Shown here piece after piece: positions 1 to 64,000 of a DNA stretch of 64,000 nt. This DNA is from an uncultured Bacteroidota bacterium. Lineage in GTDB: Bacteria > Bacteroidota > Bacteroidia > Flavobacteriales > Flavobacteriaceae. Location of the stretch: positions 179,716-243,715 of the forward strand of contig CACCLB010000001.1 of the NCBI GenBank assembly GCA_902546725.1, given 5' to 3'. The notes under the pieces were generated by a model, which was not told the DNA's origin, searched no databases, and was given only the letters and a program-made list of their open reading frames with translations. Every line of letters starts with the position of its first letter. Position 1 is the stretch's first letter. A program made the translations under genes and the position numbers.

Positions 1-375
1 TTTGACCCCATTATTTTTTATCATGCTGCTTATCTTTTCTTTTTGATTTTGGCTCGAGACATCATCAAAGATTTAGAAAATTTTAAGGGCGATTGGGTGC
101 AGCGTTATCAAACACTTCCGGTGGTGTTTAACCATCGGACAACAAAGATCTTTATCACAGTCGCGATCTTGTGTACTTTTATCCCCACTTATTTTTTGAT
201 CCAACAGCCTTTGGGTAATATTCACTATTTTTTTTGGGCGAGTATTCCTTTTTTAAGTTTTGTTTTAATCTTTCTATGGCGAGCCCAAACTGAAAAGGCG
301 TACCTTTGGACTCACAATTTTATTAAACTGTGGATATTGATAGGAGTATTGAGTATTGCCTTGATTTATCATTAG
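1..375 (+). CDS. UbiA-like prenyltransferase, C-terminal part (5' truncated by window edge)
   Basis: Frame is open from base 1 (FDPIIFYHAAYLFFLILARDIIKDLENFKGDWVQRYQTLPVVF...); LARDIIKDLENFKGD...Q.TLPV resembles the second Asp-rich region of UbiA enzymes; multiple TM segments. Confidence 0.7.
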   Translation, partial: FDPIIFYHAAYLFFLILARDIIKDLENFKGDWVQRYQTLPVVFNHRTTKIFITVAILCTFIPTYFLIQQPLGNIHYFFWASIPFLSFVLIFLWRAQTEKAYLWTHNFIKLWILIGVLSIALIYH

Positions 376-387
376 TAAAGAATCAGA

Positions 388-1155
388 ATGAAACCAAAAA
401 AAGTAGTCTCAGTAGGAAAACCTGTAGAATCCAAAGGCAAGCAAAAAGAAACCATTAGACTGAACAAATTTCTGTCAAATGCGGGAATATGTTCTCGGCG
501 TGAAGCCGATGAAAACATCAAAATGGGCTTGGTGCACGTCAACGGAAAAGTGGTTACGGAAATGGGATTTCAAGTAGCTGCAACCGATGAGGTCAAATTT
601 GATGGCGCACGAATTCAAAAAACAGCTCCGGTTTACATCTTATTGAACAAGCCAAAAGGATTTGTTGCTACAGCACAAGGTGGGATCATCAAAAAGTCTG
701 TACAGGAGCTCATACGTACTGCTGCAAAGACTAAAATACCGCCCATAGGAGATATGGGAAGACCCATGACAGGTCTTTTGTTTTTCACCAATGACGAGCC
801 CCTGAGAAAAAAATTGGGTCAATCCTCATCCATTCCCATGGTTTATCAAGTAATACTGGATAAAAACGTCACCGCCGAAATGATGAAGCAGTTAAAAAAA
901 GGACAGCTTATTTTTGATAAAGAAGCCAAGATCAATATCATCAGCCATCTGGACGGGAAATCTAAAAACGAAGTAGGTATAGAAGTACATTCTTTAAGTC
1001 CTGCAGCTTTAGTCAAGCTTTTTGAAGCGGTAGGTTTAAAGGTGATTCAGATGGATCGCGTTACTTTTGGAGGGATGACTAAAAAAGACCTACCGAGAGG
1101 AAATTGGAGAAAACTCAGTGCTAAAGAAGTTGGGTTTTTGAAAATGCTCCCCTAA
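388..1155 (+). CDS. rRNA pseudouridine synthase (RsuA/RluF-like, S4 domain)
   Basis: S4-type start (IRLNKFLSNAGICSRREADENIKMGLVHVNGKVV), then KPKGFVAT, GRPMTGLLFFTND and C-terminal RGNWRKLSAKEVGFLK. Confidence 0.88.
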   Translation: MKPKKVVSVGKPVESKGKQKETIRLNKFLSNAGICSRREADENIKMGLVHVNGKVVTEMGFQVAATDEVKFDGARIQKTAPVYILLNKPKGFVATAQGGIIKKSVQELIRTAAKTKIPPIGDMGRPMTGLLFFTNDEPLRKKLGQSSSIPMVYQVILDKNVTAEMMKQLKKGQLIFDKEAKINIISHLDGKSKNEVGIEVHSLSPAALVKLFEAVGLKVIQMDRVTFGGMTKKDLPRGNWRKLSAKEVGFLKMLP

Positions 1156-2448
1156 AGGTTCTTTGACCAACTCCCAAATAAAGGTTCCGTATACGACAAG
1201 ATAAGCTACAAACTGTAGGTAGGGATTCTCTGCGAAGCCCTCAGCTCCATAGGCATTATAACTCCAAAACACAGTTAAACTCCAGACAAGAGGGTAGGCA
1301 TAGCCGGTTAAAATCCCTAAAAAGACCAGGTTGATGATATACCATGGATGGACTGTGGTAGCTATAAAGAAATAGCAACTCAATAAAAACAGCATACTTT
1401 TAAGTAGTGATGCGGGTGTTCTGTTTGACCTTAAAAAGCTAAAAACTAAGACAAAACCAGCAACGACAAACGGAGTAATTTCACCCAATTGACGAATGAT
1501 ATTATAGCCTTTTAGTTGATATCCTAGAGCACGAACAATATTGTATAAACTACCATTAAATTCAAAAGTGGTAAACCACAAATCAACAGTTTCCACATAT
1601 CGACTCGGCATACTTCCTTCCCAATATGGCAGCCAAAAACAGGCAGAACACAGCGCTGTTGAAAGGCAAAAAAGACTGAATTTTTTCCATCCTAAGTATT
1701 TGTAAAAAAGAGGAATAAAAAGCAATGGTAGTAATTTGATCGCTATGGCAATCCCCATAAAAAGACCTCCAAACAGACTTCTTCTTTGGACTAAGTACAC
1801 AAGACTGATCAGAGTAAAGCAGACCATCAATCCTTCACCATGAAGGTTGCCAATACCTTCTATAATAAGCAATGGATTTAAAAAATACCAAGCAATATAG
1901 GCAGGGTCAAGTTTGAGTTGTTTCAGCAGAGAGATGCCTACAAATACTATAAGAAGATCTGCAATCAAGTAAATGAACCGAATTAACACGATGGGGTCCA
2001 TCAGCTGATCTTGATTGAATAGTGCAGCAAGTTTAAATAGCTGTTGACTGGCAGGGGGGTAGTTGGAAAAGTTTCCTGCGCTCAACGTCCCCATTTTTTC
2101 AACAAGTAAACGCGCATCTGGAAAGCCAACGAGGTCAATTAATTTATTTGGGGTGTATAGATAGGGATTGATACCGAGTTGTTGAACATGACCATCCCAA
2201 AGAAAACGATAAAAATCTTGTGACAATTCGGGTAAGTGGAAGCTAAAACACAGACGGGCTAATATCCCAATTAGCAATATACCAGCCAGACTGTTAAAAT
2301 TCCTAATCCAAAACCAGAGCAGTACAAAAATACCCGAATACAGACTGAGCAATACGACAGTATCACTTCGTTTTACTCCATCGGACAGCATAAAAAATCC
2401 TGTTAGGATGAGTAAGGGGAGTAGTAATCGGAGAGCAGCTGCTAGCAT
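1090..2448 (-). CDS. Multi-pass membrane mannosyltransferase-like protein
   Basis: 452 aa, many TM helices, YRFLWDGHVQQLGINPYLYTP and LYNIVRALGY typical of GT-C/DUF2029-like enzymes. Confidence 0.7.
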   Translation of the reverse strand: MLAAALRLLLPLLILTGFFMLSDGVKRSDTVVLLSLYSGIFVLLWFWIRNFNSLAGILLIGILARLCFSFHLPELSQDFYRFLWDGHVQQLGINPYLYTPNKLIDLVGFPDARLLVEKMGTLSAGNFSNYPPASQQLFKLAALFNQDQLMDPIVLIRFIYLIADLLIVFVGISLLKQLKLDPAYIAWYFLNPLLIIEGIGNLHGEGLMVCFTLISLVYLVQRRSLFGGLFMGIAIAIKLLPLLFIPLFYKYLGWKKFSLFCLSTALCSACFWLPYWEGSMPSRYVETVDLWFTTFEFNGSLYNIVRALGYQLKGYNIIRQLGEITPFVVAGFVLVFSFLRSNRTPASLLKSMLFLLSCYFFIATTVHPWYIINLVFLGILTGYAYPLVWSLTVFWSYNAYGAEGFAENPYLQFVAYLVVYGTFIWELVKEPLGEHFQKPNFFSTEFSPISSR

Positions 2449-3957
2449 TTATCGACTTTGTCTTAGGCCAAATATAGAAATACTGCTGAATCCAATAAAG
2501 AGTAAAAGATGAAAAGGGAATAACCAAAATTCGCCAGCAGCTCTTAATTCAAAAGCACTGTAAAGTCCAAATAAAAAGTAAAACGCAAAAATGACCTCAA
2601 TAAAGGTATAGATAGAAGTTTTTTTAACTCGGTATTTGTTTTGTCTTACAGTTTTATCATTAGTATTTAGATTGAACTTTGGAGTTCGTATAAAAGGACT
2701 TTTTATGCCCAAATGCCCTTCTAAAACCGCTACTGAATTGTGAATTGAAAATCCAATTACAAGGCAATAAAACAAAAGGAATCTTCGAGTGTAATGAAAA
2801 AAGGAAGCTATACCCGAGCCGAATACGGTTCGATGAACAAACCAATAGCAAGTGTAAAAGATGAGGGTACTTAAAATAAATAAACCACTCAAATCAAAGA
2901 GTAGGCTTAGAGAGTCAAACTTTGATTTGATAAATAAAACGGGAACGCTTAAAAGGGAGACGATAAGCACATTAAAAAACATGGTGCTGTTGAGCAAATG
3001 AACTGCTGCGTTGAATTTAACCTTCCATGAGAGGTTTTTGGACTTCATCACCCGACCGATCATTTTTTGAAAATTTTCAGCCCCTCCTTTGTTCCAACGG
3101 AATTGCTGAGACCGTATGGCGTCAAGTGTAATAGGCAGTTCTGCAGGGGTTACAACTTCATCTAAATACACAAATTTCCAATTTTTTAACTGGGCTCTGT
3201 AACTTAAGTCCAAGTCCTCTGTCAGTGTATCACCTTCCCAATTCCCCGCATCGAGTATGCAGGACTTACGCCATACACCAGCCGTACCGTTAAAGTTGAT
3301 AAAATACTGCTGCTGGTTGCGACCAATTTGTTCCAATAAAAAATGGGCGTCAAGGGCAAAGGCTTGAACCGAAGTCCAAGGGGAGTAAGTTCTGTTAAGA
3401 TGTCCCCAGCGGGTTTGAACAACGCCAACTTTAGCGTTTTCAAACTGTGGAACGGTCTTGTAAAGCCAATCGCTCTCGGGTAAAAAGTCTGAGTCAAAAA
3501 TGGCGATCAATTCACCACTGGCAGTTTTTAGGCCTTCTTTAAGTGCCCCTGCTTTAAACCCCTTGCGTTCTTTGCGATGAATATGAATGATGGGAATTCC
3601 CTTTGCTTGATATGCCCTAACTAGTTTTTGGGTCAGTTCCAATGACTCGTCAGCGGAATCATCCAAGACCTGAATTTGAAGTTTGTCTTTGGGATAGTCT
3701 AATGCGGTAATGCATTCTAACAAACGTTCAACGACGTACAATTCATTGTAGAGTGGCAATTGAACGGTCACTTTTGGCCAGCCAGCTTTGGGTTCTGTTG
3801 TATTTAGGGCTTGTTTATTTTTTAGATATTTTAAAAAATAACGCAGCATATTCAGCTGTGTTAAACTGTAAATTAAAATGAGTATAAGACTTAAGCTGTA
3901 AACAGCCAAAGTGGAGTAGGTCAAAAAATCCAATAAGCTATTTGCTATTATTTCCAT
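2449..3957 (-). CDS. Glycosyltransferase family 2 (cellulose-synthase-like, membrane)
   Basis: VTVQLPLYNELYVVERLL, DDSADES, FDSDFLP, TEDLDLSYRAQLKNWKF, QQFRWNKGG; start placed at internal ATG (MEIIANSLL) to minimise overlap. Confidence 0.88.
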   Translation of the reverse strand: MEIIANSLLDFLTYSTLAVYSLSLILILIYSLTQLNMLRYFLKYLKNKQALNTTEPKAGWPKVTVQLPLYNELYVVERLLECITALDYPKDKLQIQVLDDSADESLELTQKLVRAYQAKGIPIIHIHRKERKGFKAGALKEGLKTASGELIAIFDSDFLPESDWLYKTVPQFENAKVGVVQTRWGHLNRTYSPWTSVQAFALDAHFLLEQIGRNQQQYFINFNGTAGVWRKSCILDAGNWEGDTLTEDLDLSYRAQLKNWKFVYLDEVVTPAELPITLDAIRSQQFRWNKGGAENFQKMIGRVMKSKNLSWKVKFNAAVHLLNSTMFFNVLIVSLLSVPVLFIKSKFDSLSLLFDLSGLFILSTLIFYTCYWFVHRTVFGSGIASFFHYTRRFLLFYCLVIGFSIHNSVAVLEGHLGIKSPFIRTPKFNLNTNDKTVRQNKYRVKKTSIYTFIEVIFAFYFLFGLYSAFELRAAGEFWLFPFHLLLFIGFSSISIFGLRQSR

Positions 3958-4658
3958 CCTGAAAAATAAAAACTTCCAATCCAACCTAAAATTTTATAGC
4001 CTGCCATAAAAGTTCCCTTGACCGAACCAGAGACTTTTGAGATTCCGATACGCTTACGGTAACTAACTGGCAGTTCAATGTAGGGAATCTTTCTTCTTAA
4101 AACCTTGAGTTGCATTTCTACTGTCCAACCGTAGGTTTTGTCTTGCATTTCAAGACTTTGAAGTGTTTCCCAACGAATGGCTCTAAAGGGACCCAAGTCG
4201 GTAAATCGGCTGTTGTAGAGCCAGCGCATCAAAAGGCAGGCTAGCCAATTGCCAAAATGTTGTTGTGGGGTTAGAGACCCCTTTTCTCGAAGTGATTTCA
4301 CTCGAGCACCCAGCACAAAGTCAACATCATCCTTTTGTAAGGGAGCTACTAGTTGATCCAATTCTTCTGGATGGTCGGAATAATCACCGTCCAAAAAAAC
4401 GACCAGTTCAGGAGGGTTATTTTCTAAATACTCCATTCCTTTTAGGCAGGCATAACCGTAACCTTTTCGTGCCTCGTATAGCACTGTAGCTCCGTTTGTT
4501 TTTGCTATTTCAGTAGTTTGATCAGTTGAACCGTTGTCAATAACTACAACCTCTGTGACACTGCTTGGGAGTGCTTTTAGCACCTGAGCAATAGAGGGTG
4601 CTTCATTGTATGCAGGAATTAGAACTGCGATGCTATTCATTGTGGTAAAGATACTCAA
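3948..4658 (-). CDS. Glycosyltransferase family 2 (dolichyl-phosphate mannosyltransferase-like)
   Basis: VLIPAYNEAPSIAQVL, VIDNGSTDQT, FLDGDYSDHPEEL. Confidence 0.88.
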   Translation of the reverse strand: MSIFTTMNSIAVLIPAYNEAPSIAQVLKALPSSVTEVVVIDNGSTDQTTEIAKTNGATVLYEARKGYGYACLKGMEYLENNPPELVVFLDGDYSDHPEELDQLVAPLQKDDVDFVLGARVKSLREKGSLTPQQHFGNWLACLLMRWLYNSRFTDLGPFRAIRWETLQSLEMQDKTYGWTVEMQLKVLRRKIPYIELPVSYRKRIGISKVSGSVKGTFMAGYKILGWIGSFYFSGWK

Positions 4659-4679
4659 ACCTAAACGAGTAGGAGGGGT

Positions 4680-6206
4680 TTAGGCATCAACTTCCATTGC
4701 ATTTCCCAAGGGATAGGGAGTACTGTTGATTCGGTTTTCCAAACCGTCGTTTTCTAATTTAAGAACACCTCTAGGACATACGGCTGAACATATCCCACAG
4801 CCTACACAGGAGGAACGCACTATATTTTCTCCTCGTTGTGCATAAGCTCTGACATCAATTCCCATTTCGCAATAGGCAGAACAATTTCCACAAGAAATGC
4901 ATTGCCCTCCATTGGTAGTGATGCGGAAGCGTGAAAACAAACGTTGTTGCAAGCCTAAAATAGCTGCCATCGGGCAGCCAAAACGACACCAAACCCGACT
5001 TCCTAAAAAGGGATAAAAACCTACTCCTAAAACTCCAGAAAAAGCAGCACCTACTCCAAAACCATACCATTTTTGGAAACTGTAACTGTTGAGAAACAGT
5101 ATGTTGTTTTGACCAGAAAACCCTTGAACACAAAGACTGAGGACTAAAATACTGCCCAAGCTAATCAGGGTATATTTGGCGTCCTTTTCCAAACCATTTT
5201 TACTCCAAAAAAACAAAATAAGCATCAGTGCTATAATAAATACGACCACTCCGCTGATAAATTGTGTTCTACTGATCAGACTCAGTTCTGGATTTTGAGT
5301 GATAAAAGACCAGATGGCTGCTATGGTGGTTACTGTGACAAAAACCAGTACGGCGTGAATCATCCAACGCTCCAGTTTCCAAACACTTAATTTTTTACTG
5401 GATAATTGTCTGAAAGGATCCCCCGCTGTTTCTGCCAAACCACCGCATCCGCAAACCCAAGAACAGTACCAACGTTTGCCGTAAAAATAAGTCAGTATGG
5501 GAGAACCGATAAAGATCATCGCCAAGCCAAAAACTAAGAAAAAAAAGCCCAAATTTCCCCCTGTTAGCATATTGGTCAAATGCCATTCGTCTAGGAAGTA
5601 ATAGTTTAATGGCCACATATTTTTTAAGTCCTTTGCAAAATAGGGAGTTTCAGGATTGAGCTTGGCCAATATTTCAGGGATTAAAAAGGCGAAGCACAAC
5701 TGAAAAAATACTACAGACAAGGTTCGGAAGAGCTGGTAGCGATTGCCCCAATACTTCCAAATGAATTTAACTCCAAACAGGATTATGGCAAAAGTATAAA
5801 GGGTGCCGTACATAAACCACTGGGTAGCTGGACTTCCGTTTAAACTCAAACTCAAAGGGTCAAAAAAGGCAACCAATCCCGTGCTTTCGCCTTGAGTATT
5901 AAAGCCCAATACTTCTGGAAACCAGTAAATAGCAATATAAAAAGCCGTAAGTCCCATACCCAAAAGCCAACCTGTGATTCCTCTAGTGGTCAAGGCGCTG
6001 AACCAAACTCCATTGTTTTTGATACCGGAGAGTTGATGTCCGTAGATGGTCTGAAAATAAATTAAACCTCCCAGGGTCATGAGTACAAAACTGACACTCA
6101 GCCAGAGGACTTTATTATCGTATGCGATAAAAAGTGCAGATAATAATAGGGTTAGACCTAAAAGTCCGACACCGATACTGCTTTGTTTTTTCAGGAGATT
6201 CATCAT
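4680..6206 (-). CDS. Membrane 4Fe-4S binding protein (NosR/CcoG-like)
   Basis: Two C-terminal ferredoxin motifs (CISCGNCSAYCEMGIDV; CVGCGICSAVCPRGVL) plus WYCSWVCGCGG and RVWCRFGCP. Confidence 0.85.
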   Translation of the reverse strand: MMNLLKKQSSIGVGLLGLTLLLSALFIAYDNKVLWLSVSFVLMTLGGLIYFQTIYGHQLSGIKNNGVWFSALTTRGITGWLLGMGLTAFYIAIYWFPEVLGFNTQGESTGLVAFFDPLSLSLNGSPATQWFMYGTLYTFAIILFGVKFIWKYWGNRYQLFRTLSVVFFQLCFAFLIPEILAKLNPETPYFAKDLKNMWPLNYYFLDEWHLTNMLTGGNLGFFFLVFGLAMIFIGSPILTYFYGKRWYCSWVCGCGGLAETAGDPFRQLSSKKLSVWKLERWMIHAVLVFVTVTTIAAIWSFITQNPELSLISRTQFISGVVVFIIALMLILFFWSKNGLEKDAKYTLISLGSILVLSLCVQGFSGQNNILFLNSYSFQKWYGFGVGAAFSGVLGVGFYPFLGSRVWCRFGCPMAAILGLQQRLFSRFRITTNGGQCISCGNCSAYCEMGIDVRAYAQRGENIVRSSCVGCGICSAVCPRGVLKLENDGLENRINSTPYPLGNAMEVDA

Positions 6207-6213
6207 TAGTTTT

Positions 6214-7560
6214 TTATTGGTTTAAGGCAAAGCTTGATTTTTTTAATTCCCATTTACTTTGAATTTCAGCCTGATAAGTTGGACTGAATTCTGGATCGAA
6301 AAAGGACTGCCCCAATGTTTTGACCACTTCATTCATCAGTGTGGGTTTGCAAAGCCAACGGTCAAAATATTCATGTCTAAGTCGGATTCCGAGACTTACA
6401 ATCCCTTTAAAATAAAGATTTTGTGGATCAAAACTCAAACGTAAGCTGCAGTTTTTATGGGGGTGTTGCCAAAAGACTTGTGCTTCCTTTTTGGAATCGG
6501 GTGAGGGACTTACCTGACCATAGGTCTGGTAATCTATATCAAAAAACTTGGCTGAATTAAACCAAGGTCCAGGTTGGTATGAAGTCTTAACCGAGGTCAG
6601 CGTTTGGGCAAGAGTCTCCCCCATGATTCGTCCAGTATACCAAACGGCCTCTACAGCCTGACGTCCGGGTAATGGTTCCAATTGTTCGGCACAATCACCT
6701 ACTGCATAGATATTAGGAAGATTGGTTTCTAAAAAGCGGTTTATTCGTATTCCTTTACCCAAATCCAAACCACTTCCTTTTAAAAAGTCAATATTAGGGG
6801 AGACCCCAACGGCTAGACCGACCCATTCGCAGGGGAGTGTTGCTCCTTTTGAAGTTTGTACTTGTGCTACTCTGCCGTTTGCATCTCCTTGAATGGATTT
6901 CAATTCGGTGGATAGGTGTAATTCAATACCATGCGACCGAATATGACAGTTGATGAGTTCTGATTCTTCAGCAGGCAGTACGGTATTCCAAAAGCTGGAT
7001 TCACGAACTAAAAAGTGGACTTTTTTCCCTCTACTGTGGAGCATTTCGGCAAGTTCAATACCAATCAATCCACCACCAACTACAGTTGCGCTTTGGGTGC
7101 TGTCTGTCCAAGCTTCGAGGCTGTCCAAGTCTTTTTTGTGATAAAGTCCTTGTACGGCTTTGAGGTCTTCACCGAGCCAACCCAGTTTATTGGGTTTGGA
7201 ACCGCATGCTAAAACCAGGCGGTCATAGGAGAGACTGCTTCCGTCCTCAAAGTGCAATAATTGTTTTTCAGCATCGAGTTGATTGACCCTTTTTTGAACC
7301 AATTCAATATTATTTTGCTCCCAAAAAGTGTTTTCGTAGGGTTGGGTATGTTCAAATTTTAGATGTCCCATATAGACATACATTAGTGCTGTACGTGAAA
7401 AAAAGTAAGGACTTTCTTCGGAGATGACTGTAATGGGTAGGGCGCTATTTTTTCTCAGATGACGAGCTGCAGTGATTCCAGAAACTCCGTTGCCTAAAAT
7501 GACGATAGCTTTATTGCTGGACTCTTTTCCCATTTCACTAAGGTACTGTTTTTGACTCAA
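6214..7560 (-). CDS. FAD-dependent NAD(P) oxidoreductase
   Basis: IVILGNGVSGITAARHLR, SATVVGGGLIGIELAEMLHSRG, NIYAVGDCAE. Confidence 0.88.
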   Translation of the reverse strand: MSQKQYLSEMGKESSNKAIVILGNGVSGITAARHLRKNSALPITVISEESPYFFSRTALMYVYMGHLKFEHTQPYENTFWEQNNIELVQKRVNQLDAEKQLLHFEDGSSLSYDRLVLACGSKPNKLGWLGEDLKAVQGLYHKKDLDSLEAWTDSTQSATVVGGGLIGIELAEMLHSRGKKVHFLVRESSFWNTVLPAEESELINCHIRSHGIELHLSTELKSIQGDANGRVAQVQTSKGATLPCEWVGLAVGVSPNIDFLKGSGLDLGKGIRINRFLETNLPNIYAVGDCAEQLEPLPGRQAVEAVWYTGRIMGETLAQTLTSVKTSYQPGPWFNSAKFFDIDYQTYGQVSPSPDSKKEAQVFWQHPHKNCSLRLSFDPQNLYFKGIVSLGIRLRHEYFDRWLCKPTLMNEVVKTLGQSFFDPEFSPTYQAEIQSKWELKKSSFALNQ

Positions 7561-7652
7561 AAATTTTATTTGTACCTTCAGATTAATAAAGAATAGTTGA
7601 TGAGAATTGCCCCTTCTTTAATGACTTTTTTAGCATCTTATTTTTTTGTTAG

Positions 7653-8120
7653 ATGACTCGAACTCCAAACAATTCCTGGGTTGAAGTGAGTGGTTTTTTA
7701 AAAACTACTGAGGTCAATGTATGGCAACTGTTGACGGATCCCCAATTAACAGAGCAGTACATGTACAACTGTCAACTTCACTCTGAATGGAAGTTAGGAG
7801 CTGAGGCTGTTTGGAAAGCTCAAGATGAAAGTGGAAAATGGGTTGATCATGTGAAAGCTCAAGTACTCGTTTACGAACCCTATCGTCATCTAGCCTTTAC
7901 CATATTTCATCAGGCGACGGATAAAAGGCCAGAAGTACAGTCTGAATTGCATTATACCTTGGAACCCAAAACGGATGGAGTTCGCCTAAGCATCAAGCAA
8001 GGTGATTTTGCCCTTTTAAATTTAGGAGAAGAGTTGTTTGAACGCTGCCAACAAGGCTGGGAATACGTCATGCCACAATTGCTTAAAACTGGAGAAGCCC
8101 TTTTTGAAAAGCCAACTTAA
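7653..8120 (+). CDS. SRPBCC / AHSA1-like domain protein
   Basis: VNVWQLLTDPQLTEQYMYN...W.LGAEAVWK...YEPYRHLAFTIF; typical AHSA1 layout. Confidence 0.75.
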   Translation: MTRTPNNSWVEVSGFLKTTEVNVWQLLTDPQLTEQYMYNCQLHSEWKLGAEAVWKAQDESGKWVDHVKAQVLVYEPYRHLAFTIFHQATDKRPEVQSELHYTLEPKTDGVRLSIKQGDFALLNLGEELFERCQQGWEYVMPQLLKTGEALFEKPT

Positions 8121-8167
8121 ATACTCAGTGACTTAAAAACTTAAATTTTAACCCAAATCCAACCCCT

Positions 8168-8359
8168 ATGATTTACCTACTCTATGTTATTTTCTTTATC
8201 TGCTGTTTTATCATTTTCAATCGAATTCTGAAAGAGTTTTACGATAGTTTTGATTGGTTTTCTGCAGCCCTTTATGGATTGATTTTTCTTATTTCCTGTG
8301 CCTTACTTTGGATCTTTATTTTTGGAATTTATTATTGGATAATCGGTAAGGTGACTTAG
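8168..8359 (+). CDS. Small membrane protein, unknown function
   Basis: 63 aa, two hydrophobic segments; possible coding by position only. Confidence 0.4.
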   Translation: MIYLLYVIFFICCFIIFNRILKEFYDSFDWFSAALYGLIFLISCALLWIFIFGIYYWIIGKVT

Positions 8360-9063
8360 CGAATAAATTTGAGGTAGTAGCGGTGTAAAAATTGAGGTCC
8401 AGCACCCAACCAGTGGCTGAGATGCATGATGCCAAAGTGAAACAGCAAACGAATTACGCCGTTTTGGTAAAAGCGCCGAGAAGAGGTGCTGATGTATTCG
8501 GGCAGTACCTTAAAACCACCAAGTGCATAGAGTTTTTTGATTAGATGTATGTCTTCACAAACTGCATATCGTGTATCGTACCCGCCTAGGCTGTCAAAAT
8601 CTTTTTTGGAAATAAAAAGCGACTGATCGCCACCTCTACAAAGGGGGTGGTTCCACCGGCTGCCAGCTGCTGCTTGTCGCAGTAGCCAATTGGCTTGATT
8701 GAATTTGAGTCGAAAGCAGCCCCAACGTACGCCTGTATGTATGGCGTTACTGAGGACAAGATCAAAATCTTTAGGAAGGCGACTGTCAATATGAAGAAAG
8801 TAAAGCCATTTTTTGGAAGCCTTTTGAACGCCAAAGTTCATTTGCCGCCCACGGCCAGAATTTGTTTGATAGCTGCTCTTTTTATAATGGGTCTGAAGCC
8901 ATTCCCAACTACCATCTGAACTGCCCCCGTCGATGATCAATAACTCCTGAGGTTTGCTCCACTGCTGCCTAATATGACTCATAAATTCAGCCAGTAAGTT
9001 GACCTCATTGAGTACAGGAACAATAATCGTTAACTTAATGGGCTTGGTTAAGGCTCCAGTCAT
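8356..9063 (-). CDS. TIGR04283-like family 2 glycosyltransferase (arsenosugar cluster type)
   Basis: LTIIVPVLNEVNLL, LLIIDGGSSDGSWEWL, GRGRQMNFG, FLHIDSRLP, CRGGDQSLFI; start moved to ATG at 9063 (MTGALTKPIKLTIIVPVLNE). Confidence 0.8.
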   Translation of the reverse strand: MTGALTKPIKLTIIVPVLNEVNLLAEFMSHIRQQWSKPQELLIIDGGSSDGSWEWLQTHYKKSSYQTNSGRGRQMNFGVQKASKKWLYFLHIDSRLPKDFDLVLSNAIHTGVRWGCFRLKFNQANWLLRQAAAGSRWNHPLCRGGDQSLFISKKDFDSLGGYDTRYAVCEDIHLIKKLYALGGFKVLPEYISTSSRRFYQNGVIRLLFHFGIMHLSHWLGAGPQFLHRYYLKFIR

Positions 9064-9736
9064 AGGTGAGGTAGTCAATTTTTGGTTGGTTAAAATCCAT
9101 TCCACTGTAGCGGGAAATAAACTCCAAACGTTCTGCCTTAGATCCAAAGTCATTGCCAAACCACAAAAAAATACGGGAGAGTTGGACTTGGTCTTTGCTG
9201 AGTTTGTTTTTAGTGCTATCCATTAAAAAATCTCTACTAGCTTCCGTCAATTGAGATTCTAGCTTTTTTTCTTGATAGGCTTCATTACGGAGTTTTGGAC
9301 AAGAAGCCGAAGCGCAGTTGATTGCAAAATGGATACGGGCTTCGTCCATTTTACGTAAAATTTTATGTTCAATATCACCCAGGGTATAGCTTTGCCCTTT
9401 GATCTTAAAACAATCAGTATCCCAAGGGTCGTCCAAATCTCTTATGCTTTTCAGAGGATAGTTTTCAAGTATCAATTGAACTGTCAAGGCGTTGTAGGCA
9501 TTGATCCAGTAGGCAAGCTTGGCCTCTTTACTCGCCATTTCCAAAGGAGGCATTTTTTCTAGAGTTTGGATATAAGCATCCAACTGTTTTTTTTCTGTCA
9601 GCCAACTTTTATAGTCAACTTGTCCTTGTTCATGGACGAATTGCTGTAGCATTTGATTCCATAGACTGTGCTTATTTTTTTGTGCGCTAAGGCTGAGCGA
9701 ACAGCAAAGAATAAAGAGGAGGTAGAAAGATTTCAT
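9035..9736 (-). CDS. DUF547 domain-containing protein
   Basis: LAYWINAYNALTVQLILENYPLKSIRD, HFAINCASASCPKLRNEAY. Confidence 0.88.
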   Translation of the reverse strand: MKSFYLLFILCCSLSLSAQKNKHSLWNQMLQQFVHEQGQVDYKSWLTEKKQLDAYIQTLEKMPPLEMASKEAKLAYWINAYNALTVQLILENYPLKSIRDLDDPWDTDCFKIKGQSYTLGDIEHKILRKMDEARIHFAINCASASCPKLRNEAYQEKKLESQLTEASRDFLMDSTKNKLSKDQVQLSRIFLWFGNDFGSKAERLEFISRYSGMDFNQPKIDYLTYDWSLNQAH

Positions 9737-9751
9737 GGGGGTAAATTTAAA

Positions 9752-10720
9752 TTAACAACAGCCACCACCGTCGTAATGAAAGGTCGATGGTGAGATAAAA
9801 AGATCATTTCGATTAAGGCTTTGAAGCGCAGCAGCTGTTTTATCGCAGACCGACAAGGGTTGGTTTTGTAGGAGTATATGCCCTTTATTGTCGTCGAAAA
9901 AGTCGTCATTTCCAAAATAAATGGCTGCTTTACCAGTAAAAATACAGGCACCGTCTTCAGGCATGGGGTCTTTAATTGCACAGACTTCGACACTTTCGAT
10001 ATAAAGATTTTCTTCAGAAGGGTAATGGGCGGTATCTAAAATACGATAAGGTCTTTTGGCGCGAACTTCAAGAGTTCCAAATCCAACTTCGACCAACATA
10101 TTGAGGTAGTCGTTTAAAGGAATGGACCCTGACAAACACAAGGCGCGTAATTTTTCATCGTTGCGCAGGCTGTCGTTTATAGGCTGTTCGCAAATCGGAT
10201 CACTCATTACCAGTCTGCCTTGGGGTTTTAATACTCTGTACATTTCTTTTAAAGCCTGTTTTAATTCATCTTGTTTAAAGATGTTGAAGAGGCAATTTTG
10301 AGCAGCTACATCCACACTGCTGTCTGCTAAGGGCAGGGCAAGAGCGTCTCCTTGTTTAAGTTGGACAAAGTCCTTTTGAAACCAGTCGTTTTGCTGCTCG
10401 GCTTCTGTAAAGTTGTCCTGACAAGCTTGAAGCATTTCGTCGACTACATCTACACCGATCACCCCATTTTTTTGACGTGAAAAGTAACTAAATTGTAAGA
10501 GCTCCATTCCACCTCCTACACCCACATAAAGAATTTTGGGATTGTTGACTAGATCTCTAGGATGTACGGTACTTCCACAGCCGTAGTTCATTTCCTGCAT
10601 CCGAGTGGGTATGGATAAACCTGGAAATTGCCAAATGGGTGTGGTAGTGCAGCAGAGACCGATGTCAGGAGTTAGTGCTGCATCTTTATATACAGACTTG
10701 GTCGTTTCAAGGTAGCTCAT
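9752..10720 (-). CDS. arsM: Arsenosugar-type arsenite S-adenosylmethyltransferase (ArsM-like)
   Basis: SAM motif VGVGGGMELLQFSYF, QNCLFNIF, MYRVLKPQGRLVMSDP, N-terminal GLCCTTTPIWQ, C-terminal GGGCC. Confidence 0.85.
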   Translation of the reverse strand: MSYLETTKSVYKDAALTPDIGLCCTTTPIWQFPGLSIPTRMQEMNYGCGSTVHPRDLVNNPKILYVGVGGGMELLQFSYFSRQKNGVIGVDVVDEMLQACQDNFTEAEQQNDWFQKDFVQLKQGDALALPLADSSVDVAAQNCLFNIFKQDELKQALKEMYRVLKPQGRLVMSDPICEQPINDSLRNDEKLRALCLSGSIPLNDYLNMLVEVGFGTLEVRAKRPYRILDTAHYPSEENLYIESVEVCAIKDPMPEDGACIFTGKAAIYFGNDDFFDDNKGHILLQNQPLSVCDKTAAALQSLNRNDLFISPSTFHYDGGGCC

Positions 10721-10747
10721 AGTACAATTTTATTTAAAATAAAGGAA

Positions 10748-11560
10748 TTAGCTTTCGCTGAGCAAGCCTTTTACAATTTTTATCAAATCCTGTTCCCCTT
10801 TTTTTGCCATTGCCATAATATCGGGGATATTGATGGCTTGTAAATTCTCTGGATCGCAGACATCCGTCAAGACGGAAAAAGCGATGACTTCTATGCCCAA
10901 TTGTTTAGCGACAATTACTTCGGGTACGGTTGACATCCCTACGGCATCTGCTCCGATAATTTTCAGGTAGCGGTATTCCGCAGCTGTTTCCAATTGAGGT
11001 CCAACTACAGCGGCATAGACACCTTGGTGCAATTGTATCTTATTTGCACGGGCAATTTCCAAGGCTTTAGCGCGCAGTGTTTTGGAGTAGGGCTGACTGA
11101 GATCTACAAAGCGTTCCCCTAGTGTTTCCATGCCTTTTAGGGCCAGGGGAGACCCTCCCTGTAAGTTGAGGTGGTCGGTGAGTAACATCAGTTCTCCTTT
11201 GTCAAAATTCAGATTGACTGCACCAGCTGCGTTGCTGATGATCAGTCGTTTTCCGCCCAGTGCAGCAAAAACCCGTACCCAAAAAGTAATTTCAAAAAAG
11301 TCATAGCCCTCGTAAAGGTGAAAGCGTCCTTGAAAAGCTAAAAGGGTTATTCCGTTTAATGTTCCGTAGAGCAAGCGCCCTTTTTGATAGGTTTGGGTTG
11401 AGGTTGGAAAGTGGGGAATGTCGTGATAGGGAATTTCTTGAAGGAGTTCAACATCGCTTGCCAGTCCGTCTAAACCAGTCCCCAATACAACACCCAACTC
11501 GATCTGATCAATACCTTTCGTTTTTAAAAAGGCTGCACTGCTCTCAATTTTTTCTTTCAT
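10748..11560 (-). CDS. Purine-nucleoside phosphorylase
   Basis: LGVVLGTGLDGLA, GRFHLYEGYD, SNAAGAVNLNFDKGELMLLTDHLNL, GPQLETAAEYR, VGMSTVPEVIVAKQLGI. Confidence 0.9.
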   Translation of the reverse strand: MKEKIESSAAFLKTKGIDQIELGVVLGTGLDGLASDVELLQEIPYHDIPHFPTSTQTYQKGRLLYGTLNGITLLAFQGRFHLYEGYDFFEITFWVRVFAALGGKRLIISNAAGAVNLNFDKGELMLLTDHLNLQGGSPLALKGMETLGERFVDLSQPYSKTLRAKALEIARANKIQLHQGVYAAVVGPQLETAAEYRYLKIIGADAVGMSTVPEVIVAKQLGIEVIAFSVLTDVCDPENLQAINIPDIMAMAKKGEQDLIKIVKGLLSES

Positions 11561-12167
11561 CAAAAAACGCATTCATACGACCTAGTAAATCGGAATGAAG
11601 TACTAAATCTTTATAAAAGTCAATATCCGACTTTTCTTCTAAAAGCGCAATGCGTTTGGAGCTTAAATCTTGAAGAGTGTCGGTCAATACTTTAGGACCG
11701 CTCCACTGTTTATTTAAAAAAAGTTCAGGGTAAAATTCTTTTAAACCCAGTAGGTAATAGCCTCCGTCTTTGGCAGGTCCAAGTACAGCATCCGCTTCAT
11801 CAAGTGCGTGGAGTGCTCCGTCTAGGGTTCCTTGGTTGAGCTCCCAAAGATCGGTTCCTAAGGCGATGACTTTTGAATATCCTTGGGCAAAGCCCCATTG
11901 AAAAGCGGCTGACATTCGTTCGCCAAGGTCTGATCCGATTTGGTCTTTCTTTGGGAAGTCTTGAAAGCAATTGCCAAAGTCTTCTGGACTTCCTCCAGTG
12001 TAAAAGACAACTACTTTACATAAAGATTGTTTTAAAACAGCTTCTGTTTTAAGGAGTAATTGTTTGTAAACCCAAAGGGTTTTTTCTTCTCCAAGCTCGG
12101 CTGCCAAACGGCTTTTAACTTTTCCAATCAAGGGTGTTTTTGCAAATACAAGGACTAAAGGTTTCAA
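11544..12167 (-). CDS. TIGR04282-like glycosyltransferase A (arsenosugar cluster type)
   Basis: LVFAKTPLIGKVKSRLAAELGEE, IALGTDLWEL, GPAKDGGYYLLGL. Confidence 0.85.
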   Translation of the reverse strand: MKPLVLVFAKTPLIGKVKSRLAAELGEEKTLWVYKQLLLKTEAVLKQSLCKVVVFYTGGSPEDFGNCFQDFPKKDQIGSDLGERMSAAFQWGFAQGYSKVIALGTDLWELNQGTLDGALHALDEADAVLGPAKDGGYYLLGLKEFYPELFLNKQWSGPKVLTDTLQDLSSKRIALLEEKSDIDFYKDLVLHSDLLGRMNAFFDERKN

Positions 12168-12249
12168 TTCAACACGAGTTTTGAATTTGAAATTTACAGT
12201 TTAATTCAGGATTTAAAGTGGTATTTTAAAAACTTATTGGAGCTGCTAT

Positions 12250-13593
12250 CTAATAGAAATTATTCCAATTGGCTCCATCGTAGCCTTGATGCTTATTGAT
12301 GGATGTATTATAAATAAAATCACCAGCAGTCCATGTTCTTGAGTCTCTCTCTGTATCTGTCAATCTTGGATGAAAGCTAATCCAGTCTGTTCCGCTGACT
12401 GTACTAGACAATAGTTGTCCTGCGGAACCCGCCTCACCATTGCTGTCTTCATAGGTTCCGCCATTATTGATGGCTGCGATACTGAGTTTCCCGTCTTTAT
12501 CCCATTGGTATTCTGTGGTATTGGCTACTTTGATTATACTTTCTATAGGGGAAGTAGTGAGTGAGTTTCGAGTTCTTGTAATTCGGACAAGATAATTGCC
12601 ACCACTTGTAGCCCAAGAGGCTAGATCCCCTGGAAGCCATGCGATCACACCTGAATTTTTCATCCCATTGGTTCCATCCGTAGGAGTAAAGGAGGCCCAA
12701 GTGTTGAGTCCTGTTGAATATTCAAAGGTTGGGATAATGCCGTTTCCTGAAGCCCCCGTATTTAGTAAGAATTCAATCTCCTGAAACTTTAAATTAAAGC
12801 CCACGGTTACGGTTTCGTTGTCAGTAGAAAAAATGCTTTGGTTTAATGTACTGGAAGCAAAGTAAGATAGGTTGTCCACTCCATTGATTTCACCCACTGT
12901 TGCATCACTAAAAAATACAGAAAGTTGTTCTACAGGATTGATATTGGTACCTACTTCGAGACCATAGAGCGCTGCAGTACCTTCTGTAGCCAAAACTTCC
13001 AAACCGACTACTGCTCCCCCTGTAGAGGCCGATTCATCAATATTGACTAAGATTACTCCCTCGTCACTTTCTGCGCTAAGGGCACCTGTTTGATAGACAA
13101 TATCTAAGGCTTTTACGTCTCCAAATCCACCGGCATTGACATCAATTTCAAAGGCGTGATCATCGCTTTGAATGGAGTTGTGGGTTAGAAACATATCTCC
13201 TGTCAAATTAAAGGCATCTATTGGATTTGTAGTATTGACGCAAATTCGACCTGCGGAGTCAATTACAAAGCGTTCTTGACCGGCGGTATCAAAACGGATA
13301 AAATCTTCATTCGTAGTTTCCTCTACTTGAATTCTGGTATTACCATCGGTATCAAATAGGCTATTGGAAGTGCTGGAGTTGATCCAGGCGGTACCCTTTC
13401 CTGTGGAGGAGAGAACTTGACCGCTTGTCCCATAACCGTTTAGAGAAATTGTGTTTTCCCATCCACTTCCGTTATAAATGTTTAGAGCATTGGTAGTGGT
13501 ATTATAAATAATCAAGCCTTTTTTAGGAGTAACTATAGCCTCACAATTTGCTTGGGTCATTCTTGGAGGTAAAAAACCTTGAGTGGTTGATTT
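12250..13593 (-). pseudogene. 5'-truncated tail-fibre/adhesin-like gene remnant
   Basis: Frame reads KSTTQGFLPPRMTQANCEAIVTPKKGLIIYNTTTNALNIYNGSGWEN...; GFLPPRM..AQ...I.TP..GL.IYNT is the familiar post-signal-region motif of Bacteroidetes fibre/surface proteins. Frame is closed upstream by TAA at 13594-13596, so the N-terminus/signal peptide is missing. Confidence 0.6.
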
Positions 13594-13993
13594 TTACTCA
13601 AAGGCAGCACAAGCTTCTTTTTTTTGTTGGGCGTTGAGTAAAGGGAAATAATTCTCGAATAAGGAACTGCTGAATACCAATAACATGGTAGGGTTGAGGT
13701 TTGATTCGGGGCATTTTAATATTATTTTGTACTTCGAGACACCTAGTTGCTGGCGGTAACTCTATACGTATTGCACTATTAGTTGCAGAGTTATATTTTA
13801 TTGTCTCGTCATAAAATTAATAACTTTTATTTTAAAATCAAAAGATTGAGTGATTTTATACCAACTGCATGCTTTAATGATGTTTTAATCGATATAACTT
13901 GCATTTTAAGAGTAAATAGGAATTAATGCGTAAGAAAGTTTATATTCTTTTCTGGGATTCAAACATTTTTATAAACTTGTAAAAAAAGAGTAT

Positions 13994-14329
13994 ATGAACA
14001 CACCGTATTATCAAAGTCAGGATTTAAAAAAATTTAAAAACATCAGCGATTGGTCACCTGAGCTGGGCAAAAAGTTTTTTGATTACTACAATAGTGTTTT
14101 TGAGGAAAGCGCCCTTTCCGCTCGAGAAAAATCGCTAATCGCCTTAGCTGTAGCCCATACTGTTCAATGTCCCTACTGTATTGATGCCTATACCCAGGAC
14201 GGTTTGGAGCGGGGGGTAGATAAGGAGGAGATGATGGAGGCCGTACATGTGGCTGCTGCCATACGTGGCGGAGCCTCACTGGTCCACGGCGTTCAGATGA
14301 TGGAGGTGTACGAAAAGCGCAGCATGTAA
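13994..14329 (+). CDS. AhpD-like arsenosugar biosynthesis-associated peroxidase-like protein
   Basis: CMD/AhpD core: LSAREKSLIALAVAHTVQCPYCIDAYTQDGLERGV..EEMMEAVHVAAAIRGGASLVHG. Confidence 0.85.
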   Translation: MNTPYYQSQDLKKFKNISDWSPELGKKFFDYYNSVFEESALSAREKSLIALAVAHTVQCPYCIDAYTQDGLERGVDKEEMMEAVHVAAAIRGGASLVHGVQMMEVYEKRSM

Positions 14330-15384
14330 TGGCGACCAAATCCCTTAAAGGGCGTGTACACGACCTGGCTGATAGTTCTACACAATTGGAATTTTTAAGC
14401 AATGGAATTTTTGCTCCTGGAGGGCTGCCTAGTTTTAAAGAAAAATTGAATACGGTCCAAGCTGAGGCTTTAAAGCCTAAAAGTTTGGAAATCTTACAAA
14501 TGAACTTGGGCTATATGTGCAATCAGGTCTGTGCCCACTGCCATGTAGATGCCGGACCCGACCGTAAAGAGATGATGAGTCGGGCAACCTTAGAACACTG
14601 TTTGCAGATTCTGAAAACAACTCCAGTCACTACCTTGGATCTTACAGGAGGAGCACCAGAAATGCACCCTGACTTTCGCTGGTTTGTCTCTGAAGCAGCT
14701 AAAATTGGAGTGGAGGATTTTATTGTACGTTCCAATCTCACCATACTGAGAGCCAACAAAAAATATTACGACTTACCCCATTTTTTTAAAGACCACCACA
14801 TTCACGTGGTTTCTTCCCTTCCTTTTTATAAAAAGGATAAAACCGACCGCCAACGGGGGGAGGGGGTTTTTTCTCAGTCCATTCAAGCCTTAGTGGAACT
14901 GAATAAAGTGGGTTACGGTAAAGCAGATAGCGGTTTTCAACTGGATTTGGTTTACAATCCTTCAGGAGCCTTTTTACCAGCAGATCAACTCGCTTTGGAA
15001 AACGATTTTAAAAAGGCACTCAAAAAAGAGTACGATATTGACTTTAATCAGTTGTTTACGATTACAAATTTACCCATCAGTCGCTTTTTAGAATACCTAA
15101 TTGCTTCTGAAAATTACGAAGACTATATGCAGCTTCTCGTTGAAGCGTTTAACCCTGCAGCTGTAGCCAATGTAATGTGTACCAATACCCTTTCTGTTGG
15201 ATGGGACGGCTACCTCTACGACTGTGATTTTAACCAGATGCTCGACCTAAAGGTCGCCAGTCCGGTTCAGCATATTAAAGATTTTGATCTGGACCAACTG
15301 CAAACTCGAGAGATTTGTGTTTCTCAGCATTGCTACGGCTGTACTGCTGGAGCAGGGAGTAGTTGCCAAGGCAGCGTGGCATAA
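14329..15384 (+). CDS. arsS: Arsenosugar biosynthesis radical SAM protein ArsS
   Basis: QMNLGYMCNQVCAHCHVDAGPDRKEMM, LDLTGGAPEMHPDF, CDFNQMLDL, C-terminal HCYGCTAGAGSSCQGSVA. Confidence 0.9.
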   Translation: MATKSLKGRVHDLADSSTQLEFLSNGIFAPGGLPSFKEKLNTVQAEALKPKSLEILQMNLGYMCNQVCAHCHVDAGPDRKEMMSRATLEHCLQILKTTPVTTLDLTGGAPEMHPDFRWFVSEAAKIGVEDFIVRSNLTILRANKKYYDLPHFFKDHHIHVVSSLPFYKKDKTDRQRGEGVFSQSIQALVELNKVGYGKADSGFQLDLVYNPSGAFLPADQLALENDFKKALKKEYDIDFNQLFTITNLPISRFLEYLIASENYEDYMQLLVEAFNPAAVANVMCTNTLSVGWDGYLYDCDFNQMLDLKVASPVQHIKDFDLDQLQTREICVSQHCYGCTAGAGSSCQGSVA

Positions 15385-15387
15385 GTG

Positions 15388-16152
15388 TTACGCTCTAATG
15401 GATTTTATAAAGTCTGGAATACGCGCTACACCCTCCTGTTCTAAAAACTTGATAAAGGCAGATCCGATGATGGCACCTTGGGACTCTCGTGTGGCTGCAT
15501 TATAAGTGTCCGCATTGCTGATTCCAAAACCAACGACTGTGGGCGTTTGAAGACCCATTTTTTGAATGCGTTGAAAGTAATCGGTTTGGGTACTTCCAAA
15601 GGTGTTTTTTGCACCGGTCACACTCGCACTACTCACCATATAGATGAATCCGTTGGAAACCTCGTCGATGTAGCGTATGCGTTCCTCGGGAGTCTGAGGG
15701 GTAATCAAAAACATATTGTACAGACCGTGTTGATCAAAGAGTACTTTGTACTCTTCGTGATACACATCAACGGGCAGATCGGGAATGATCAAACCATCGA
15801 TACCAACCGCTTCACAACGCTGGCAGAATTTTTCAATTCCAAACTGCATCATTGGATTGAAATAGCCCATTAAGATCAAAGGGATGTCGATCTGTTTTCT
15901 TATGTTTTTTAATTGTTCAAAGAGCTTTTCGGTATTCATACCGTTGCGCAGGGCTTGGGTTGAACTTTCTTGTATGGTGGGTCCGTCGGCTAAAGGGTCA
16001 GAAAAAGGCAAGCCAATTTCAACCATGTCAACGCCAGAGGCTTGTAGTTGTTTGAGTATGGGGACAGTATCCTCTAATTCAGGGTGTCCTGCAGAAAAAT
16101 AGATGGACAATAGTTTTGTGTCCTCCTTAAATTTTTGATCAATGCGATTCAT
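15388..16152 (-). CDS. trpA: Tryptophan synthase alpha chain
   Basis: LSIYFSAGHPELEDTVPIL, VDMVEIGLPFSDPLADGPTIQ, VGFGISNADT. Confidence 0.96.
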   Translation of the reverse strand: MNRIDQKFKEDTKLLSIYFSAGHPELEDTVPILKQLQASGVDMVEIGLPFSDPLADGPTIQESSTQALRNGMNTEKLFEQLKNIRKQIDIPLILMGYFNPMMQFGIEKFCQRCEAVGIDGLIIPDLPVDVYHEEYKVLFDQHGLYNMFLITPQTPEERIRYIDEVSNGFIYMVSSASVTGAKNTFGSTQTDYFQRIQKMGLQTPTVVGFGISNADTYNAATRESQGAIIGSAFIKFLEQEGVARIPDFIKSIRA

Positions 16153-17333
16153 TACAGCTTAAAATAATCGATATAGGTATCCAAGTCTTTGTCTCCACGA
16201 CCTGAACAGTTAAACACAATAATCTCCTCAGGGCCAAATTTGCGCACATCAAGTGCTGCAAAAGCATGAGCGGTTTCTATAGCGGGAATAATACCTTCCA
16301 TCTGTGAAAGGGTTAAGCCCCAGTCCATGGCTTCCTGATCGGGTATGGAAATGAATTCGGCGCGCTGTGAACGGAATAAATGCGCATGCATGGGTCCTAC
16401 CCCAGGATAGTCCAATCCCGCAGAGATGGAATAAGGTTCAGTTATTTGTCCGTCAGGAGTTTGCATCAAAAGGGTTTTGCTGCCGTGAATGATGCCTTCC
16501 TTGCCCAAGGCAGAAGTGGCAGCACTCTCTCCAGAATCGATTCCTTTACCAGCAGCTTCTACGGCTATGATATTGACCCGTTCATCGTTGAGGTAGTGGT
16601 AATACAAACCCGCTGCATTGCTTCCGCCACCCACACAGGCGATGACGTGGTCTGGATAGTCGCGTCCCTCAGCTTCTTGCAATTGCCATTTGGTCTCTTC
16701 ACTGATCACGGCTTGAAAGCGCGCAACCATATCGGGATAGGGATGTGGCCCAACTACAGAACCAATGATATAATGTGTATTCACAGGATTGTTGATCCAA
16801 TCTCTTATGGCTTCATTGGTTGCATCTTTTAAGGTTTTACTTCCTGATTGGGCAGGGCGTACTTCAGCACCCAACATTTTCATACGGGCTACATTGGGAG
16901 CCTGACGCTTGATGTCTAATTCTCCCATATAAACGATACATTCTATACCCATCAAGGCACAAACAGTGGCAGTGGCTACCCCGTGTTGGCCAGCTCCAGT
17001 TTCAGCGATGATGCGTTTTTTCCCCAAACGCTGAGCCAAGAGGATTTGACCAATAGTATTGTTGACCTTATGGGCTCCTGTATGGCAAAGATCCTCTCTT
17101 TTGAGGTAGATCTTGGTGCCGTATCTTTCAGATAATCGCTTGGCAAAGTACAGGGGAGTGGGTCGACCCACATAGACTTTGAGCAATTCGTCAAATTCTT
17201 TTTGAAAATCGGGATCAGCAGTGATGCTGAGGTAGTTTTGTCTTAATTCTTCTACATTGGGATAGAGCATTTCAGGGATAAAGGCTCCGCCAAAATCTCC
17301 GTAATATCCTTTTTCATCTACATTATAGTTCAT
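16152..17333 (-). CDS. trpB: Tryptophan synthase beta chain
   Basis: [55 protein letters not shown]. Confidence 0.97.
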
Positions 17334-17940
17334 CTAATTGTTGTTTAAATGGTGTTAACAGCTCAATATTTTTCAATCCTGGAGAACGCTCAAATTTACT
17401 ATTTACATCAATAGCAAAAAGGGGTAATGGCGTTTTTATTAACTCCTTGATTTTTTTGAGTTCATCAGGGCCGATTCCTCCGCTTAAAAAGAAGGGTTTT
17501 TTAGAGGGATAGGCCTTCAGTAAGGTCCAATCAAAGCCGTAGCCGTTTCCGCCAGGCAGTGCCCCTTTGGTGTCGAATAAAAAATAGTCACAACAAGCCT
17601 CATAGGGGGTGAGTAGGTCAAAATCAAATTGACCCTTTATCGAGAAAGCTTTGATGACTTCTACTCCAAACTCCTTGACCAGCTCGCAATAAGCAGGTGT
17701 TTCCGCTCCGTGAAGCTGGACGGCTTTCAATTGATGCTCGGCTATAGTCGACTGTATATAATCAGCTGTGGCATCTACAAAGACCCCGGTTTTTTTAATC
17801 GCTGCTGGAAGTTTGGGAGTGGGTTGATCGACATAGCGACTGGAAGGCGCCCAAAAGATAAAGCCCATATAGTCGGGTTGTAAAGCCGCTAAAGCCTCAA
17901 TATTTACTATTTCCCGCATGCCGCAAACTTTAAGTCTCAT
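17323..17940 (-). CDS. trpF: Phosphoribosylanthranilate isomerase
   Basis: [58 protein letters not shown]. Confidence 0.94.
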
Positions 17941-18722
17941 TTTTCCAATTGATTTATAAATTTACGAGCTGCTGCTCCAGGGTCTTCGGTCTTCATAAAG
18001 TTTTCTCCAACTAAAAAGCCCTGATAACCATAAGCTTGCAATTCTTGAATGGCAGCTACCTCAGAAATTCCGCTTTCGGAAACTTTGACAAATTCATCAG
18101 GGATTAAGGGTGCCAAAGATCGACTAATGTCTAATGAAACTTCAAAGGTTTTGAGATTGCGGTTGTTGACACCTAGCAGATCCAAAGTGGGCATTAAAGA
18201 TTTTTCCAATTCTTCTTGATTGTGGACTTCCAATAATACTTCTAAGTCCAGTTGTTGGGCAGCAGTTGAAAGTTGTTGAATCTCTGCTCTACTCAATACA
18301 GCAGCAATCAGTAAAATCAAGTCCGCACCATAGGCTTTTGCTTCGATGAGTTGGTATTCATCCACGATAAATTCTTTTCTCAAAAGCGGAAATTCAGTCA
18401 CTGCTCTCGCCAGATTGAGATCGTCCAACGAGCCTCCAAAATACTTTCCGTCTGTAAGTACAGACATCCCACATACCCCAGCGGCTTCATAGCCTTGAGC
18501 TACTGTACTGACGGAAAGACTGCTGTTGATGTTTTGTTTTGAGGGTGAGCGTCTTTTGTGTTCAGCGATGATCCCAGAAGTGCTGTTTCGGAGTCGCTCA
18601 CTCAGTGAGTTTGCCTTGCGGTCGAACAGGGGTGAGGCTTCCCAGTAGGAAGTTGGGAACAGTGTTTTTCTTTGGGCTACTTCAATTTTTTTATCTGCAA
18701 GGATGCGGTCTAAAATGCTCAT
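17937..18722 (-). CDS. trpC: Indole-3-glycerol-phosphate synthase
   Basis: IIAEHKRRSPSKQNIN, MSVLTDGKYFGGSLDDL, LLRKEFIVDEYQL, LGVNNRNLKTFEV, VSESGIS. Confidence 0.96.
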   Translation of the reverse strand: MSILDRILADKKIEVAQRKTLFPTSYWEASPLFDRKANSLSERLRNSTSGIIAEHKRRSPSKQNINSSLSVSTVAQGYEAAGVCGMSVLTDGKYFGGSLDDLNLARAVTEFPLLRKEFIVDEYQLIEAKAYGADLILLIAAVLSRAEIQQLSTAAQQLDLEVLLEVHNQEELEKSLMPTLDLLGVNNRNLKTFEVSLDISRSLAPLIPDEFVKVSESGISEVAAIQELQAYGYQGFLVGENFMKTEDPGAAARKFINQLEK

Positions 18723-19714
18723 GATTGACTCAGTTTTTGAAGGGTTTTAAATGCTTTTAGGGCTTCTCCAGATTCCAACGAAGCTTTGGCCTCTTCAAAG
18801 CCCTCAATGGGAGAAAGATCTTTTGCTGTTGCGATGGCCATGCCCGCATTTGCACAAACCACATTGTGCTGCTCTTGGCTTCCTTTATTGTTTAAAATAG
18901 CTGTAAATATAGCAGCGGATGAATCGACAGTTTCTCCGCCAGCAATGGTTGAAGCTTGATGCGCTAATACTCCAAAGTCTTGTGGGGTCAAGACGCGCTC
19001 TCCTTTATTACTAAACGCTTTTGTAGCACCTGTAAGCGAGATTTCATCATAACCGTCTAAGGCGTAAAGTACCGTAAAACGACTGGCTGTTTTTTGAAAG
19101 AGGTAGTAATAAAGTCGTGCTAATTCTAAATTGAATACTCCTGTTAATTGATACTTGGGAAAAGCCGGATTGACTAAGGGTCCTAGCATATTAAAAAACG
19201 TCTTTAACCCTAGTTCTCTGCGCACGGGAGCAACATTTTTCATGGCCGGGTGGAAGAGCGGAGCGTGTAAAATACAGATCCCGGCTTCATCCATGCAGCG
19301 TTTTAAAAAGTCAGTCTCGTTTGAAAAGCGAATGTCTAAAGCTTCAAGTACATTACTTGAGCCACAGCCTGAAGAGACCCCATAGTTGCCGTGCTTGGTT
19401 ACTTTTACTCCTGCTCCTGCCGTGACAAAAGCTGAAAGGGTAGAGATGTTAAAAGTGTTTTTTTCGTCTCCGCCAGTTCCGCATAAATCAATGGCTTCAA
19501 ATTCGCTGAGGTCAACTGCTATACAGAGTTCTAATAAAGCAGAACGGAAGCCTTCCAGTTCTTCTAAACTAATACTGCGCACCATAAATACGGTTAAAAA
19601 TGCTGCAATTTGTGAAGGGTTGTATTTCCCGTCTGCAATATTGATGATGACTTGACGAGCCTGTTCACTCGTCAATTGCTCATGCTGAATAAGTTGATTG
19701 AGAATTGCTTTCAT
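18719..19714 (-). CDS. trpD: Anthranilate phosphoribosyltransferase
   Basis: DLCGTGGDEKNTFNIST, VTKHGNYGVSSGCGSSNVLE, FNMLGPLVNPA. Confidence 0.96.
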   Translation of the reverse strand: MKAILNQLIQHEQLTSEQARQVIINIADGKYNPSQIAAFLTVFMVRSISLEELEGFRSALLELCIAVDLSEFEAIDLCGTGGDEKNTFNISTLSAFVTAGAGVKVTKHGNYGVSSGCGSSNVLEALDIRFSNETDFLKRCMDEAGICILHAPLFHPAMKNVAPVRRELGLKTFFNMLGPLVNPAFPKYQLTGVFNLELARLYYYLFQKTASRFTVLYALDGYDEISLTGATKAFSNKGERVLTPQDFGVLAHQASTIAGGETVDSSAAIFTAILNNKGSQEQHNVVCANAGMAIATAKDLSPIEGFEEAKASLESGEALKAFKTLQKLSQS

Positions 19715-20280
19715 ATACTGCTGTTGATCCAGTTGGCTAATATGGTTTTACCGTGGGGTGTCAATACCGATTCGGGATGGTATTGTACCGCACGTACATC
19801 GTAAGTTTTATGTCTTAAGGACATCAACTGTCCTTGGTCGTCCACTGAGGTTGCTTCTAAACTTTCGGGCAAGGGGCTAGCAACCACCCAGGAATGGTAA
19901 CGCCCTACTTCAAAACTTTGAGGGAGTCCTTTAAAAAGAAGGTCCTCTTCAGTAATCCTTACAGGGGTAGCAATACCGTGATAGACTTTGTCAAGGTTGA
20001 TCAGCGAGCCACCAAAAACCTCACCAATAGCTTGCTGCCCAAGGCAGATTCCCAATATTTTTTTGGTGGGTGCATAGCGCTCTATGGCAGCCTTGAGTAG
20101 GCCCGACTCGTCCGGAATTCCAGGACCGGGAGAGAGTAGGATGAAAGGATAGGCTTCCAATTCATCTAATTCAAATTGGTCGTTGCGCTTTACCGTGACC
20201 TCACAATCCAGTTCTTCCAAATAATGAACAAGATTGTAGGTAAACGAATCGTAATTATCGATAACAAATACTTTTTTCAT
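19711..20280 (-). CDS. trpG: Anthranilate synthase component II (glutamine amidotransferase)
   Basis: VIDNYDSFTYNLVHYL, LSPGPGIPDESG, LGICLGQQAIGEVFGG, QYHPESVLT. Confidence 0.96.
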   Translation of the reverse strand: MKKVFVIDNYDSFTYNLVHYLEELDCEVTVKRNDQFELDELEAYPFILLSPGPGIPDESGLLKAAIERYAPTKKILGICLGQQAIGEVFGGSLINLDKVYHGIATPVRITEEDLLFKGLPQSFEVGRYHSWVVASPLPESLEATSVDDQGQLMSLRHKTYDVRAVQYHPESVLTPHGKTILANWINSSI

Positions 20281-20285
20281 TTGTT

Positions 20286-21686
20286 TTATACTTTTTCTGC
20301 AAGGCTTAAAGCCTTGTCTAAGGCACCTAATTTATTATACACTTCTTGAAGCTCATTTTCTGGAACAGAGTCTGCTACAATTCCAGCTCCAGCCTGATAG
20401 TGTAATTGGTTGTGTTGACTTAAAAAAGAACGAATGATGATGGCATGGTTAAAATTTCCGTCAAAATCGAGGTAACCAATGGCTCCCCCATAAAAGTTTC
20501 GTTTGGTTTTTTCATAGCGATCAATGAGTTGGAGTGCTTTGTGCTTGGGAGCACCACTCAGTGTTCCAGCAGGGAAAGTATCAGCGACTACTCTAAATGT
20601 CTTAGCTGCTGCTTTCATCTTACAACTCACCTTAGAAACAAGGTGAATCACATGAGAGTAAAATTGAATCTCCCTGTTTTTTTCGACCACCACCTCTGAA
20701 CCGTTTCGACTTAAATCATTTCGAGCCAAATCAACCAGCATCACATGCTCGCTGTTTTCTTTTGGATCTTTGGAGAGTTCCAAAGCAGCGGCGGCATCTT
20801 CTTCGTCATTTCCCGTTCGTTTAAAAGTCCCTGCTATCGGGTGAATTTCCGCTTTTCCATCTTGAACGACAAGTTGCGCCTCGGGTGAACTGCCAAATAT
20901 TTTAAAATCTCCATAATCAAAATAGAAGAGGTAGGGCGATGGGTTGATGGAGCGAAGGGTGCGATATACATTAAAATCGTCTCCTTGAAAACTTTGGCTG
21001 AACCTACGCGACAAAACCAATTGAAAGACATCACCGCGAAAACAGTGTTGCTTGCCTTGCTCTACATATTCTAAAAATTCAGCATCCGTCAGGTTCGAAC
21101 TTTTCTCCCCCTTTTTTTCAAAGCTAAATTTACTTTGCTGTTTGCCGTTGATCAGTTGTTCCAGTTGCTCTAAATTGTGTTGACCGTCGCTACTGTGAGA
21201 AAACAAATGGGCCTCGTGATTGAACAAGCTAATAGCAATGATGTTCTGATACACTGCATAGTAGATGTCTGGAATGTCTTGCCCTTGCTTCTTCTTATTC
21301 AACTCAATTTGCTCAAAATACGCTACCGCATCGTGGGCGATATACCCAAAAATACCGTTGCTGATGAACTTAAAAGGATAGTTTTTAGTTTTGAGTTGTC
21401 GTGAAAAGCTGTGAATCTTTTCTGGGATATCTGTGTCTGGGTTTAGTTCCAGTTCTTCTGAACTACCGTCTGGATAATGGGTAGTCAGCTTGCCGTTTTT
21501 GAGTGCAATGCTCGCAATTGGATTGCAGCAGATGTAGGAAAAGTCGTTGTTGTTGGCATGGTAATCACTACTTTCCAATAAAAGGCTGTGTGGAAATACA
21601 TCTCTTATTTTTAAATATACGCTTACGGGAGTAAGGGTATCTGCCAGTATTTTTTTATGTTCTGATTGAAGGGTAAAAGACTTCAT
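20286..21686 (-). CDS. trpE: Anthranilate synthase component I
   Basis: DVFQLVLSRRFSQSF, NPSPYLFYFDYGDFKIFGSSPE, PIAGTFKRTG, LVDLARNDL, FPAGTLSGAPKHKA, YGGAIGYLDF. Confidence 0.96.
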   Translation of the reverse strand: MKSFTLQSEHKKILADTLTPVSVYLKIRDVFPHSLLLESSDYHANNNDFSYICCNPIASIALKNGKLTTHYPDGSSEELELNPDTDIPEKIHSFSRQLKTKNYPFKFISNGIFGYIAHDAVAYFEQIELNKKKQGQDIPDIYYAVYQNIIAISLFNHEAHLFSHSSDGQHNLEQLEQLINGKQQSKFSFEKKGEKSSNLTDAEFLEYVEQGKQHCFRGDVFQLVLSRRFSQSFQGDDFNVYRTLRSINPSPYLFYFDYGDFKIFGSSPEAQLVVQDGKAEIHPIAGTFKRTGNDEEDAAAALELSKDPKENSEHVMLVDLARNDLSRNGSEVVVEKNREIQFYSHVIHLVSKVSCKMKAAAKTFRVVADTFPAGTLSGAPKHKALQLIDRYEKTKRNFYGGAIGYLDFDGNFNHAIIIRSFLSQHNQLHYQAGAGIVADSVPENELQEVYNKLGALDKALSLAEKV

Positions 21687-21696
21687 TTTAGGTCAA

Positions 21697-21727
21697 TTAA
21701 AAAAGGCCTGTCGTGATGACAAGCCTT
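21697..21727 (-). terminator. Intrinsic terminator upstream of trpE (candidate trp attenuator)
   Basis: Minus strand AAGGCTTGTC-ATCAC-GACAGGCCTTTTTTAATT: 10-bp stem with one G.T wobble, 5-nt loop, T6 tract, about 10 nt before trpE start. Confidence 0.85.
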
Positions 21728-21756
21728 GAATTTATATGCGGTTTGGTTTCACGATT

Positions 21757-21810
21757 TCACTGCTGAAATGTGTTCCACCATTCGTTTAAAAAAATTATTG
21801 TTCGATTCAT
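21757..21810 (-). CDS. trp operon leader peptide MNRTIIFLNEWWNTFQQ with tandem Trp codons
   Basis: Minus strand ATG AAT CGA ACA ATA ATT TTT TTA AAC GAA TGG TGG AAC ACA TTT CAG CAG TGA; consecutive TGG TGG followed by the terminator hairpin before trpE. Confidence 0.85.
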   Translation of the reverse strand: MNRTIIFLNEWWNTFQQ

Positions 21811-21815
21811 TAAAT

Positions 21816-21848
21816 CAAATATAGTACAAATAGTTTATTAACCCCAAA
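21816..21848 (-). promoter_or_regulatory. Bacteroidetes-type promoter for trp leader (-33 TTTG, -7 TATATTTG)
   Basis: Minus strand TTTG (21848-21845), 21-nt spacer, TATATTTG (21823-21816) matching TAnnTTTG. Confidence 0.55.
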
Positions 21849-21865
21849 TCCCCGAACAATAATTA

Positions 21866-21949
21866 TTAATTTTTAGCGTGTGAACCGTCGCAGTAACCGT
21901 TTGGATTTTGAGTGTTACCACATCCACATTTTGGTCTATTGATCTTCAT
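21866..21949 (-). CDS. 27-aa CDGSH iron-sulfur protein
   Basis: MKINRPKCGCGNTQNPNGYCDGSHAKN*; CxC...CDGSH cluster-binding motif; below the ORF-track length cutoff. Confidence 0.85.
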   Translation of the reverse strand: MKINRPKCGCGNTQNPNGYCDGSHAKN

Positions 21950-21953
21950 CTTA

Positions 21954-22520
21954 TTAAAATTTTAAGTTTACAGCCAATTCGAAATCATCATAAATCATTT
22001 TATCTCCTAAGTTTTCGAAAAAACTTGCAGAGCGAAAACGCACATCGTATTTTGAACGGTCAACAACCAATTTTGTCATGGCTGTGTTTCCTTCAACATG
22101 CATCTCAAAATCAATTGGATGTGTAATCCCTTTAATCGTTAAGGCACCACTCATAAGGTAGTGATTTTGCATTTTCATCTCACTTTTTGTAATGATTAAA
22201 GATGCTTTTGGAAATTTATCGACACTAAAAAAGTCATCAGACTTTAAATGCCCTTCCAGTTTTCCTTTGTACTCACCAGTAAGATCTGTACAACTTATAC
22301 TGGTCATATCAACAGTAAAGCTTCCTCCTGAAATCATATCTCCGTCCATCTCCAGACTTCCGTCGATTAAATTGATGTTTCCTTCGTGCTCACCAGTTAC
22401 TTTTTTAGCCATCCAGTGAATGTTGCTTTCATTAGCTTCAATCTTGATAATGGTAGACTGACTCCATGCAGTTGCAAAACTTATAAGAATTAAGCTTAGG
22501 GTAATCATTTTCTTTTTCAT
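21954..22520 (-). CDS. YceI family protein with signal peptide
   Basis: Signal peptide MKKKMITLSLILISFATAWS; IHWMAKKVTGEHEGNINLIDGSLEMDGDMISGGSFTVDMTSI...FPKASLIIT. Confidence 0.88.
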   Translation of the reverse strand: MKKKMITLSLILISFATAWSQSTIIKIEANESNIHWMAKKVTGEHEGNINLIDGSLEMDGDMISGGSFTVDMTSISCTDLTGEYKGKLEGHLKSDDFFSVDKFPKASLIITKSEMKMQNHYLMSGALTIKGITHPIDFEMHVEGNTAMTKLVVDRSKYDVRFRSASFFENLGDKMIYDDFELAVNLKF

Positions 22521-22534
22521 AGCAATTTTTAATT

Positions 22535-22951
22535 TTAGTTAAATTTTAATTGTTTCAATAGCGAAACAATCTTTTCTTTTTCATCTTCTTTTAAGTGACC
22601 CACCATTTCCTCTTCTGCACGATCAATTACTGGATCGATTTGTTCTAGAAAGGCCAGTCCTTCAGCTGTGATGAACAACTCAATTTTTCTTCTATTTTCT
22701 ATGCAAATAGTGCGTTTAACATATGATTTCTCGATTAATTTATCGATCAGTCGGGTGGTGTTACTCATTTTATTTGTCATATGTTCTTGGACCGTTGACA
22801 AATTTGCCGCAACTCCCTTTTGACCTCTTAAAATCCGAAGTACATTGAACTGCTGAATCGAAACTCCAAAAGGTTTTAAAGCGAGCATTAATTTGTCATT
22901 TATCTCACAATTCGATTTGATCAGCGTAATTATTATTTCTTTTGAACTCAT
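22535..22951 (-). CDS. MarR family transcriptional regulator
   Basis: ISIQQFNVLRILRGQKG-type wHTH, MTNKMSNTTRLIDKLIEKSYVKR. Confidence 0.88.
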   Translation of the reverse strand: MSSKEIIITLIKSNCEINDKLMLALKPFGVSIQQFNVLRILRGQKGVAANLSTVQEHMTNKMSNTTRLIDKLIEKSYVKRTICIENRRKIELFITAEGLAFLEQIDPVIDRAEEEMVGHLKEDEKEKIVSLLKQLKFN

Positions 22952-23063
22952 TGATGTAACTACAACATTTGTAGGTACAAATATAAATAAAATTTTTACA
23001 ATTCAAACTTTTTTTTGATTTGTTTGAAAAGTCTAGCTATTGTACCTTAGCTAAAAAACAAGA

Positions 23064-23372
23064 ATGGATTTATCACAAGAAGCTTGGACTTCCAAACAAG
23101 CATCATCATCAGGTAGTATCATTATTGACGTTAGGACCCCCGAGGAATATGAGGCTGGGCATTTGGTCAATGCACACTTATTAGACATTCGCGATCCCCA
23201 AGGATTTATGGATGGAATGGAAACTTTGGATAAGTCCCAGACCTATTTTGTGTATTGCCGTTCTGGAGCGCGTAGTGCTCAGGCCTGTCAAATTTTTAAT
23301 CAGCAGGGAATAGCAGATTGCTATAATCTTTTAGGTGGAATTTTAGAATGGGAGGGTGAGATAGAAAATTGA
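23064..23372 (+). CDS. Rhodanese-like domain protein
   Basis: IIDVRTPEEYEAGHLVNAHLLDI, YCRSGARSAQA, YNLLGGILEWEG. Confidence 0.92.
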   Translation: MDLSQEAWTSKQASSSGSIIIDVRTPEEYEAGHLVNAHLLDIRDPQGFMDGMETLDKSQTYFVYCRSGARSAQACQIFNQQGIADCYNLLGGILEWEGEIEN

Positions 23373-23408
23373 TAACTTAGAACCTGGCTTCCCCAAAGCT
23401 TACTTTAT

Positions 23409-24685
23409 ATGAACGAATCCTTACTCCATTATTTGTGGAGATTTCAAAAATTCTCCAAATCTGATTTACAAACTTTAGATGGGCAATCTTTGGAAATTTT
23501 ATTTCCAGGACATTTAAATACACTTGCAGGTCCTGATTTTTCACAGGCTAAAATATATTTAGATCAATTGTATTGGGATGGTGCCGTGGAGCTTCATATG
23601 AATGCTTCAGACTGGTTTCGGCATGGGCATCAAAATGACAGTGCTTATGACAATGTAATTCTGCACGTGGTTTGGAATTTTGATTACGATGTATGTTATC
23701 CCAACGGTACACCCATTCCCACACTAGAGTTGAGTAATTATGTAGCTGCCGAAACCTTGGATAAATACAGCAGCTGTTTTTTAAAAAAGCCACAGTTTAT
23801 CTCCTGAGAAAAGGAGTTGGGTACATTTTCCACTGCTAAATGGCTGGCCTTTCAAGAGCGTTTATTTGTAGAGCGTATGGAATTGCGAACCCAAGTGATC
23901 AATGAACAGTTAGAAAAATCTAAGAACGATTGGGAGGCTGTTTTTTTTTTGTATTGCTGTCCAAGGGTTTTGGACTCAACCTTAATGGGGAGGCATTTTA
24001 TGCCATGGCAGCATCCATTCCATTTAAACGCCTACTTCAGTTAAGATCAGATCCCTTAGATTTAGAAGCTTTGTTTATGGGACAAGCAGGGCTTTTAGCT
24101 CACCCATTAAAAGGGAGCTATCACAAAGAGTTGTTCCAACGTTACATTTATATCAAGTCTAAATACAAACTCTCAATAAACCCTGCAATGAGATTGCACT
24201 TTGCCCGATTGCGACCTCCCAACTTTCCGACCATACGTTTGGCTCAATTGGCTCAAGTTTACGCAAAGTCAGCGGCCTTATTTCAAGCTGTAGTCCAGGA
24301 GTCGAGCCTGTCAAACTGTTATAAATTATTTGATGTGGAGGCAAGTGGTTATTGGGAAAGGCACTATAATTTTGAGGTGGAAAGCAGGCCCAATCCCAAA
24401 AGGCTAAGCAGGGGATTTTTTGAGTTGCTTTTGATTAATACCCTGATTCCTGTCCGCTTTGCCTATGCTAAATACTGTGGCAGTCTCAGCGAAGATTCTC
24501 TTTTTGAATGGGCAGCAGCAGTCCCAGCAGAAAACAATCGGATTTTAAGCAAGTTTAGAGCTCTAGAGGTTCCCCAAATCAATGCTGTAGGAACACAATC
24601 TCTCTTACACCTCTATAAGAATTATTGTAAATTCAAAAAATGCCTCTCCTGCCAGGTCGGTCACGAAATGATGAAAACAGTTTAA
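23409..24685 (+). pseudogene. DUF2851 family gene, disrupted (in-frame TGA plus frameshift in T10)
   Basis: N-part MNESLLHYLWRFQKF...GHLNTLAGPDF stops at TGA 23805-23807; same frame continues EKELGTFSTAKWLAFQERLFVERM; at 23941-23950 (T10) the reading shifts to FFVLLSKGFGLNLNGEAFYAMAASIPF... Confidence 0.8.
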
Positions 24686-24723
24686 GTCAATTCTGGCTTT
24701 TGAAGAAAAAAAGTAACTTTACG

Positions 24724-24954
24724 ATGATGAAAACACCCCAAAACATTAGATTGTTTTTTGAACGCAACGGTTTTGCTGTATCGACCAGGCTTGCAGAGGT
24801 TCTTGGGATGAAGGTAAAGAGTGTCCGTTTGTTTTTTATTTATGCTTCTTTTGCAACCTTGGTCGGAGGATTTGTGCTTTATCTCACCCTGGCTTTTTGG
24901 ATGAAGCTTAAAGATATGGTATATACCAAGAGAAGTTCTGTTTTTGATCTATAA
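24724..24954 (+). CDS. PspC-domain-like small membrane protein
   Basis: IRLFFERNGFAVSTRLAEVLGMKVKSVRLFFIYASFATLVGGFVLYLTLAFWMKLKD. Confidence 0.65.
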   Translation: MMKTPQNIRLFFERNGFAVSTRLAEVLGMKVKSVRLFFIYASFATLVGGFVLYLTLAFWMKLKDMVYTKRSSVFDL

Positions 24955-24960
24955 AGCCTC

Positions 24961-25970
24961 ATGCCTTTTTTTAAGTCACCACTCACTCGCGCACTTTCAC
25001 TGCTTCTTTTTGTTCTGCTTTTTGGAGTCTTTGGCTTTTATTGGATAGAGACAAATTATTCTCTTTTTGACGCTTTGTATATGACGGTAATAACGTTGAG
25101 TACAGTGGGTTACGGTGAAGTTGGAAATTTATCTGATCAGGGAAGAACCTTTGCGATACTGTTTATCCTTATAGGATTTTTAATTGTCGCTATTGCCATC
25201 CGTTTTATAGTCGAATACCTGATAAGCGGTTGGAGTATAAATGCACTAAAACAAAAAAAAATACAGAAATGATCAATGCTTTAGAAGGACACACCATAGT
25301 GTGTGGTTACGGACGTAACGGTAGACAAGCGGTTACCCGATTAAAGAGACATCAACAAGCCTATGTTGTGATTGAACAAAACGAACAGTTGATAACCGAC
25401 AATGAAAAGGAAATACTATTTCTAAAGGGCGATGCACTAAAAGACGATATTTTGTTGGCAGCGGGGATTAAACGGGCCAAAAATTTGATCAGCGCCTTAC
25501 CCGAGGATGCGGATAATTTATTTGTGGTTTTGTAAGCAAGGCAACTCAAGCCTGAAATAGATATTGTGAGTCGGGTTTCCGAGGAAAACAATCAATCTAA
25601 ACTGGCTTTGGCTGGAGCCAATCATGTGATCATGCCAGATAAAATTGGGGGAGACTATATGGCGGCTTTGCTTACCGTCCCCGATTTGATTCACTTTTTG
25701 GGTAATTTGGATTGGTGGAAAGACGAAATCAGTCCCAATGTAGAAGAGGTAGATCTCAGCAAAGTACCAGAAAAATATCACAACAAAACTCTAGCAGAGA
25801 TGGACCTGCGAAAAAGAACGGGCTGTAATGTGATTGGCTATAGAGATGAAAATGGAAAACAGTTTATCAATCCAGACACAAGCCTCTCATTATCAACACA
25901 AGGCAAGCTCATTGTTCTTGGAAGCGGTGAGTCTATTAAAAAATTAAACCAAATGTTTCAGTTGGATTAA
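24961..25970 (+). pseudogene. Potassium channel with TrkA-N/RCK domain, disrupted (frameshift in A9, in-frame TAA)
   Basis: Selectivity filter TLSTVGYGE in frame 1; HTIVCGYGRNGRQAV in another frame after A9 (25253-25261); TAA at 25533-25535 followed in frame by ARQLKPEIDIVSRVSEENNQSKL. Confidence 0.82.
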
Positions 25971-26025
25971 TTTGTTTTTGTATTCCTTTTTAAGATATTG
26001 GACGCTTAAACGTGATACTAGCACC

Positions 26026-27639
26026 ATGAATTTATTCCGCACTAAAAAATTTCTTTATTCCCTATTGTTTTTTTGTTTTTCAATCTTCCCTCTTTTTTCT
26101 CAAGAAAAGGGATTGGACGAGCGAATCAATGATGCCTTTACTCCAGTAGCTAACTGGTGGGAGGGACTCATTTTACACAACTTTTTTGGCACTGGCATAC
26201 CGACCATCATTATTTTACTGGTTGGAGGAGCCTTGTTTTTTACCTTTTACTTTGGTTTTGTAAACGTCCGACATTTCAGTACGGCCATTAATACAGTAAG
26301 AGGAAAATACGACAGTATCGATCATCACGAAGCTGGAAATCCTGATCTGGCAGTTGAAGGAGATGTAAAAGGAACCATAGCCGATGAAAGTAAAGAAGGA
26401 GAGGTAAGTCATTTTCAAGCTCTTGCCACGGCTGTTTCTGGAACAGTGGGAAATGGAAACATCGCTGGAGTGGCTTTGGCCATAGCCGTAGGTGGACCTG
26501 GAGCAACCTTTTGGATGATCTTATGTGGTTTACTGGGAATGTCTACAAAATTTGTTGAATGTACCCTTGGAGTCAAATACCGAGATGTAGGAGAAGACGG
26601 AACTGTTTATGGCGGACCGATGTACTATTTGACAAAAGGATTGAAAGATAAGGGTTTTACAACCCTGGGAAAGTTGTTGGCTGGAATCTTTGCATTTTTA
26701 TGTGTAGGGGCTTCTTTTGGAGGTGGAAACGCCGCGCAATCCAATCAAGCGGCCATGCAATTGGTGGATTCTTTTGGAATGACAGGAGGGAATGCACGAA
26801 CCATCATTGGAGTAATTATGATGATACTCGTTGGGATCATTATAATTGGAGGAATCAAACGGATTGCTTCGGTTACTGAAAAGGTAGTTCCCCTTATGGC
26901 TTTAATGTATATCTTGGCGTGTCTGTATATCATTGGTACCAACTTCAGTTTTGTTGATGATGCCTTTGGGATGATTTTTAATCAGGCATTTAATCCACAA
27001 GCTGGATTGGGTGGTTTGCTTGGAGTGTTGATTACTGGATTTCGTCGAGCAGCTTTTTCAAATGAGGCTGGAGCAGGTTCTGCATCCATTGCGCATTCAG
27101 CAGTCAAAACAAATTACGCTGCTTCCGAAGGATTGGTCGCTTTGTTAGAGCCCTTTATCGATACCGTTGTAATTTGCACGATGACCGCCTTGGTGATCAT
27201 TATTTTTAACGGAGACAATACTGTATTTGACTATGGTGGAGTAGGAGGCGTGGTTATGATAGACGGGATACCAGCTGAAGGAGCTGGAATTACCGCAGCT
27301 GCTTTTTCAAAGTATATTGCATTTTCAGGACCTTTTTTAACCATAGCGGTGGTCTTATTCGCTATTTCAACCATGATCTCGTGGTCGTATTACGGCTTGC
27401 AGTCGTGGATGTATATTTTTGGAAAAAGTAAAGTTTCAGAACTTTCTTATAAAGCCTTGTTTTTGATCTTTATCGTTATTGGAGCAGCAGGAGATATGTC
27501 TTCCGTTTGGGCTTTTTCAGATGCGATGATCCTCGCATTGGTATTCCCTAACATGGTAGGATTATTATTGCTCTTTCCAAGAGTACGAGAAGAACTCAAT
27601 TCTTATTTGACTGCTATCAGCGGTATGAAAAAAGAGTAA
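26026..27639 (+). CDS. Alanine/glycine:cation symporter (AGCS) family
   Basis: GTVGNGNIAGVALAIAVGGPGATFWMILCGLLGMSTKFVECTLGVKYR, GGPMYYL, AGAGSASIAHSA; start at ATG 26026. Confidence 0.92.
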   Translation: MNLFRTKKFLYSLLFFCFSIFPLFSQEKGLDERINDAFTPVANWWEGLILHNFFGTGIPTIIILLVGGALFFTFYFGFVNVRHFSTAINTVRGKYDSIDHHEAGNPDLAVEGDVKGTIADESKEGEVSHFQALATAVSGTVGNGNIAGVALAIAVGGPGATFWMILCGLLGMSTKFVECTLGVKYRDVGEDGTVYGGPMYYLTKGLKDKGFTTLGKLLAGIFAFLCVGASFGGGNAAQSNQAAMQLVDSFGMTGGNARTIIGVIMMILVGIIIIGGIKRIASVTEKVVPLMALMYILACLYIIGTNFSFVDDAFGMIFNQAFNPQAGLGGLLGVLITGFRRAAFSNEAGAGSASIAHSAVKTNYAASEGLVALLEPFIDTVVICTMTALVIIIFNGDNTVFDYGGVGGVVMIDGIPAEGAGITAAAFSKYIAFSGPFLTIAVVLFAISTMISWSYYGLQSWMYIFGKSKVSELSYKALFLIFIVIGAAGDMSSVWAFSDAMILALVFPNMVGLLLLFPRVREELNSYLTAISGMKKE

Positions 27640-27640
27640 G

Positions 27641-28462
27641 ATGCGTTCCAAGTTTCCTTTTGTGCTTTCAGAGTCACAAAGAGGAGCATTGTTGATCCTC
27701 TTGATGGGAATCGTTTTTTTGTTTGCCATTCGATTTAGTTTTAAGATCGAAGAGGAGACAGCTCTTGACTAGACTGAAACACAATTGTACCAACGAAAAC
27801 TGGATTCGATCCGTGTAAATCAAGTAGTTTTAGTACAGCCAAAGCCTACTTACAACCCGAATTATCTTTCAGATTACAATGCTTATCGATTGGGAATTCC
27901 TGTCAAAGCTTTCGACCGTCTACAGCATTATAGAGCTGCAGGTAACTATGTAAACTCACTCAGTGAGTTTCAGTTGCAAAGCGGTATTTCGGACAGTTTG
28001 TTGAAACGACTGGCTCCAGCATTGCGTTTATCTAATTTCCGATCTCAAACCAAAAAGAAAGCAACGATTGTAAAACAGGATTTAAATGCTGTTGATGCCA
28101 CTGCTTTGGAAATAGTTTCTGGTATTGGTCCAACCCTCTCCAAGCGAATTGTCAACTACAGAACCTACCTTTCTGGCTTTTCAATTCCAGACCAATGTTA
28201 TGAGGTATATGGATTAGACAGTACAGTAGTCGCTCGTTTATTCGAGCGTTTTGAAATACAATCCTCTCCTAAGATTGAGCGCTTAAATATTGAAACGGCC
28301 AGCCTAAATCAATTGGCTAAATTACCCTATTTAACTAGAGAAGATGCACGTAAAATAATAGCTTATAGAACAAAGAATAAGGGTATTTCACTTTTGCTTT
28401 TGTCTGAAGTTTTTGTAGATTCCCCAAACAAAATAGAGAGAATAAAACTATATTTGTACTAA
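27641..28462 (+). pseudogene. Helix-hairpin-helix (ComEA-like) protein with in-frame TAG
   Basis: MRSKFPFVLSESQRGALLILLMGIVFLFAIRFSFKIEEETALD*TETQLYQRKLDSIRVNQ...; TAG at 27770-27772; downstream LNAVDATALEIVSGIGPTLSKRIVNYR. Confidence 0.7.
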
Positions 28463-28471
28463 AATTGCACT

Positions 28472-29632
28472 ATGATAGACTTTGAATTACACCCAGAAAT
28501 CAAAACTTTAGAGACTCAGAGAATGGTCTATGAGGCTGCCCGTGATTTTGCTGCTCAATACATCAAGCCCCATGTGATGGATTGGGATGAAGCTCAGTTT
28601 TTTCCTAAAGAAATTTTTGAAAAAGCAGGAGCTTTAGGATTTATGGGGATGTTGATTCCTGAAACCTATGGTGGTTCGGGTATGGGTTATCACGAGTATG
28701 TGACCCTCATTGAAACACTTTCTGTGGTAGACCCTTCAATTGGCCTTTCTGTTGCTGCTCATAACTCACTTTGTGTCAATCATATTTACACTTTTGGGAA
28801 TGAAGAACAACGACTGAAGTGGTTGCCTGATTTATGTTCTGGCAAGTGTATTGGAGCATGGGGACTCACAGAACACAATACGGGATCTGATGCTAAAAAT
28901 ATGTCGACTACTGCACGTAAAGAAGGAGATCATTGGGTGTTGAATGGAACAAAAAACTTTATTACTCACGGGATCTCTGGTGACATTGCTGTGGTTATTG
29001 CTAGAGATGGCGAAAAACAAGACAACCGCGGGATGACTGCCTTTGTTGTTGAACGAGGAACTCCTGGTTTCAGCGCAGGGAAAAAAGAAAACAAATTGGG
29101 AATGCGTGCCTCTGAAACAGCCGAAATGGTTTTTGATCAATGTGTCATTCCAGATGAAAATCGCTTAGGACCTGTTGGAGACGGATTTATCCAATCCATG
29201 AAGATCTTAGACGGTGGGCGAATTTCGATTGCTGCGCTCTCCTTAGGAACAGCTAAAGGTGCTTATCGCGCAGCTGTTAGTTATTCTCAAGAACGCAAAC
29301 AATTTGGAAAACCCATCAGTAGTTTTCAAGGGATTTCATTTAAATTGGCTGAAATGGCCACGGAAATTGAAGCAGCTACCCTATTAACTCAAAAGGCAGC
29401 TGAGATGAAGAACCAAAATCTCAACGTGACTCAGCAAGGAGCAATGGCAAAGCTGTTTGCTTCTGAGGTCTGTGTTAAAGTTTCCAGTGAGGCAGTTCAA
29501 ATACACGGGGGTTATGGATTTACAAAAGACTTTCCCGTAGAGAAATTTTATAGAGACTCCAAGTTGTGTACCATAGGTGAAGGAACCAGTGAGATCCAAA
29601 AACTGGTCATCTCTCGTAAAATTTTAGAATAA
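28472..29632 (+). CDS. Acyl-CoA dehydrogenase
   Basis: [81 protein letters not shown]. Confidence 0.95.
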
Positions 29633-29680
29633 CTTTCAATTAAAACAAAATTTATCACCTTAGAGTGAATTAGTTTTACT

Positions 29681-29688
29681 TATATTTG
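29681..29688 (+). promoter_or_regulatory. -7 promoter element TATATTTG upstream of rpsU
   Basis: Perfect TAnnTTTG about 30 nt upstream of rpsU start; -33 element not clear. Confidence 0.45.
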
Positions 29689-29716
29689 CCTCCATTATGA
29701 AAGGAGGTGCCAAATT

Positions 29717-29911
29717 ATGTTAATCATACCCATTAAAGACGGAGAAAATATCGACCGAGCGCTAAAGCGTTTTAAGAGAAAATTCGATAAAACTGGAGGC
29801 ATGCGTCAATTACGTGCTCGTAAGCAGTTCATAAAACCTTCTGTCAGAAACAGACAAAAAATTCAAAAAGCGCAGTACATCCAACAGCTCCGAGACAGCG
29901 AGTCGATTTAA
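29717..29911 (+). CDS. rpsU: 30S ribosomal protein S21
   Basis: MLIIPIKDGENIDRALKRFKRKFDKTGGMRQLRARKQFIKPSVRNRQ. Confidence 0.96.
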   Translation: MLIIPIKDGENIDRALKRFKRKFDKTGGMRQLRARKQFIKPSVRNRQKIQKAQYIQQLRDSESI

Positions 29912-29980
29912 GCTTTTTTTACCACATTTTTAACAACGTTATTCCTTGAATTTCTTAAATTTATTGAATAGCGTTTTTTT

Positions 29981-30874
29981 ATGCCCATAAAACCGTTTTT
30001 AGACTATTTATTGCTGGAGAAAAACTACTCCCTCCATACACATAAAGCCTATCAGGCAAACTTAGAGTCGTTTCAGAATTTTATCCAAGATTCACAGCCA
30101 GAGACTGAGGGAATTGAAAATGTGAGCTATAGCGAAATCCGCTCCTGGATCGCGGATCTCATCCAACAGGGAAACAGTACACGAACAGTCAATCGAAAAT
30201 TGTCAGTACTGCGATCCTTTTACAAGTTTTTAGTCCGTAACGGTGTTATAGAGGTTTCTCCTTTAAAAGAGCACAAAGCCTTAAAAATGGCTGCAAAAGT
30301 GCCCCTTCCCTTTTCTGAAGAGGAAGTTAAAGAAGTTTTAGAAGGCGACTCTTATCCTGACAATTATTTAGGAGTATTGCAAAAAACCCTTTTAAACCTA
30401 TTTTATTACACTGGAATCCGTAGAAGTGAACTCATCGATTTAAAACGAACTCATGTCGATTTGGACAACCGAACGATGAAAGTCCTTGGGAAGCGAAATA
30501 AAGAGCGCTTGGTTCCTCTTTTACCTGCTATGAGCAAGCAGCTTACCGAACTGGTAAAAAGACAAGAAGAAGAACAAATCATTGGTGAGAGTGGGCGATT
30601 TTTCATCTCACCTAAGGGTAAAAAACTGACAGAGGCATTTGTATATGAGACAGTAAAAAAGTATTTTAGTGAAGTAACGACTAAAATTAAAAAAAGCCCT
30701 CACGTCTTGCGTCATAGTTTTGCGAGCCACCTACTGGATCAGGGTGCGGGGATTAATGCGATTAAGGAATTATTGGGTCATAGTAGTGTTGCGGCTACAC
30801 AGCACTACACTCACAGCAGTATGTCGACAATTAAATCGGTGTACAAGAAAGCCCATCCCAGAGAACGAAAATGA
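29981..30874 (+). CDS. xerC: Tyrosine recombinase XerC-like
   Basis: YTGIRRSELIDL, PHVLRHSFASHLLDQGAGINAIKELLGHSSVAATQHYTH (R..HxLRH...GH...Y). Confidence 0.92.
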   Translation: MPIKPFLDYLLLEKNYSLHTHKAYQANLESFQNFIQDSQPETEGIENVSYSEIRSWIADLIQQGNSTRTVNRKLSVLRSFYKFLVRNGVIEVSPLKEHKALKMAAKVPLPFSEEEVKEVLEGDSYPDNYLGVLQKTLLNLFYYTGIRRSELIDLKRTHVDLDNRTMKVLGKRNKERLVPLLPAMSKQLTELVKRQEEEQIIGESGRFFISPKGKKLTEAFVYETVKKYFSEVTTKIKKSPHVLRHSFASHLLDQGAGINAIKELLGHSSVAATQHYTHSSMSTIKSVYKKAHPRERK

Positions 30875-30899
30875 AAACTAACCTTTAAAAATTGAAATT

Positions 30900-31199
30900 A
30901 TGATAACCACTCATTTTAGAGCTGTAAATTATACAGCAGACGCCAAACTCAAAGAATTTGCCAAACAGCGTATTGAAAAGCTATCTTTATTTTACAATCC
31001 AATTATAGAGGTTTTTGTTTTTACCAAAGTAGAAAACAATTCAGATGGAATCAACAAATGGGCAGAATTGAAAATTGCCATCCCTGGAGACGATATTATA
31101 GTGAAGAAACAATGCCGCACTTTTGAAGAGGCAATCCATACCGCTGCGCAAACTGCGGAGCGAATTCTCAAGCGCAGAAAAGAAAAAATCAGAGCCTAG
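30900..31199 (+). CDS. hpf: Ribosome hibernation promoting factor (HPF/RaiA)
   Basis: FRAVNYTADAKLKEFAKQRIEKLSLFYNPIIEVFVF...ELKIAIPGDDIIVKKQCRTFEEAI. Confidence 0.88.
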   Translation: MITTHFRAVNYTADAKLKEFAKQRIEKLSLFYNPIIEVFVFTKVENNSDGINKWAELKIAIPGDDIIVKKQCRTFEEAIHTAAQTAERILKRRKEKIRA

Positions 31200-31223
31200 C
31201 TACAATTTTTAATTTTTTCTTTT

Positions 31224-31254
31224 GAAACCATAAAAAATAGCATTTAATTTGCAG
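31224..31254 (+). promoter_or_regulatory. Candidate promoter for the tRNA cluster
   Basis: TTTTG about 20 nt upstream of TTAATTTG (one mismatch to TAnnTTTG), just before tRNA-Thr. Confidence 0.4.
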
Positions 31255-31281
31255 TCGATTTTGGGCAACCGAAGTTTAAAA

Positions 31282-31355
31282 GCCGATGTAGCTCAGCTGG
31301 CTAGAGCAGCTGATTTGTAATCAGCAGGTCGTGGGTTCGAGTCCCTCCATCGGCT
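31282..31355 (+). tRNA. tRNA-Thr (anticodon TGT)
   Basis: GCCGATG/CATCGGC acceptor stem, anticodon loop TTTGTAA, GGTTCGAGTCC T-arm. Confidence 0.95.
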
Positions 31356-31431
31356 CTTTGTAAATAAACAACCGCTTGTTTTATTTGCAAAAAAATTCTT
31401 AGAGTAAACTGGGAAACGATCAATGAAAATT

Positions 31432-31514
31432 GGGGAGATACTCAAGCGGCCAACGAGGACAGACTGTAAATCTGTTGTTTTTTAACTTCGCAGGTTCGAA
31501 TCCTGCTCTCCCCA
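31432..31514 (+). tRNA. tRNA-Tyr (anticodon GTA)
   Basis: GGGGAGA/TCTCCCC acceptor, loop CTGTAAA, long variable arm, GGTTCGAATCC. Confidence 0.95.
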
Positions 31515-31597
31515 CTCTAATTCTCAAGTATAAAACCAAAAGTTTTTTATATTTGTGATGAAGTACCAACACCGAAAATACCTCTTTTCGGTACAAC

Positions 31598-31670
31598 GCG
31601 AGAGTAGCTCAGTTGGTAGAGCGTCAGCCTTCCAAGCTGAATGTCGCCGGTTCGAACCCGGTCTCTCGCT
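31598..31670 (+). tRNA. tRNA-Gly (anticodon TCC)
   Basis: GCGAGAG/CTCTCGC acceptor, loop CTTCCAA, GGTTCGAACCC. Confidence 0.95.
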
Positions 31671-31682
31671 CTCTTTTTTTTC

Positions 31683-31754
31683 GCCGATGTAGCTCAGGGG
31701 TAGAGCGTTTCCTTGGTAAGGAAGAGGTCACGAGTTCAAATCTCGTCATTGGCT
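31683..31754 (+). tRNA. tRNA-Thr (anticodon GGT)
   Basis: GCCGATG/CATTGGC acceptor (one G.T), loop TTGGTAA, AGTTCAAATCT. Confidence 0.95.
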
Positions 31755-32043
31755 CCCCTTAGTAGCAAGGCTTTCCATCGGTTAGCCTTTTTCTTTTGTA
31801 TTTAATCACGGAACTTTAGGGGAACTTTTACAGTTTCTAATGCTTTTTTTTGTGTCTGCTAATCTGGTAGGTGTCCCTTTATAGTCCTAATTGTGGAAAA
31901 CAAAAATTTCCAAAAAAACAAAAAAAATATACACTTGCGTTATATAGTTAAGTTCATTCAAAGATGAATGCAATGAGGGAATAAAATCCGCATTGTCCTT
32001 TTTGTATCTATTCTTGAATAATAAACTAGTTAAATAACAGAAT

Positions 32044-32476
32044 ATGAGACTATTAACAACAAGTAAAAATTTTGAAAGCTACTCTAATGCACTAGCGATG
32101 ATGTATAACTGGAACTATACTACAGTAGTTAGAACTCATTATCCTATGAAGCCACATATAGCAGATAAAAAAATAGAGCAGCTAGTTATGACAGGATGTG
32201 TATCAAATATTTTCTTCACTATTGAGCCAGATAGAGATATTAAATATGCTTACACTTCTGCTTTTTCTGCAAATAAATTGCATCTTCTTATGGATGTTAA
32301 GGGTGGTTATAGTTGACAGTAACGTGTTTAGAAAAAAAATTGCAAATGTTATGGGGTTAAATCGTAAAGCAGTACTTAATATAGAGCCTATCAGAGGAGA
32401 AAAGAATATTTCTAGATATGTTACCAAGCATATTACACTGCCAGGTTCTCATCACAACTATTTTGTTACACAATGA
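32044..32476 (+). pseudogene. Decayed replication-initiator-like gene (frameshifted)
   Basis: MRLLTTSKNFESYSNALAMMYNWNYTTVV...ANKLHLLMDVKGGYS* continues in another frame as VDSNVFRKKIANVMGLNRKAVLNIEPIRGEKNISRYVTKHI...; LHLL followed by RYVTKHI (YxxK) resembles HUH Rep motif order. Confidence 0.35.
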
Positions 32477-32486
32477 AAATTGATAT

Positions 32487-32630
32487 ATGGATGAATTAAT
32501 AAAGTTAAAAGTTAGCAAAGAGGATAAGAAGCTAATCAAAGATGAAGCTACTAGGAATAGACTCTCAGTTTCAGCCTATGTAAGAACTCAGTTACTAAAA
32601 AAAATAATTGATGAAGAAGTTGCAAATTAA
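32487..32630 (+). CDS. 47-aa RHH-like small protein (MobC/antitoxin-like)
   Basis: MDELIKLKVSKEDKKLIKDEATRNRLSVSAYVRTQLLKKIIDEEVAN*; pattern IKLKVSxEDKKLIKxEAxRxxLSVSAYVRxxL typical of ribbon-helix-helix proteins. Confidence 0.6.
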   Translation: MDELIKLKVSKEDKKLIKDEATRNRLSVSAYVRTQLLKKIIDEEVAN

Positions 32631-32748
32631 CATAAGAGATAACATTACTGAAATCCTTTTAAAGGATGCCCATTCTAAGAACTTAACTCTAAGTCAATAT
32701 GTATTGTTAGTTATAAATATTAGAGCAAGTGAGCTTTCTAAAAAATAA
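32611..32748 (+). CDS. 45-aa RHH-like small protein overlapping the previous ORF
   Basis: MKKLQINIRDNITEILLKDAHSKNLTLSQYVLLVINIRASELSKK*; 20-nt out-of-frame overlap. Confidence 0.4.
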   Translation: MKKLQINIRDNITEILLKDAHSKNLTLSQYVLLVINIRASELSKK

Positions 32749-32759
32749 AGTACAAGAAT

Positions 32760-32963
32760 TTATTTGTTAAGACAATATGTAGTGCTAAGGAATTTCTGTA
32801 TTAGTTTTTCTTCGATTGAAGTTGGTTCAAAGCCTTTACTTATATACTTTTCATAATCTAATTGCAGGGGCTTCCCAGCTTCTATATAAGACTTAGAATA
32901 GTTGCAATTGCCAGAGCATTTACAAGGAAGACTATCAGCATAAAGGGGAATATTGAATAGCAT
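32760..32963 (-). CDS. Small Cys-containing hypothetical protein
   Basis: 67 aa, PCKCSGNCNYSK motif; weak coding evidence. Confidence 0.3.
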   Translation of the reverse strand: MLFNIPLYADSLPCKCSGNCNYSKSYIEAGKPLQLDYEKYISKGFEPTSIEEKLIQKFLSTTYCLNK

Positions 32964-32983
32964 ACTCTAAATTATAAAATACT

Positions 32984-33229
32984 ATGGGAAGAACATCAGG
33001 AACACCAAATAAAATAACGACAGAGGTCAGAGGCAAGCTAGAAAGCCTAATAGAGGGCTTGGTGGATTCAATCTACAATGAAGAGCTAACACCCAACCAG
33101 CGTATTAAGATGTTGCAAATCGCATTACAATACACTTTGCCAAGACTACAAGCTATGGTAGTTAAGAATGATACTGATCAAGAGGTAAAACAAATAGAGG
33201 TTGAGATCATAAATTCTTTTGAAAATTAG
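32984..33229 (+). CDS. Small phage/plasmid-type hypothetical protein
   Basis: MGRTSGTPNKITTEVRGKLESLIEGLVDSI...QRIKMLQIALQYTLPRLQAM; GxPNKxT start typical of small phage/mobile-element proteins. Confidence 0.55.
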   Translation: MGRTSGTPNKITTEVRGKLESLIEGLVDSIYNEELTPNQRIKMLQIALQYTLPRLQAMVVKNDTDQEVKQIEVEIINSFEN

Positions 33230-33270
33230 AAGTCTCTGAACTTAATGAAGAGGATATGCCGAAGATATAA
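33229..33270 (+). repeat. Gene-tail repeat copy A (EVSELNEEDMPKI*)
   Basis: gaagtctctgaacttaatgaagaggatatgccgaagatataa. Confidence 0.55.
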
Positions 33271-33512
33271 AGCCCCCATAAGGAAGCTTAGTTATTTGTA
33301 ATTAGTTTTTTATGGTGGACAAGTTCCCCATACAGGCTTATTGCCTGACGTCAATGCTGAAACGACTTTAAAATTTAATTTCTTTATACTTTGTTCTCCA
33401 GTTTTACAACTTAATAATAAGAATATAAACAATGATGAAAGTAACTTTTTCATTTCTAAAAATCACATTTCTCAAATAAGATAGTAATTTAGTTCAAAAC
33501 AATTTCAAAGAA

Positions 33513-34031
33513 ATGAGGGCAGTAATTTGTCTTGTAGTAGTTTTTTTTGTCGGCTGCACGAAAGAACTTGAAAATCAAGTTGAAGAATTAAAGCAAGCAA
33601 ATATTATTCTTTTAGAGCAATTGAATAATTTAATTGCGGATATGGATGCCTACGAAGCTCAAATTGCAGTTCTTGAGTATCAACTTAATAATCCAAATGT
33701 AAGTTTTGATAGCCCTTATGTAGGATGTTGGATATCTACTGAATCTTTATTTGAGTCTGAGATACAAATTTTACCAAATGGCGTAGGCACTTTAGACTTT
33801 GGAACATCGGTTTACCAAGTTTTTAGTTGGGGAGTATATGACGGTAAGACAATTCTTCATTTTGGTGATATATCTTGGTGCTCTTGTTTTGGAGTAACTG
33901 AACAGGGATTTTTATTTGGCGAAATGTTTGAGGAAAATCAGGAATTACCTGTTCAAATAAATCCTGAAACATTCTCAATCATAGATTTTGATGACAGACT
34001 AATAAATTATACGAAGTGTAAGATTCTTTAA
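33513..34031 (+). CDS. Putative lipoprotein with coiled-coil N-terminus
   Basis: Lipobox-like VVVFFVGC followed by KELENQVEELKQANIILLEQLNNL. Confidence 0.6.
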   Translation: MRAVICLVVVFFVGCTKELENQVEELKQANIILLEQLNNLIADMDAYEAQIAVLEYQLNNPNVSFDSPYVGCWISTESLFESEIQILPNGVGTLDFGTSVYQVFSWGVYDGKTILHFGDISWCSCFGVTEQGFLFGEMFEENQELPVQINPETFSIIDFDDRLINYTKCKIL

Positions 34032-34089
34032 TGAATTAAGTTAATAACAACCCTCTTTAAATGTTAGTTTGACCTATTTAAGAGGATTA

Positions 34090-34166
34090 GAAATCCCTGA
34101 ACTTACTGAAGATGATATGCCTATGATTTAATCAAACCCATAACCTCAACTAATAAAACATTCATT
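34090..34166 (+). repeat. Gene-tail repeat copy B (EIPELTEDDMPMI* plus flank)
   Basis: gaaatccctgaacttactgaagatgatatgcctatgatttaatcaaaccc...cattcatttt; flank matches copy C. Confidence 0.6.
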
Positions 34167-34343
34167 TTTGGATGAAAGCTAACTCCATCACATTACAAAC
34201 TTCCCCCAAACAACTACCCCCTAAAACCACTACATTGAAATCTTAGCTTAAGACAACGACATCAATGGATTAGAAGGGATTTAGATTGTATCCATTGGTG
34301 TGAATTATAAAGTGTAACAGGTTTACAAAAGTGACAGTAGACT

Positions 34344-34553
34344 TTATTGAGCTTTAATTTTATCGTTAAAAAACCAAGCAAAAAATATTGCCATTATTGA
34401 ACAGGGGATAAATAAGATAACTTCCTTATTAAAAATATTCTTGAAATGTTCAAAACAACATTCAACAATAGCTTTAGCCCATCCCATTTTATAGGTGTTG
34501 TCTACACTACAATTTTTTATGACATTAAACCAGTTTTTAATTCTAGTTTCCAA
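34344..34553 (-). CDS. Small hypothetical protein with one TM segment
   Basis: 69 aa; VILFIPCSIMAIFFAWFF; weak support. Confidence 0.25.
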   Translation of the reverse strand: METRIKNWFNVIKNCSVDNTYKMGWAKAIVECCFEHFKNIFNKEVILFIPCSIMAIFFAWFFNDKIKAQ

Positions 34554-34622
34554 ATTGAATAATTAAGAATCACAATTTACAATATTTGTAAAATTTCTAT
34601 CTTGTAAAAAACAATCAAACAA

Positions 34623-35333
34623 ATGAAAAAGCTACTTCTTGTTTTACTGTTTATTTCGTCAACCGTGTCTTGTTCTAAAGATGAAGAAACTCTAACTACA
34701 ACAACAGAGCCCAAATATCCTATTTATTTGGACGTAAATGGTATTACAATAAAAGCATATGATTTTGCTTTAGTTGGGAATGAATATGAACTTAATGGAG
34801 TAAGCTATACTGTTGTCGATGATTCAACTATTGATGCTCAAATAGCAAACGCTAATGTTAACCTATGTACAACATTTGTAAATAATATGAGCGAACTATT
34901 TAAAGATAATTCATCGTTTAACTCTGACATTAATTTTTGGGATACTTCAAATGTTACTACAATGAATAGTATATTTGAAAATGCAACAGCATTTAATCAA
35001 GATATTGGTAATTGGGATACTTCAAGTGTGACTGATATGTCAAGTATGTTTTATGAAGCATCATCATTCAATCAAGATATTGGTAACTGGAATACTTCAA
35101 GTGTGACTGATATGGTTGGTATGTTTTATGAAGCATCATCATTCAATCAAGACATAGGCAGTTGGGATACTTCTAAAGTGACTAGTATGGAACGAATGTT
35201 TTGGGCTGCTGACGCATTCAATCAAGACCTTTCAGGCTGGTGTGTTACCAATATTTCCTCTGAACCAGCTGGGTTTGCAACTTCTTCTACCCTACCAAAC
35301 TTTATCAAACCTGTCTGGGGGACTTGTCCTTAA
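34623..35333 (+). CDS. BspA-like/DUF285 surface lipoprotein with 25-aa repeats
   Basis: Lipobox [10 protein letters not shown]; repeats [25 protein letters not shown]. Confidence 0.88.
34990..35245 (+). repeat. Tandem 75-bp repeats encoding FNQDIGxWxTSxVTxMxxMFxxAxx units
   Basis: Near-identical units, e.g. atgttttatgaagcatcatcattcaatcaagatattggtaactggaatacttcaagtgtgactgatatg. Confidence 0.8.
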
Positions 35334-35380
35334 ACCCCAGTCATATCATCTTCTGTAAGTTCTGGGATTTGTGATTCTAT
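35330..35380 (-). repeat. Gene-tail repeat copy D, opposite strand ([16 protein letters not shown])
   Basis: Minus strand ATAGAATCACAAATCCCAGAACTTACAGAAGATGATATGACTGGGGTTTAA. Confidence 0.5.
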
Positions 35381-35528
35381 AAAAACAAGATTAGTTTTGA
35401 TTAGATCACACAAATAATTACATCGTTTTCTAATCTTTTTTAAACTCAATATTTTGAATAGTCGTTATTATAAATTATATTAGGGTGGTTATAAATATAC
35501 CCTAACAAAACTATAAACTAATTCAGTT

Positions 35529-37016
35529 GTGAGAAAAATAGGACCTTTATTTTTTTTTCTTTATTCCTTATCTAGTTTTTCTCAGATTGGTGAAAATATT
35601 ATTTTGGAGGAAGTTGTTAATGTTGCAGCATCTGTACCAAAAATTGAAATTGATAACTTGACTTATTCTATGAAGGATAGAGACAAAGTTATTACTCGAT
35701 TATTAAGATCAAAGTTCTGGACTAAGTCATTTAAATTTGCAATAAATCTAGAAGATTATGATACCGGAAGGCAATATACTTACGAAAATGAAGGAGGTGT
35801 AAGAATATTTATAAATGATGAAGAGCTAACTGAAAGACATTTATTTAAAACATATAAAACAATCCAGAATGTTCTTGATAACTCAGAAAGGATTCAAATT
35901 ATATCTAAGAGTGAAAGTCAAACAAAAATCAAAGTACTTACTGCCGAAAATAATTCAGGTCAAGTCATATATAAATCAAATACCGAAGAGAAGCCCGTAA
36001 CTGTAATTTATATCAAATCAAATCTACCACTTACTACTAGATACAACGGATCAAGTAAGTCCAGAAAAATAAAAACACTCGCAGATTTTGAACTAATTAG
36101 TCAAGAAGAAAAACTTTCCATAAGGGGGAATACGGTATTGAATGAGTCGACGAAAAAAATAAAATTAGATAACGTTGAGGTTGTTCAAGATATTAAGGAG
36201 GATGGAATCGTTTATTCACCTAAATTAATAAATGGTAAAATTGTATTTAAAAAAAACAATGACCTTACAAGATTGTATAAAAAGAAAGAATTATATAAAA
36301 AACAGGGGCTCAATGAATGGGGTATTGATATCAATGCAAATACTTGGGCAGTAGCATTGAGAAAACACCTTAGGGGGAAACAAACAGGTATTACATCAGA
36401 TGGTTTACCTTTGCTTTTTGGAGCTATAACACTTGGAGATACTCAGCCTGGACCTCTTTGGGTAATTGATGGAGTCCGTATGGGAAGACCTCCAGGATCT
36501 ATTAGGTCACTGGCAACTCAAATACGAGAAGTAAATGTTTTGAAATTTGCCAAAGCTACAAAATACGGTTCTCAAGGAACGGTAGGTGTAATAGAAATAA
36601 ACACAGTTTTAAGCTCTAAAAATATTGGTAGTTATGATAGAAGCTTTGAGGTAAAAGGCAAAAGGAATATCGAACTTATGAAGGAATTTAATGTATATGA
36701 AGAACGGTTTATGTCTGAAAAAGATAATCTTGAAGATAAAAGAAAGATTTTAATTGAACTTAACGAATTTGAAAGGGTAGATTCAATTCAAAAATTATTA
36801 GATCTTTTACTTTTTAAGAGTTACTTGTTTACAGCTAACTTTGCAATTAACAATTCTGATCAAGAGATAGCTCCGTATCTAGCTATAAAAAAAATTCCTG
36901 ACGCTAGGATAGAAATCCTAGAATCAATAGAAAAAGAATTATCAGATGAGGTGAAAAAGACTCGTTATGGAAAGTCATTTCAAAAGCTTTTAAACCAAAG
37001 AAGATCCAGTGAATGA
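35529..37016 (+). CDS. TonB-receptor plug-like secreted protein with DUF4369-protein-like C-terminal tail
   Basis: Signal MRKIGPLFFFLYSLSSFS; plug-like GPLWVIDGVRMG...REVNVLKFAKATKYGSQGTVGVIEINT; C-terminal FAINNSDQEIAPYLAI...KTRYGKSFQKLLNQRRSS. Confidence 0.65.
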   Translation: MRKIGPLFFFLYSLSSFSQIGENIILEEVVNVAASVPKIEIDNLTYSMKDRDKVITRLLRSKFWTKSFKFAINLEDYDTGRQYTYENEGGVRIFINDEELTERHLFKTYKTIQNVLDNSERIQIISKSESQTKIKVLTAENNSGQVIYKSNTEEKPVTVIYIKSNLPLTTRYNGSSKSRKIKTLADFELISQEEKLSIRGNTVLNESTKKIKLDNVEVVQDIKEDGIVYSPKLINGKIVFKKNNDLTRLYKKKELYKKQGLNEWGIDINANTWAVALRKHLRGKQTGITSDGLPLLFGAITLGDTQPGPLWVIDGVRMGRPPGSIRSLATQIREVNVLKFAKATKYGSQGTVGVIEINTVLSSKNIGSYDRSFEVKGKRNIELMKEFNVYEERFMSEKDNLEDKRKILIELNEFERVDSIQKLLDLLLFKSYLFTANFAINNSDQEIAPYLAIKKIPDARIEILESIEKELSDEVKKTRYGKSFQKLLNQRRSSE

Positions 37017-37115
37017 ACGGTTAATTAAAAGTTAAAAGAATCATTTACCATTCTTTTGATAAAATTCAAATTTCGTTAACTTAAATAATGTATTCTATCT
37101 ATAAAATACTTAAAA

Positions 37116-37190
37116 ATTACCTTGACCTTATGAAGAGGATATGCCTATGATTTAATTAAACCACTTAACTCAATTAAATCAATATTCATT
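37116..37190 (+). repeat. Gene-tail repeat copy C (degenerate, plus flank)
   Basis: cttgaccttatgaagaggatatgcctatgatttaattaaacc...tattcatttt; homologous to copy B. Confidence 0.55.
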
Positions 37191-37268
37191 TTACGTAAAA
37201 TTAGTTACATCGTTGTGCAACTATTTTTATTCAATTCTAATTTTACTGAAGGAAGAATTTCTTGATCC

Positions 37269-37523
37269 CTATTCTTTTCCAATATGTTGACGTTGGATCA
37301 TACAGTCTGTGACATACTGAATGCAAAAATTCACATTTTGGGGATCAAATGAATGTATCCAACCTTCTTGATTTTGTCTATATCTAGTCATTCTAAACAA
37401 GGAAATGGAATACTGTTCTTCTTTCATTTCTCTTGATATCCCATAAACTCCTACAGAGATATTCAATTCAATTTTTACGATTTGGAGTTTACAAACCAAA
37501 GGTATAAATAATTTAACAAACAA
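37269..37523 (-). CDS. Hypothetical protein
   Basis: 84-aa ORF in otherwise unoccupied DNA; no motif recognised. Confidence 0.25.
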   Translation of the reverse strand: MFVKLFIPLVCKLQIVKIELNISVGVYGISREMKEEQYSISLFRMTRYRQNQEGWIHSFDPQNVNFCIQYVTDCMIQRQHIGKE

Positions 37524-37579
37524 ACATATATGTTGGGCTATTTTTTTGACAAGAATGATACTTTGACAAAAAATATTAA

Positions 37580-37813
37580 ATGATATTTCTGGATAATAAG
37601 AGGTATATTAAGAAGCTTGGTAAAAGAATCCGCTCAATTAGGAAGGCACACAAGATGACTCAACTTGATTTAGCCACAAAGTCTGGAATGGAAGAAAATG
37701 CCGTCCAGCGAATAGAAACTGGAAGAACCAACCCCACCTTTAAAACACTTTTAAAAATCATTGGAGCTTTAGATATGGTAATCAAAGATTTTTTCAGTGA
37801 AGGTTTTGAGTGA
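37580..37813 (+). CDS. XRE-family HTH transcriptional regulator
   Basis: LGKRIRSIRKAHKMTQLDLATKSGMEENAVQRIETGRTNPTFKTLLKIIGAL. Confidence 0.88.
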   Translation: MIFLDNKRYIKKLGKRIRSIRKAHKMTQLDLATKSGMEENAVQRIETGRTNPTFKTLLKIIGALDMVIKDFFSEGFE

Positions 37814-38088
37814 ATAATGACGGTCTTAAAAAACAAACTTAGATTTGATTTTCTTACTACTAACGAAAAGGATTTACTTAATTTTTTCATCAGTAAGAGT
37901 TACAACCCAAGCTTATCAGCTAGTCGAGATAAATTTATCAATATCTTATTTTTTCATCCTTTTTTTAAATACTTGTTCGATTTTAAGACCAAATTTTAAA
38001 TAAATCATAGATCTAAAAAATTATTGAAAAGTATCGTATAAAAACTTTTTTTGAGTCTCTAATTTTAAGGTAAATAAAAAGTAAAACC

Positions 38089-39282
38089 ATGAAAAAATTA
38101 AACAGAAGAGAGGCTTTGAGATTAGGAGGTTTACTAGGAGTTGGAACCTTTACCAATATTGAAACACTATGGAGTTCAAATGCTCACGCAGCTCAGCTCA
38201 GCAAGAAAAAATTTATTTTCGAAAGCAATACGATTAGTGAATTCGCTCCGCCTGCTATGCCAAAACTAAGTAGTTTGAAAGCAAGGCTGCACTGGAATGA
38301 AAACCCGTTCGGTCCAAGTCCATTGGCAGTCGATTCATTTGTCAACTATGCTAAGGATGCAAATTATTATTCATGGGATATTTTAAAAGATTTTATAGGG
38401 AAAGTAGCCGAAAAAGAACATGTTGAAAAAAATCAAATTTTAACGGGACCTGGTTCCTCAGACCTTTTAGAAAAAACAGCAATAGCACTTTTCGAAGGAG
38501 AAAAAGGAAATATAGTAACGGCTGATCCTTGCTACATGTCATTGGTGAATGTTGCTTCAACTCTTGGAGCTAGTTGGAAGTCAGTTAAATTAAACGATGA
38601 ATTTGAACATGACTTAGAAGGTATGCGTGCTGCTATTGATTCAGAGACAAAACTGGTGTACATCACGAATCCAAACAACCCAACAGCAACCGTAACAAAC
38701 GCAAAACTTCTTCTAGATTTCTGTGCTGAAGTTTCAGAAAAAGTACCAGTTTTCATTGACGAGGCCTACTTAGAACTGACCGATGCAGGTCTGTCAAATT
38801 CTATGGCTCAACTAGTGTCTCAAGGGAAAGATATCATCGTAACTAGAACCTTTTCTAAAATTCACGGAATGGCCGGTATGCGATTAGGGTATATGTTGGC
38901 TCTACCTCAGCGTATCAGTCAAATAAATAAAATCACTAGAGGGGGTATGGGTATCAGTGGCCCTACTATTCACGCTGCAATGGCTAGTTTAGACGATACT
39001 GATTTTTTGAAATCTTGCAAGATGAAAATTGCAGCAAACAGAGACTTTACCATTAAAAACTTAATCTCTAGAGGTTTTGAACCCCTTCCGACGAGTACTA
39101 ACTTTCTGATATTTGAGTTAGCTCATAAAATTGACCCAAACAAGTTCTTGTCTGAGATTTATTCGAAAAAAGTAACAGTTAAAGTTTTTAATTTCTGGGA
39201 AAAAAATTGGTGTCGTGTTTCAATCGGAACAAGGGAGAGCATGGAAATATTCTTTGAGGCTTTTGACGAAATCTTAGCTTAA
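38089..39282 (+). CDS. Aminotransferase class I/II, histidinol-phosphate aminotransferase-like, with Tat-like signal
   Basis: RREALRLGGLLGVGTF N-terminus; LHWNENPFGPSPLAV, ITNPNNPTATV, FIDEAYLEL, RTFSKIHGMAGMRLGYML. Confidence 0.88.
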   Translation: MKKLNRREALRLGGLLGVGTFTNIETLWSSNAHAAQLSKKKFIFESNTISEFAPPAMPKLSSLKARLHWNENPFGPSPLAVDSFVNYAKDANYYSWDILKDFIGKVAEKEHVEKNQILTGPGSSDLLEKTAIALFEGEKGNIVTADPCYMSLVNVASTLGASWKSVKLNDEFEHDLEGMRAAIDSETKLVYITNPNNPTATVTNAKLLLDFCAEVSEKVPVFIDEAYLELTDAGLSNSMAQLVSQGKDIIVTRTFSKIHGMAGMRLGYMLALPQRISQINKITRGGMGISGPTIHAAMASLDDTDFLKSCKMKIAANRDFTIKNLISRGFEPLPTSTNFLIFELAHKIDPNKFLSEIYSKKVTVKVFNFWEKNWCRVSIGTRESMEIFFEAFDEILA

Positions 39283-39291
39283 AAGACTTGT

Positions 39292-40434
39292 ATGTCAACG
39301 ATTTATACAAAGATAGCTGTTTTTTTTCTGCTTATTTTTTTAGGAATTATTCTTAAAAAGAAATTCAACGGTAAGCCTGAAAAATTAGGTATTAAGAGGT
39401 TTATTCTCAACGTGTCACTTCCCGCCACAATTTTGATTTCATTCATCAGTTTTGAAATTGACATAGATTATATTTACTTGCCACTAGCAGGGATAGGTTT
39501 GAATCTTTTTGTTTTCTTATTAAGTCCTCTAATACTTAAGCTGACTAAACTTAACCAAAACCCTAAAAAGGCTAGGACATTAACCATGTTATTGTCTTCT
39601 TTTGCGCCAGGAATTTCTTGCTTCCCTATCGTAGAGGAATTTCTTGGGAGTGAATACCTTATCAAAGCCTCACTAATCGATTTTGGAAATAAACTTTTCG
39701 TGCTTATTTTTTTACTTGGATTTTCATTTCAAATTCACTATTTGACTCAAGACATTAAGGACAAAAAAAATAAAATTTCACCAAAGACAATTTTAAAAAG
39801 TGTTTTTACAGAGCCCATTAATCTCGTTTTATTAATTTCTTTTGGCATACTTTTTTTAGGATATACGATTGATCAAATTCCCATGGTTTTTATTGAATTT
39901 GTAACAAGAATGAAGGAAACCTTAACGCCTTTAGTTTTAATTTTTATTGGACTTTCTATCATTTTTGCCAAAGAAGCTTTGAAGGAAATCATACCGGTTT
40001 TGTTTATCAGAGCAGGGATTTGTTTGTTTTTTACCATTAGTGCGGTGAATTTTTTTGGAATGAGTTCGGGGGATGACATCCTCTTTTATTTGTCTTTATC
40101 ACTTAGTTCAGTTAGTTTTTGGCCTTTTGCCCACATGACGTTAATTGATGAGGTTGAGAAGGACGCAAAAATTAAAAACAGGACCTTTGATATCGGTTTT
40201 GGGTTAAATTTTTTGGCGTACTCTCTTCCCTTTTCCACGATTTTAATTTTGTCTCTTATTTCACAAAGAGGAAACGTGCTCAACCCAACTTCAATCTATA
40301 CGCTTTCTCTCATCTTAACTGTATTAGGGATGATTATGTTGGCAGTGAATACCCAAATTGAGAAATATAAAAAATTAAATCCAAGCACTCCGAAAAAATG
40401 GAGTCTTACCTATTTTTTTCAAAGCTTGCTTTAG
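39292..40434 (+). CDS. AEC-type permease/transporter
   Basis: About 10 TM helices, RFILNVSLPATILISF, SFAPGISCFPIVEEFLG. Confidence 0.7.
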   Translation: MSTIYTKIAVFFLLIFLGIILKKKFNGKPEKLGIKRFILNVSLPATILISFISFEIDIDYIYLPLAGIGLNLFVFLLSPLILKLTKLNQNPKKARTLTMLLSSFAPGISCFPIVEEFLGSEYLIKASLIDFGNKLFVLIFLLGFSFQIHYLTQDIKDKKNKISPKTILKSVFTEPINLVLLISFGILFLGYTIDQIPMVFIEFVTRMKETLTPLVLIFIGLSIIFAKEALKEIIPVLFIRAGICLFFTISAVNFFGMSSGDDILFYLSLSLSSVSFWPFAHMTLIDEVEKDAKIKNRTFDIGFGLNFLAYSLPFSTILILSLISQRGNVLNPTSIYTLSLILTVLGMIMLAVNTQIEKYKKLNPSTPKKWSLTYFFQSLL

Positions 40435-40776
40435 ATTAAAAGAAAAAGAAAAAGTGGTTTTTACAACACTGGCTATTCTTCAAAATTGAATTGAGGGATA
40501 GATCAGTGTTTTGATTAATATTTTTTTGTAAAAACTTTAATTCCTCATTTTATACTCTTGAATTAATTTGGATATTCTTTGAGTTACATGGAAGGTTATG
40601 TCTTTGTAAAACCGTATTCTTTAGGGAAGAAAATACCCGCTGTGAATTCAAACATGATTTTTAAATCAAGGTCAACAATAATTGCTTTTGAAAAAAAGTT
40701 AGTATCATAAAACACTGCTGAGCTTTACAAATACATCAGTAGAATTTCTTGTCTTATTTTAAGACCTAATATTGAT

Positions 40777-42186
40777 TTATTCTGATTTTGGGTCAAACTG
40801 ATAAACCCCTCTTTTTTTATTTGAATTAATCTGGTGAAGTTTTGATATCATCATGGAATTCATTTGTCTGAACTGATGGTTGCTTAAAATAATATAGAAA
40901 GGAGTTTGAGCATTTAAAGCAGTTTGTAAGTCTGCAAGTCCAATCAGTTTGATTTTCCCTCGGGTATAAAATTGACTGGAATAACTTTTTGTATCTAGAG
41001 CATAGATTGTTTTGGTTTGGTCTAGAGGGCTAATTAAAAATTTATCTGTTGTGTGGCTGTACCATGGTTTTGCCATTCCGCTAAGGTGGACAAAGAATAA
41101 GAGTAGGGGTAGGCCAATGGCTGTTCCAGCATACAATTTTTTGTTTTTGATGGTTGCCCAATAATGACTAATCAAGAGAGCTACCGGAATACAGCTGGGT
41201 AAGATATAAGGGTGGATTAGGCTTTTGGAAGAAGTAAAAAACAAAGGTGTCCATGCGCTCCAAAGCAATAAAAATAATAACCAAGGGTCTTGAATTAAGG
41301 ACTTCCATTTTCTGACCATCAAATGGATAAGTGCAAGAGTCCAAGGAAGTAAAAAAACGATCAAAAAGACCCATACCATTCCTAAAGGTTGCTGTTTTGG
41401 GAAACCGTATTTGTCTCCTCTCCATTCGGAATTAAAATAGCGTTCAAAATGCTCCCCTACAATGAAGTAATCAATAAATCCAGGGGTACGCAATTCAGCC
41501 GAAATATACCAAGGTAAACTGACTGCCACGAGGAGTAAAACCCCACTAATCCATGGGAGTTGTGCCCAAGCTTTTTTTATATTGTTTGTGAATAAAGCCC
41601 ATACGAAAATTGGAGGGAGGGTCAGGATCACGATTATGGGTCCTTTGGCAAGGAGTCCAATTCCAATTCCCATAAAGAAAAGATAGCCCCAAAAGGCTTT
41701 TGCATTTTTGCGAAGTGCTTCCCAGAAGCCAAACATGGTAAGGGCGATACTTACGCATAAAAAAGTATCGGTAGAGACCACTCCAGCGTGAAGATAAAAC
41801 TCTGGAATTGTGAGTAAGATAATTCCAGGGAGATATACTGATTGTGTATATTCACTTCTGTATTTTCCAATTAAAATGGCCAAGACAACCATAACAATAA
41901 GGTAGGGAAGTCGGACAAACAACTCAGCAGAACCAAAGAAAGATTGGAATAGGGCAGAAGCCCAAGTAGCTAGTGGAGGTTTTGCCCAAAAAGGAAGGCC
42001 GTAGTCTATCTGGGGGGTAATCCAATTGCCTGTCTCGCTCATCAGCCTTGCAATTTCACCATAGCGCGCCTCAGTTTTATCCATCAGCGGAAGCGCTCCG
42101 TTAAAATACATCCGAATGGCAACCAATATCCAAAATGCCAGTGCAAAACGAATCCTGTAAAAATGTCGTTTGAATTTTTGGATCAT
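40777..42186 (-). CDS. ArnT-like glycosyltransferase family 39
   Basis: LPLMDKTEARYGEIARLMSETGNWITPQIDYGLPFWAKPPLATW. Confidence 0.88.
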   Translation of the reverse strand: MIQKFKRHFYRIRFALAFWILVAIRMYFNGALPLMDKTEARYGEIARLMSETGNWITPQIDYGLPFWAKPPLATWASALFQSFFGSAELFVRLPYLIVMVVLAILIGKYRSEYTQSVYLPGIILLTIPEFYLHAGVVSTDTFLCVSIALTMFGFWEALRKNAKAFWGYLFFMGIGIGLLAKGPIIVILTLPPIFVWALFTNNIKKAWAQLPWISGVLLLVAVSLPWYISAELRTPGFIDYFIVGEHFERYFNSEWRGDKYGFPKQQPLGMVWVFLIVFLLPWTLALIHLMVRKWKSLIQDPWLLFLLLWSAWTPLFFTSSKSLIHPYILPSCIPVALLISHYWATIKNKKLYAGTAIGLPLLLFFVHLSGMAKPWYSHTTDKFLISPLDQTKTIYALDTKSYSSQFYTRGKIKLIGLADLQTALNAQTPFYIILSNHQFRQMNSMMISKLHQINSNKKRGVYQFDPKSE

Positions 42187-42908
42187 CGATAAGTACGTTT
42201 AATTTTCAACAAGTCCATCCACATTTTAAAACCATAAGTCCATGCGATTTTTGAATCCCCTTGATCTTTCCAGTTTTGTAGGGGTATCTCCGAACTCATG
42301 CGCTTAAAATCTGAGGTACCGTAATGATTTTTCAAACGGAAAAAAATCTCCACATCAAAAAGCCAGGGCGAAATAAAAGGATTGCCAAATGCAATTCTAG
42401 CATTTTCCGCACTAAAAACCTTACAGCCACATTGGGTATCATATACTGCTAACTGGAGCACATTTGAGATTGCGGTAGCAATCATTCTTCCGATTATAAA
42501 TCGAAACAATTTACGTTCAATCCTGTTGTCTATTTTTTTGATTCTTGAGCCAAAAACGAATTGTTTAGAAGGAGAAATTTTTTTAGCCAAAAGCGTGCAT
42601 TCTTCTAAAGAAGTTGAGAGGTCAGCATCCAAGAAAGCATAAGCATCATGGCTTTTATGGTCTAACGATACTAGCATTCCTTCCCGAACGGCATTGCCTT
42701 TTCCATGATTTTGAGTAAGATTTAAAATCTGTACTTGTTTGGGATGCTCCGTTTTAAAAGCATCTAAAATTGCAGCTGTAGTGTCTGAGGATCCGTCATT
42801 TACAAAACAAAGATTCACCTTAGGAAAGTGAGTAAGAAAGATTCTGTAGTCTTTCAACGGAATTCTTTTGGCTTCATTATAGCAAGGAATAACGATGTTT
42901 AAATTCAT
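42183..42908 (-). CDS. Glycosyltransferase family 2 (dolichyl-phosphate beta-glucosyltransferase-like)
   Basis: NIVIPCYNEAKRIPL, FVNDGSSDTTAAIL, FLDADLSTSLEE, YDTQCGCKVFSAENA. Confidence 0.9.
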   Translation of the reverse strand: MNLNIVIPCYNEAKRIPLKDYRIFLTHFPKVNLCFVNDGSSDTTAAILDAFKTEHPKQVQILNLTQNHGKGNAVREGMLVSLDHKSHDAYAFLDADLSTSLEECTLLAKKISPSKQFVFGSRIKKIDNRIERKLFRFIIGRMIATAISNVLQLAVYDTQCGCKVFSAENARIAFGNPFISPWLFDVEIFFRLKNHYGTSDFKRMSSEIPLQNWKDQGDSKIAWTYGFKMWMDLLKIKRTYR

Positions 42909-43160
42909 AAAAGATACTCAGATTCTCAAATCTAATTTTTGATTGAAAAATTTACATATAAAGAAACAAAAATTCAGCATATTCTAATTTAAATATAAGG
43001 GTGCTCCACTGGTGTAATAGAAAAAAATAATAAGCTGAAATTGAAATAGATAGCCTAAATATTGAGCTCCGTTTATTGTGTGGACACAAATTAGATTAAA
43101 AATTATTGAATTTAATTCAAAAAAAATATGTAAAAGGAATAGCGGAATAAAAAAAAATAA

Positions 43161-43168
43161 TAAATTTG
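43161..43168 (+). promoter_or_regulatory. -7 promoter element TAAATTTG upstream of tuf
   Basis: Perfect TAnnTTTG about 35 nt before tuf; -33 element unclear. Confidence 0.4.
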
Positions 43169-43202
43169 CACTCCTAAAAATAACAATGAAACAACTATAA
43201 TT

Positions 43203-44390
43203 ATGGCTAAAGAAACATTTGACCGGTCGAAACCCCACTTAAACATTGGAACAATTGGTCACGTAGATCACGGTAAAACGACTCTTACTGCTGCAATCAC
43301 AAAAGTATTAGCAGACGCAGGATTCTCTGAAGCTAGAAGCTTCGATCAAATCGATAACGCACCTGAAGAGAAAGAAAGAGGTATTACTATAAACACTTCT
43401 CACGTAGAATATCAAACATCGAATCGTCATTACGCTCACGTTGACTGTCCAGGTCACGCCGATTATGTAAAGAACATGGTAACTGGAGCTGCTCAAATGG
43501 ACGGCGCTATACTTGTTGTTGCAGCTACTGATGGTCCTATGCCACAGACAAGAGAACACATCTTATTGGGTCGCCAGGTTGGTGTGCCACGTATTGTTGT
43601 TTTCTTGAACAAAGCAGACATGGTAGACGATGAAGAATTACTTGAATTAGTTGAAATGGAAGTAAGAGAATTACTTTCTTTTTATGACTATGACGGAGAC
43701 AACACTCCTGTAATTCTAGGTTCGGCCCTCGGAGCACTCAATGGAGAGCAAAAATGGGTTGATACTGTATTAAAGTTAATGGAAGAAGTTGACACATGGA
43801 TTGAATTGCCAAAACGTGATGTTGACAAAGATTTCTTAATGCCTGTTGAGGATGTATTCTCAATTACAGGTCGTGGTACTGTTGCAACTGGTCGAATTGA
43901 GACTGGTGTTGCAAATACTGGAGATGAAATTGACATCATCGGTATGGGTGCTGAAAAGATGAAATCAACTATTACTGGAGTAGAGATGTTCCGTAAAATA
44001 TTAGATAGAGGTGAAGCTGGAGACAACGTAGGAATCCTTTTAAGAGGTATCGAAAAAACAGATATCAAAAGAGGAATGGTACTTTGTAAAACAGGATCTG
44101 TAACTCCTCACGCTAAATTCAAAGCGGAAGTTTATATCTTGAAAAAAGAAGAAGGTGGACGTCACACTCCATTCCACAACAATTACAGACCACAGTTTTA
44201 TGTTAGAACTACGGACGTAACTGGAAATATTTCTCTTCCTGATGAAGTAGAAATGGTTATGCCAGGTGATAACTTGACGATCAATGTTGACTTGATTTCT
44301 CCAGTTGCTTTGAGCACAGGACTTCGTTTCGCGATACGCGAAGGAGGAAGAACTGTTGGAGCAGGTCAGGTAACAGAGATCCTAGACTAG
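43203..44390 (+). CDS. tuf: Elongation factor Tu
   Basis: [50 protein letters not shown]. Confidence 0.98.
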
Positions 44391-44416
44391 TTAAGATGTT
44401 TTTAAAATGGCCTGAA

Positions 44417-44446
44417 GGTGTCCGTCATAAGGCGGATACCTTTTGT
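44417..44446 (+). terminator. Hairpin after tuf
   Basis: GGTGTCCG-TCATAAGG-CGGATACC followed by TTTT. Confidence 0.6.
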
Positions 44447-44457
44447 GCCAAATAAAA

Positions 44458-44530
44458 ACGGGTTTAGCTCAGTTGGTAGAGCACTGGTCTCCAAAACCAG
44501 GTGTCGGGAGTTCGAGCCTCTCAACCCGTG
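44458..44530 (+). tRNA. tRNA-Trp (anticodon CCA)
   Basis: ACGGGTT/AACCCGT acceptor, loop CTCCAAA, AGTTCGAGCCT. Confidence 0.95.
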
Positions 44531-44549
44531 CAAAAAAGAAAAGTAAAAC

Positions 44550-44735
44550 ATGATTACATACATTAAAGATTCCTTCGAAGAACTTAAGAACAACGTTTCT
44601 TGGACTGAGCGCTCAGAACTTCAACGTTTGGTTGTAATTGTGTTGGTGTTTTCTGTCTTATTTTCTCTAGCCATTTGGGGTGCCGATACCGTTTTGTCAC
44701 GGGTGATACAGTTTTACTTTAATTTGATCGGATAA
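44550..44735 (+). CDS. secE: Preprotein translocase subunit SecE
   Basis: YIKDSFEELKNNVSWTERSELQRLVVIVLVFSVLFSLAIWGAD; position between tuf/tRNA-Trp and nusG. Confidence 0.92.
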   Translation: MITYIKDSFEELKNNVSWTERSELQRLVVIVLVFSVLFSLAIWGADTVLSRVIQFYFNLIG

Positions 44736-44737
44736 GA

Positions 44738-45292
44738 ATGGCAACTACAGTAAACGATAAAAAGTGGTATGTTGTTCGTGCAGTAAGCGGACAAGAAGCA
44801 AAAATTAAAGACTACATCATGTCTGAGGTTAGCCGTTTCGGTTACGACCATCTGGTCGAAGACATTCTTGTACCTACTGAAAAAGTGATTCAAATCCGTA
44901 ACGGTAAAAAAATCAATAAAGAACGCGTTTATTTCCCCGGTTACATCATGCTCAAGGCCAATTTGATTGGAGAGCTTCCTCATATCATCAAATCGGTGAC
45001 CAATGTCATTGGTTTTTTAGGAGAAACAAAAGGGGGTGACCCTGTGCCTTTAAGAGAGGCTGAAGTTAATCGTATGCTCGGTAAAGTTGATGAACTAGCA
45101 CTGACAGCCGAACACGTTGCCATTCCATTTAATGTGGGTGAAAGTGTCAAGGTCATCGACGGTCCATTTAATGGATTTACTGGAGTGATAGAAAAAGTAA
45201 ATGAAGAAAAGCGTAAGCTCGAAGTAATGGTAAAAATCTTTGGAAGAAAGACTCCTTTAGAATTGAGTTATATGCAAGTTGAAAAGTTATAA
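44738..45292 (+). CDS. nusG: Transcription termination/antitermination factor NusG
   Basis: KWYVVRAVSGQEAKIKDYI, FPGYIMLKA, GESVKVIDGPFNGFTGVIEKVN. Confidence 0.96.
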   Translation: MATTVNDKKWYVVRAVSGQEAKIKDYIMSEVSRFGYDHLVEDILVPTEKVIQIRNGKKINKERVYFPGYIMLKANLIGELPHIIKSVTNVIGFLGETKGGDPVPLREAEVNRMLGKVDELALTAEHVAIPFNVGESVKVIDGPFNGFTGVIEKVNEEKRKLEVMVKIFGRKTPLELSYMQVEKL

Positions 45293-45360
45293 ATGTTACA
45301 CTAATAAATAAGGAATTTGTGTCATGCTTCCACTAACACATTCCTAAATTAAATGAAACA

Positions 45361-45798
45361 ATGGCAAAAGAAGTAAGTAAAGTTTTAAAACTACAAGTTC
45401 GGGGAGGTGCTGCAAATCCGTCGCCACCGGTTGGACCCGCGCTCGGTGCCGCAGGAGTCAATATCATGGAATTTTGCAAACAGTTTAATGCAAGAACCCA
45501 AGATAAGCCTGGTAAAGTATTACCAGTTTCGATTACTGTATATAAGGACAAATCGTTTGAGTTTGTCATTAAAACACCGCCAGCGGCCGTTCAACTAATG
45601 GAAGCAGCCAAAGCTAAAAAAGGTTCTGGAGAACCCAACCGAACAAAAGTGGCAACAGTCACTTGGGATCAGGTAAAGCTCATCGCTGAGGACAAAATGC
45701 CTGACCTGAATGCATTTACCATAGAGTCTGCTATGAAAATGGTAGCCGGCACTGCACGTTCAATGGGATTCAAAATTTCTGGACAAGCACCTTTTTAA
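45361..45798 (+). CDS. rplK: 50S ribosomal protein L11
   Basis: [37 protein letters not shown]. Confidence 0.98.
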
Positions 45799-45815
45799 TT
45801 TATTAAAACCAAGCA

Positions 45816-46505
45816 ATGGCGAGATTAACAAAAAAACAAAAAGAAGCTGGGGCTAAAGTAGATGCGAATACGATCTACACCCTTAAAGAAGCTTCTGAAT
45901 TGGTAAAAGAAATTACCAATACTAAATTTGATGCAAGTATTGATTTGGCAATACGATTGGGAGTAGATCCTAAAAAAGCTAATCAAATGGTTCGTGGAGT
46001 AGTAACTCTACCTCATGGAACAGGAAAAGAAGTTCGCGTTTTAGCTCTAGTAACACCTGACAAAGAAGCCGATGCCAAAGAAGCAGGAGCAGACTTTGTT
46101 GGTCTAGATGAATACCTTCAGAAAATCAAAGACGGTTGGACTGATGTGGACGTGATTGTAACCATGCCAAGTGTCATGGGAAAACTAGGTCCTTTGGGAC
46201 GTGTGTTAGGTCCTCGTGGCTTAATGCCCAATCCTAAAACAGGTACTGTAACTATGGATATCAAAAAAGCTGTATCCGATGTCAAAGGGGGTAAGATTGA
46301 TTTTAAGGTTGACAAATCTGGAATCGTTCACGCCGCAATTGGTAAAGCTTCTTTTACTCCAGAAAAGATATACGAAAACGCAGATGAGCTATTAAAGACC
46401 ATCATGAAACTCAAACCCACAACGACTAAGGGGATTTATGTCAAAAGCGTTTTTATGTCAAGTACGATGAGTCCTAGTATCTCTATAGATGCCAAACTGG
46501 GTTAA
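45816..46505 (+). CDS. rplA: 50S ribosomal protein L1
   Basis: [54 protein letters not shown]. Confidence 0.98.
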
Positions 46506-46523
46506 TGCACAAAATTTATTCAA

Positions 46524-47045
46524 ATGACTAGAGAAGAAAAAAGCGACGCAATAGAAAACCTTAAAGAGGCTTTAGCAGGGGTTAAGAACCTTTATTTAGC
46601 TGATATTGCAGGATTGGATGCTGCTCAAACTAGTGCGTTACGCCGCGCTTGTTTTAAAGAGAACATTCAACTGCAAGTGGTTAAGAATACCTTACTCGCC
46701 AAAGCTATGGAAGCTTCCGACCAGGACTTTGGAAAGTTGACGGAGATCCTGAAAGGGAATACTTCCTTGATGTTTTCTGAATCAGGAAACGCACCTGCAA
46801 AGGTGATCAAGAACTTTAGAAAAAAGTCTGATAAGCCAATTTTAAAAGGAGCCTTCATTGAAGAAGCCGTTTATATAGGTGATGATCAGATCGACGCTCT
46901 TGTAGCGATCAAGTCTAAAGAAGAATTGGTTGGAGAGATCATTACATTGTTACAATCACCAGCTAAAAACGTGGTTTCAGCGCTTCAGTCGGGAGGCGGG
47001 AAACTTTCTGGAATACTAAAAACGCTTTCAGAACGCGAATCCTGA
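46524..47045 (+). CDS. rplJ: 50S ribosomal protein L10
   Basis: LYLADIAGLDAAQTSALRRACFKENIQLQVVKNTLLAKAM. Confidence 0.96.
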   Translation: MTREEKSDAIENLKEALAGVKNLYLADIAGLDAAQTSALRRACFKENIQLQVVKNTLLAKAMEASDQDFGKLTEILKGNTSLMFSESGNAPAKVIKNFRKKSDKPILKGAFIEEAVYIGDDQIDALVAIKSKEELVGEIITLLQSPAKNVVSALQSGGGKLSGILKTLSERES

Positions 47046-47104
47046 CCCAAAATAAGTACGCACTCGAATACACATATTAAAAAACAAACAGAAAAATTAA
47101 TAAC

Positions 47105-47482
47105 ATGGCAGATTTAAAAGATTTCGCAGAACAATTAGTCAACTTGACAGTAAAAGAAGTTAGTGAGTTGGCTGATATTTTAAAAGATGAGTACGGTATA
47201 GAGCCTGCAGCTGCAGCTGCAGTTGCTGTTGCTGGACCCGCAGGTGGCGGAGCTGATGCAGCTGAGGAAAAGTCAGAATTTGACGTAATCCTTAAAGCAG
47301 CAGGAGGTTCTAAACTTGCCGTTGTAAAATTAGTAAAAGAGTTAACAGGTCTTGGGCTTAAAGAAGCTAAAGAACTCGTTGACAACGCACCTAGTCCTTT
47401 GAAGGAAGGAATCGCTAAAGATGAAGCAGAAGCGCTTCAAAAATCTCTAGAAGAAGCTGGTGCCGAGGTTGAGCTTAAGTAG
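47105..47482 (+). CDS. rplL: 50S ribosomal protein L7/L12
   Basis: [48 protein letters not shown]. Confidence 0.98.
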
Positions 47483-47505
47483 TCTCAATCCATACCATTA
47501 AAGGC

Positions 47506-47535
47506 ATAGGCTTTTGGATTTTTCCAAAGGCCTAT
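47506..47535 (+). terminator. Hairpin in rplL-rpoB intergenic region (candidate attenuator/processing site)
   Basis: ATAGGCTTTTGG-ATTTTT-CCAAAGGCCTAT, 12-bp stem with one G.T. Confidence 0.6.
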
Positions 47536-47593
47536 ACCCTTTTATAGACCTTACCGCCCCCTATAGTAGTTATGACCATTAAAAAATAGTTAG

Positions 47594-50500
47594 ATGCCAA
47601 GTTCAAAGAGTCAAAGAGTCAATTTCGCAGGAGCTAAAACCTCTCCCAATTATCCTGATTTTCTCGATATTCAAATCAAATCTTTTCAGGATTTTTTCCA
47701 ACTCGAAACAAAATCTGACGAACGTAACGAAGAGGGACTCTTCAATACGTTTAAAGAAAACTTTCCAATTTCCGATACTCGTAACCAATTCGTTCTCGAA
47801 TTTTTAGATTATTTCGTGGATCCACCGCGTTACTCTATACAAGAATGTATCGAAAGAGGATTGACCTATTCGGTGCCTTTAAAGGCTCGTCTTAAATTAT
47901 ACTGTACGGATCCAGAGCATGAAGACTTTGAAACTATCGTACAGGACGTATTCTTAGGGACTATCCCTTACATGACTCCAAGTGGTACATTTGTGATTAA
48001 CGGAGCTGAGCGTATAGTTGTTTCTCAGCTACACCGTTCACCAGGGGTCTTCTTTAGCCAATCTTTCCACGCCAACGGAACCAAACTGTATTCTGCACGT
48101 GTTATTCCATTTAAAGGTTCCTGGATTGAATTTGCAACAGACATCAACAGTGTGATGTATGCGTATATTGATCGTAAGAAAAAATTACCTGTCACTACCT
48201 TGTTCAGAGCTATTGGTTTTGAACACGATCGCGACATACTTGAGATTTTTGATTTAGCTGAAGAGGTTAAGGTGTCTAAAACCGGACTTAAAAAGACCTT
48301 AGGAAGAAAACTCGCTGCACGTGTTTTAAAAACATGGCACGAAGACTTCGTTGATGAAGATACCGGTGAGGTGATCTCCATTGAACGAAATGAAATTATC
48401 ATTGATCGTGATACCGTAATTGAGAAAGAACATATCGAGGAAATCCTAGATGCTGGAGTGAAAGCCATATTGCTTCACAAGGTAGATGCTCATATGTCGG
48501 ATTACGCTATCATTTACAACACCCTCCAAAAAGATCCTACAAACTCTGAAAAAGAAGCCGTTGAACACATCTACCGTCAATTGCGTAATGCAGAACCACC
48601 AGATGAGGACACTGCTAGAGGAATTATTGACAAATTATTCTTTTCTGATCAGCGTTACAATCTCGGTAAGGTTGGGCGTTATAGAATGAATAAGAAATTA
48701 GGTTTAGATGTTGAGATGGACAAACAGGTTTTGACCAAACTCGATATCATAACCATCATCAAGTATTTGATTGAATTGATCAATTCAAAAGCTGAGATTG
48801 ATGATATTGACCACCTTTCAAACAGACGTGTGCGTACTGTGGGTGAGCAGCTTTCTTCTCAGTTTGGTGTAGGTCTAGCACGTATGGCTAGGACCATACG
48901 CGAACGAATGAACGTTAGAGATAACGAAGTCTTTACTCCAATTGATTTGATCAATGCCAAGACTTTGTCATCAGTAATCAATAGTTTCTTTGGTACCAAC
49001 CAACTTTCTCAGTTTATGGACCAAACGAATCCACTTGCTGAAATCACTCACAAAAGAAGATTGTCTGCCCTAGGTCCGGGGGGACTTTCCAGAGAAAGAG
49101 CAGGATTCGAAGTACGTGACGTTCACTATACTCACTACGGAAGATTGTGTCCAATTGAAACTCCAGAAGGACCAAATATTGGATTGATTTCCTCTCTTGG
49201 AGTCTATGCCAAAGTGAACAATCTTGGTTTTATTGAAACACCTTATCGCAAAGTAGAAAACGGTGTAGTCAACTTAAAAGAAACCGTTTATTTGAGTGCA
49301 GAGGAAGAAGAAAATCAACTCATTGCTCAAGCAAATATCGAATTTGATAAGTCAGGTAAAATTCAAGCAGAAAAAGTAATTGCTCGAGATCAAGCAGACT
49401 TCCCCTTAGTGACCCCAGACCAGGTAAACTACACGGATGTTGCGCCTAACCAGATCGCTTCGATTTCAGCTTCGTTAATTCCTTTCTTGGAGCACGATGA
49501 TGCCAATCGAGCCTTAATGGGATCAAACATGATGCGTCAGGCTGTTCCACTTCTAAGACCAGAATCTCCAATTGTTGGAACTGGTTTAGAGAAACAGGTT
49601 GCTTCAGACTCCCGTGTACTCATTAATGCCGAAAATGACGGTGTAGTTGAATATGTGGATGCAAACAGAATTGAAATTCGCTATGATTTTTCTGAGACGG
49701 ATGAACTCATCAGTTTTGATGGAAACCTAAAGTCTTACAATCTGATTAAATTCAGAAAGACCAATCAAGGAACCTGTATCAACTTAAAACCCATTATCAA
49801 AAAAGGTGATCGGGTGACCAAAGGACAGGTACTTTGTCAAGGATACGCTACTGAAGCAGGAGAGCTTGCTCTAGGGCGAAACATGAAAGTCGCTTTTATG
49901 CCTTGGAAAGGATACAATTTTGAAGATGCAATTGTAATCTCTGAAAAGGTGGTTCGAGAAGATATCTTTACTTCCATCCATATAGACGAGTATTCACTCG
50001 ATGTAAGAGATACTAAATTAGGTACAGAGGAATTGACTAATGACATTCCAAACGTCAGCGAAGAAGCTACAAAAGACCTGGATGAAAATGGGATGATTCG
50101 AATCGGTGCTGAAGTCAATTCAGGGGACATTTTGATTGGGAAAATCACTCCCAAAGGAGAGTCTGATCCAACACCAGAGGAAAAATTATTGCGCGCCATT
50201 TTTGGTGATAAAGCAGGTGATGTAAAAGATGCTTCACTTAAAGCACCACCATCGCTTCAAGGAGTTGTCATCGACAAAAAGCTCTTTACGCGTTCTGTAA
50301 AAGACAAACGTAAAAGAAACAAGGACAAACAAGAACTCGAAGCACTGGAGACAGTATATGACGAAAAGTTTGATGCGCTAAAAACGGTATTGGTTGAAAA
50401 GCTCTTTACCATAGTAAATGGTAAAACGTGTCAAGGAGTACAGAATGATTTAGGAGAAGACATCCTTCCAAAAGGGAAGAAGTACACTCTTAAAATGTTA

Positions 50501-51403
50501 ACTGCTATTGAAGACTATACTCACCTTACAAAAGGCTCTTGGACGACTACCAAAGAGACCAACGAATTGATTGCTGACTTGATTCACAACTATAAAATCA
50601 AGGAAAACGATCTTCAAGGTGCTTTGCGTAGAGAGAAATTCACCATTAGTGTTGGAGATGAACTTCCAGCAGGGATCAAAAAACTTGCAAAAGTTTATAT
50701 CGCTAAAAAGCGTAAGCTCAAAGTAGGTGATAAGATGGCAGGACGTCACGGAAATAAAGGTATTGTTGCCCGTATAGTTCGTGAGGAAGAAATGCCATTC
50801 TTAGAAGATGGAACTCCAGTAGATATCGTACTGAATCCTTTGGGTGTACCTTCTCGAATGAATATTGGTCAGATTTATGAGACCGTATTGGGTTGGGCAG
50901 GACAAAACCTCGGAGAGAAATACGCTACACCAATTTTTGACGGAGCAACCATAGAAGAAATCAATGCTTTGACAGAAAAAGCAAATGTTCCACTTTACGG
51001 TCATTCTTATTTGTATGACGGAGGAACTGGAGAGCGTTTTGACCAGCCAGCGACAGTTGGTGTGATATATATGTTAAAACTTGGACATATGGTTGACGAT
51101 AAAATGCACTCGAGATCAATTGGACCTTACTCACTGATTACGCAGCAGCCTCTTGGAGGGAAAGCGCAATTTGGAGGTCAGCGATTTGGAGAAATGGAAG
51201 TGTGGGCATTAGAGGCTTATGGAGCTTCTAGTACACTGCAAGAGATTCTTACCGTCAAATCTGATGACGTGATTGGTAGAGCCAAGACCTATGAAGCCAT
51301 AGTGAAAGGAGATACCTTGCCTGAACCTGGGTTACCAGAATCCTTTAATGTACTCATGCATGAGTTGAAAGGATTAGGATTGGACATTAGATTGGAAGAA
51401 TAA
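47594..51403 (+). CDS. rpoB: DNA-directed RNA polymerase subunit beta
   Basis: [68 protein letters not shown]. Confidence 0.99.
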
Positions 51404-51428
51404 TATAACATTATAAGATAAGTTAGAC

Positions 51429-54400
51429 ATGGCTAGAAATAACGAAATCATAACACAAAAAAAATTCAATAAAATTGCTATTGGATTGGCCTCTCCTGAA
51501 GTCATTCTCGGGAATTCAAGAGGTGAGGTGCTCAAACCTGAAACGATCAACTACCGAACTCATAAGCCCGAGCGAGACGGACTTTTTTGTGAGCGTATCT
51601 TTGGTCCTGTAAAGGATTACGAATGTGCTTGTGGAAAATACAAGAGAATTCGCTACAAGGGAATAGTTTGTGATCGCTGTGGGGTTGAGGTTACTGAAAA
51701 GAAAGTACGTCGCGATAGAGTAGGACACATCAATTTGGTGGTGCCGGTTGCACATATTTGGTATTTCCGTTCGCTTCCAAATAAAATTGGTTACTTGCTT
51801 GGATTACCATCCAAGAAATTGGATATGATTATATACTACGAACGTTATGTAGTCATCCAGCCAGGGATTGCTAAAAACGAGGAAGGTGAAGCTTTACAGC
51901 CTATGGACTTCTTGACTGAGGAAGAATACCTCAACGTTATGGAGCAAATCCCACCAGAAAATCAATACAAAGAAGACGATGAACCGGAAAAGTTTATCGC
52001 CAAAATGGGTGCGGAGTGTTTGATCGAATTGCTCTCTCGTATCGATTTGGAAGCTTTGTCATACGAATTGCGTCATAAAGCAAATAACGAAACATCAAAA
52101 CAGCGTAAAACGGAAGCTCTTAAAAGACTTCAAGTAGTAGAAGCTTTCAGAGATGCTAACGAGCGTGGTGAAAATTTACCGGAATGGATGATCATGAAGG
52201 TAATTCCAGTCATACCACCAGAACTAAGACCTTTGGTTCCTCTAGACGGTGGTCGTTTTGCTACTTCTGACTTAAATGATTTATACCGAAGAGTGATCAT
52301 TCGTAACAACCGTCTTAAGCGATTGGTCGAAATTAAAGCTCCTGAGGTAATCCTGAGAAACGAAAAGCGTATGTTGCAAGAATCTGTAGATTCATTATTT
52401 GACAATACACGTAAATCTTCTGCTGTAAAAACAGATTCTAACCGACCGTTGAAATCGCTTTCAGACTCTTTAAAAGGAAAGCAAGGTAGATTTCGCCAGA
52501 ACTTACTAGGGAAACGAGTTGATTATTCAGCACGTTCTGTAATTGTTGTTGGACCCGAATTAAAACTTTTTGAATGTGGACTTCCCAAGGGAATGGCTGC
52601 CGAACTATACAAGCCTTTTATCATACGTAAGATTATCGAAAGAGGAATTGTAAAAACGGTAAAATCTGCCAAAAAGATCATCGATAGAAAAGAGCCCGTT
52701 GTTTGGGATATCTTGGAGAATGTATTGAAAGGTCATCCAGTACTATTGAATCGTGCCCCTACTTTGCACCGTTTAGGAATACAGGCTTTCCAACCAAAAT
52801 TAATTGAAGGAAAAGCAATTCAATTGCATCCTTTAGTTTGTACAGCATTTAACGCCGATTTTGATGGAGACCAAATGGCTGTTCACTTACCCTTAGGCTC
52901 AGAGGCGATTTTAGAAGCCCAACTTTTGATGCTCGCTTCTCACTCGATTCTAAACCCTGCTAACGGCTCACCGATCACAGTACCTTCTCAGGATATGGTT
53001 TTAGGATTGTACTACATGACTAAAGCAAAAAAATCAACTCCTCAGCAAAAAGTGAAAGGCGAAGGTTTGATATTTTACTCTACTGAAGAGGTGCATATCG
53101 CATTGAACGAAAAGCGTGTAGACTTAAATGCGATGATTAAAATCAGAGCTAAAGACTTTAATGAAAATGGTGAATTGGTAAATCACATCATTGAAACTAC
53201 AGTAGGGCGTGTTCTCTTTAACGAGGTAGTCCCAGAAGCTGCGGGCTATTTCAATGTTGTTTTGACCAAGAAAAACTTGCGCGAAATTATTGGGGACATC
53301 CTTAAAGTAACCAGTGTTCCTGAAACTGCTGAGTTTTTAGATAAGATCAAAGGAATGGGATACGGATTTGCCTTTAAAGGTGGATTGTCATTCAGTCTAG
53401 GAGATATTATCATCCCACCAGAAAAAATTACCATGATAGAAGAAGCCGATGCCCAAGTGGATAACGTGATCGGTAACTACAACATGGGATTAATTACCAA
53501 TAATGAACGTTATAACCAGGTAATTGACATTTGGACTTCAACCAACGCGAAGCTTACTGAATTGGCCATGAAGCGAATCAGTGAAGATCAGCAAGGATTT
53601 AACTCTGTATTCATGATGTTAGATTCAGGAGCACGTGGATCTAAAGAACAGATTCGTCAGCTGACCGGTATGCGAGGTTTGATGGCCAAACCAAAGAAAT
53701 CTAACGTAGGTGGAGGTGAAATTATTGAAAACCCTATTCTTTCTAACTTTAAAGAAGGACTCTCAATTCTCGAATACTTTATCTCTACTCACGGAGCTCG
53801 TAAAGGACTAGCAGATACAGCCTTAAAAACTGCGGATGCGGGATACCTTACTCGACGTCTACACGATGTTTCACAGGATGTAATTGTCAATATTGAAGAT
53901 TGTGAGACCCTGCGTGGAGTAGAAGTAAAACCACTCAAGAAAAACGAGGAAATTGTCGAAACACTTGGAGAACGTATTCTCGGACGTGTTGTGCTTCAAG
54001 ACGTAATTGACCCTAGATCGAATGAGGTTATCGTCGAAGCTGGACAAGAAATTAAAGACGAACAGGTTGCCTTGATTGAAGAGGCACCAATCGAATCTGT
54101 TGAAGTGCGTTCACCCTTGACTTGTGCTGCCCAATATGGGATTTGTGCGAAATGTTACGGAAGAAACCTAGCTACTGGTAAAATGGTTCAGCGAGGTGAA
54201 GCCGTCGGGGTAATCGCAGCTCAGTCTATTGGAGAACCTGGAACACAGTTGACCCTTAGAACATTCCACGTAGGTGGGGTAGCAGGAAATATTTCTGAAG
54301 AGAACAAATTGATTGCGAAATTCGACGGGATAGCTGAAATTGAAGATTTAAAAACAGTACAAGGAAAAGACGCTGACGGCGAAGACGCTCAAATCGTAAT

Positions 54401-55733
54401 TTCTAGAACTTCTGAAATCAAGGTTTTAGATCCTAAAACGAAAAGTGTTTTAAGTACAAACAACATTCCTTACGGTTCATCACTCCACATTAAAAATGGA
54501 GCGAAAATCAAAAAGGATACTGTAATCTGTAAATGGGATCCGTTTAACGGGGTTATTGTTTCAGAATTTACAGGAAAAATTGTTTTCGAAAACATCGAAC
54601 AAGGTTTGACCTATCAAGTAGAAATTGATGAGCAAACTGGATTCCAAGAAAAAGTTATTTCTGAATCTAGAAATAAAAAGCTGATACCAACCTTGTCTAT
54701 TGCGGATAAAAAAGGCAATATTTTACGTTCCTATAACCTACCTGTTGGAGCTCACCTTATCGTAAATGAAGGAGATCAAATTGAGGAAGGAAAAGTGTTG
54801 GTTAAGATACCGCGTAAATCTGCTAAGTCTGGAGATATTACAGGAGGTCTGCCTCGTGTAACTGAATTGTTTGAAGCTCGAAATCCTTCGAACCCAGCTG
54901 TAGTATCTGAAATTGATGGAGTAGTTTCTTTTGGAAAAATCAAAAGAGGAAACCGCGAAATCATTGTAGAGTCTAAGTTTGGTGACATCAAAAAGTATTT
55001 GGTAAAACTATCCAATCAGATTCTCGTACAAGAAAACGACTTTGTCAAAGCAGGGATGCCACTTTCTGATGGATCAATTACTCCTGCAGATATTCTTAAA
55101 ATAAAAGGACCCTCAGCTGTACAGCAGTATTTGGTCAGTGAAATTCAAGAAGTTTATCGCTTGCAAGGGGTGAAGATTAACGACAAACACTTTGAAGTGG
55201 TTGTTCGTCAAATGATGCGTAAAGTGCGTATCATGGATCCGGGAGATTCTATTTTCTTAGAAAATCAATTGGTATTCCGTTACGATTTCATCAAAGAAAA
55301 CGACGGCCTTTACGGAATGAAAATCGTTGAAGAGGTAGGAGATTCTGAAAATGTAAAACAAGGTCAGGTGATTTCCTCTCGTCAATTGCGAGATGAAAAC
55401 TCCTTATTGACAAGAGAAGATAAGCAACTGGTTGTGGCACGTGATGCAGCACCAGCTACTGCAACACCTGAACTTCAGGGAATTACTCGTGCATCGCTTC
55501 AGACCAAGTCCTTTATCTCGGCTGCTTCCTTCCAGGAAACAACCAAGGTATTGAACGAAGCTGCGGTAAACGGTAAAGTTGATTTTCTTGAAGGATTGAA
55601 AGAGAACGTTATTGTGGGACATAAAATTCCTGCAGGTACTGGTCTTAGAAATTACAATGACATCATTGTAGGTTCAAAAGAAGAGTATAAGAGTCTCTTG
55701 ATTGATAAAGAGGAAGAAGAAATAACTTTCTAG
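51429..55733 (+). CDS. rpoC: DNA-directed RNA polymerase subunit beta'
   Basis: [64 protein letters not shown]. Confidence 0.99.
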
Positions 55734-55736
55734 AAA

Positions 55737-56051
55737 ATGAGTGATAAAAAAGACCCCAAAGAAAAGCAATTGAATATTGCTATAGACGAAAATGTTGCTG
55801 ATGGTGTGTATTCGAATTTAGCCATTATCAATCATTCCACATCGGAATTTATCGTCGACTTTATTACTGTAATGCCTGGTGCTCCTAAAGCTCGTGTTAA
55901 GTCTCGAGTGATTTTGACACCGGAACACGCCAAACGCTTTCAAAAAGCCTTAGCTGAAAATATTCAGCGCTTTGAGAATGTCAATGGAACTATAGAAACT
56001 AATGAGCCACCACCGATTCCATTAAATTTTGGACCTACTGGTGAAGCTTAA
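55737..56051 (+). CDS. DUF3467 domain-containing protein
   Basis: GVYSNLAIINHSTSEFIVDFITVMPGAPKARVKSRVILTPEHAKRFQKAL; position directly after rpoC. Confidence 0.9.
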   Translation: MSDKKDPKEKQLNIAIDENVADGVYSNLAIINHSTSEFIVDFITVMPGAPKARVKSRVILTPEHAKRFQKALAENIQRFENVNGTIETNEPPPIPLNFGPTGEA

Positions 56052-56056
56052 AAAAC

Positions 56057-56082
56057 AAACCCTCCTTTTGGAGGGTTTTTTA
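56057..56082 (+). terminator. Intrinsic terminator of the rpo operon
   Basis: CCCTCC-TTTT-GGAGGG followed by TTTTTT. Confidence 0.88.
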
Positions 56083-56130
56083 TTTTAAAAAAATACAAAT
56101 TTCAGAAATTTAAAGCCCTGTAGACTTTAT

Positions 56131-57732
56131 TTAAAATTCTGAAGTAAAGTGGAATTGTAGCTTCTTGTATTGGTCTTGAGCCATTTGAAGAGAAAAGGCT
56201 GAATCTGCCAGGAAAACAAGTTGTCCACTTTTGTCTTGAGCTAGAAACTTTTGTTTGATACGACGAAATTCTTTAAAGGCATCACTTTTTTCATCTCCTT
56301 CAATCCAGCAGGCTTTGTGAACATTTAAATTTTCATAAGTACACTTCGCTCCGTATTCGTGAAGTAGTCGGTATTGAATGACTTCAAATTGAAGGGCACC
56401 AACAGTTCCAATGACTTTCCGTCCATTGAGGTTGAGAGTAAACAACTGTGCAACTCCTTCATCCATGAGTTGGTCGATTCCTTTTGCCAACTGCTTGGCT
56501 TTCATGGGATCATTATTGTTGATGTAGCGAAAGTGTTCTGGGGAAAAGCTAGGGATTCCCCTAAAGTGGAGTTGTTCACCTGCTGTAAGTGTATCGCCAA
56601 TTTTAAAATTTCCAGTATCGTGAAGACCTACAATGTCACCTGGGTAAGAGGTGTCCACTATCTCTTTGCGTTCCGCAAAGAAGGTATTTGGTGAAGAGAA
56701 TTTTAATTTTTTATTGAGCCGAACATGCAGGTAAGGGCTGTTGCGTTGGAAGGTGCCTGAAACTACTTTGATAAACGCCAGACGATCGCGGTGGTTGGGA
56801 TCCATATTGGCGTGAATTTTAAAGACAAACCCACTAAACTTGTCTTCATGAGGCTCTATTAACCGTTCTTCAGAAGCTTTGGATAGTGGTTCTGGAGCAA
56901 TTTCAATAAAACAATTTAGCAATTCTTGAACGCCAAAGTTATTCAAGGCCGAGCCGAAGAGCACGGGTTGGAGTGCGCCTTTTAAATAAGCCTCCCTATC
57001 AAATTTAGGATAGACACCATCGATCAGTTCAAGTTCTTCTTTTAAGGTCTCTAAAGCTTGGGCACCAATTGCATCTTCCAATTGAGGGTCGTCTAGTGAT
57101 TCAAAGTGCGCTTTTTCACCAATGGTTTGTTTTTGCTCTCCATCAAATAACTGCACATTGCGTTCCCAGATATTGTAAATCCCTTTAAAATCATACCCCA
57201 TTCCAATAGGAAGTGAGAGCGGGGTAACCTGAAGCCCTAACTTTTGCTCAACTTCGTCCAACAAGTCGAAGGCATCTTTTCCCTCTCGATCTAGCTTATT
57301 GATAAAGACTATCATTGGGATATTACGCATACGGCAAACTTCCACCAGTTTTTCCGTTTGTTCCTCAACCCCTTTGGCGACATCAATTACCACGATGACA
57401 CTGTCTACAGCTGTTAGAGTTCTAAAGGTGTCTTCTGCAAAGTCTTTGTGACCAGGAGTATCGAGTATGTTGATTTTTTTATCTCGATATATAAAAGCCA
57501 GTACCGAAGTGGCCACAGAAATTCCCCTTTGACGTTCAATTTCCATAAAATCACTGGTAGCTGTTTTTTTGATCTTATTGGATTTAACAGCACCGGCTTC
57601 TTGTATTGCTCCTCCAAAAAGGAGCAACTTTTCAGTTAAAGTGGTTTTACCTGCGTCAGGGTGAGATATGATTCCAAAAGTTCTTCGGCGCTTGATTTCG
57701 TCTAAAAATCCCATTCGATCAAATTTCCACAA
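56131..57732 (-). CDS. prfC: Peptide chain release factor 3
   Basis: EIKRRRTFGIISHPDAGKTTLTEKLLLFGGAIQEAGAVK, DFMEIERQRGISV, NILDTPGHKDFAEDT. Confidence 0.96.
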   Translation of the reverse strand: MWKFDRMGFLDEIKRRRTFGIISHPDAGKTTLTEKLLLFGGAIQEAGAVKSNKIKKTATSDFMEIERQRGISVATSVLAFIYRDKKINILDTPGHKDFAEDTFRTLTAVDSVIVVIDVAKGVEEQTEKLVEVCRMRNIPMIVFINKLDREGKDAFDLLDEVEQKLGLQVTPLSLPIGMGYDFKGIYNIWERNVQLFDGEQKQTIGEKAHFESLDDPQLEDAIGAQALETLKEELELIDGVYPKFDREAYLKGALQPVLFGSALNNFGVQELLNCFIEIAPEPLSKASEERLIEPHEDKFSGFVFKIHANMDPNHRDRLAFIKVVSGTFQRNSPYLHVRLNKKLKFSSPNTFFAERKEIVDTSYPGDIVGLHDTGNFKIGDTLTAGEQLHFRGIPSFSPEHFRYINNNDPMKAKQLAKGIDQLMDEGVAQLFTLNLNGRKVIGTVGALQFEVIQYRLLHEYGAKCTYENLNVHKACWIEGDEKSDAFKEFRRIKQKFLAQDKSGQLVFLADSAFSLQMAQDQYKKLQFHFTSEF

Positions 57733-57798
57733 AAGTATTCAATTAATGGGCCAACTGAAACTTAGCGGAATAGGTTTTTGAAAAAAATATAGGTAATT

Positions 57799-58332
57799 TT
57801 GGAACGCATGAAAGAAGAAAAAGTAATCCTTGTTGATAGGGAAGACAATCCTATTGGTACGATGCCTAAAATGGAAGCGCACGAAAAAGCAGCTTTGCAT
57901 CGCGCCTTTTCTGTTTTTATTTTAAATAAAAATGGAGAGTTAATGCTCCAACAAAGGGCATTACATAAATACCATTCTCCAGCACTTTGGACCAATACCT
58001 GTTGTAGCCACCAACGGGAAGGAGAGCACAATTTAGAAGCCGGTACTCGTCGTTTGGAAGAGGAAATGGGATTTAGTGTTCCACTTGAAGAATTGTTCAG
58101 TTTTATCTATAAGGCCCCATTTGAAAATGGACTTACAGAGCACGAACTGGATCACGTGATGATAGGTTACTTTGACGGTACACCTCGCATCAATCCTGAT
58201 GAAGTTGCCTCTTGGAAATGGATGTCCTTGACAGCAATTGAGAATGATATGACTCTACATCCTGAAACTTATACCGTTTGGTTTAAAATCATTTTTGAAC
58301 GGTTCTTTAATCATATAAAATCTATTCAATGA
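57799..58332 (+). CDS. idi: Isopentenyl-diphosphate delta-isomerase (type I)
   Basis: AALHRAFSVFILNKNGELMLQQRALHKYHSPALWTNTCCSHQREGE. Confidence 0.95.
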   Translation: MERMKEEKVILVDREDNPIGTMPKMEAHEKAALHRAFSVFILNKNGELMLQQRALHKYHSPALWTNTCCSHQREGEHNLEAGTRRLEEEMGFSVPLEELFSFIYKAPFENGLTEHELDHVMIGYFDGTPRINPDEVASWKWMSLTAIENDMTLHPETYTVWFKIIFERFFNHIKSIQ

Positions 58333-58736
58333 AAGTAACCGTAAGTAGAAAAGCACATTTTAATGCCGCTCACCGTTTGTATCGAAAAGACTGGACTGAT
58401 GCCCAAAATGAAAATATTTTTGGTAAATGTGCCAATCCCCATTATCACGGACACAACTACGAGCTTATCGTTCACGTTAAGGGTACGATTGACCCAGAAA
58501 CAGGCTATGTCATGGACATGAAAGTCTTAAAAGACTTAATTAAGGCTGAAGTTGAAGATAAAATGGATCATAAAAACCTGAATGAAGAAGTAGTAGAGTT
58601 CTCGGATTTAATTCCTTCTGCGGAAAATATGGCCGTTGTAATCTACAATTGGTTAAAACCTCATTTAGACCAAGCACATGTACTTTCAATAACTCTTTAC
58701 GAGACTCCAAGGAATTTTGTAAGTTATTCTGGATAG
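58329..58736 (+). CDS. 6-pyruvoyl-tetrahydropterin/6-carboxytetrahydropterin synthase family
   Basis: FNAAHRLY, CANPHYHGHNYELIVHVKG, DMKVLKDLI, DHKNLNE, PSAENMAV. Confidence 0.94.
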   Translation: MKVTVSRKAHFNAAHRLYRKDWTDAQNENIFGKCANPHYHGHNYELIVHVKGTIDPETGYVMDMKVLKDLIKAEVEDKMDHKNLNEEVVEFSDLIPSAENMAVVIYNWLKPHLDQAHVLSITLYETPRNFVSYSG

Positions 58737-58825
58737 CAGTTTTGATAAACTTTTTAAAATTTTGTTTAAGTTTTTTGCAAATTATTTAAATAAATTGATA
58801 AATTAGTTAAACATATTTATCACAA

Positions 58826-59095
58826 ATGGCTAGTATAAAGCAATTAAAAAAAGACATCAATAATGACATTGGTACGATCATAGAGGAAATTTATCTATGG
58901 GAATTATCAAATCCTGATGCGGATTTGTCTAAGAGTGAAAAATTGATTGAGGAGGCGATTCAGGTCTTTGATGAATTAGTTCAAAAAATCAATGCTGTAG
59001 CAACTAAAGAAAACCTTAAAAAACAGTTTAAGGCGATCAATGAAGAGAAAAACATGATGATTCAGAGTTTGATGAAAAAATCAGCTGCTCTTTAA
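58826..59095 (+). CDS. Small alpha-helical protein of unknown function
   Basis: 89 aa, highly charged and helical, separate upstream gap; good coding appearance. Confidence 0.65.
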   Translation: MASIKQLKKDINNDIGTIIEEIYLWELSNPDADLSKSEKLIEEAIQVFDELVQKINAVATKENLKKQFKAINEEKNMMIQSLMKKSAAL

Positions 59096-59847
59096 TCTTC
59101 GTTTGAAGTTCTTCTTTGCTCCAAGTAGTTAACAAATTCCTTCCCGTATTTTGACGCTCTCACTTCTGGGGTCATTTTCACTGCAATAGAATCCAATAGG
59201 GCTAGATTGGCATCGTACACTTGAGTTAAAGCCAAATAGGGGGCTATGTTTTTATCCGTATTATTGGCAGCAAAATTGATGGTGTACAAATATCTTCTTT
59301 TAAGTAAATTGTCTATTCTATTTTGAAGGGAATCTGCACGCTCAGTATTTTTAGCAATTTGAGCTTTGTAAAAATCTTCCATCAACTCCAAGTTCTGATC
59401 GTTAAACTTTCTGCTAAATGAAATATACTCTTGAAGTAATTCTTGATTTTTAGAACCTGTAATTTCAGCACTACTTTCAAAGGTTTTAAGTAGGGTGTTG
59501 ATTTGTATTTCCCCCTTTTCACCGAAAAATAAAATTCGGTCATTAAGACTGTCTCCATCTTCTTTGTCCAAGTAGAGATAGAAGACTTCATCTGTTTCAA
59601 TTGGAGTTTGAAATTGGAAGTCAGGAGATCCATCTACTGTAGTAGAGTCGACACTCACCAATAGGGTGTCCTGCATTTTTTGGAGGTATAATTTCCCTTT
59701 TCGAAGTCCTTCTACACTGCCTTTGACAATCATGAGATTATCAGCTTGCACTTTTTTAGTAGGTTGGCAACTGATGAATAGTAAGCATAGAGCTAAAAGT
59801 AGTGGACTGTTAAAACGCAACAAGATCATTTTTAAATATTTAACCAA
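59092..59847 (-). CDS. DUF4369-like lipoprotein
   Basis: Lipobox LLFISCQ; IVKGSVEGLRKGKLYLQKMQDTLLVSVDSTTVDGSPDFQFQTPI. Confidence 0.75.
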   Translation of the reverse strand: MVKYLKMILLRFNSPLLLALCLLFISCQPTKKVQADNLMIVKGSVEGLRKGKLYLQKMQDTLLVSVDSTTVDGSPDFQFQTPIETDEVFYLYLDKEDGDSLNDRILFFGEKGEIQINTLLKTFESSAEITGSKNQELLQEYISFSRKFNDQNLELMEDFYKAQIAKNTERADSLQNRIDNLLKRRYLYTINFAANNTDKNIAPYLALTQVYDANLALLDSIAVKMTPEVRASKYGKEFVNYLEQRRTSNED

Positions 59848-62048
59848 TAAGTAAATTTGAGGTTAAAACTACGATATCTTGGTGAGAAATTGTCTGTACT
59901 GATGTAATTATCATTGTAAACTAGAAATAAATCAGATAATGGAGCAAAGCGCCACTGCAGTCTTGAATTGACTCCTAAGTTTTCTCCCTGAGAATTGTAT
60001 TGCACAAAGGTTGTCCAAAAAAGAGTTTTGGTAAATGTAAAGTCAAGCTTTGGACTGATCAGCCAAATATTTTTTGAAGGGTATGGGTCTGGCAGTCTGA
60101 TGGCGTTAAAGTTTAAGAGCATACTGGCATTAAAAATGGGCTGTTTTCTCCAGTTGAGTTCATTCTCTATAGAAAATTTTGTTCCATTGTAAAATGTACC
60201 ATATTTAATTTCAGTGTCAAAGTTAAACGTCTTTCGTTGGTCAGAGCGATAGGAAATTTCGTATTCAGAAAAGGTATAAGAAGAGTTGGCAGGAAGAGGG
60301 GTTGATCCATCACTCCTGGTGGGGTCAAAATCATTGATTAAATATTCGTAGCGATTGGTGTATTGCACACGCAGGCTGGTACTGTTTAAGAAACTTTTAC
60401 GAATGGAAGAGAAAAACCAGCGATCTGTCAGCTGATAGTCTATAGCTGGATTGAAAACTAAAAAACTACGCTGCGAAAAATCGTAGTTATTTACCTTGGG
60501 ATTTTTGGGATAAACTCTGTAGGAGTAAGCAGGACTTAATTTTAAAAAACCAGTTCGTCTAAAAAAACCAAGATCTGATCTGAAGTCTTCCCCTCCGTGA
60601 ATAACTTCCATTGAGGCGCGATGTCTTAAGGTGTTGCGTTCGAGATTCATACCAGCAATAACATCATCCTCTGTGAGCCCTTCGGTAAAAGATTTGTGTA
60701 AAAAGGCTCTCCCAACCCATTTACTGTCAGGTGAAGCCAGGTTGTATTCAAGTCCTGTGACACTATTGCTCCGTTCTTCATCACTAATAAAATCGTATTC
60801 ATCGGTTGTTCTCCGATCAATAAAAAAGAAGCTTACATTGGAGCGATCAAATACTTTTTGACGAAGGGTAAAAACGGTATTCAAATTGGAGGGAATTTCG
60901 TTTTTTTCATCAGCCTCAGTAAGTATATTTAAAAAACCTATTCTCAAATTTGAATTGAGTTTTCCGCTCAGGCGTCCTCCAGCAATAATTTTATTTTCGA
61001 TGGTATTTCCATCCAAATCTCTAGCAACACCGATCCTTCTCGAAAAGAATGGAATGACATCTCGGTTGGCTCCAAAGTCTTTAAAAAGGTCGTCGTTTTG
61101 GGTAAAAAACTGACGTTTTTCAGGGAGTGAAATCGCAAATCGAGTCAAGTTTACAATCTGATCGTCCACTTCCACTTGAGAGAAATCAGGATTGAATGTC
61201 AAATCAAGATTGAGTGCATTTCCAATAGGGATTTTAGCATCACCACCTACATTCGATGCGGTATTTTTATTTTCATTAGCAAAATCATTATAACTGACTC
61301 CGCTTAAAAAAGGAATGATAGAAATAGGGTTTCGTGCCTTTTTTAGAGGCTTTTCAAAAACCATTTTCCCCATAAAAGCAAGGTTACCGATAAGTTGATT
61401 TTGAGGGGTTCTGATCCAAATGCTGTGTTCATTTCCCTGGGTATTTCTTCGGTAAATATTGAATCTCCAAGAAGGGTTTTTATTGTCGTAGAACATGGAG
61501 TTAAAAGGAATTCGAAACTCTGCAGTATAGCGGTCTTCTTCAATTTTTGTCTCTACATTCCATTTGGTGTCCCACGCGTAATTTCTGCTCGTTCTATAAT
61601 CCTGATTTCCCCCTGATATCAGTCCATCCGCTTTGATTCCTAATGGATTAGTTGCAAAAGAAAAGGCATTCGTCGCATCACTAAAAGTATCGAAAAGTAA
61701 GGTTAAATAATCTACACCAAAGGTGCTAAAATCACGCTTTAAATTAGGGGTGGTAAAATTCTTACCATCAATTTTTGCCTCTACTAAGATATAGAGATTT
61801 TGTTCATCTCGAATTATTTTTAAACGAGTTTGCTTCTTTGCTTGAAGGGAGTCTGTAGGCCTCCACATCCAAAAATTTGAAGTCCATGAGGCTTTTTCCC
61901 ATTCAATTTCTTCACCCAGCCCGTCAATTTTAATAATTCCATCAATAGAAGGAACGAGTACTTCTTCTTCTTCGATTTGACTAAGGAGAGTAGCAGGGAT
62001 GAATAAAGTCCATATTAAAGTTAGGACCGCAATTTTTTTATAACTCAA
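59832..62048 (-). CDS. DUF5916 (CBM9-like N-terminus plus outer-membrane beta-barrel-like) protein
   Basis: IDGIIKIDGLGEEIEWEKASW...RTRLKIIRDEQNLYILVEA-type CBM9 start; FNPDFSQVEVDDQIVNLTRFAISLPEKRQFFTQNDDLF; beta-rich C-terminus. Confidence 0.85.
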   Translation of the reverse strand: MSYKKIAVLTLIWTLFIPATLLSQIEEEEVLVPSIDGIIKIDGLGEEIEWEKASWTSNFWMWRPTDSLQAKKQTRLKIIRDEQNLYILVEAKIDGKNFTTPNLKRDFSTFGVDYLTLLFDTFSDATNAFSFATNPLGIKADGLISGGNQDYRTSRNYAWDTKWNVETKIEEDRYTAEFRIPFNSMFYDNKNPSWRFNIYRRNTQGNEHSIWIRTPQNQLIGNLAFMGKMVFEKPLKKARNPISIIPFLSGVSYNDFANENKNTASNVGGDAKIPIGNALNLDLTFNPDFSQVEVDDQIVNLTRFAISLPEKRQFFTQNDDLFKDFGANRDVIPFFSRRIGVARDLDGNTIENKIIAGGRLSGKLNSNLRIGFLNILTEADEKNEIPSNLNTVFTLRQKVFDRSNVSFFFIDRRTTDEYDFISDEERSNSVTGLEYNLASPDSKWVGRAFLHKSFTEGLTEDDVIAGMNLERNTLRHRASMEVIHGGEDFRSDLGFFRRTGFLKLSPAYSYRVYPKNPKVNNYDFSQRSFLVFNPAIDYQLTDRWFFSSIRKSFLNSTSLRVQYTNRYEYLINDFDPTRSDGSTPLPANSSYTFSEYEISYRSDQRKTFNFDTEIKYGTFYNGTKFSIENELNWRKQPIFNASMLLNFNAIRLPDPYPSKNIWLISPKLDFTFTKTLFWTTFVQYNSQGENLGVNSRLQWRFAPLSDLFLVYNDNYISTDNFSPRYRSFNLKFTYWLNI

Positions 62049-62134
62049 TTTCTTCTTTTCGGAATAAAAATACTTAATATTAATTTGACATTGAAATGTA
62101 CAGATGGTTTAATTTTGTTTTAAATTATTAATAC

Positions 62135-62917
62135 ATGAGGGTTCTAATTTTCTGTCTCTTTTTTCCATTAACTGTAATGGCAACTTTAACTACTCCAGAT
62201 ATACTTTGGGGAAAGACAGGGCATAGGGTGGTTGGAGAACTTGCTTCTCAGAGGATTTCAAAGCGTACACTTAAAAAAATCAACAGCCTTTTAGATGGGG
62301 AATCTTTGGCTCAAGTCTCTACTTTTGGTGATGAAATAAAAGCAGACAAACGATATCGATCTTACAATCCTTGGCATTATGCTAATGTAAAAACTGATGA
62401 AACCTATACTGACGGGAAAAAAAACGAAGAGGGTGATATAGTCCTTGCAATTCAAAAATGTATTCAGATACTCAAAAACCCATTGAGCTCTAGAGCAGAT
62501 AAGCAATTTTATTTAAAGTTATTGGTTCATTTAGTTGGTGACCTTCATCAACCTATGCATCTTGGGAAACCTTCGGATCGTGGAGGGAATGATGTAAAAT
62601 TAAAATGGTTTGGTCGTAACACAAATCTCCACATGCTATGGGATAGCAATATGATTGATGATTACGGTATGAGTTATACCGAACTTACGGCTAACCTTCC
62701 TAAACTCAAAGCAGCCGAGCTCAAGCAAATTGCAAAGGCACCTTTGATTGTTTGGGTGAACGAATCTCATGACTTAGCAAAGCAGATATACAGCTCACTT
62801 CCAGAAAACAGAAACTTGGCCTATCGCTACAGCTACGATCATTTTGAAACTGTTCGAATGCAATTACTTAAAGCTGGAGTCCGACTCGCTGCGTTGTTAG
62901 ACGATATTTTTAAATAA
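62135..62917 (+). CDS. S1/P1 nuclease family protein
   Basis: WGKTGHRVVGELASQRIS, YNPWHYANV, LVHLVGDLHQPMHLGKPSDRGGNDVKLKWFGRNTNLHMLWDSNMID. Confidence 0.94.
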   Translation: MRVLIFCLFFPLTVMATLTTPDILWGKTGHRVVGELASQRISKRTLKKINSLLDGESLAQVSTFGDEIKADKRYRSYNPWHYANVKTDETYTDGKKNEEGDIVLAIQKCIQILKNPLSSRADKQFYLKLLVHLVGDLHQPMHLGKPSDRGGNDVKLKWFGRNTNLHMLWDSNMIDDYGMSYTELTANLPKLKAAELKQIAKAPLIVWVNESHDLAKQIYSSLPENRNLAYRYSYDHFETVRMQLLKAGVRLAALLDDIFK

Positions 62918-63515
62918 TTTTCCGAAAGGTAAGGTTGATCCTTGGTTGAATGGGTTTAGCCGTTTTGGGTATTTGATGTAGCCACTTTTCTTGGGTGTCT
63001 CCCTCCATTAAGAGTAAACTGCCCGAATGAAGTAAAACTTTTAGTCTTGCTTCTTTAATAGTTCGATGTTTTAGGTGAAAAAATCGTTGAGCTCCAAAGC
63101 TTACTGAAGCTATGCTAGGACTTTTCCCCAATTCCTTTTCATTGTCTGCGTGCCATCCGTTACTGTCCTTTCCATCACGATATAGGTTGAGTAAGACAGA
63201 GGTAAATTCTACTGAGGATACAGTGCGAATGCGTTCGTATATCGCAGTCAATTCAGTTGTCATTTGATTGGGATACATGGTAATTCCAGAATAGGAATAA
63301 GGCTTGGTATTGTTTGCGTGTAGGGCAGTAAGCCTAGGCTGGTCATAGGTTTTTCCAAAAACAGTAATAGGGTCTTGTTGCCAAGGAATAGTCTCGGAAA
63401 GTTTGGAGTAAAAGTGTTCTGCTTCATCAGTATTAAAGAAATACTGAAAGTAACGCAATCGAGCATCTGGAAGTTCTAATGGAGTTCCGTCAGAAGGAAG
63501 TTGTACGTGTTGCAT
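62910..63515 (-). CDS. AlkB-like alpha-ketoglutarate-dependent dioxygenase
   Basis: LLNLYRDGKDSNGWHADNEKELGKSPSIASVSFGAQRFFHLKHR, GSLLLMEGDTQEKWLHQIPKT, PRINLTFRKI. Confidence 0.93.
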   Translation of the reverse strand: MQHVQLPSDGTPLELPDARLRYFQYFFNTDEAEHFYSKLSETIPWQQDPITVFGKTYDQPRLTALHANNTKPYSYSGITMYPNQMTTELTAIYERIRTVSSVEFTSVLLNLYRDGKDSNGWHADNEKELGKSPSIASVSFGAQRFFHLKHRTIKEARLKVLLHSGSLLLMEGDTQEKWLHQIPKTAKPIQPRINLTFRKII

Positions 63516-63531
63516 AAAAAGTGAAGATATA

Positions 63532-63555
63532 AAAAAACCGCCCGAGTGGGCGGTT
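63532..63555 (-). terminator. Intrinsic terminator downstream of htpG
   Basis: Minus strand AACCGCCC-ACTC-GGGCGGTTTTTTT. Confidence 0.88.
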
Positions 63556-63561
63556 GGTCAT

Positions 63562-64000
63562 TTACTTTATCATATCGACACTACGCTGAATGAATTGCGT
63601 AAGTGCCTCACCTTTGAGTTGATTTTGGGAGAGTTTTGCCAAGTCTAAAGCTTGTAAAATTAGACGCTCTCGTTTTTTAGCAGTTTTGGTGTTGAGAATT
63701 TGTCCGACCAGTTCGTGATTGGTGTTGACAACCAAGTTAAACATATCAGGCATATTACCCATCATTCCCCCGCCACCTGTTTGCTGCATTTCCTTCATTC
63801 GACGCATAAACTCTGGTTGAGTCAAAACAAAAGGCAGTGTTTTACTGTCCATTGCCTCCATCTGAACGGTATAACCACTTTGAGTTACCACAGATTCAAT
63901 CATGGGCTTTAAGGTTTCTTTTTCTTCATCAGATAATTTTGAAACAGTACTCTCTTCTTTTTTGATTAAGTTTTCTAAAGTATCTCCATCGACACGAGCA
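63562..64000 (-). CDS. htpG: Molecular chaperone HtpG, C-terminal part (runs off window)
   Basis: Open frame to window end (ARVDGDTLENLIKKEESTVSKLSDEEKETLKPMIESVV...EFMRRMKEMQQTGGGGMMGNMPDMFNLVVNTNHELVGQIL). Confidence 0.88.
   Translation of the reverse strand, partial: ARVDGDTLENLIKKEESTVSKLSDEEKETLKPMIESVVTQSGYTVQMEAMDSKTLPFVLTQPEFMRRMKEMQQTGGGGMMGNMPDMFNLVVNTNHELVGQILNTKTAKKRERLILQALDLAKLSQNQLKGEALTQFIQRSVDMIK

Follow-up and report, generated by a model that had tools for sequence, protein, structure and literature searches.

The question raised by this locus was whether the short region ahead of trpEGDCFBA in a 64,000-nucleotide stretch of flavobacterial DNA (the whole of which is referred to here as the window) senses tryptophan, and, if so, through which RNA segments. 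The window was placed among marine Flavobacteriaceae, near MAG TMED48 (TrpE identity 95%) and Candidatus Arcticimaribacter. A leader RNA found before trp genes in this phylum, Bacteroid-trp (RF01692), was described in 2010 by Weinberg et al. (PMC2864571), and two papers on Flavobacterium psychrophilum (PMC9723704, PMC6414381) report that operons for amino acids show strong clues of control by leader peptide attenuation, and note Bacteroid-trp ahead of the trp operon. This is a different species of the same bacterial family, and the main-text passages on its attenuators give no pairing partners. As Bacteroidetes trp attenuators are already known, both from Rfam (RF01692) and from flavobacterial papers, finding such an element in a genome of Bacteroidetes type is no novelty, contrary to the emphasis of the initial annotation. 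A literature search of freely available papers yielded nothing specific on a Bacteroidetes antiterminator and no account of how Bacteroidetes trp attenuators work.

Organization of the trp leader

The element, as read from the sequence, occupies positions 21810-21699 of the minus strand (Table 1). The short leader ORF with TGG TGG, the hairpin and the terminator that had been annotated ahead of trpE were all present on that strand, which the annotation had left unstated, and the operon order trpE-G-D-C-F-B-A was likewise correct. Two dimensions required revision. The hairpin ATTTCA-GCAG-TGAAAT exists, extended by 3 bp around a bulged C to give CAC(ATTTCA)...(TGAAAT)C GTG, and the terminator (stem 21727-21703, 10 bp with a loop of 5 nt, followed by the T-run) lies before the trpE ATG at 21686 with a distance of 12 nt from the T-run to trpE, instead of the 10 nt first given. 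TIGR00564 was the best match for trpE (E 4.7e-127), falling under that model's strict cut-off; the identity of trpB was confirmed by TIGR00263, and trpG, trpD, trpC, trpF and trpA were named from their translations.

Given the position of the promoter box, the predicted transcript start lies about 1 nt 5' of the leader ATG. Of 103 leaders, 100 have a TAnnTTTG box no more than 60 nt 5' of the ATG, the commonest gap being 5 nt; in flavobacteria this box spans -12 to -5 according to one study (PMC9723704). Trp leader transcripts look near-leaderless, since in 39 of 100 leaders only 4-8 nt separate the -7 box from the ATG; leaderless mRNAs are put at about 5.5% in F. psychrophilum by the same study (PMC9723704).

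Two further features were observed at the 5' side of the element. A possible CDGSH-type ORF of 27 codons, MKINRPKCGCGNTQNPNGYCDGSHAKN and a stop codon, lies directly 5' of it on the same (minus) strand at 21949-21866; its small size kept it out of the ORF list. In addition, a 12-bp inverted repeat, AATTATTGTTCG / CGAACAATAATT (21864-21853 and 21804-21793), flanks the trp promoter and the leader ATG. The repeat measures 12-13 bp in the close relatives L003, L216 and L223, and in L217-L219 part of it persists in altered sequence; its own pairing exceeded permuted pairing within the clade and did not clearly do so elsewhere. A speculative role is to insulate the operon, as only RNA reading through from upstream could have its leader translation blocked by the repeat.

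Table 1. Features of the trp leader region in the window and of lysine-codon leaders in other genomes
Feature	Position	Strand	Basis or remarks
Promoter, Bacteroidetes sigma-A type	21816..21848	minus	Sequence; predicted start near 21811
Promoter parts: TTTG; spacer of 21 nt; TATATTTG	21848-21845; 21823-21816	minus	
Leader peptide ORF MNRTIIFLNEWWNTFQQ (stop), 17 codons, near-leaderless	21757..21810	minus	Translation
Regulatory Trp codons TGG TGG	21775..21780	minus	
Hairpin ATTTCA-GCAG-TGAAAT across the leader stop codon	21769-21754	minus	
Segment 1 (protector strand) CACATTTCA	21764..21772	minus	Pairs with 21759-21750
Segment 2 (antiterminator strand) TCGTGA	21749..21754	minus	Complements segment 3; covariation
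Segment 3 TCACGA	21711..21716	minus	Four terminator loop bases and first two of 3' arm
Intrinsic terminator AAGGCTTGTC-ATCAC-GACAGGCCTT and T-run	21699..21727	minus	-14.4 kcal/mol
trpE, anthranilate synthase component I	20286..21686	minus	Profile match and operon context
trpG, trpD, trpC, trpF, trpB, trpA, overlapping or adjacent	15388..20280	minus	ORF translations
Lys leader KKDKK (L112, L184)	G022:C56:17666-19060		Aspartokinase, then lysA
Lys leader QKDKK (L146)	G090:C258		Before aspartokinase gene
Lys leader KKGKK (L185)	G645:C76		Before aspartokinase gene

Conservation of the leader

Of the 151 genomes of the family, 150 gave a TrpE match, the weakest matches being paralogues, and 105 trpE upstream regions were compared over 450 nt. 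Conservation of a WW leader before trpE in relatives, a check proposed in the initial annotation, was borne out, since an ATG-started ORF containing WW was found in 102 of these regions (only 2 of these loci contained a further WW ORF, judged spurious, within the 450 nt). Of the three exceptions, one is cut by the contig end and still shows TGGTGGTGG, one apparently starts with TTG, and the third is L107, a small genome in which no leader was found upstream of trpE. Across the 105 leaders the Trp-Trp pair is almost always retained, whereas the remaining residues drift.

The pattern CGTGA-N18-48-terminator occurred in 103 of the 151 family genomes, once per genome, against no match to a reversed control pattern in the same 151 genomes; none of the other families sampled from the order contained it. 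Farther afield in the class, members of other families carry a WWW or WW leader ahead of trpE, trpD or trpB (genes named from translations). In G054, a WWW leader lies upstream of a TrpB-like gene. An orphan WWW leader with a terminator and no trp gene downstream was also seen at G056:C1, around 130780-130900 (L113, L147). Neither a TrpB match nor a clear TrpE match was obtained in this genome, and the orphan leader is probably a relic.

Mutually exclusive pairings

In the window, segment 1, which follows immediately on the Trp codons, pairs with TGAAATCGTG (21759-21750) around a bulged C at -5.5 kcal/mol, and across 34 representatives the leaders' own 1:2 pairing gave z -8.6 against permuted partners, with 0 of 20000 permutations as good; the permutation tests of pairing treat leaders regardless of relatedness. 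In the window, segment 2 starts 20 nt beyond the last Trp codon, and its first paired base lies 15-22 nt past that codon in 102 of 104 leaders, a placement just outside the reach of a ribosome stalled on the Trp codons.

Pairing of segment 2 with its own terminator apex averaged -9.8 kcal/mol versus -4.5 kcal/mol for shuffled regions. Among 13 diverged leaders, the own 2:3 pairing beat all 20000 permutations, relatedness again being disregarded, and the result was the same when segment 2 was sought in a fixed interval 12-32 nt after the Trp codons. The partners change together, as in L099 (GGATTCAG:CTGAATCC), L069 (GTCGCAAT:ATTGCGAC), L092 (GCGATGAT:GTCATCGC), L108 (ACCGGAT:ATCCGGT) and L106 (GCGAG:CTCGC). 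When 32 sequences were simply aligned, 94.3% of cells conformed to the six 2:3 pairs, with both-side changes in two pairs, and the terminator of 32 relatives is paired in 99.4% of cells, with both-side changes in 5 of 10 pairs. Segment 3 extends into the 3' arm in most leader types. Weak 2:3 pairing was also encountered: that of L082 reaches -4.2, those of L098, L095 and L109 are no better than with many foreign loops, and in L223 just half of segment 2 remains.

The mutual exclusion of antiterminator and terminator was modelled on the window leader by nested folding, which cannot judge a pseudoknot. With a ribosome on the Trp codons, the probability of 2:3 pairing was 0.90-1.0 while the RNA was exposed to 21711-21707; with RNA to 21707 and either no ribosome or a ribosome at the stop codon, that of the terminator was 0.98-1.00. 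The choice between the two structures would thus be set by ribosome position, in keeping with the mutually exclusive folds for which the initial annotation had proposed a check. Once fully exposed, the terminator (-14.4 kcal/mol) is thermodynamically much stronger than 2:3 (-6.4 kcal/mol), and antitermination must therefore be kinetic.

Relationship to Bacteroid-trp and to other leaders

Searched with RF01692 (gathering cut-off 49 bits), the window leader gave no match at gathering, nor at E 10 within a 361-nt stretch. The close relatives of the window score 32-37 bits, and the cut-off was passed in 37 of 61 family genomes, the matches listed lying mostly just upstream of trpE. A covariance model built from 32 family leaders with the window's own clade excluded (R1) found the element at 56.2 bits (E 1.5e-8), the next match in the genome having an E-value of 0.05, so that this was its single clear match there. 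Run class-wide, R1 gave many chance matches near E 0.001-0.01 at gene ends with terminators, and only WW-leader matches were counted. Together, the R1 match and the RF01692 miss identify the window element as a diverged homologue below the Rfam cut-off. Homology is also indicated by the shared position, leader and terminator arm GGCTTGTC, in addition to detection by the independent family model. Like RF01692, the element lies upstream of Bacteroidetes trp genes and has a leader with Trp codons, and relatives reach 75 bits at the same place. The Rfam structure differs in being one long hairpin without the terminator 3' arm and the antiterminator, its model ending in GGCUUGUC, the terminator 5' arm, and hence mid-terminator (as aligned in L033 and L034). 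Extending RF01692 through the 3' arm should help with missed diverged members.

Several other matches were rejected. The only RF01692 match of the window's genome (E 3.7) lies away from the trp operon and was regarded as chance; L115, a further RF01692 match, is a gene end without a Trp leader; and isrJ, Phe_leader and MicC, obtained at lax Rfam thresholds, were below gathering and carried mainly by the terminator.

The Rfam Trp_leader family had no match in the window leader. The element nevertheless resembles its prototype, E. coli trpL, in its tandem Trp codons, protector 1:2, antiterminator 2:3, terminator and predicted control by ribosome position. The comparison with enterobacteria made at the outset thus holds for the general plan and not in exact layout, because segment 3 consists of the terminator loop and upper 3' arm, whereas the E. 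coli antiterminator uses the 5' arm. Unlike the enterobacterial attenuator, moreover, the window transcript appears nearly leaderless and lacks a Shine-Dalgarno sequence. Read by eye, the distant class members L159, L164 and L180 seem to use the terminator 5' arm. The general hallmarks of trp attenuators are present in the sequence as a tandem-codon ORF and an intrinsic terminator between leader and first gene, and folding adds a mutually exclusive protector and antiterminator, the latter of which would be freed by a codon-stalled ribosome.

Lysine-codon leaders before aspartokinase genes

Three genomes from two genera, G022, G090 and G645, carry a lysine form of the same switch ahead of a gene for aspartokinase (Table 1). 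Lys codons occupy the sensing position in place of WWW, the leader start is apparently TTG or GTG, segment 2 starts 16-17 nt past the last Lys codon, and both 1:2 and 2:3 are intact. The tail of the leader is nearly identical to that of trp leaders, matching L065 at 24 of 28 bases. Neither G022 nor G090 has a clear TrpE; G090 and G645 retain a trpB. With the same switch carrying Lys codons before aspartokinase, the sensor appears to be swappable.

Alternative explanations

In the same attenuator, segment 2 could instead meet the terminator loop in a pseudoknot that helps or times termination rather than preventing it. Because most of segment 3 is loop sequence, 2:3 pairing might leave the lower stem of the terminator in place, and the far greater thermodynamic stability of the complete terminator would fit such an arrangement. 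Segment 2, however, would be covered by the ribosome in well-fed cells and sequestered by segment 1 when the leader is untranslated, leaving it free only under stalling, which is precisely when a biosynthetic operon should be on. This, together with the entry of segment 3 into the 3' arm in most leader types, makes the pseudoknot reading unlikely.

It was also considered that the terminator might be constitutive and the short ORF serve only to couple or re-initiate trpE translation, with no sensing of tryptophan, given that a leader ORF a short way ahead of a gene is a common arrangement in Bacteroidetes and, through reinitiation, can increase translation (PMC4833913). The leader stop codon is some 70 nt from trpE, which argues against reinitiation, and mere coupling would explain neither the near-universal Trp-Trp in 105 leaders with drifting neighbors, nor the turn to Lys codons where the downstream gene encodes aspartokinase, nor the fixed spacing between codons and segment 2, so that this explanation is highly improbable. 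The conservation centred on the codons and their spacing also speaks against a protein- or tRNA-binding leader in which the ORF is incidental. TRAP-like or T-box-like control of trp genes does occur in other phyla, but no T-box or other Rfam match above cut-off was found in the window leader, and sensing of this kind is scarcely credible here.

Discussion

Conserved Trp codons, their spacing, a protector hairpin, an antiterminator and a terminator, with compensatory changes, all point to the ribosome-mediated attenuation that the initial annotation had suggested, and the element is very probably a transcription attenuator of the Bacteroid-trp (RF01692) kind that senses tryptophan. Legible in the compared leaders are the elements, how they are spaced, and pairings that exclude one another and co-evolve; leader translation, stalling, termination and the response to tryptophan are what we infer from them. 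RNA polymerase would initiate about 1 nt ahead of the leader start codon, with a ribosome following at once. When Trp-tRNA is ample, the ribosome would reach the stop codon and mask segment 2, the terminator would form, and transcription would stop before trpE; the same outcome is predicted for an untranslated leader, in which segment 2 would be tied up by segment 1. Under a shortage of Trp-tRNA, the ribosome would stall on TGG TGG and mask segment 1, and the freed segment 2 would pair with the loop and 3'-arm start (segment 3) of the emerging terminator, delaying or blocking it so that trpEGDCFBA could be transcribed. With two Trp codons, the window leader may respond less steeply than leaders with three.

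What is new is the likely mechanism in detail, with RNA segments named from more than 100 relatives. The covariation singles out the pairing partners (segments 1, 2 and 3) and a constant distance from codons to switch, which could be tested by a few mutations, and the truncated Rfam model was seen to miss diverged copies such as the window element. A lysine version of a ribosome-mediated attenuator would, if true, be unusual. On balance, these comparisons favor the view that Bacteroidetes use a compact, re-targetable kinetic attenuator, in which the antiterminator would capture the apex of the emerging terminator and a codon swap at one fixed position, from Trp to Lys with the RNA switch retained, would move the attenuator to another operon.
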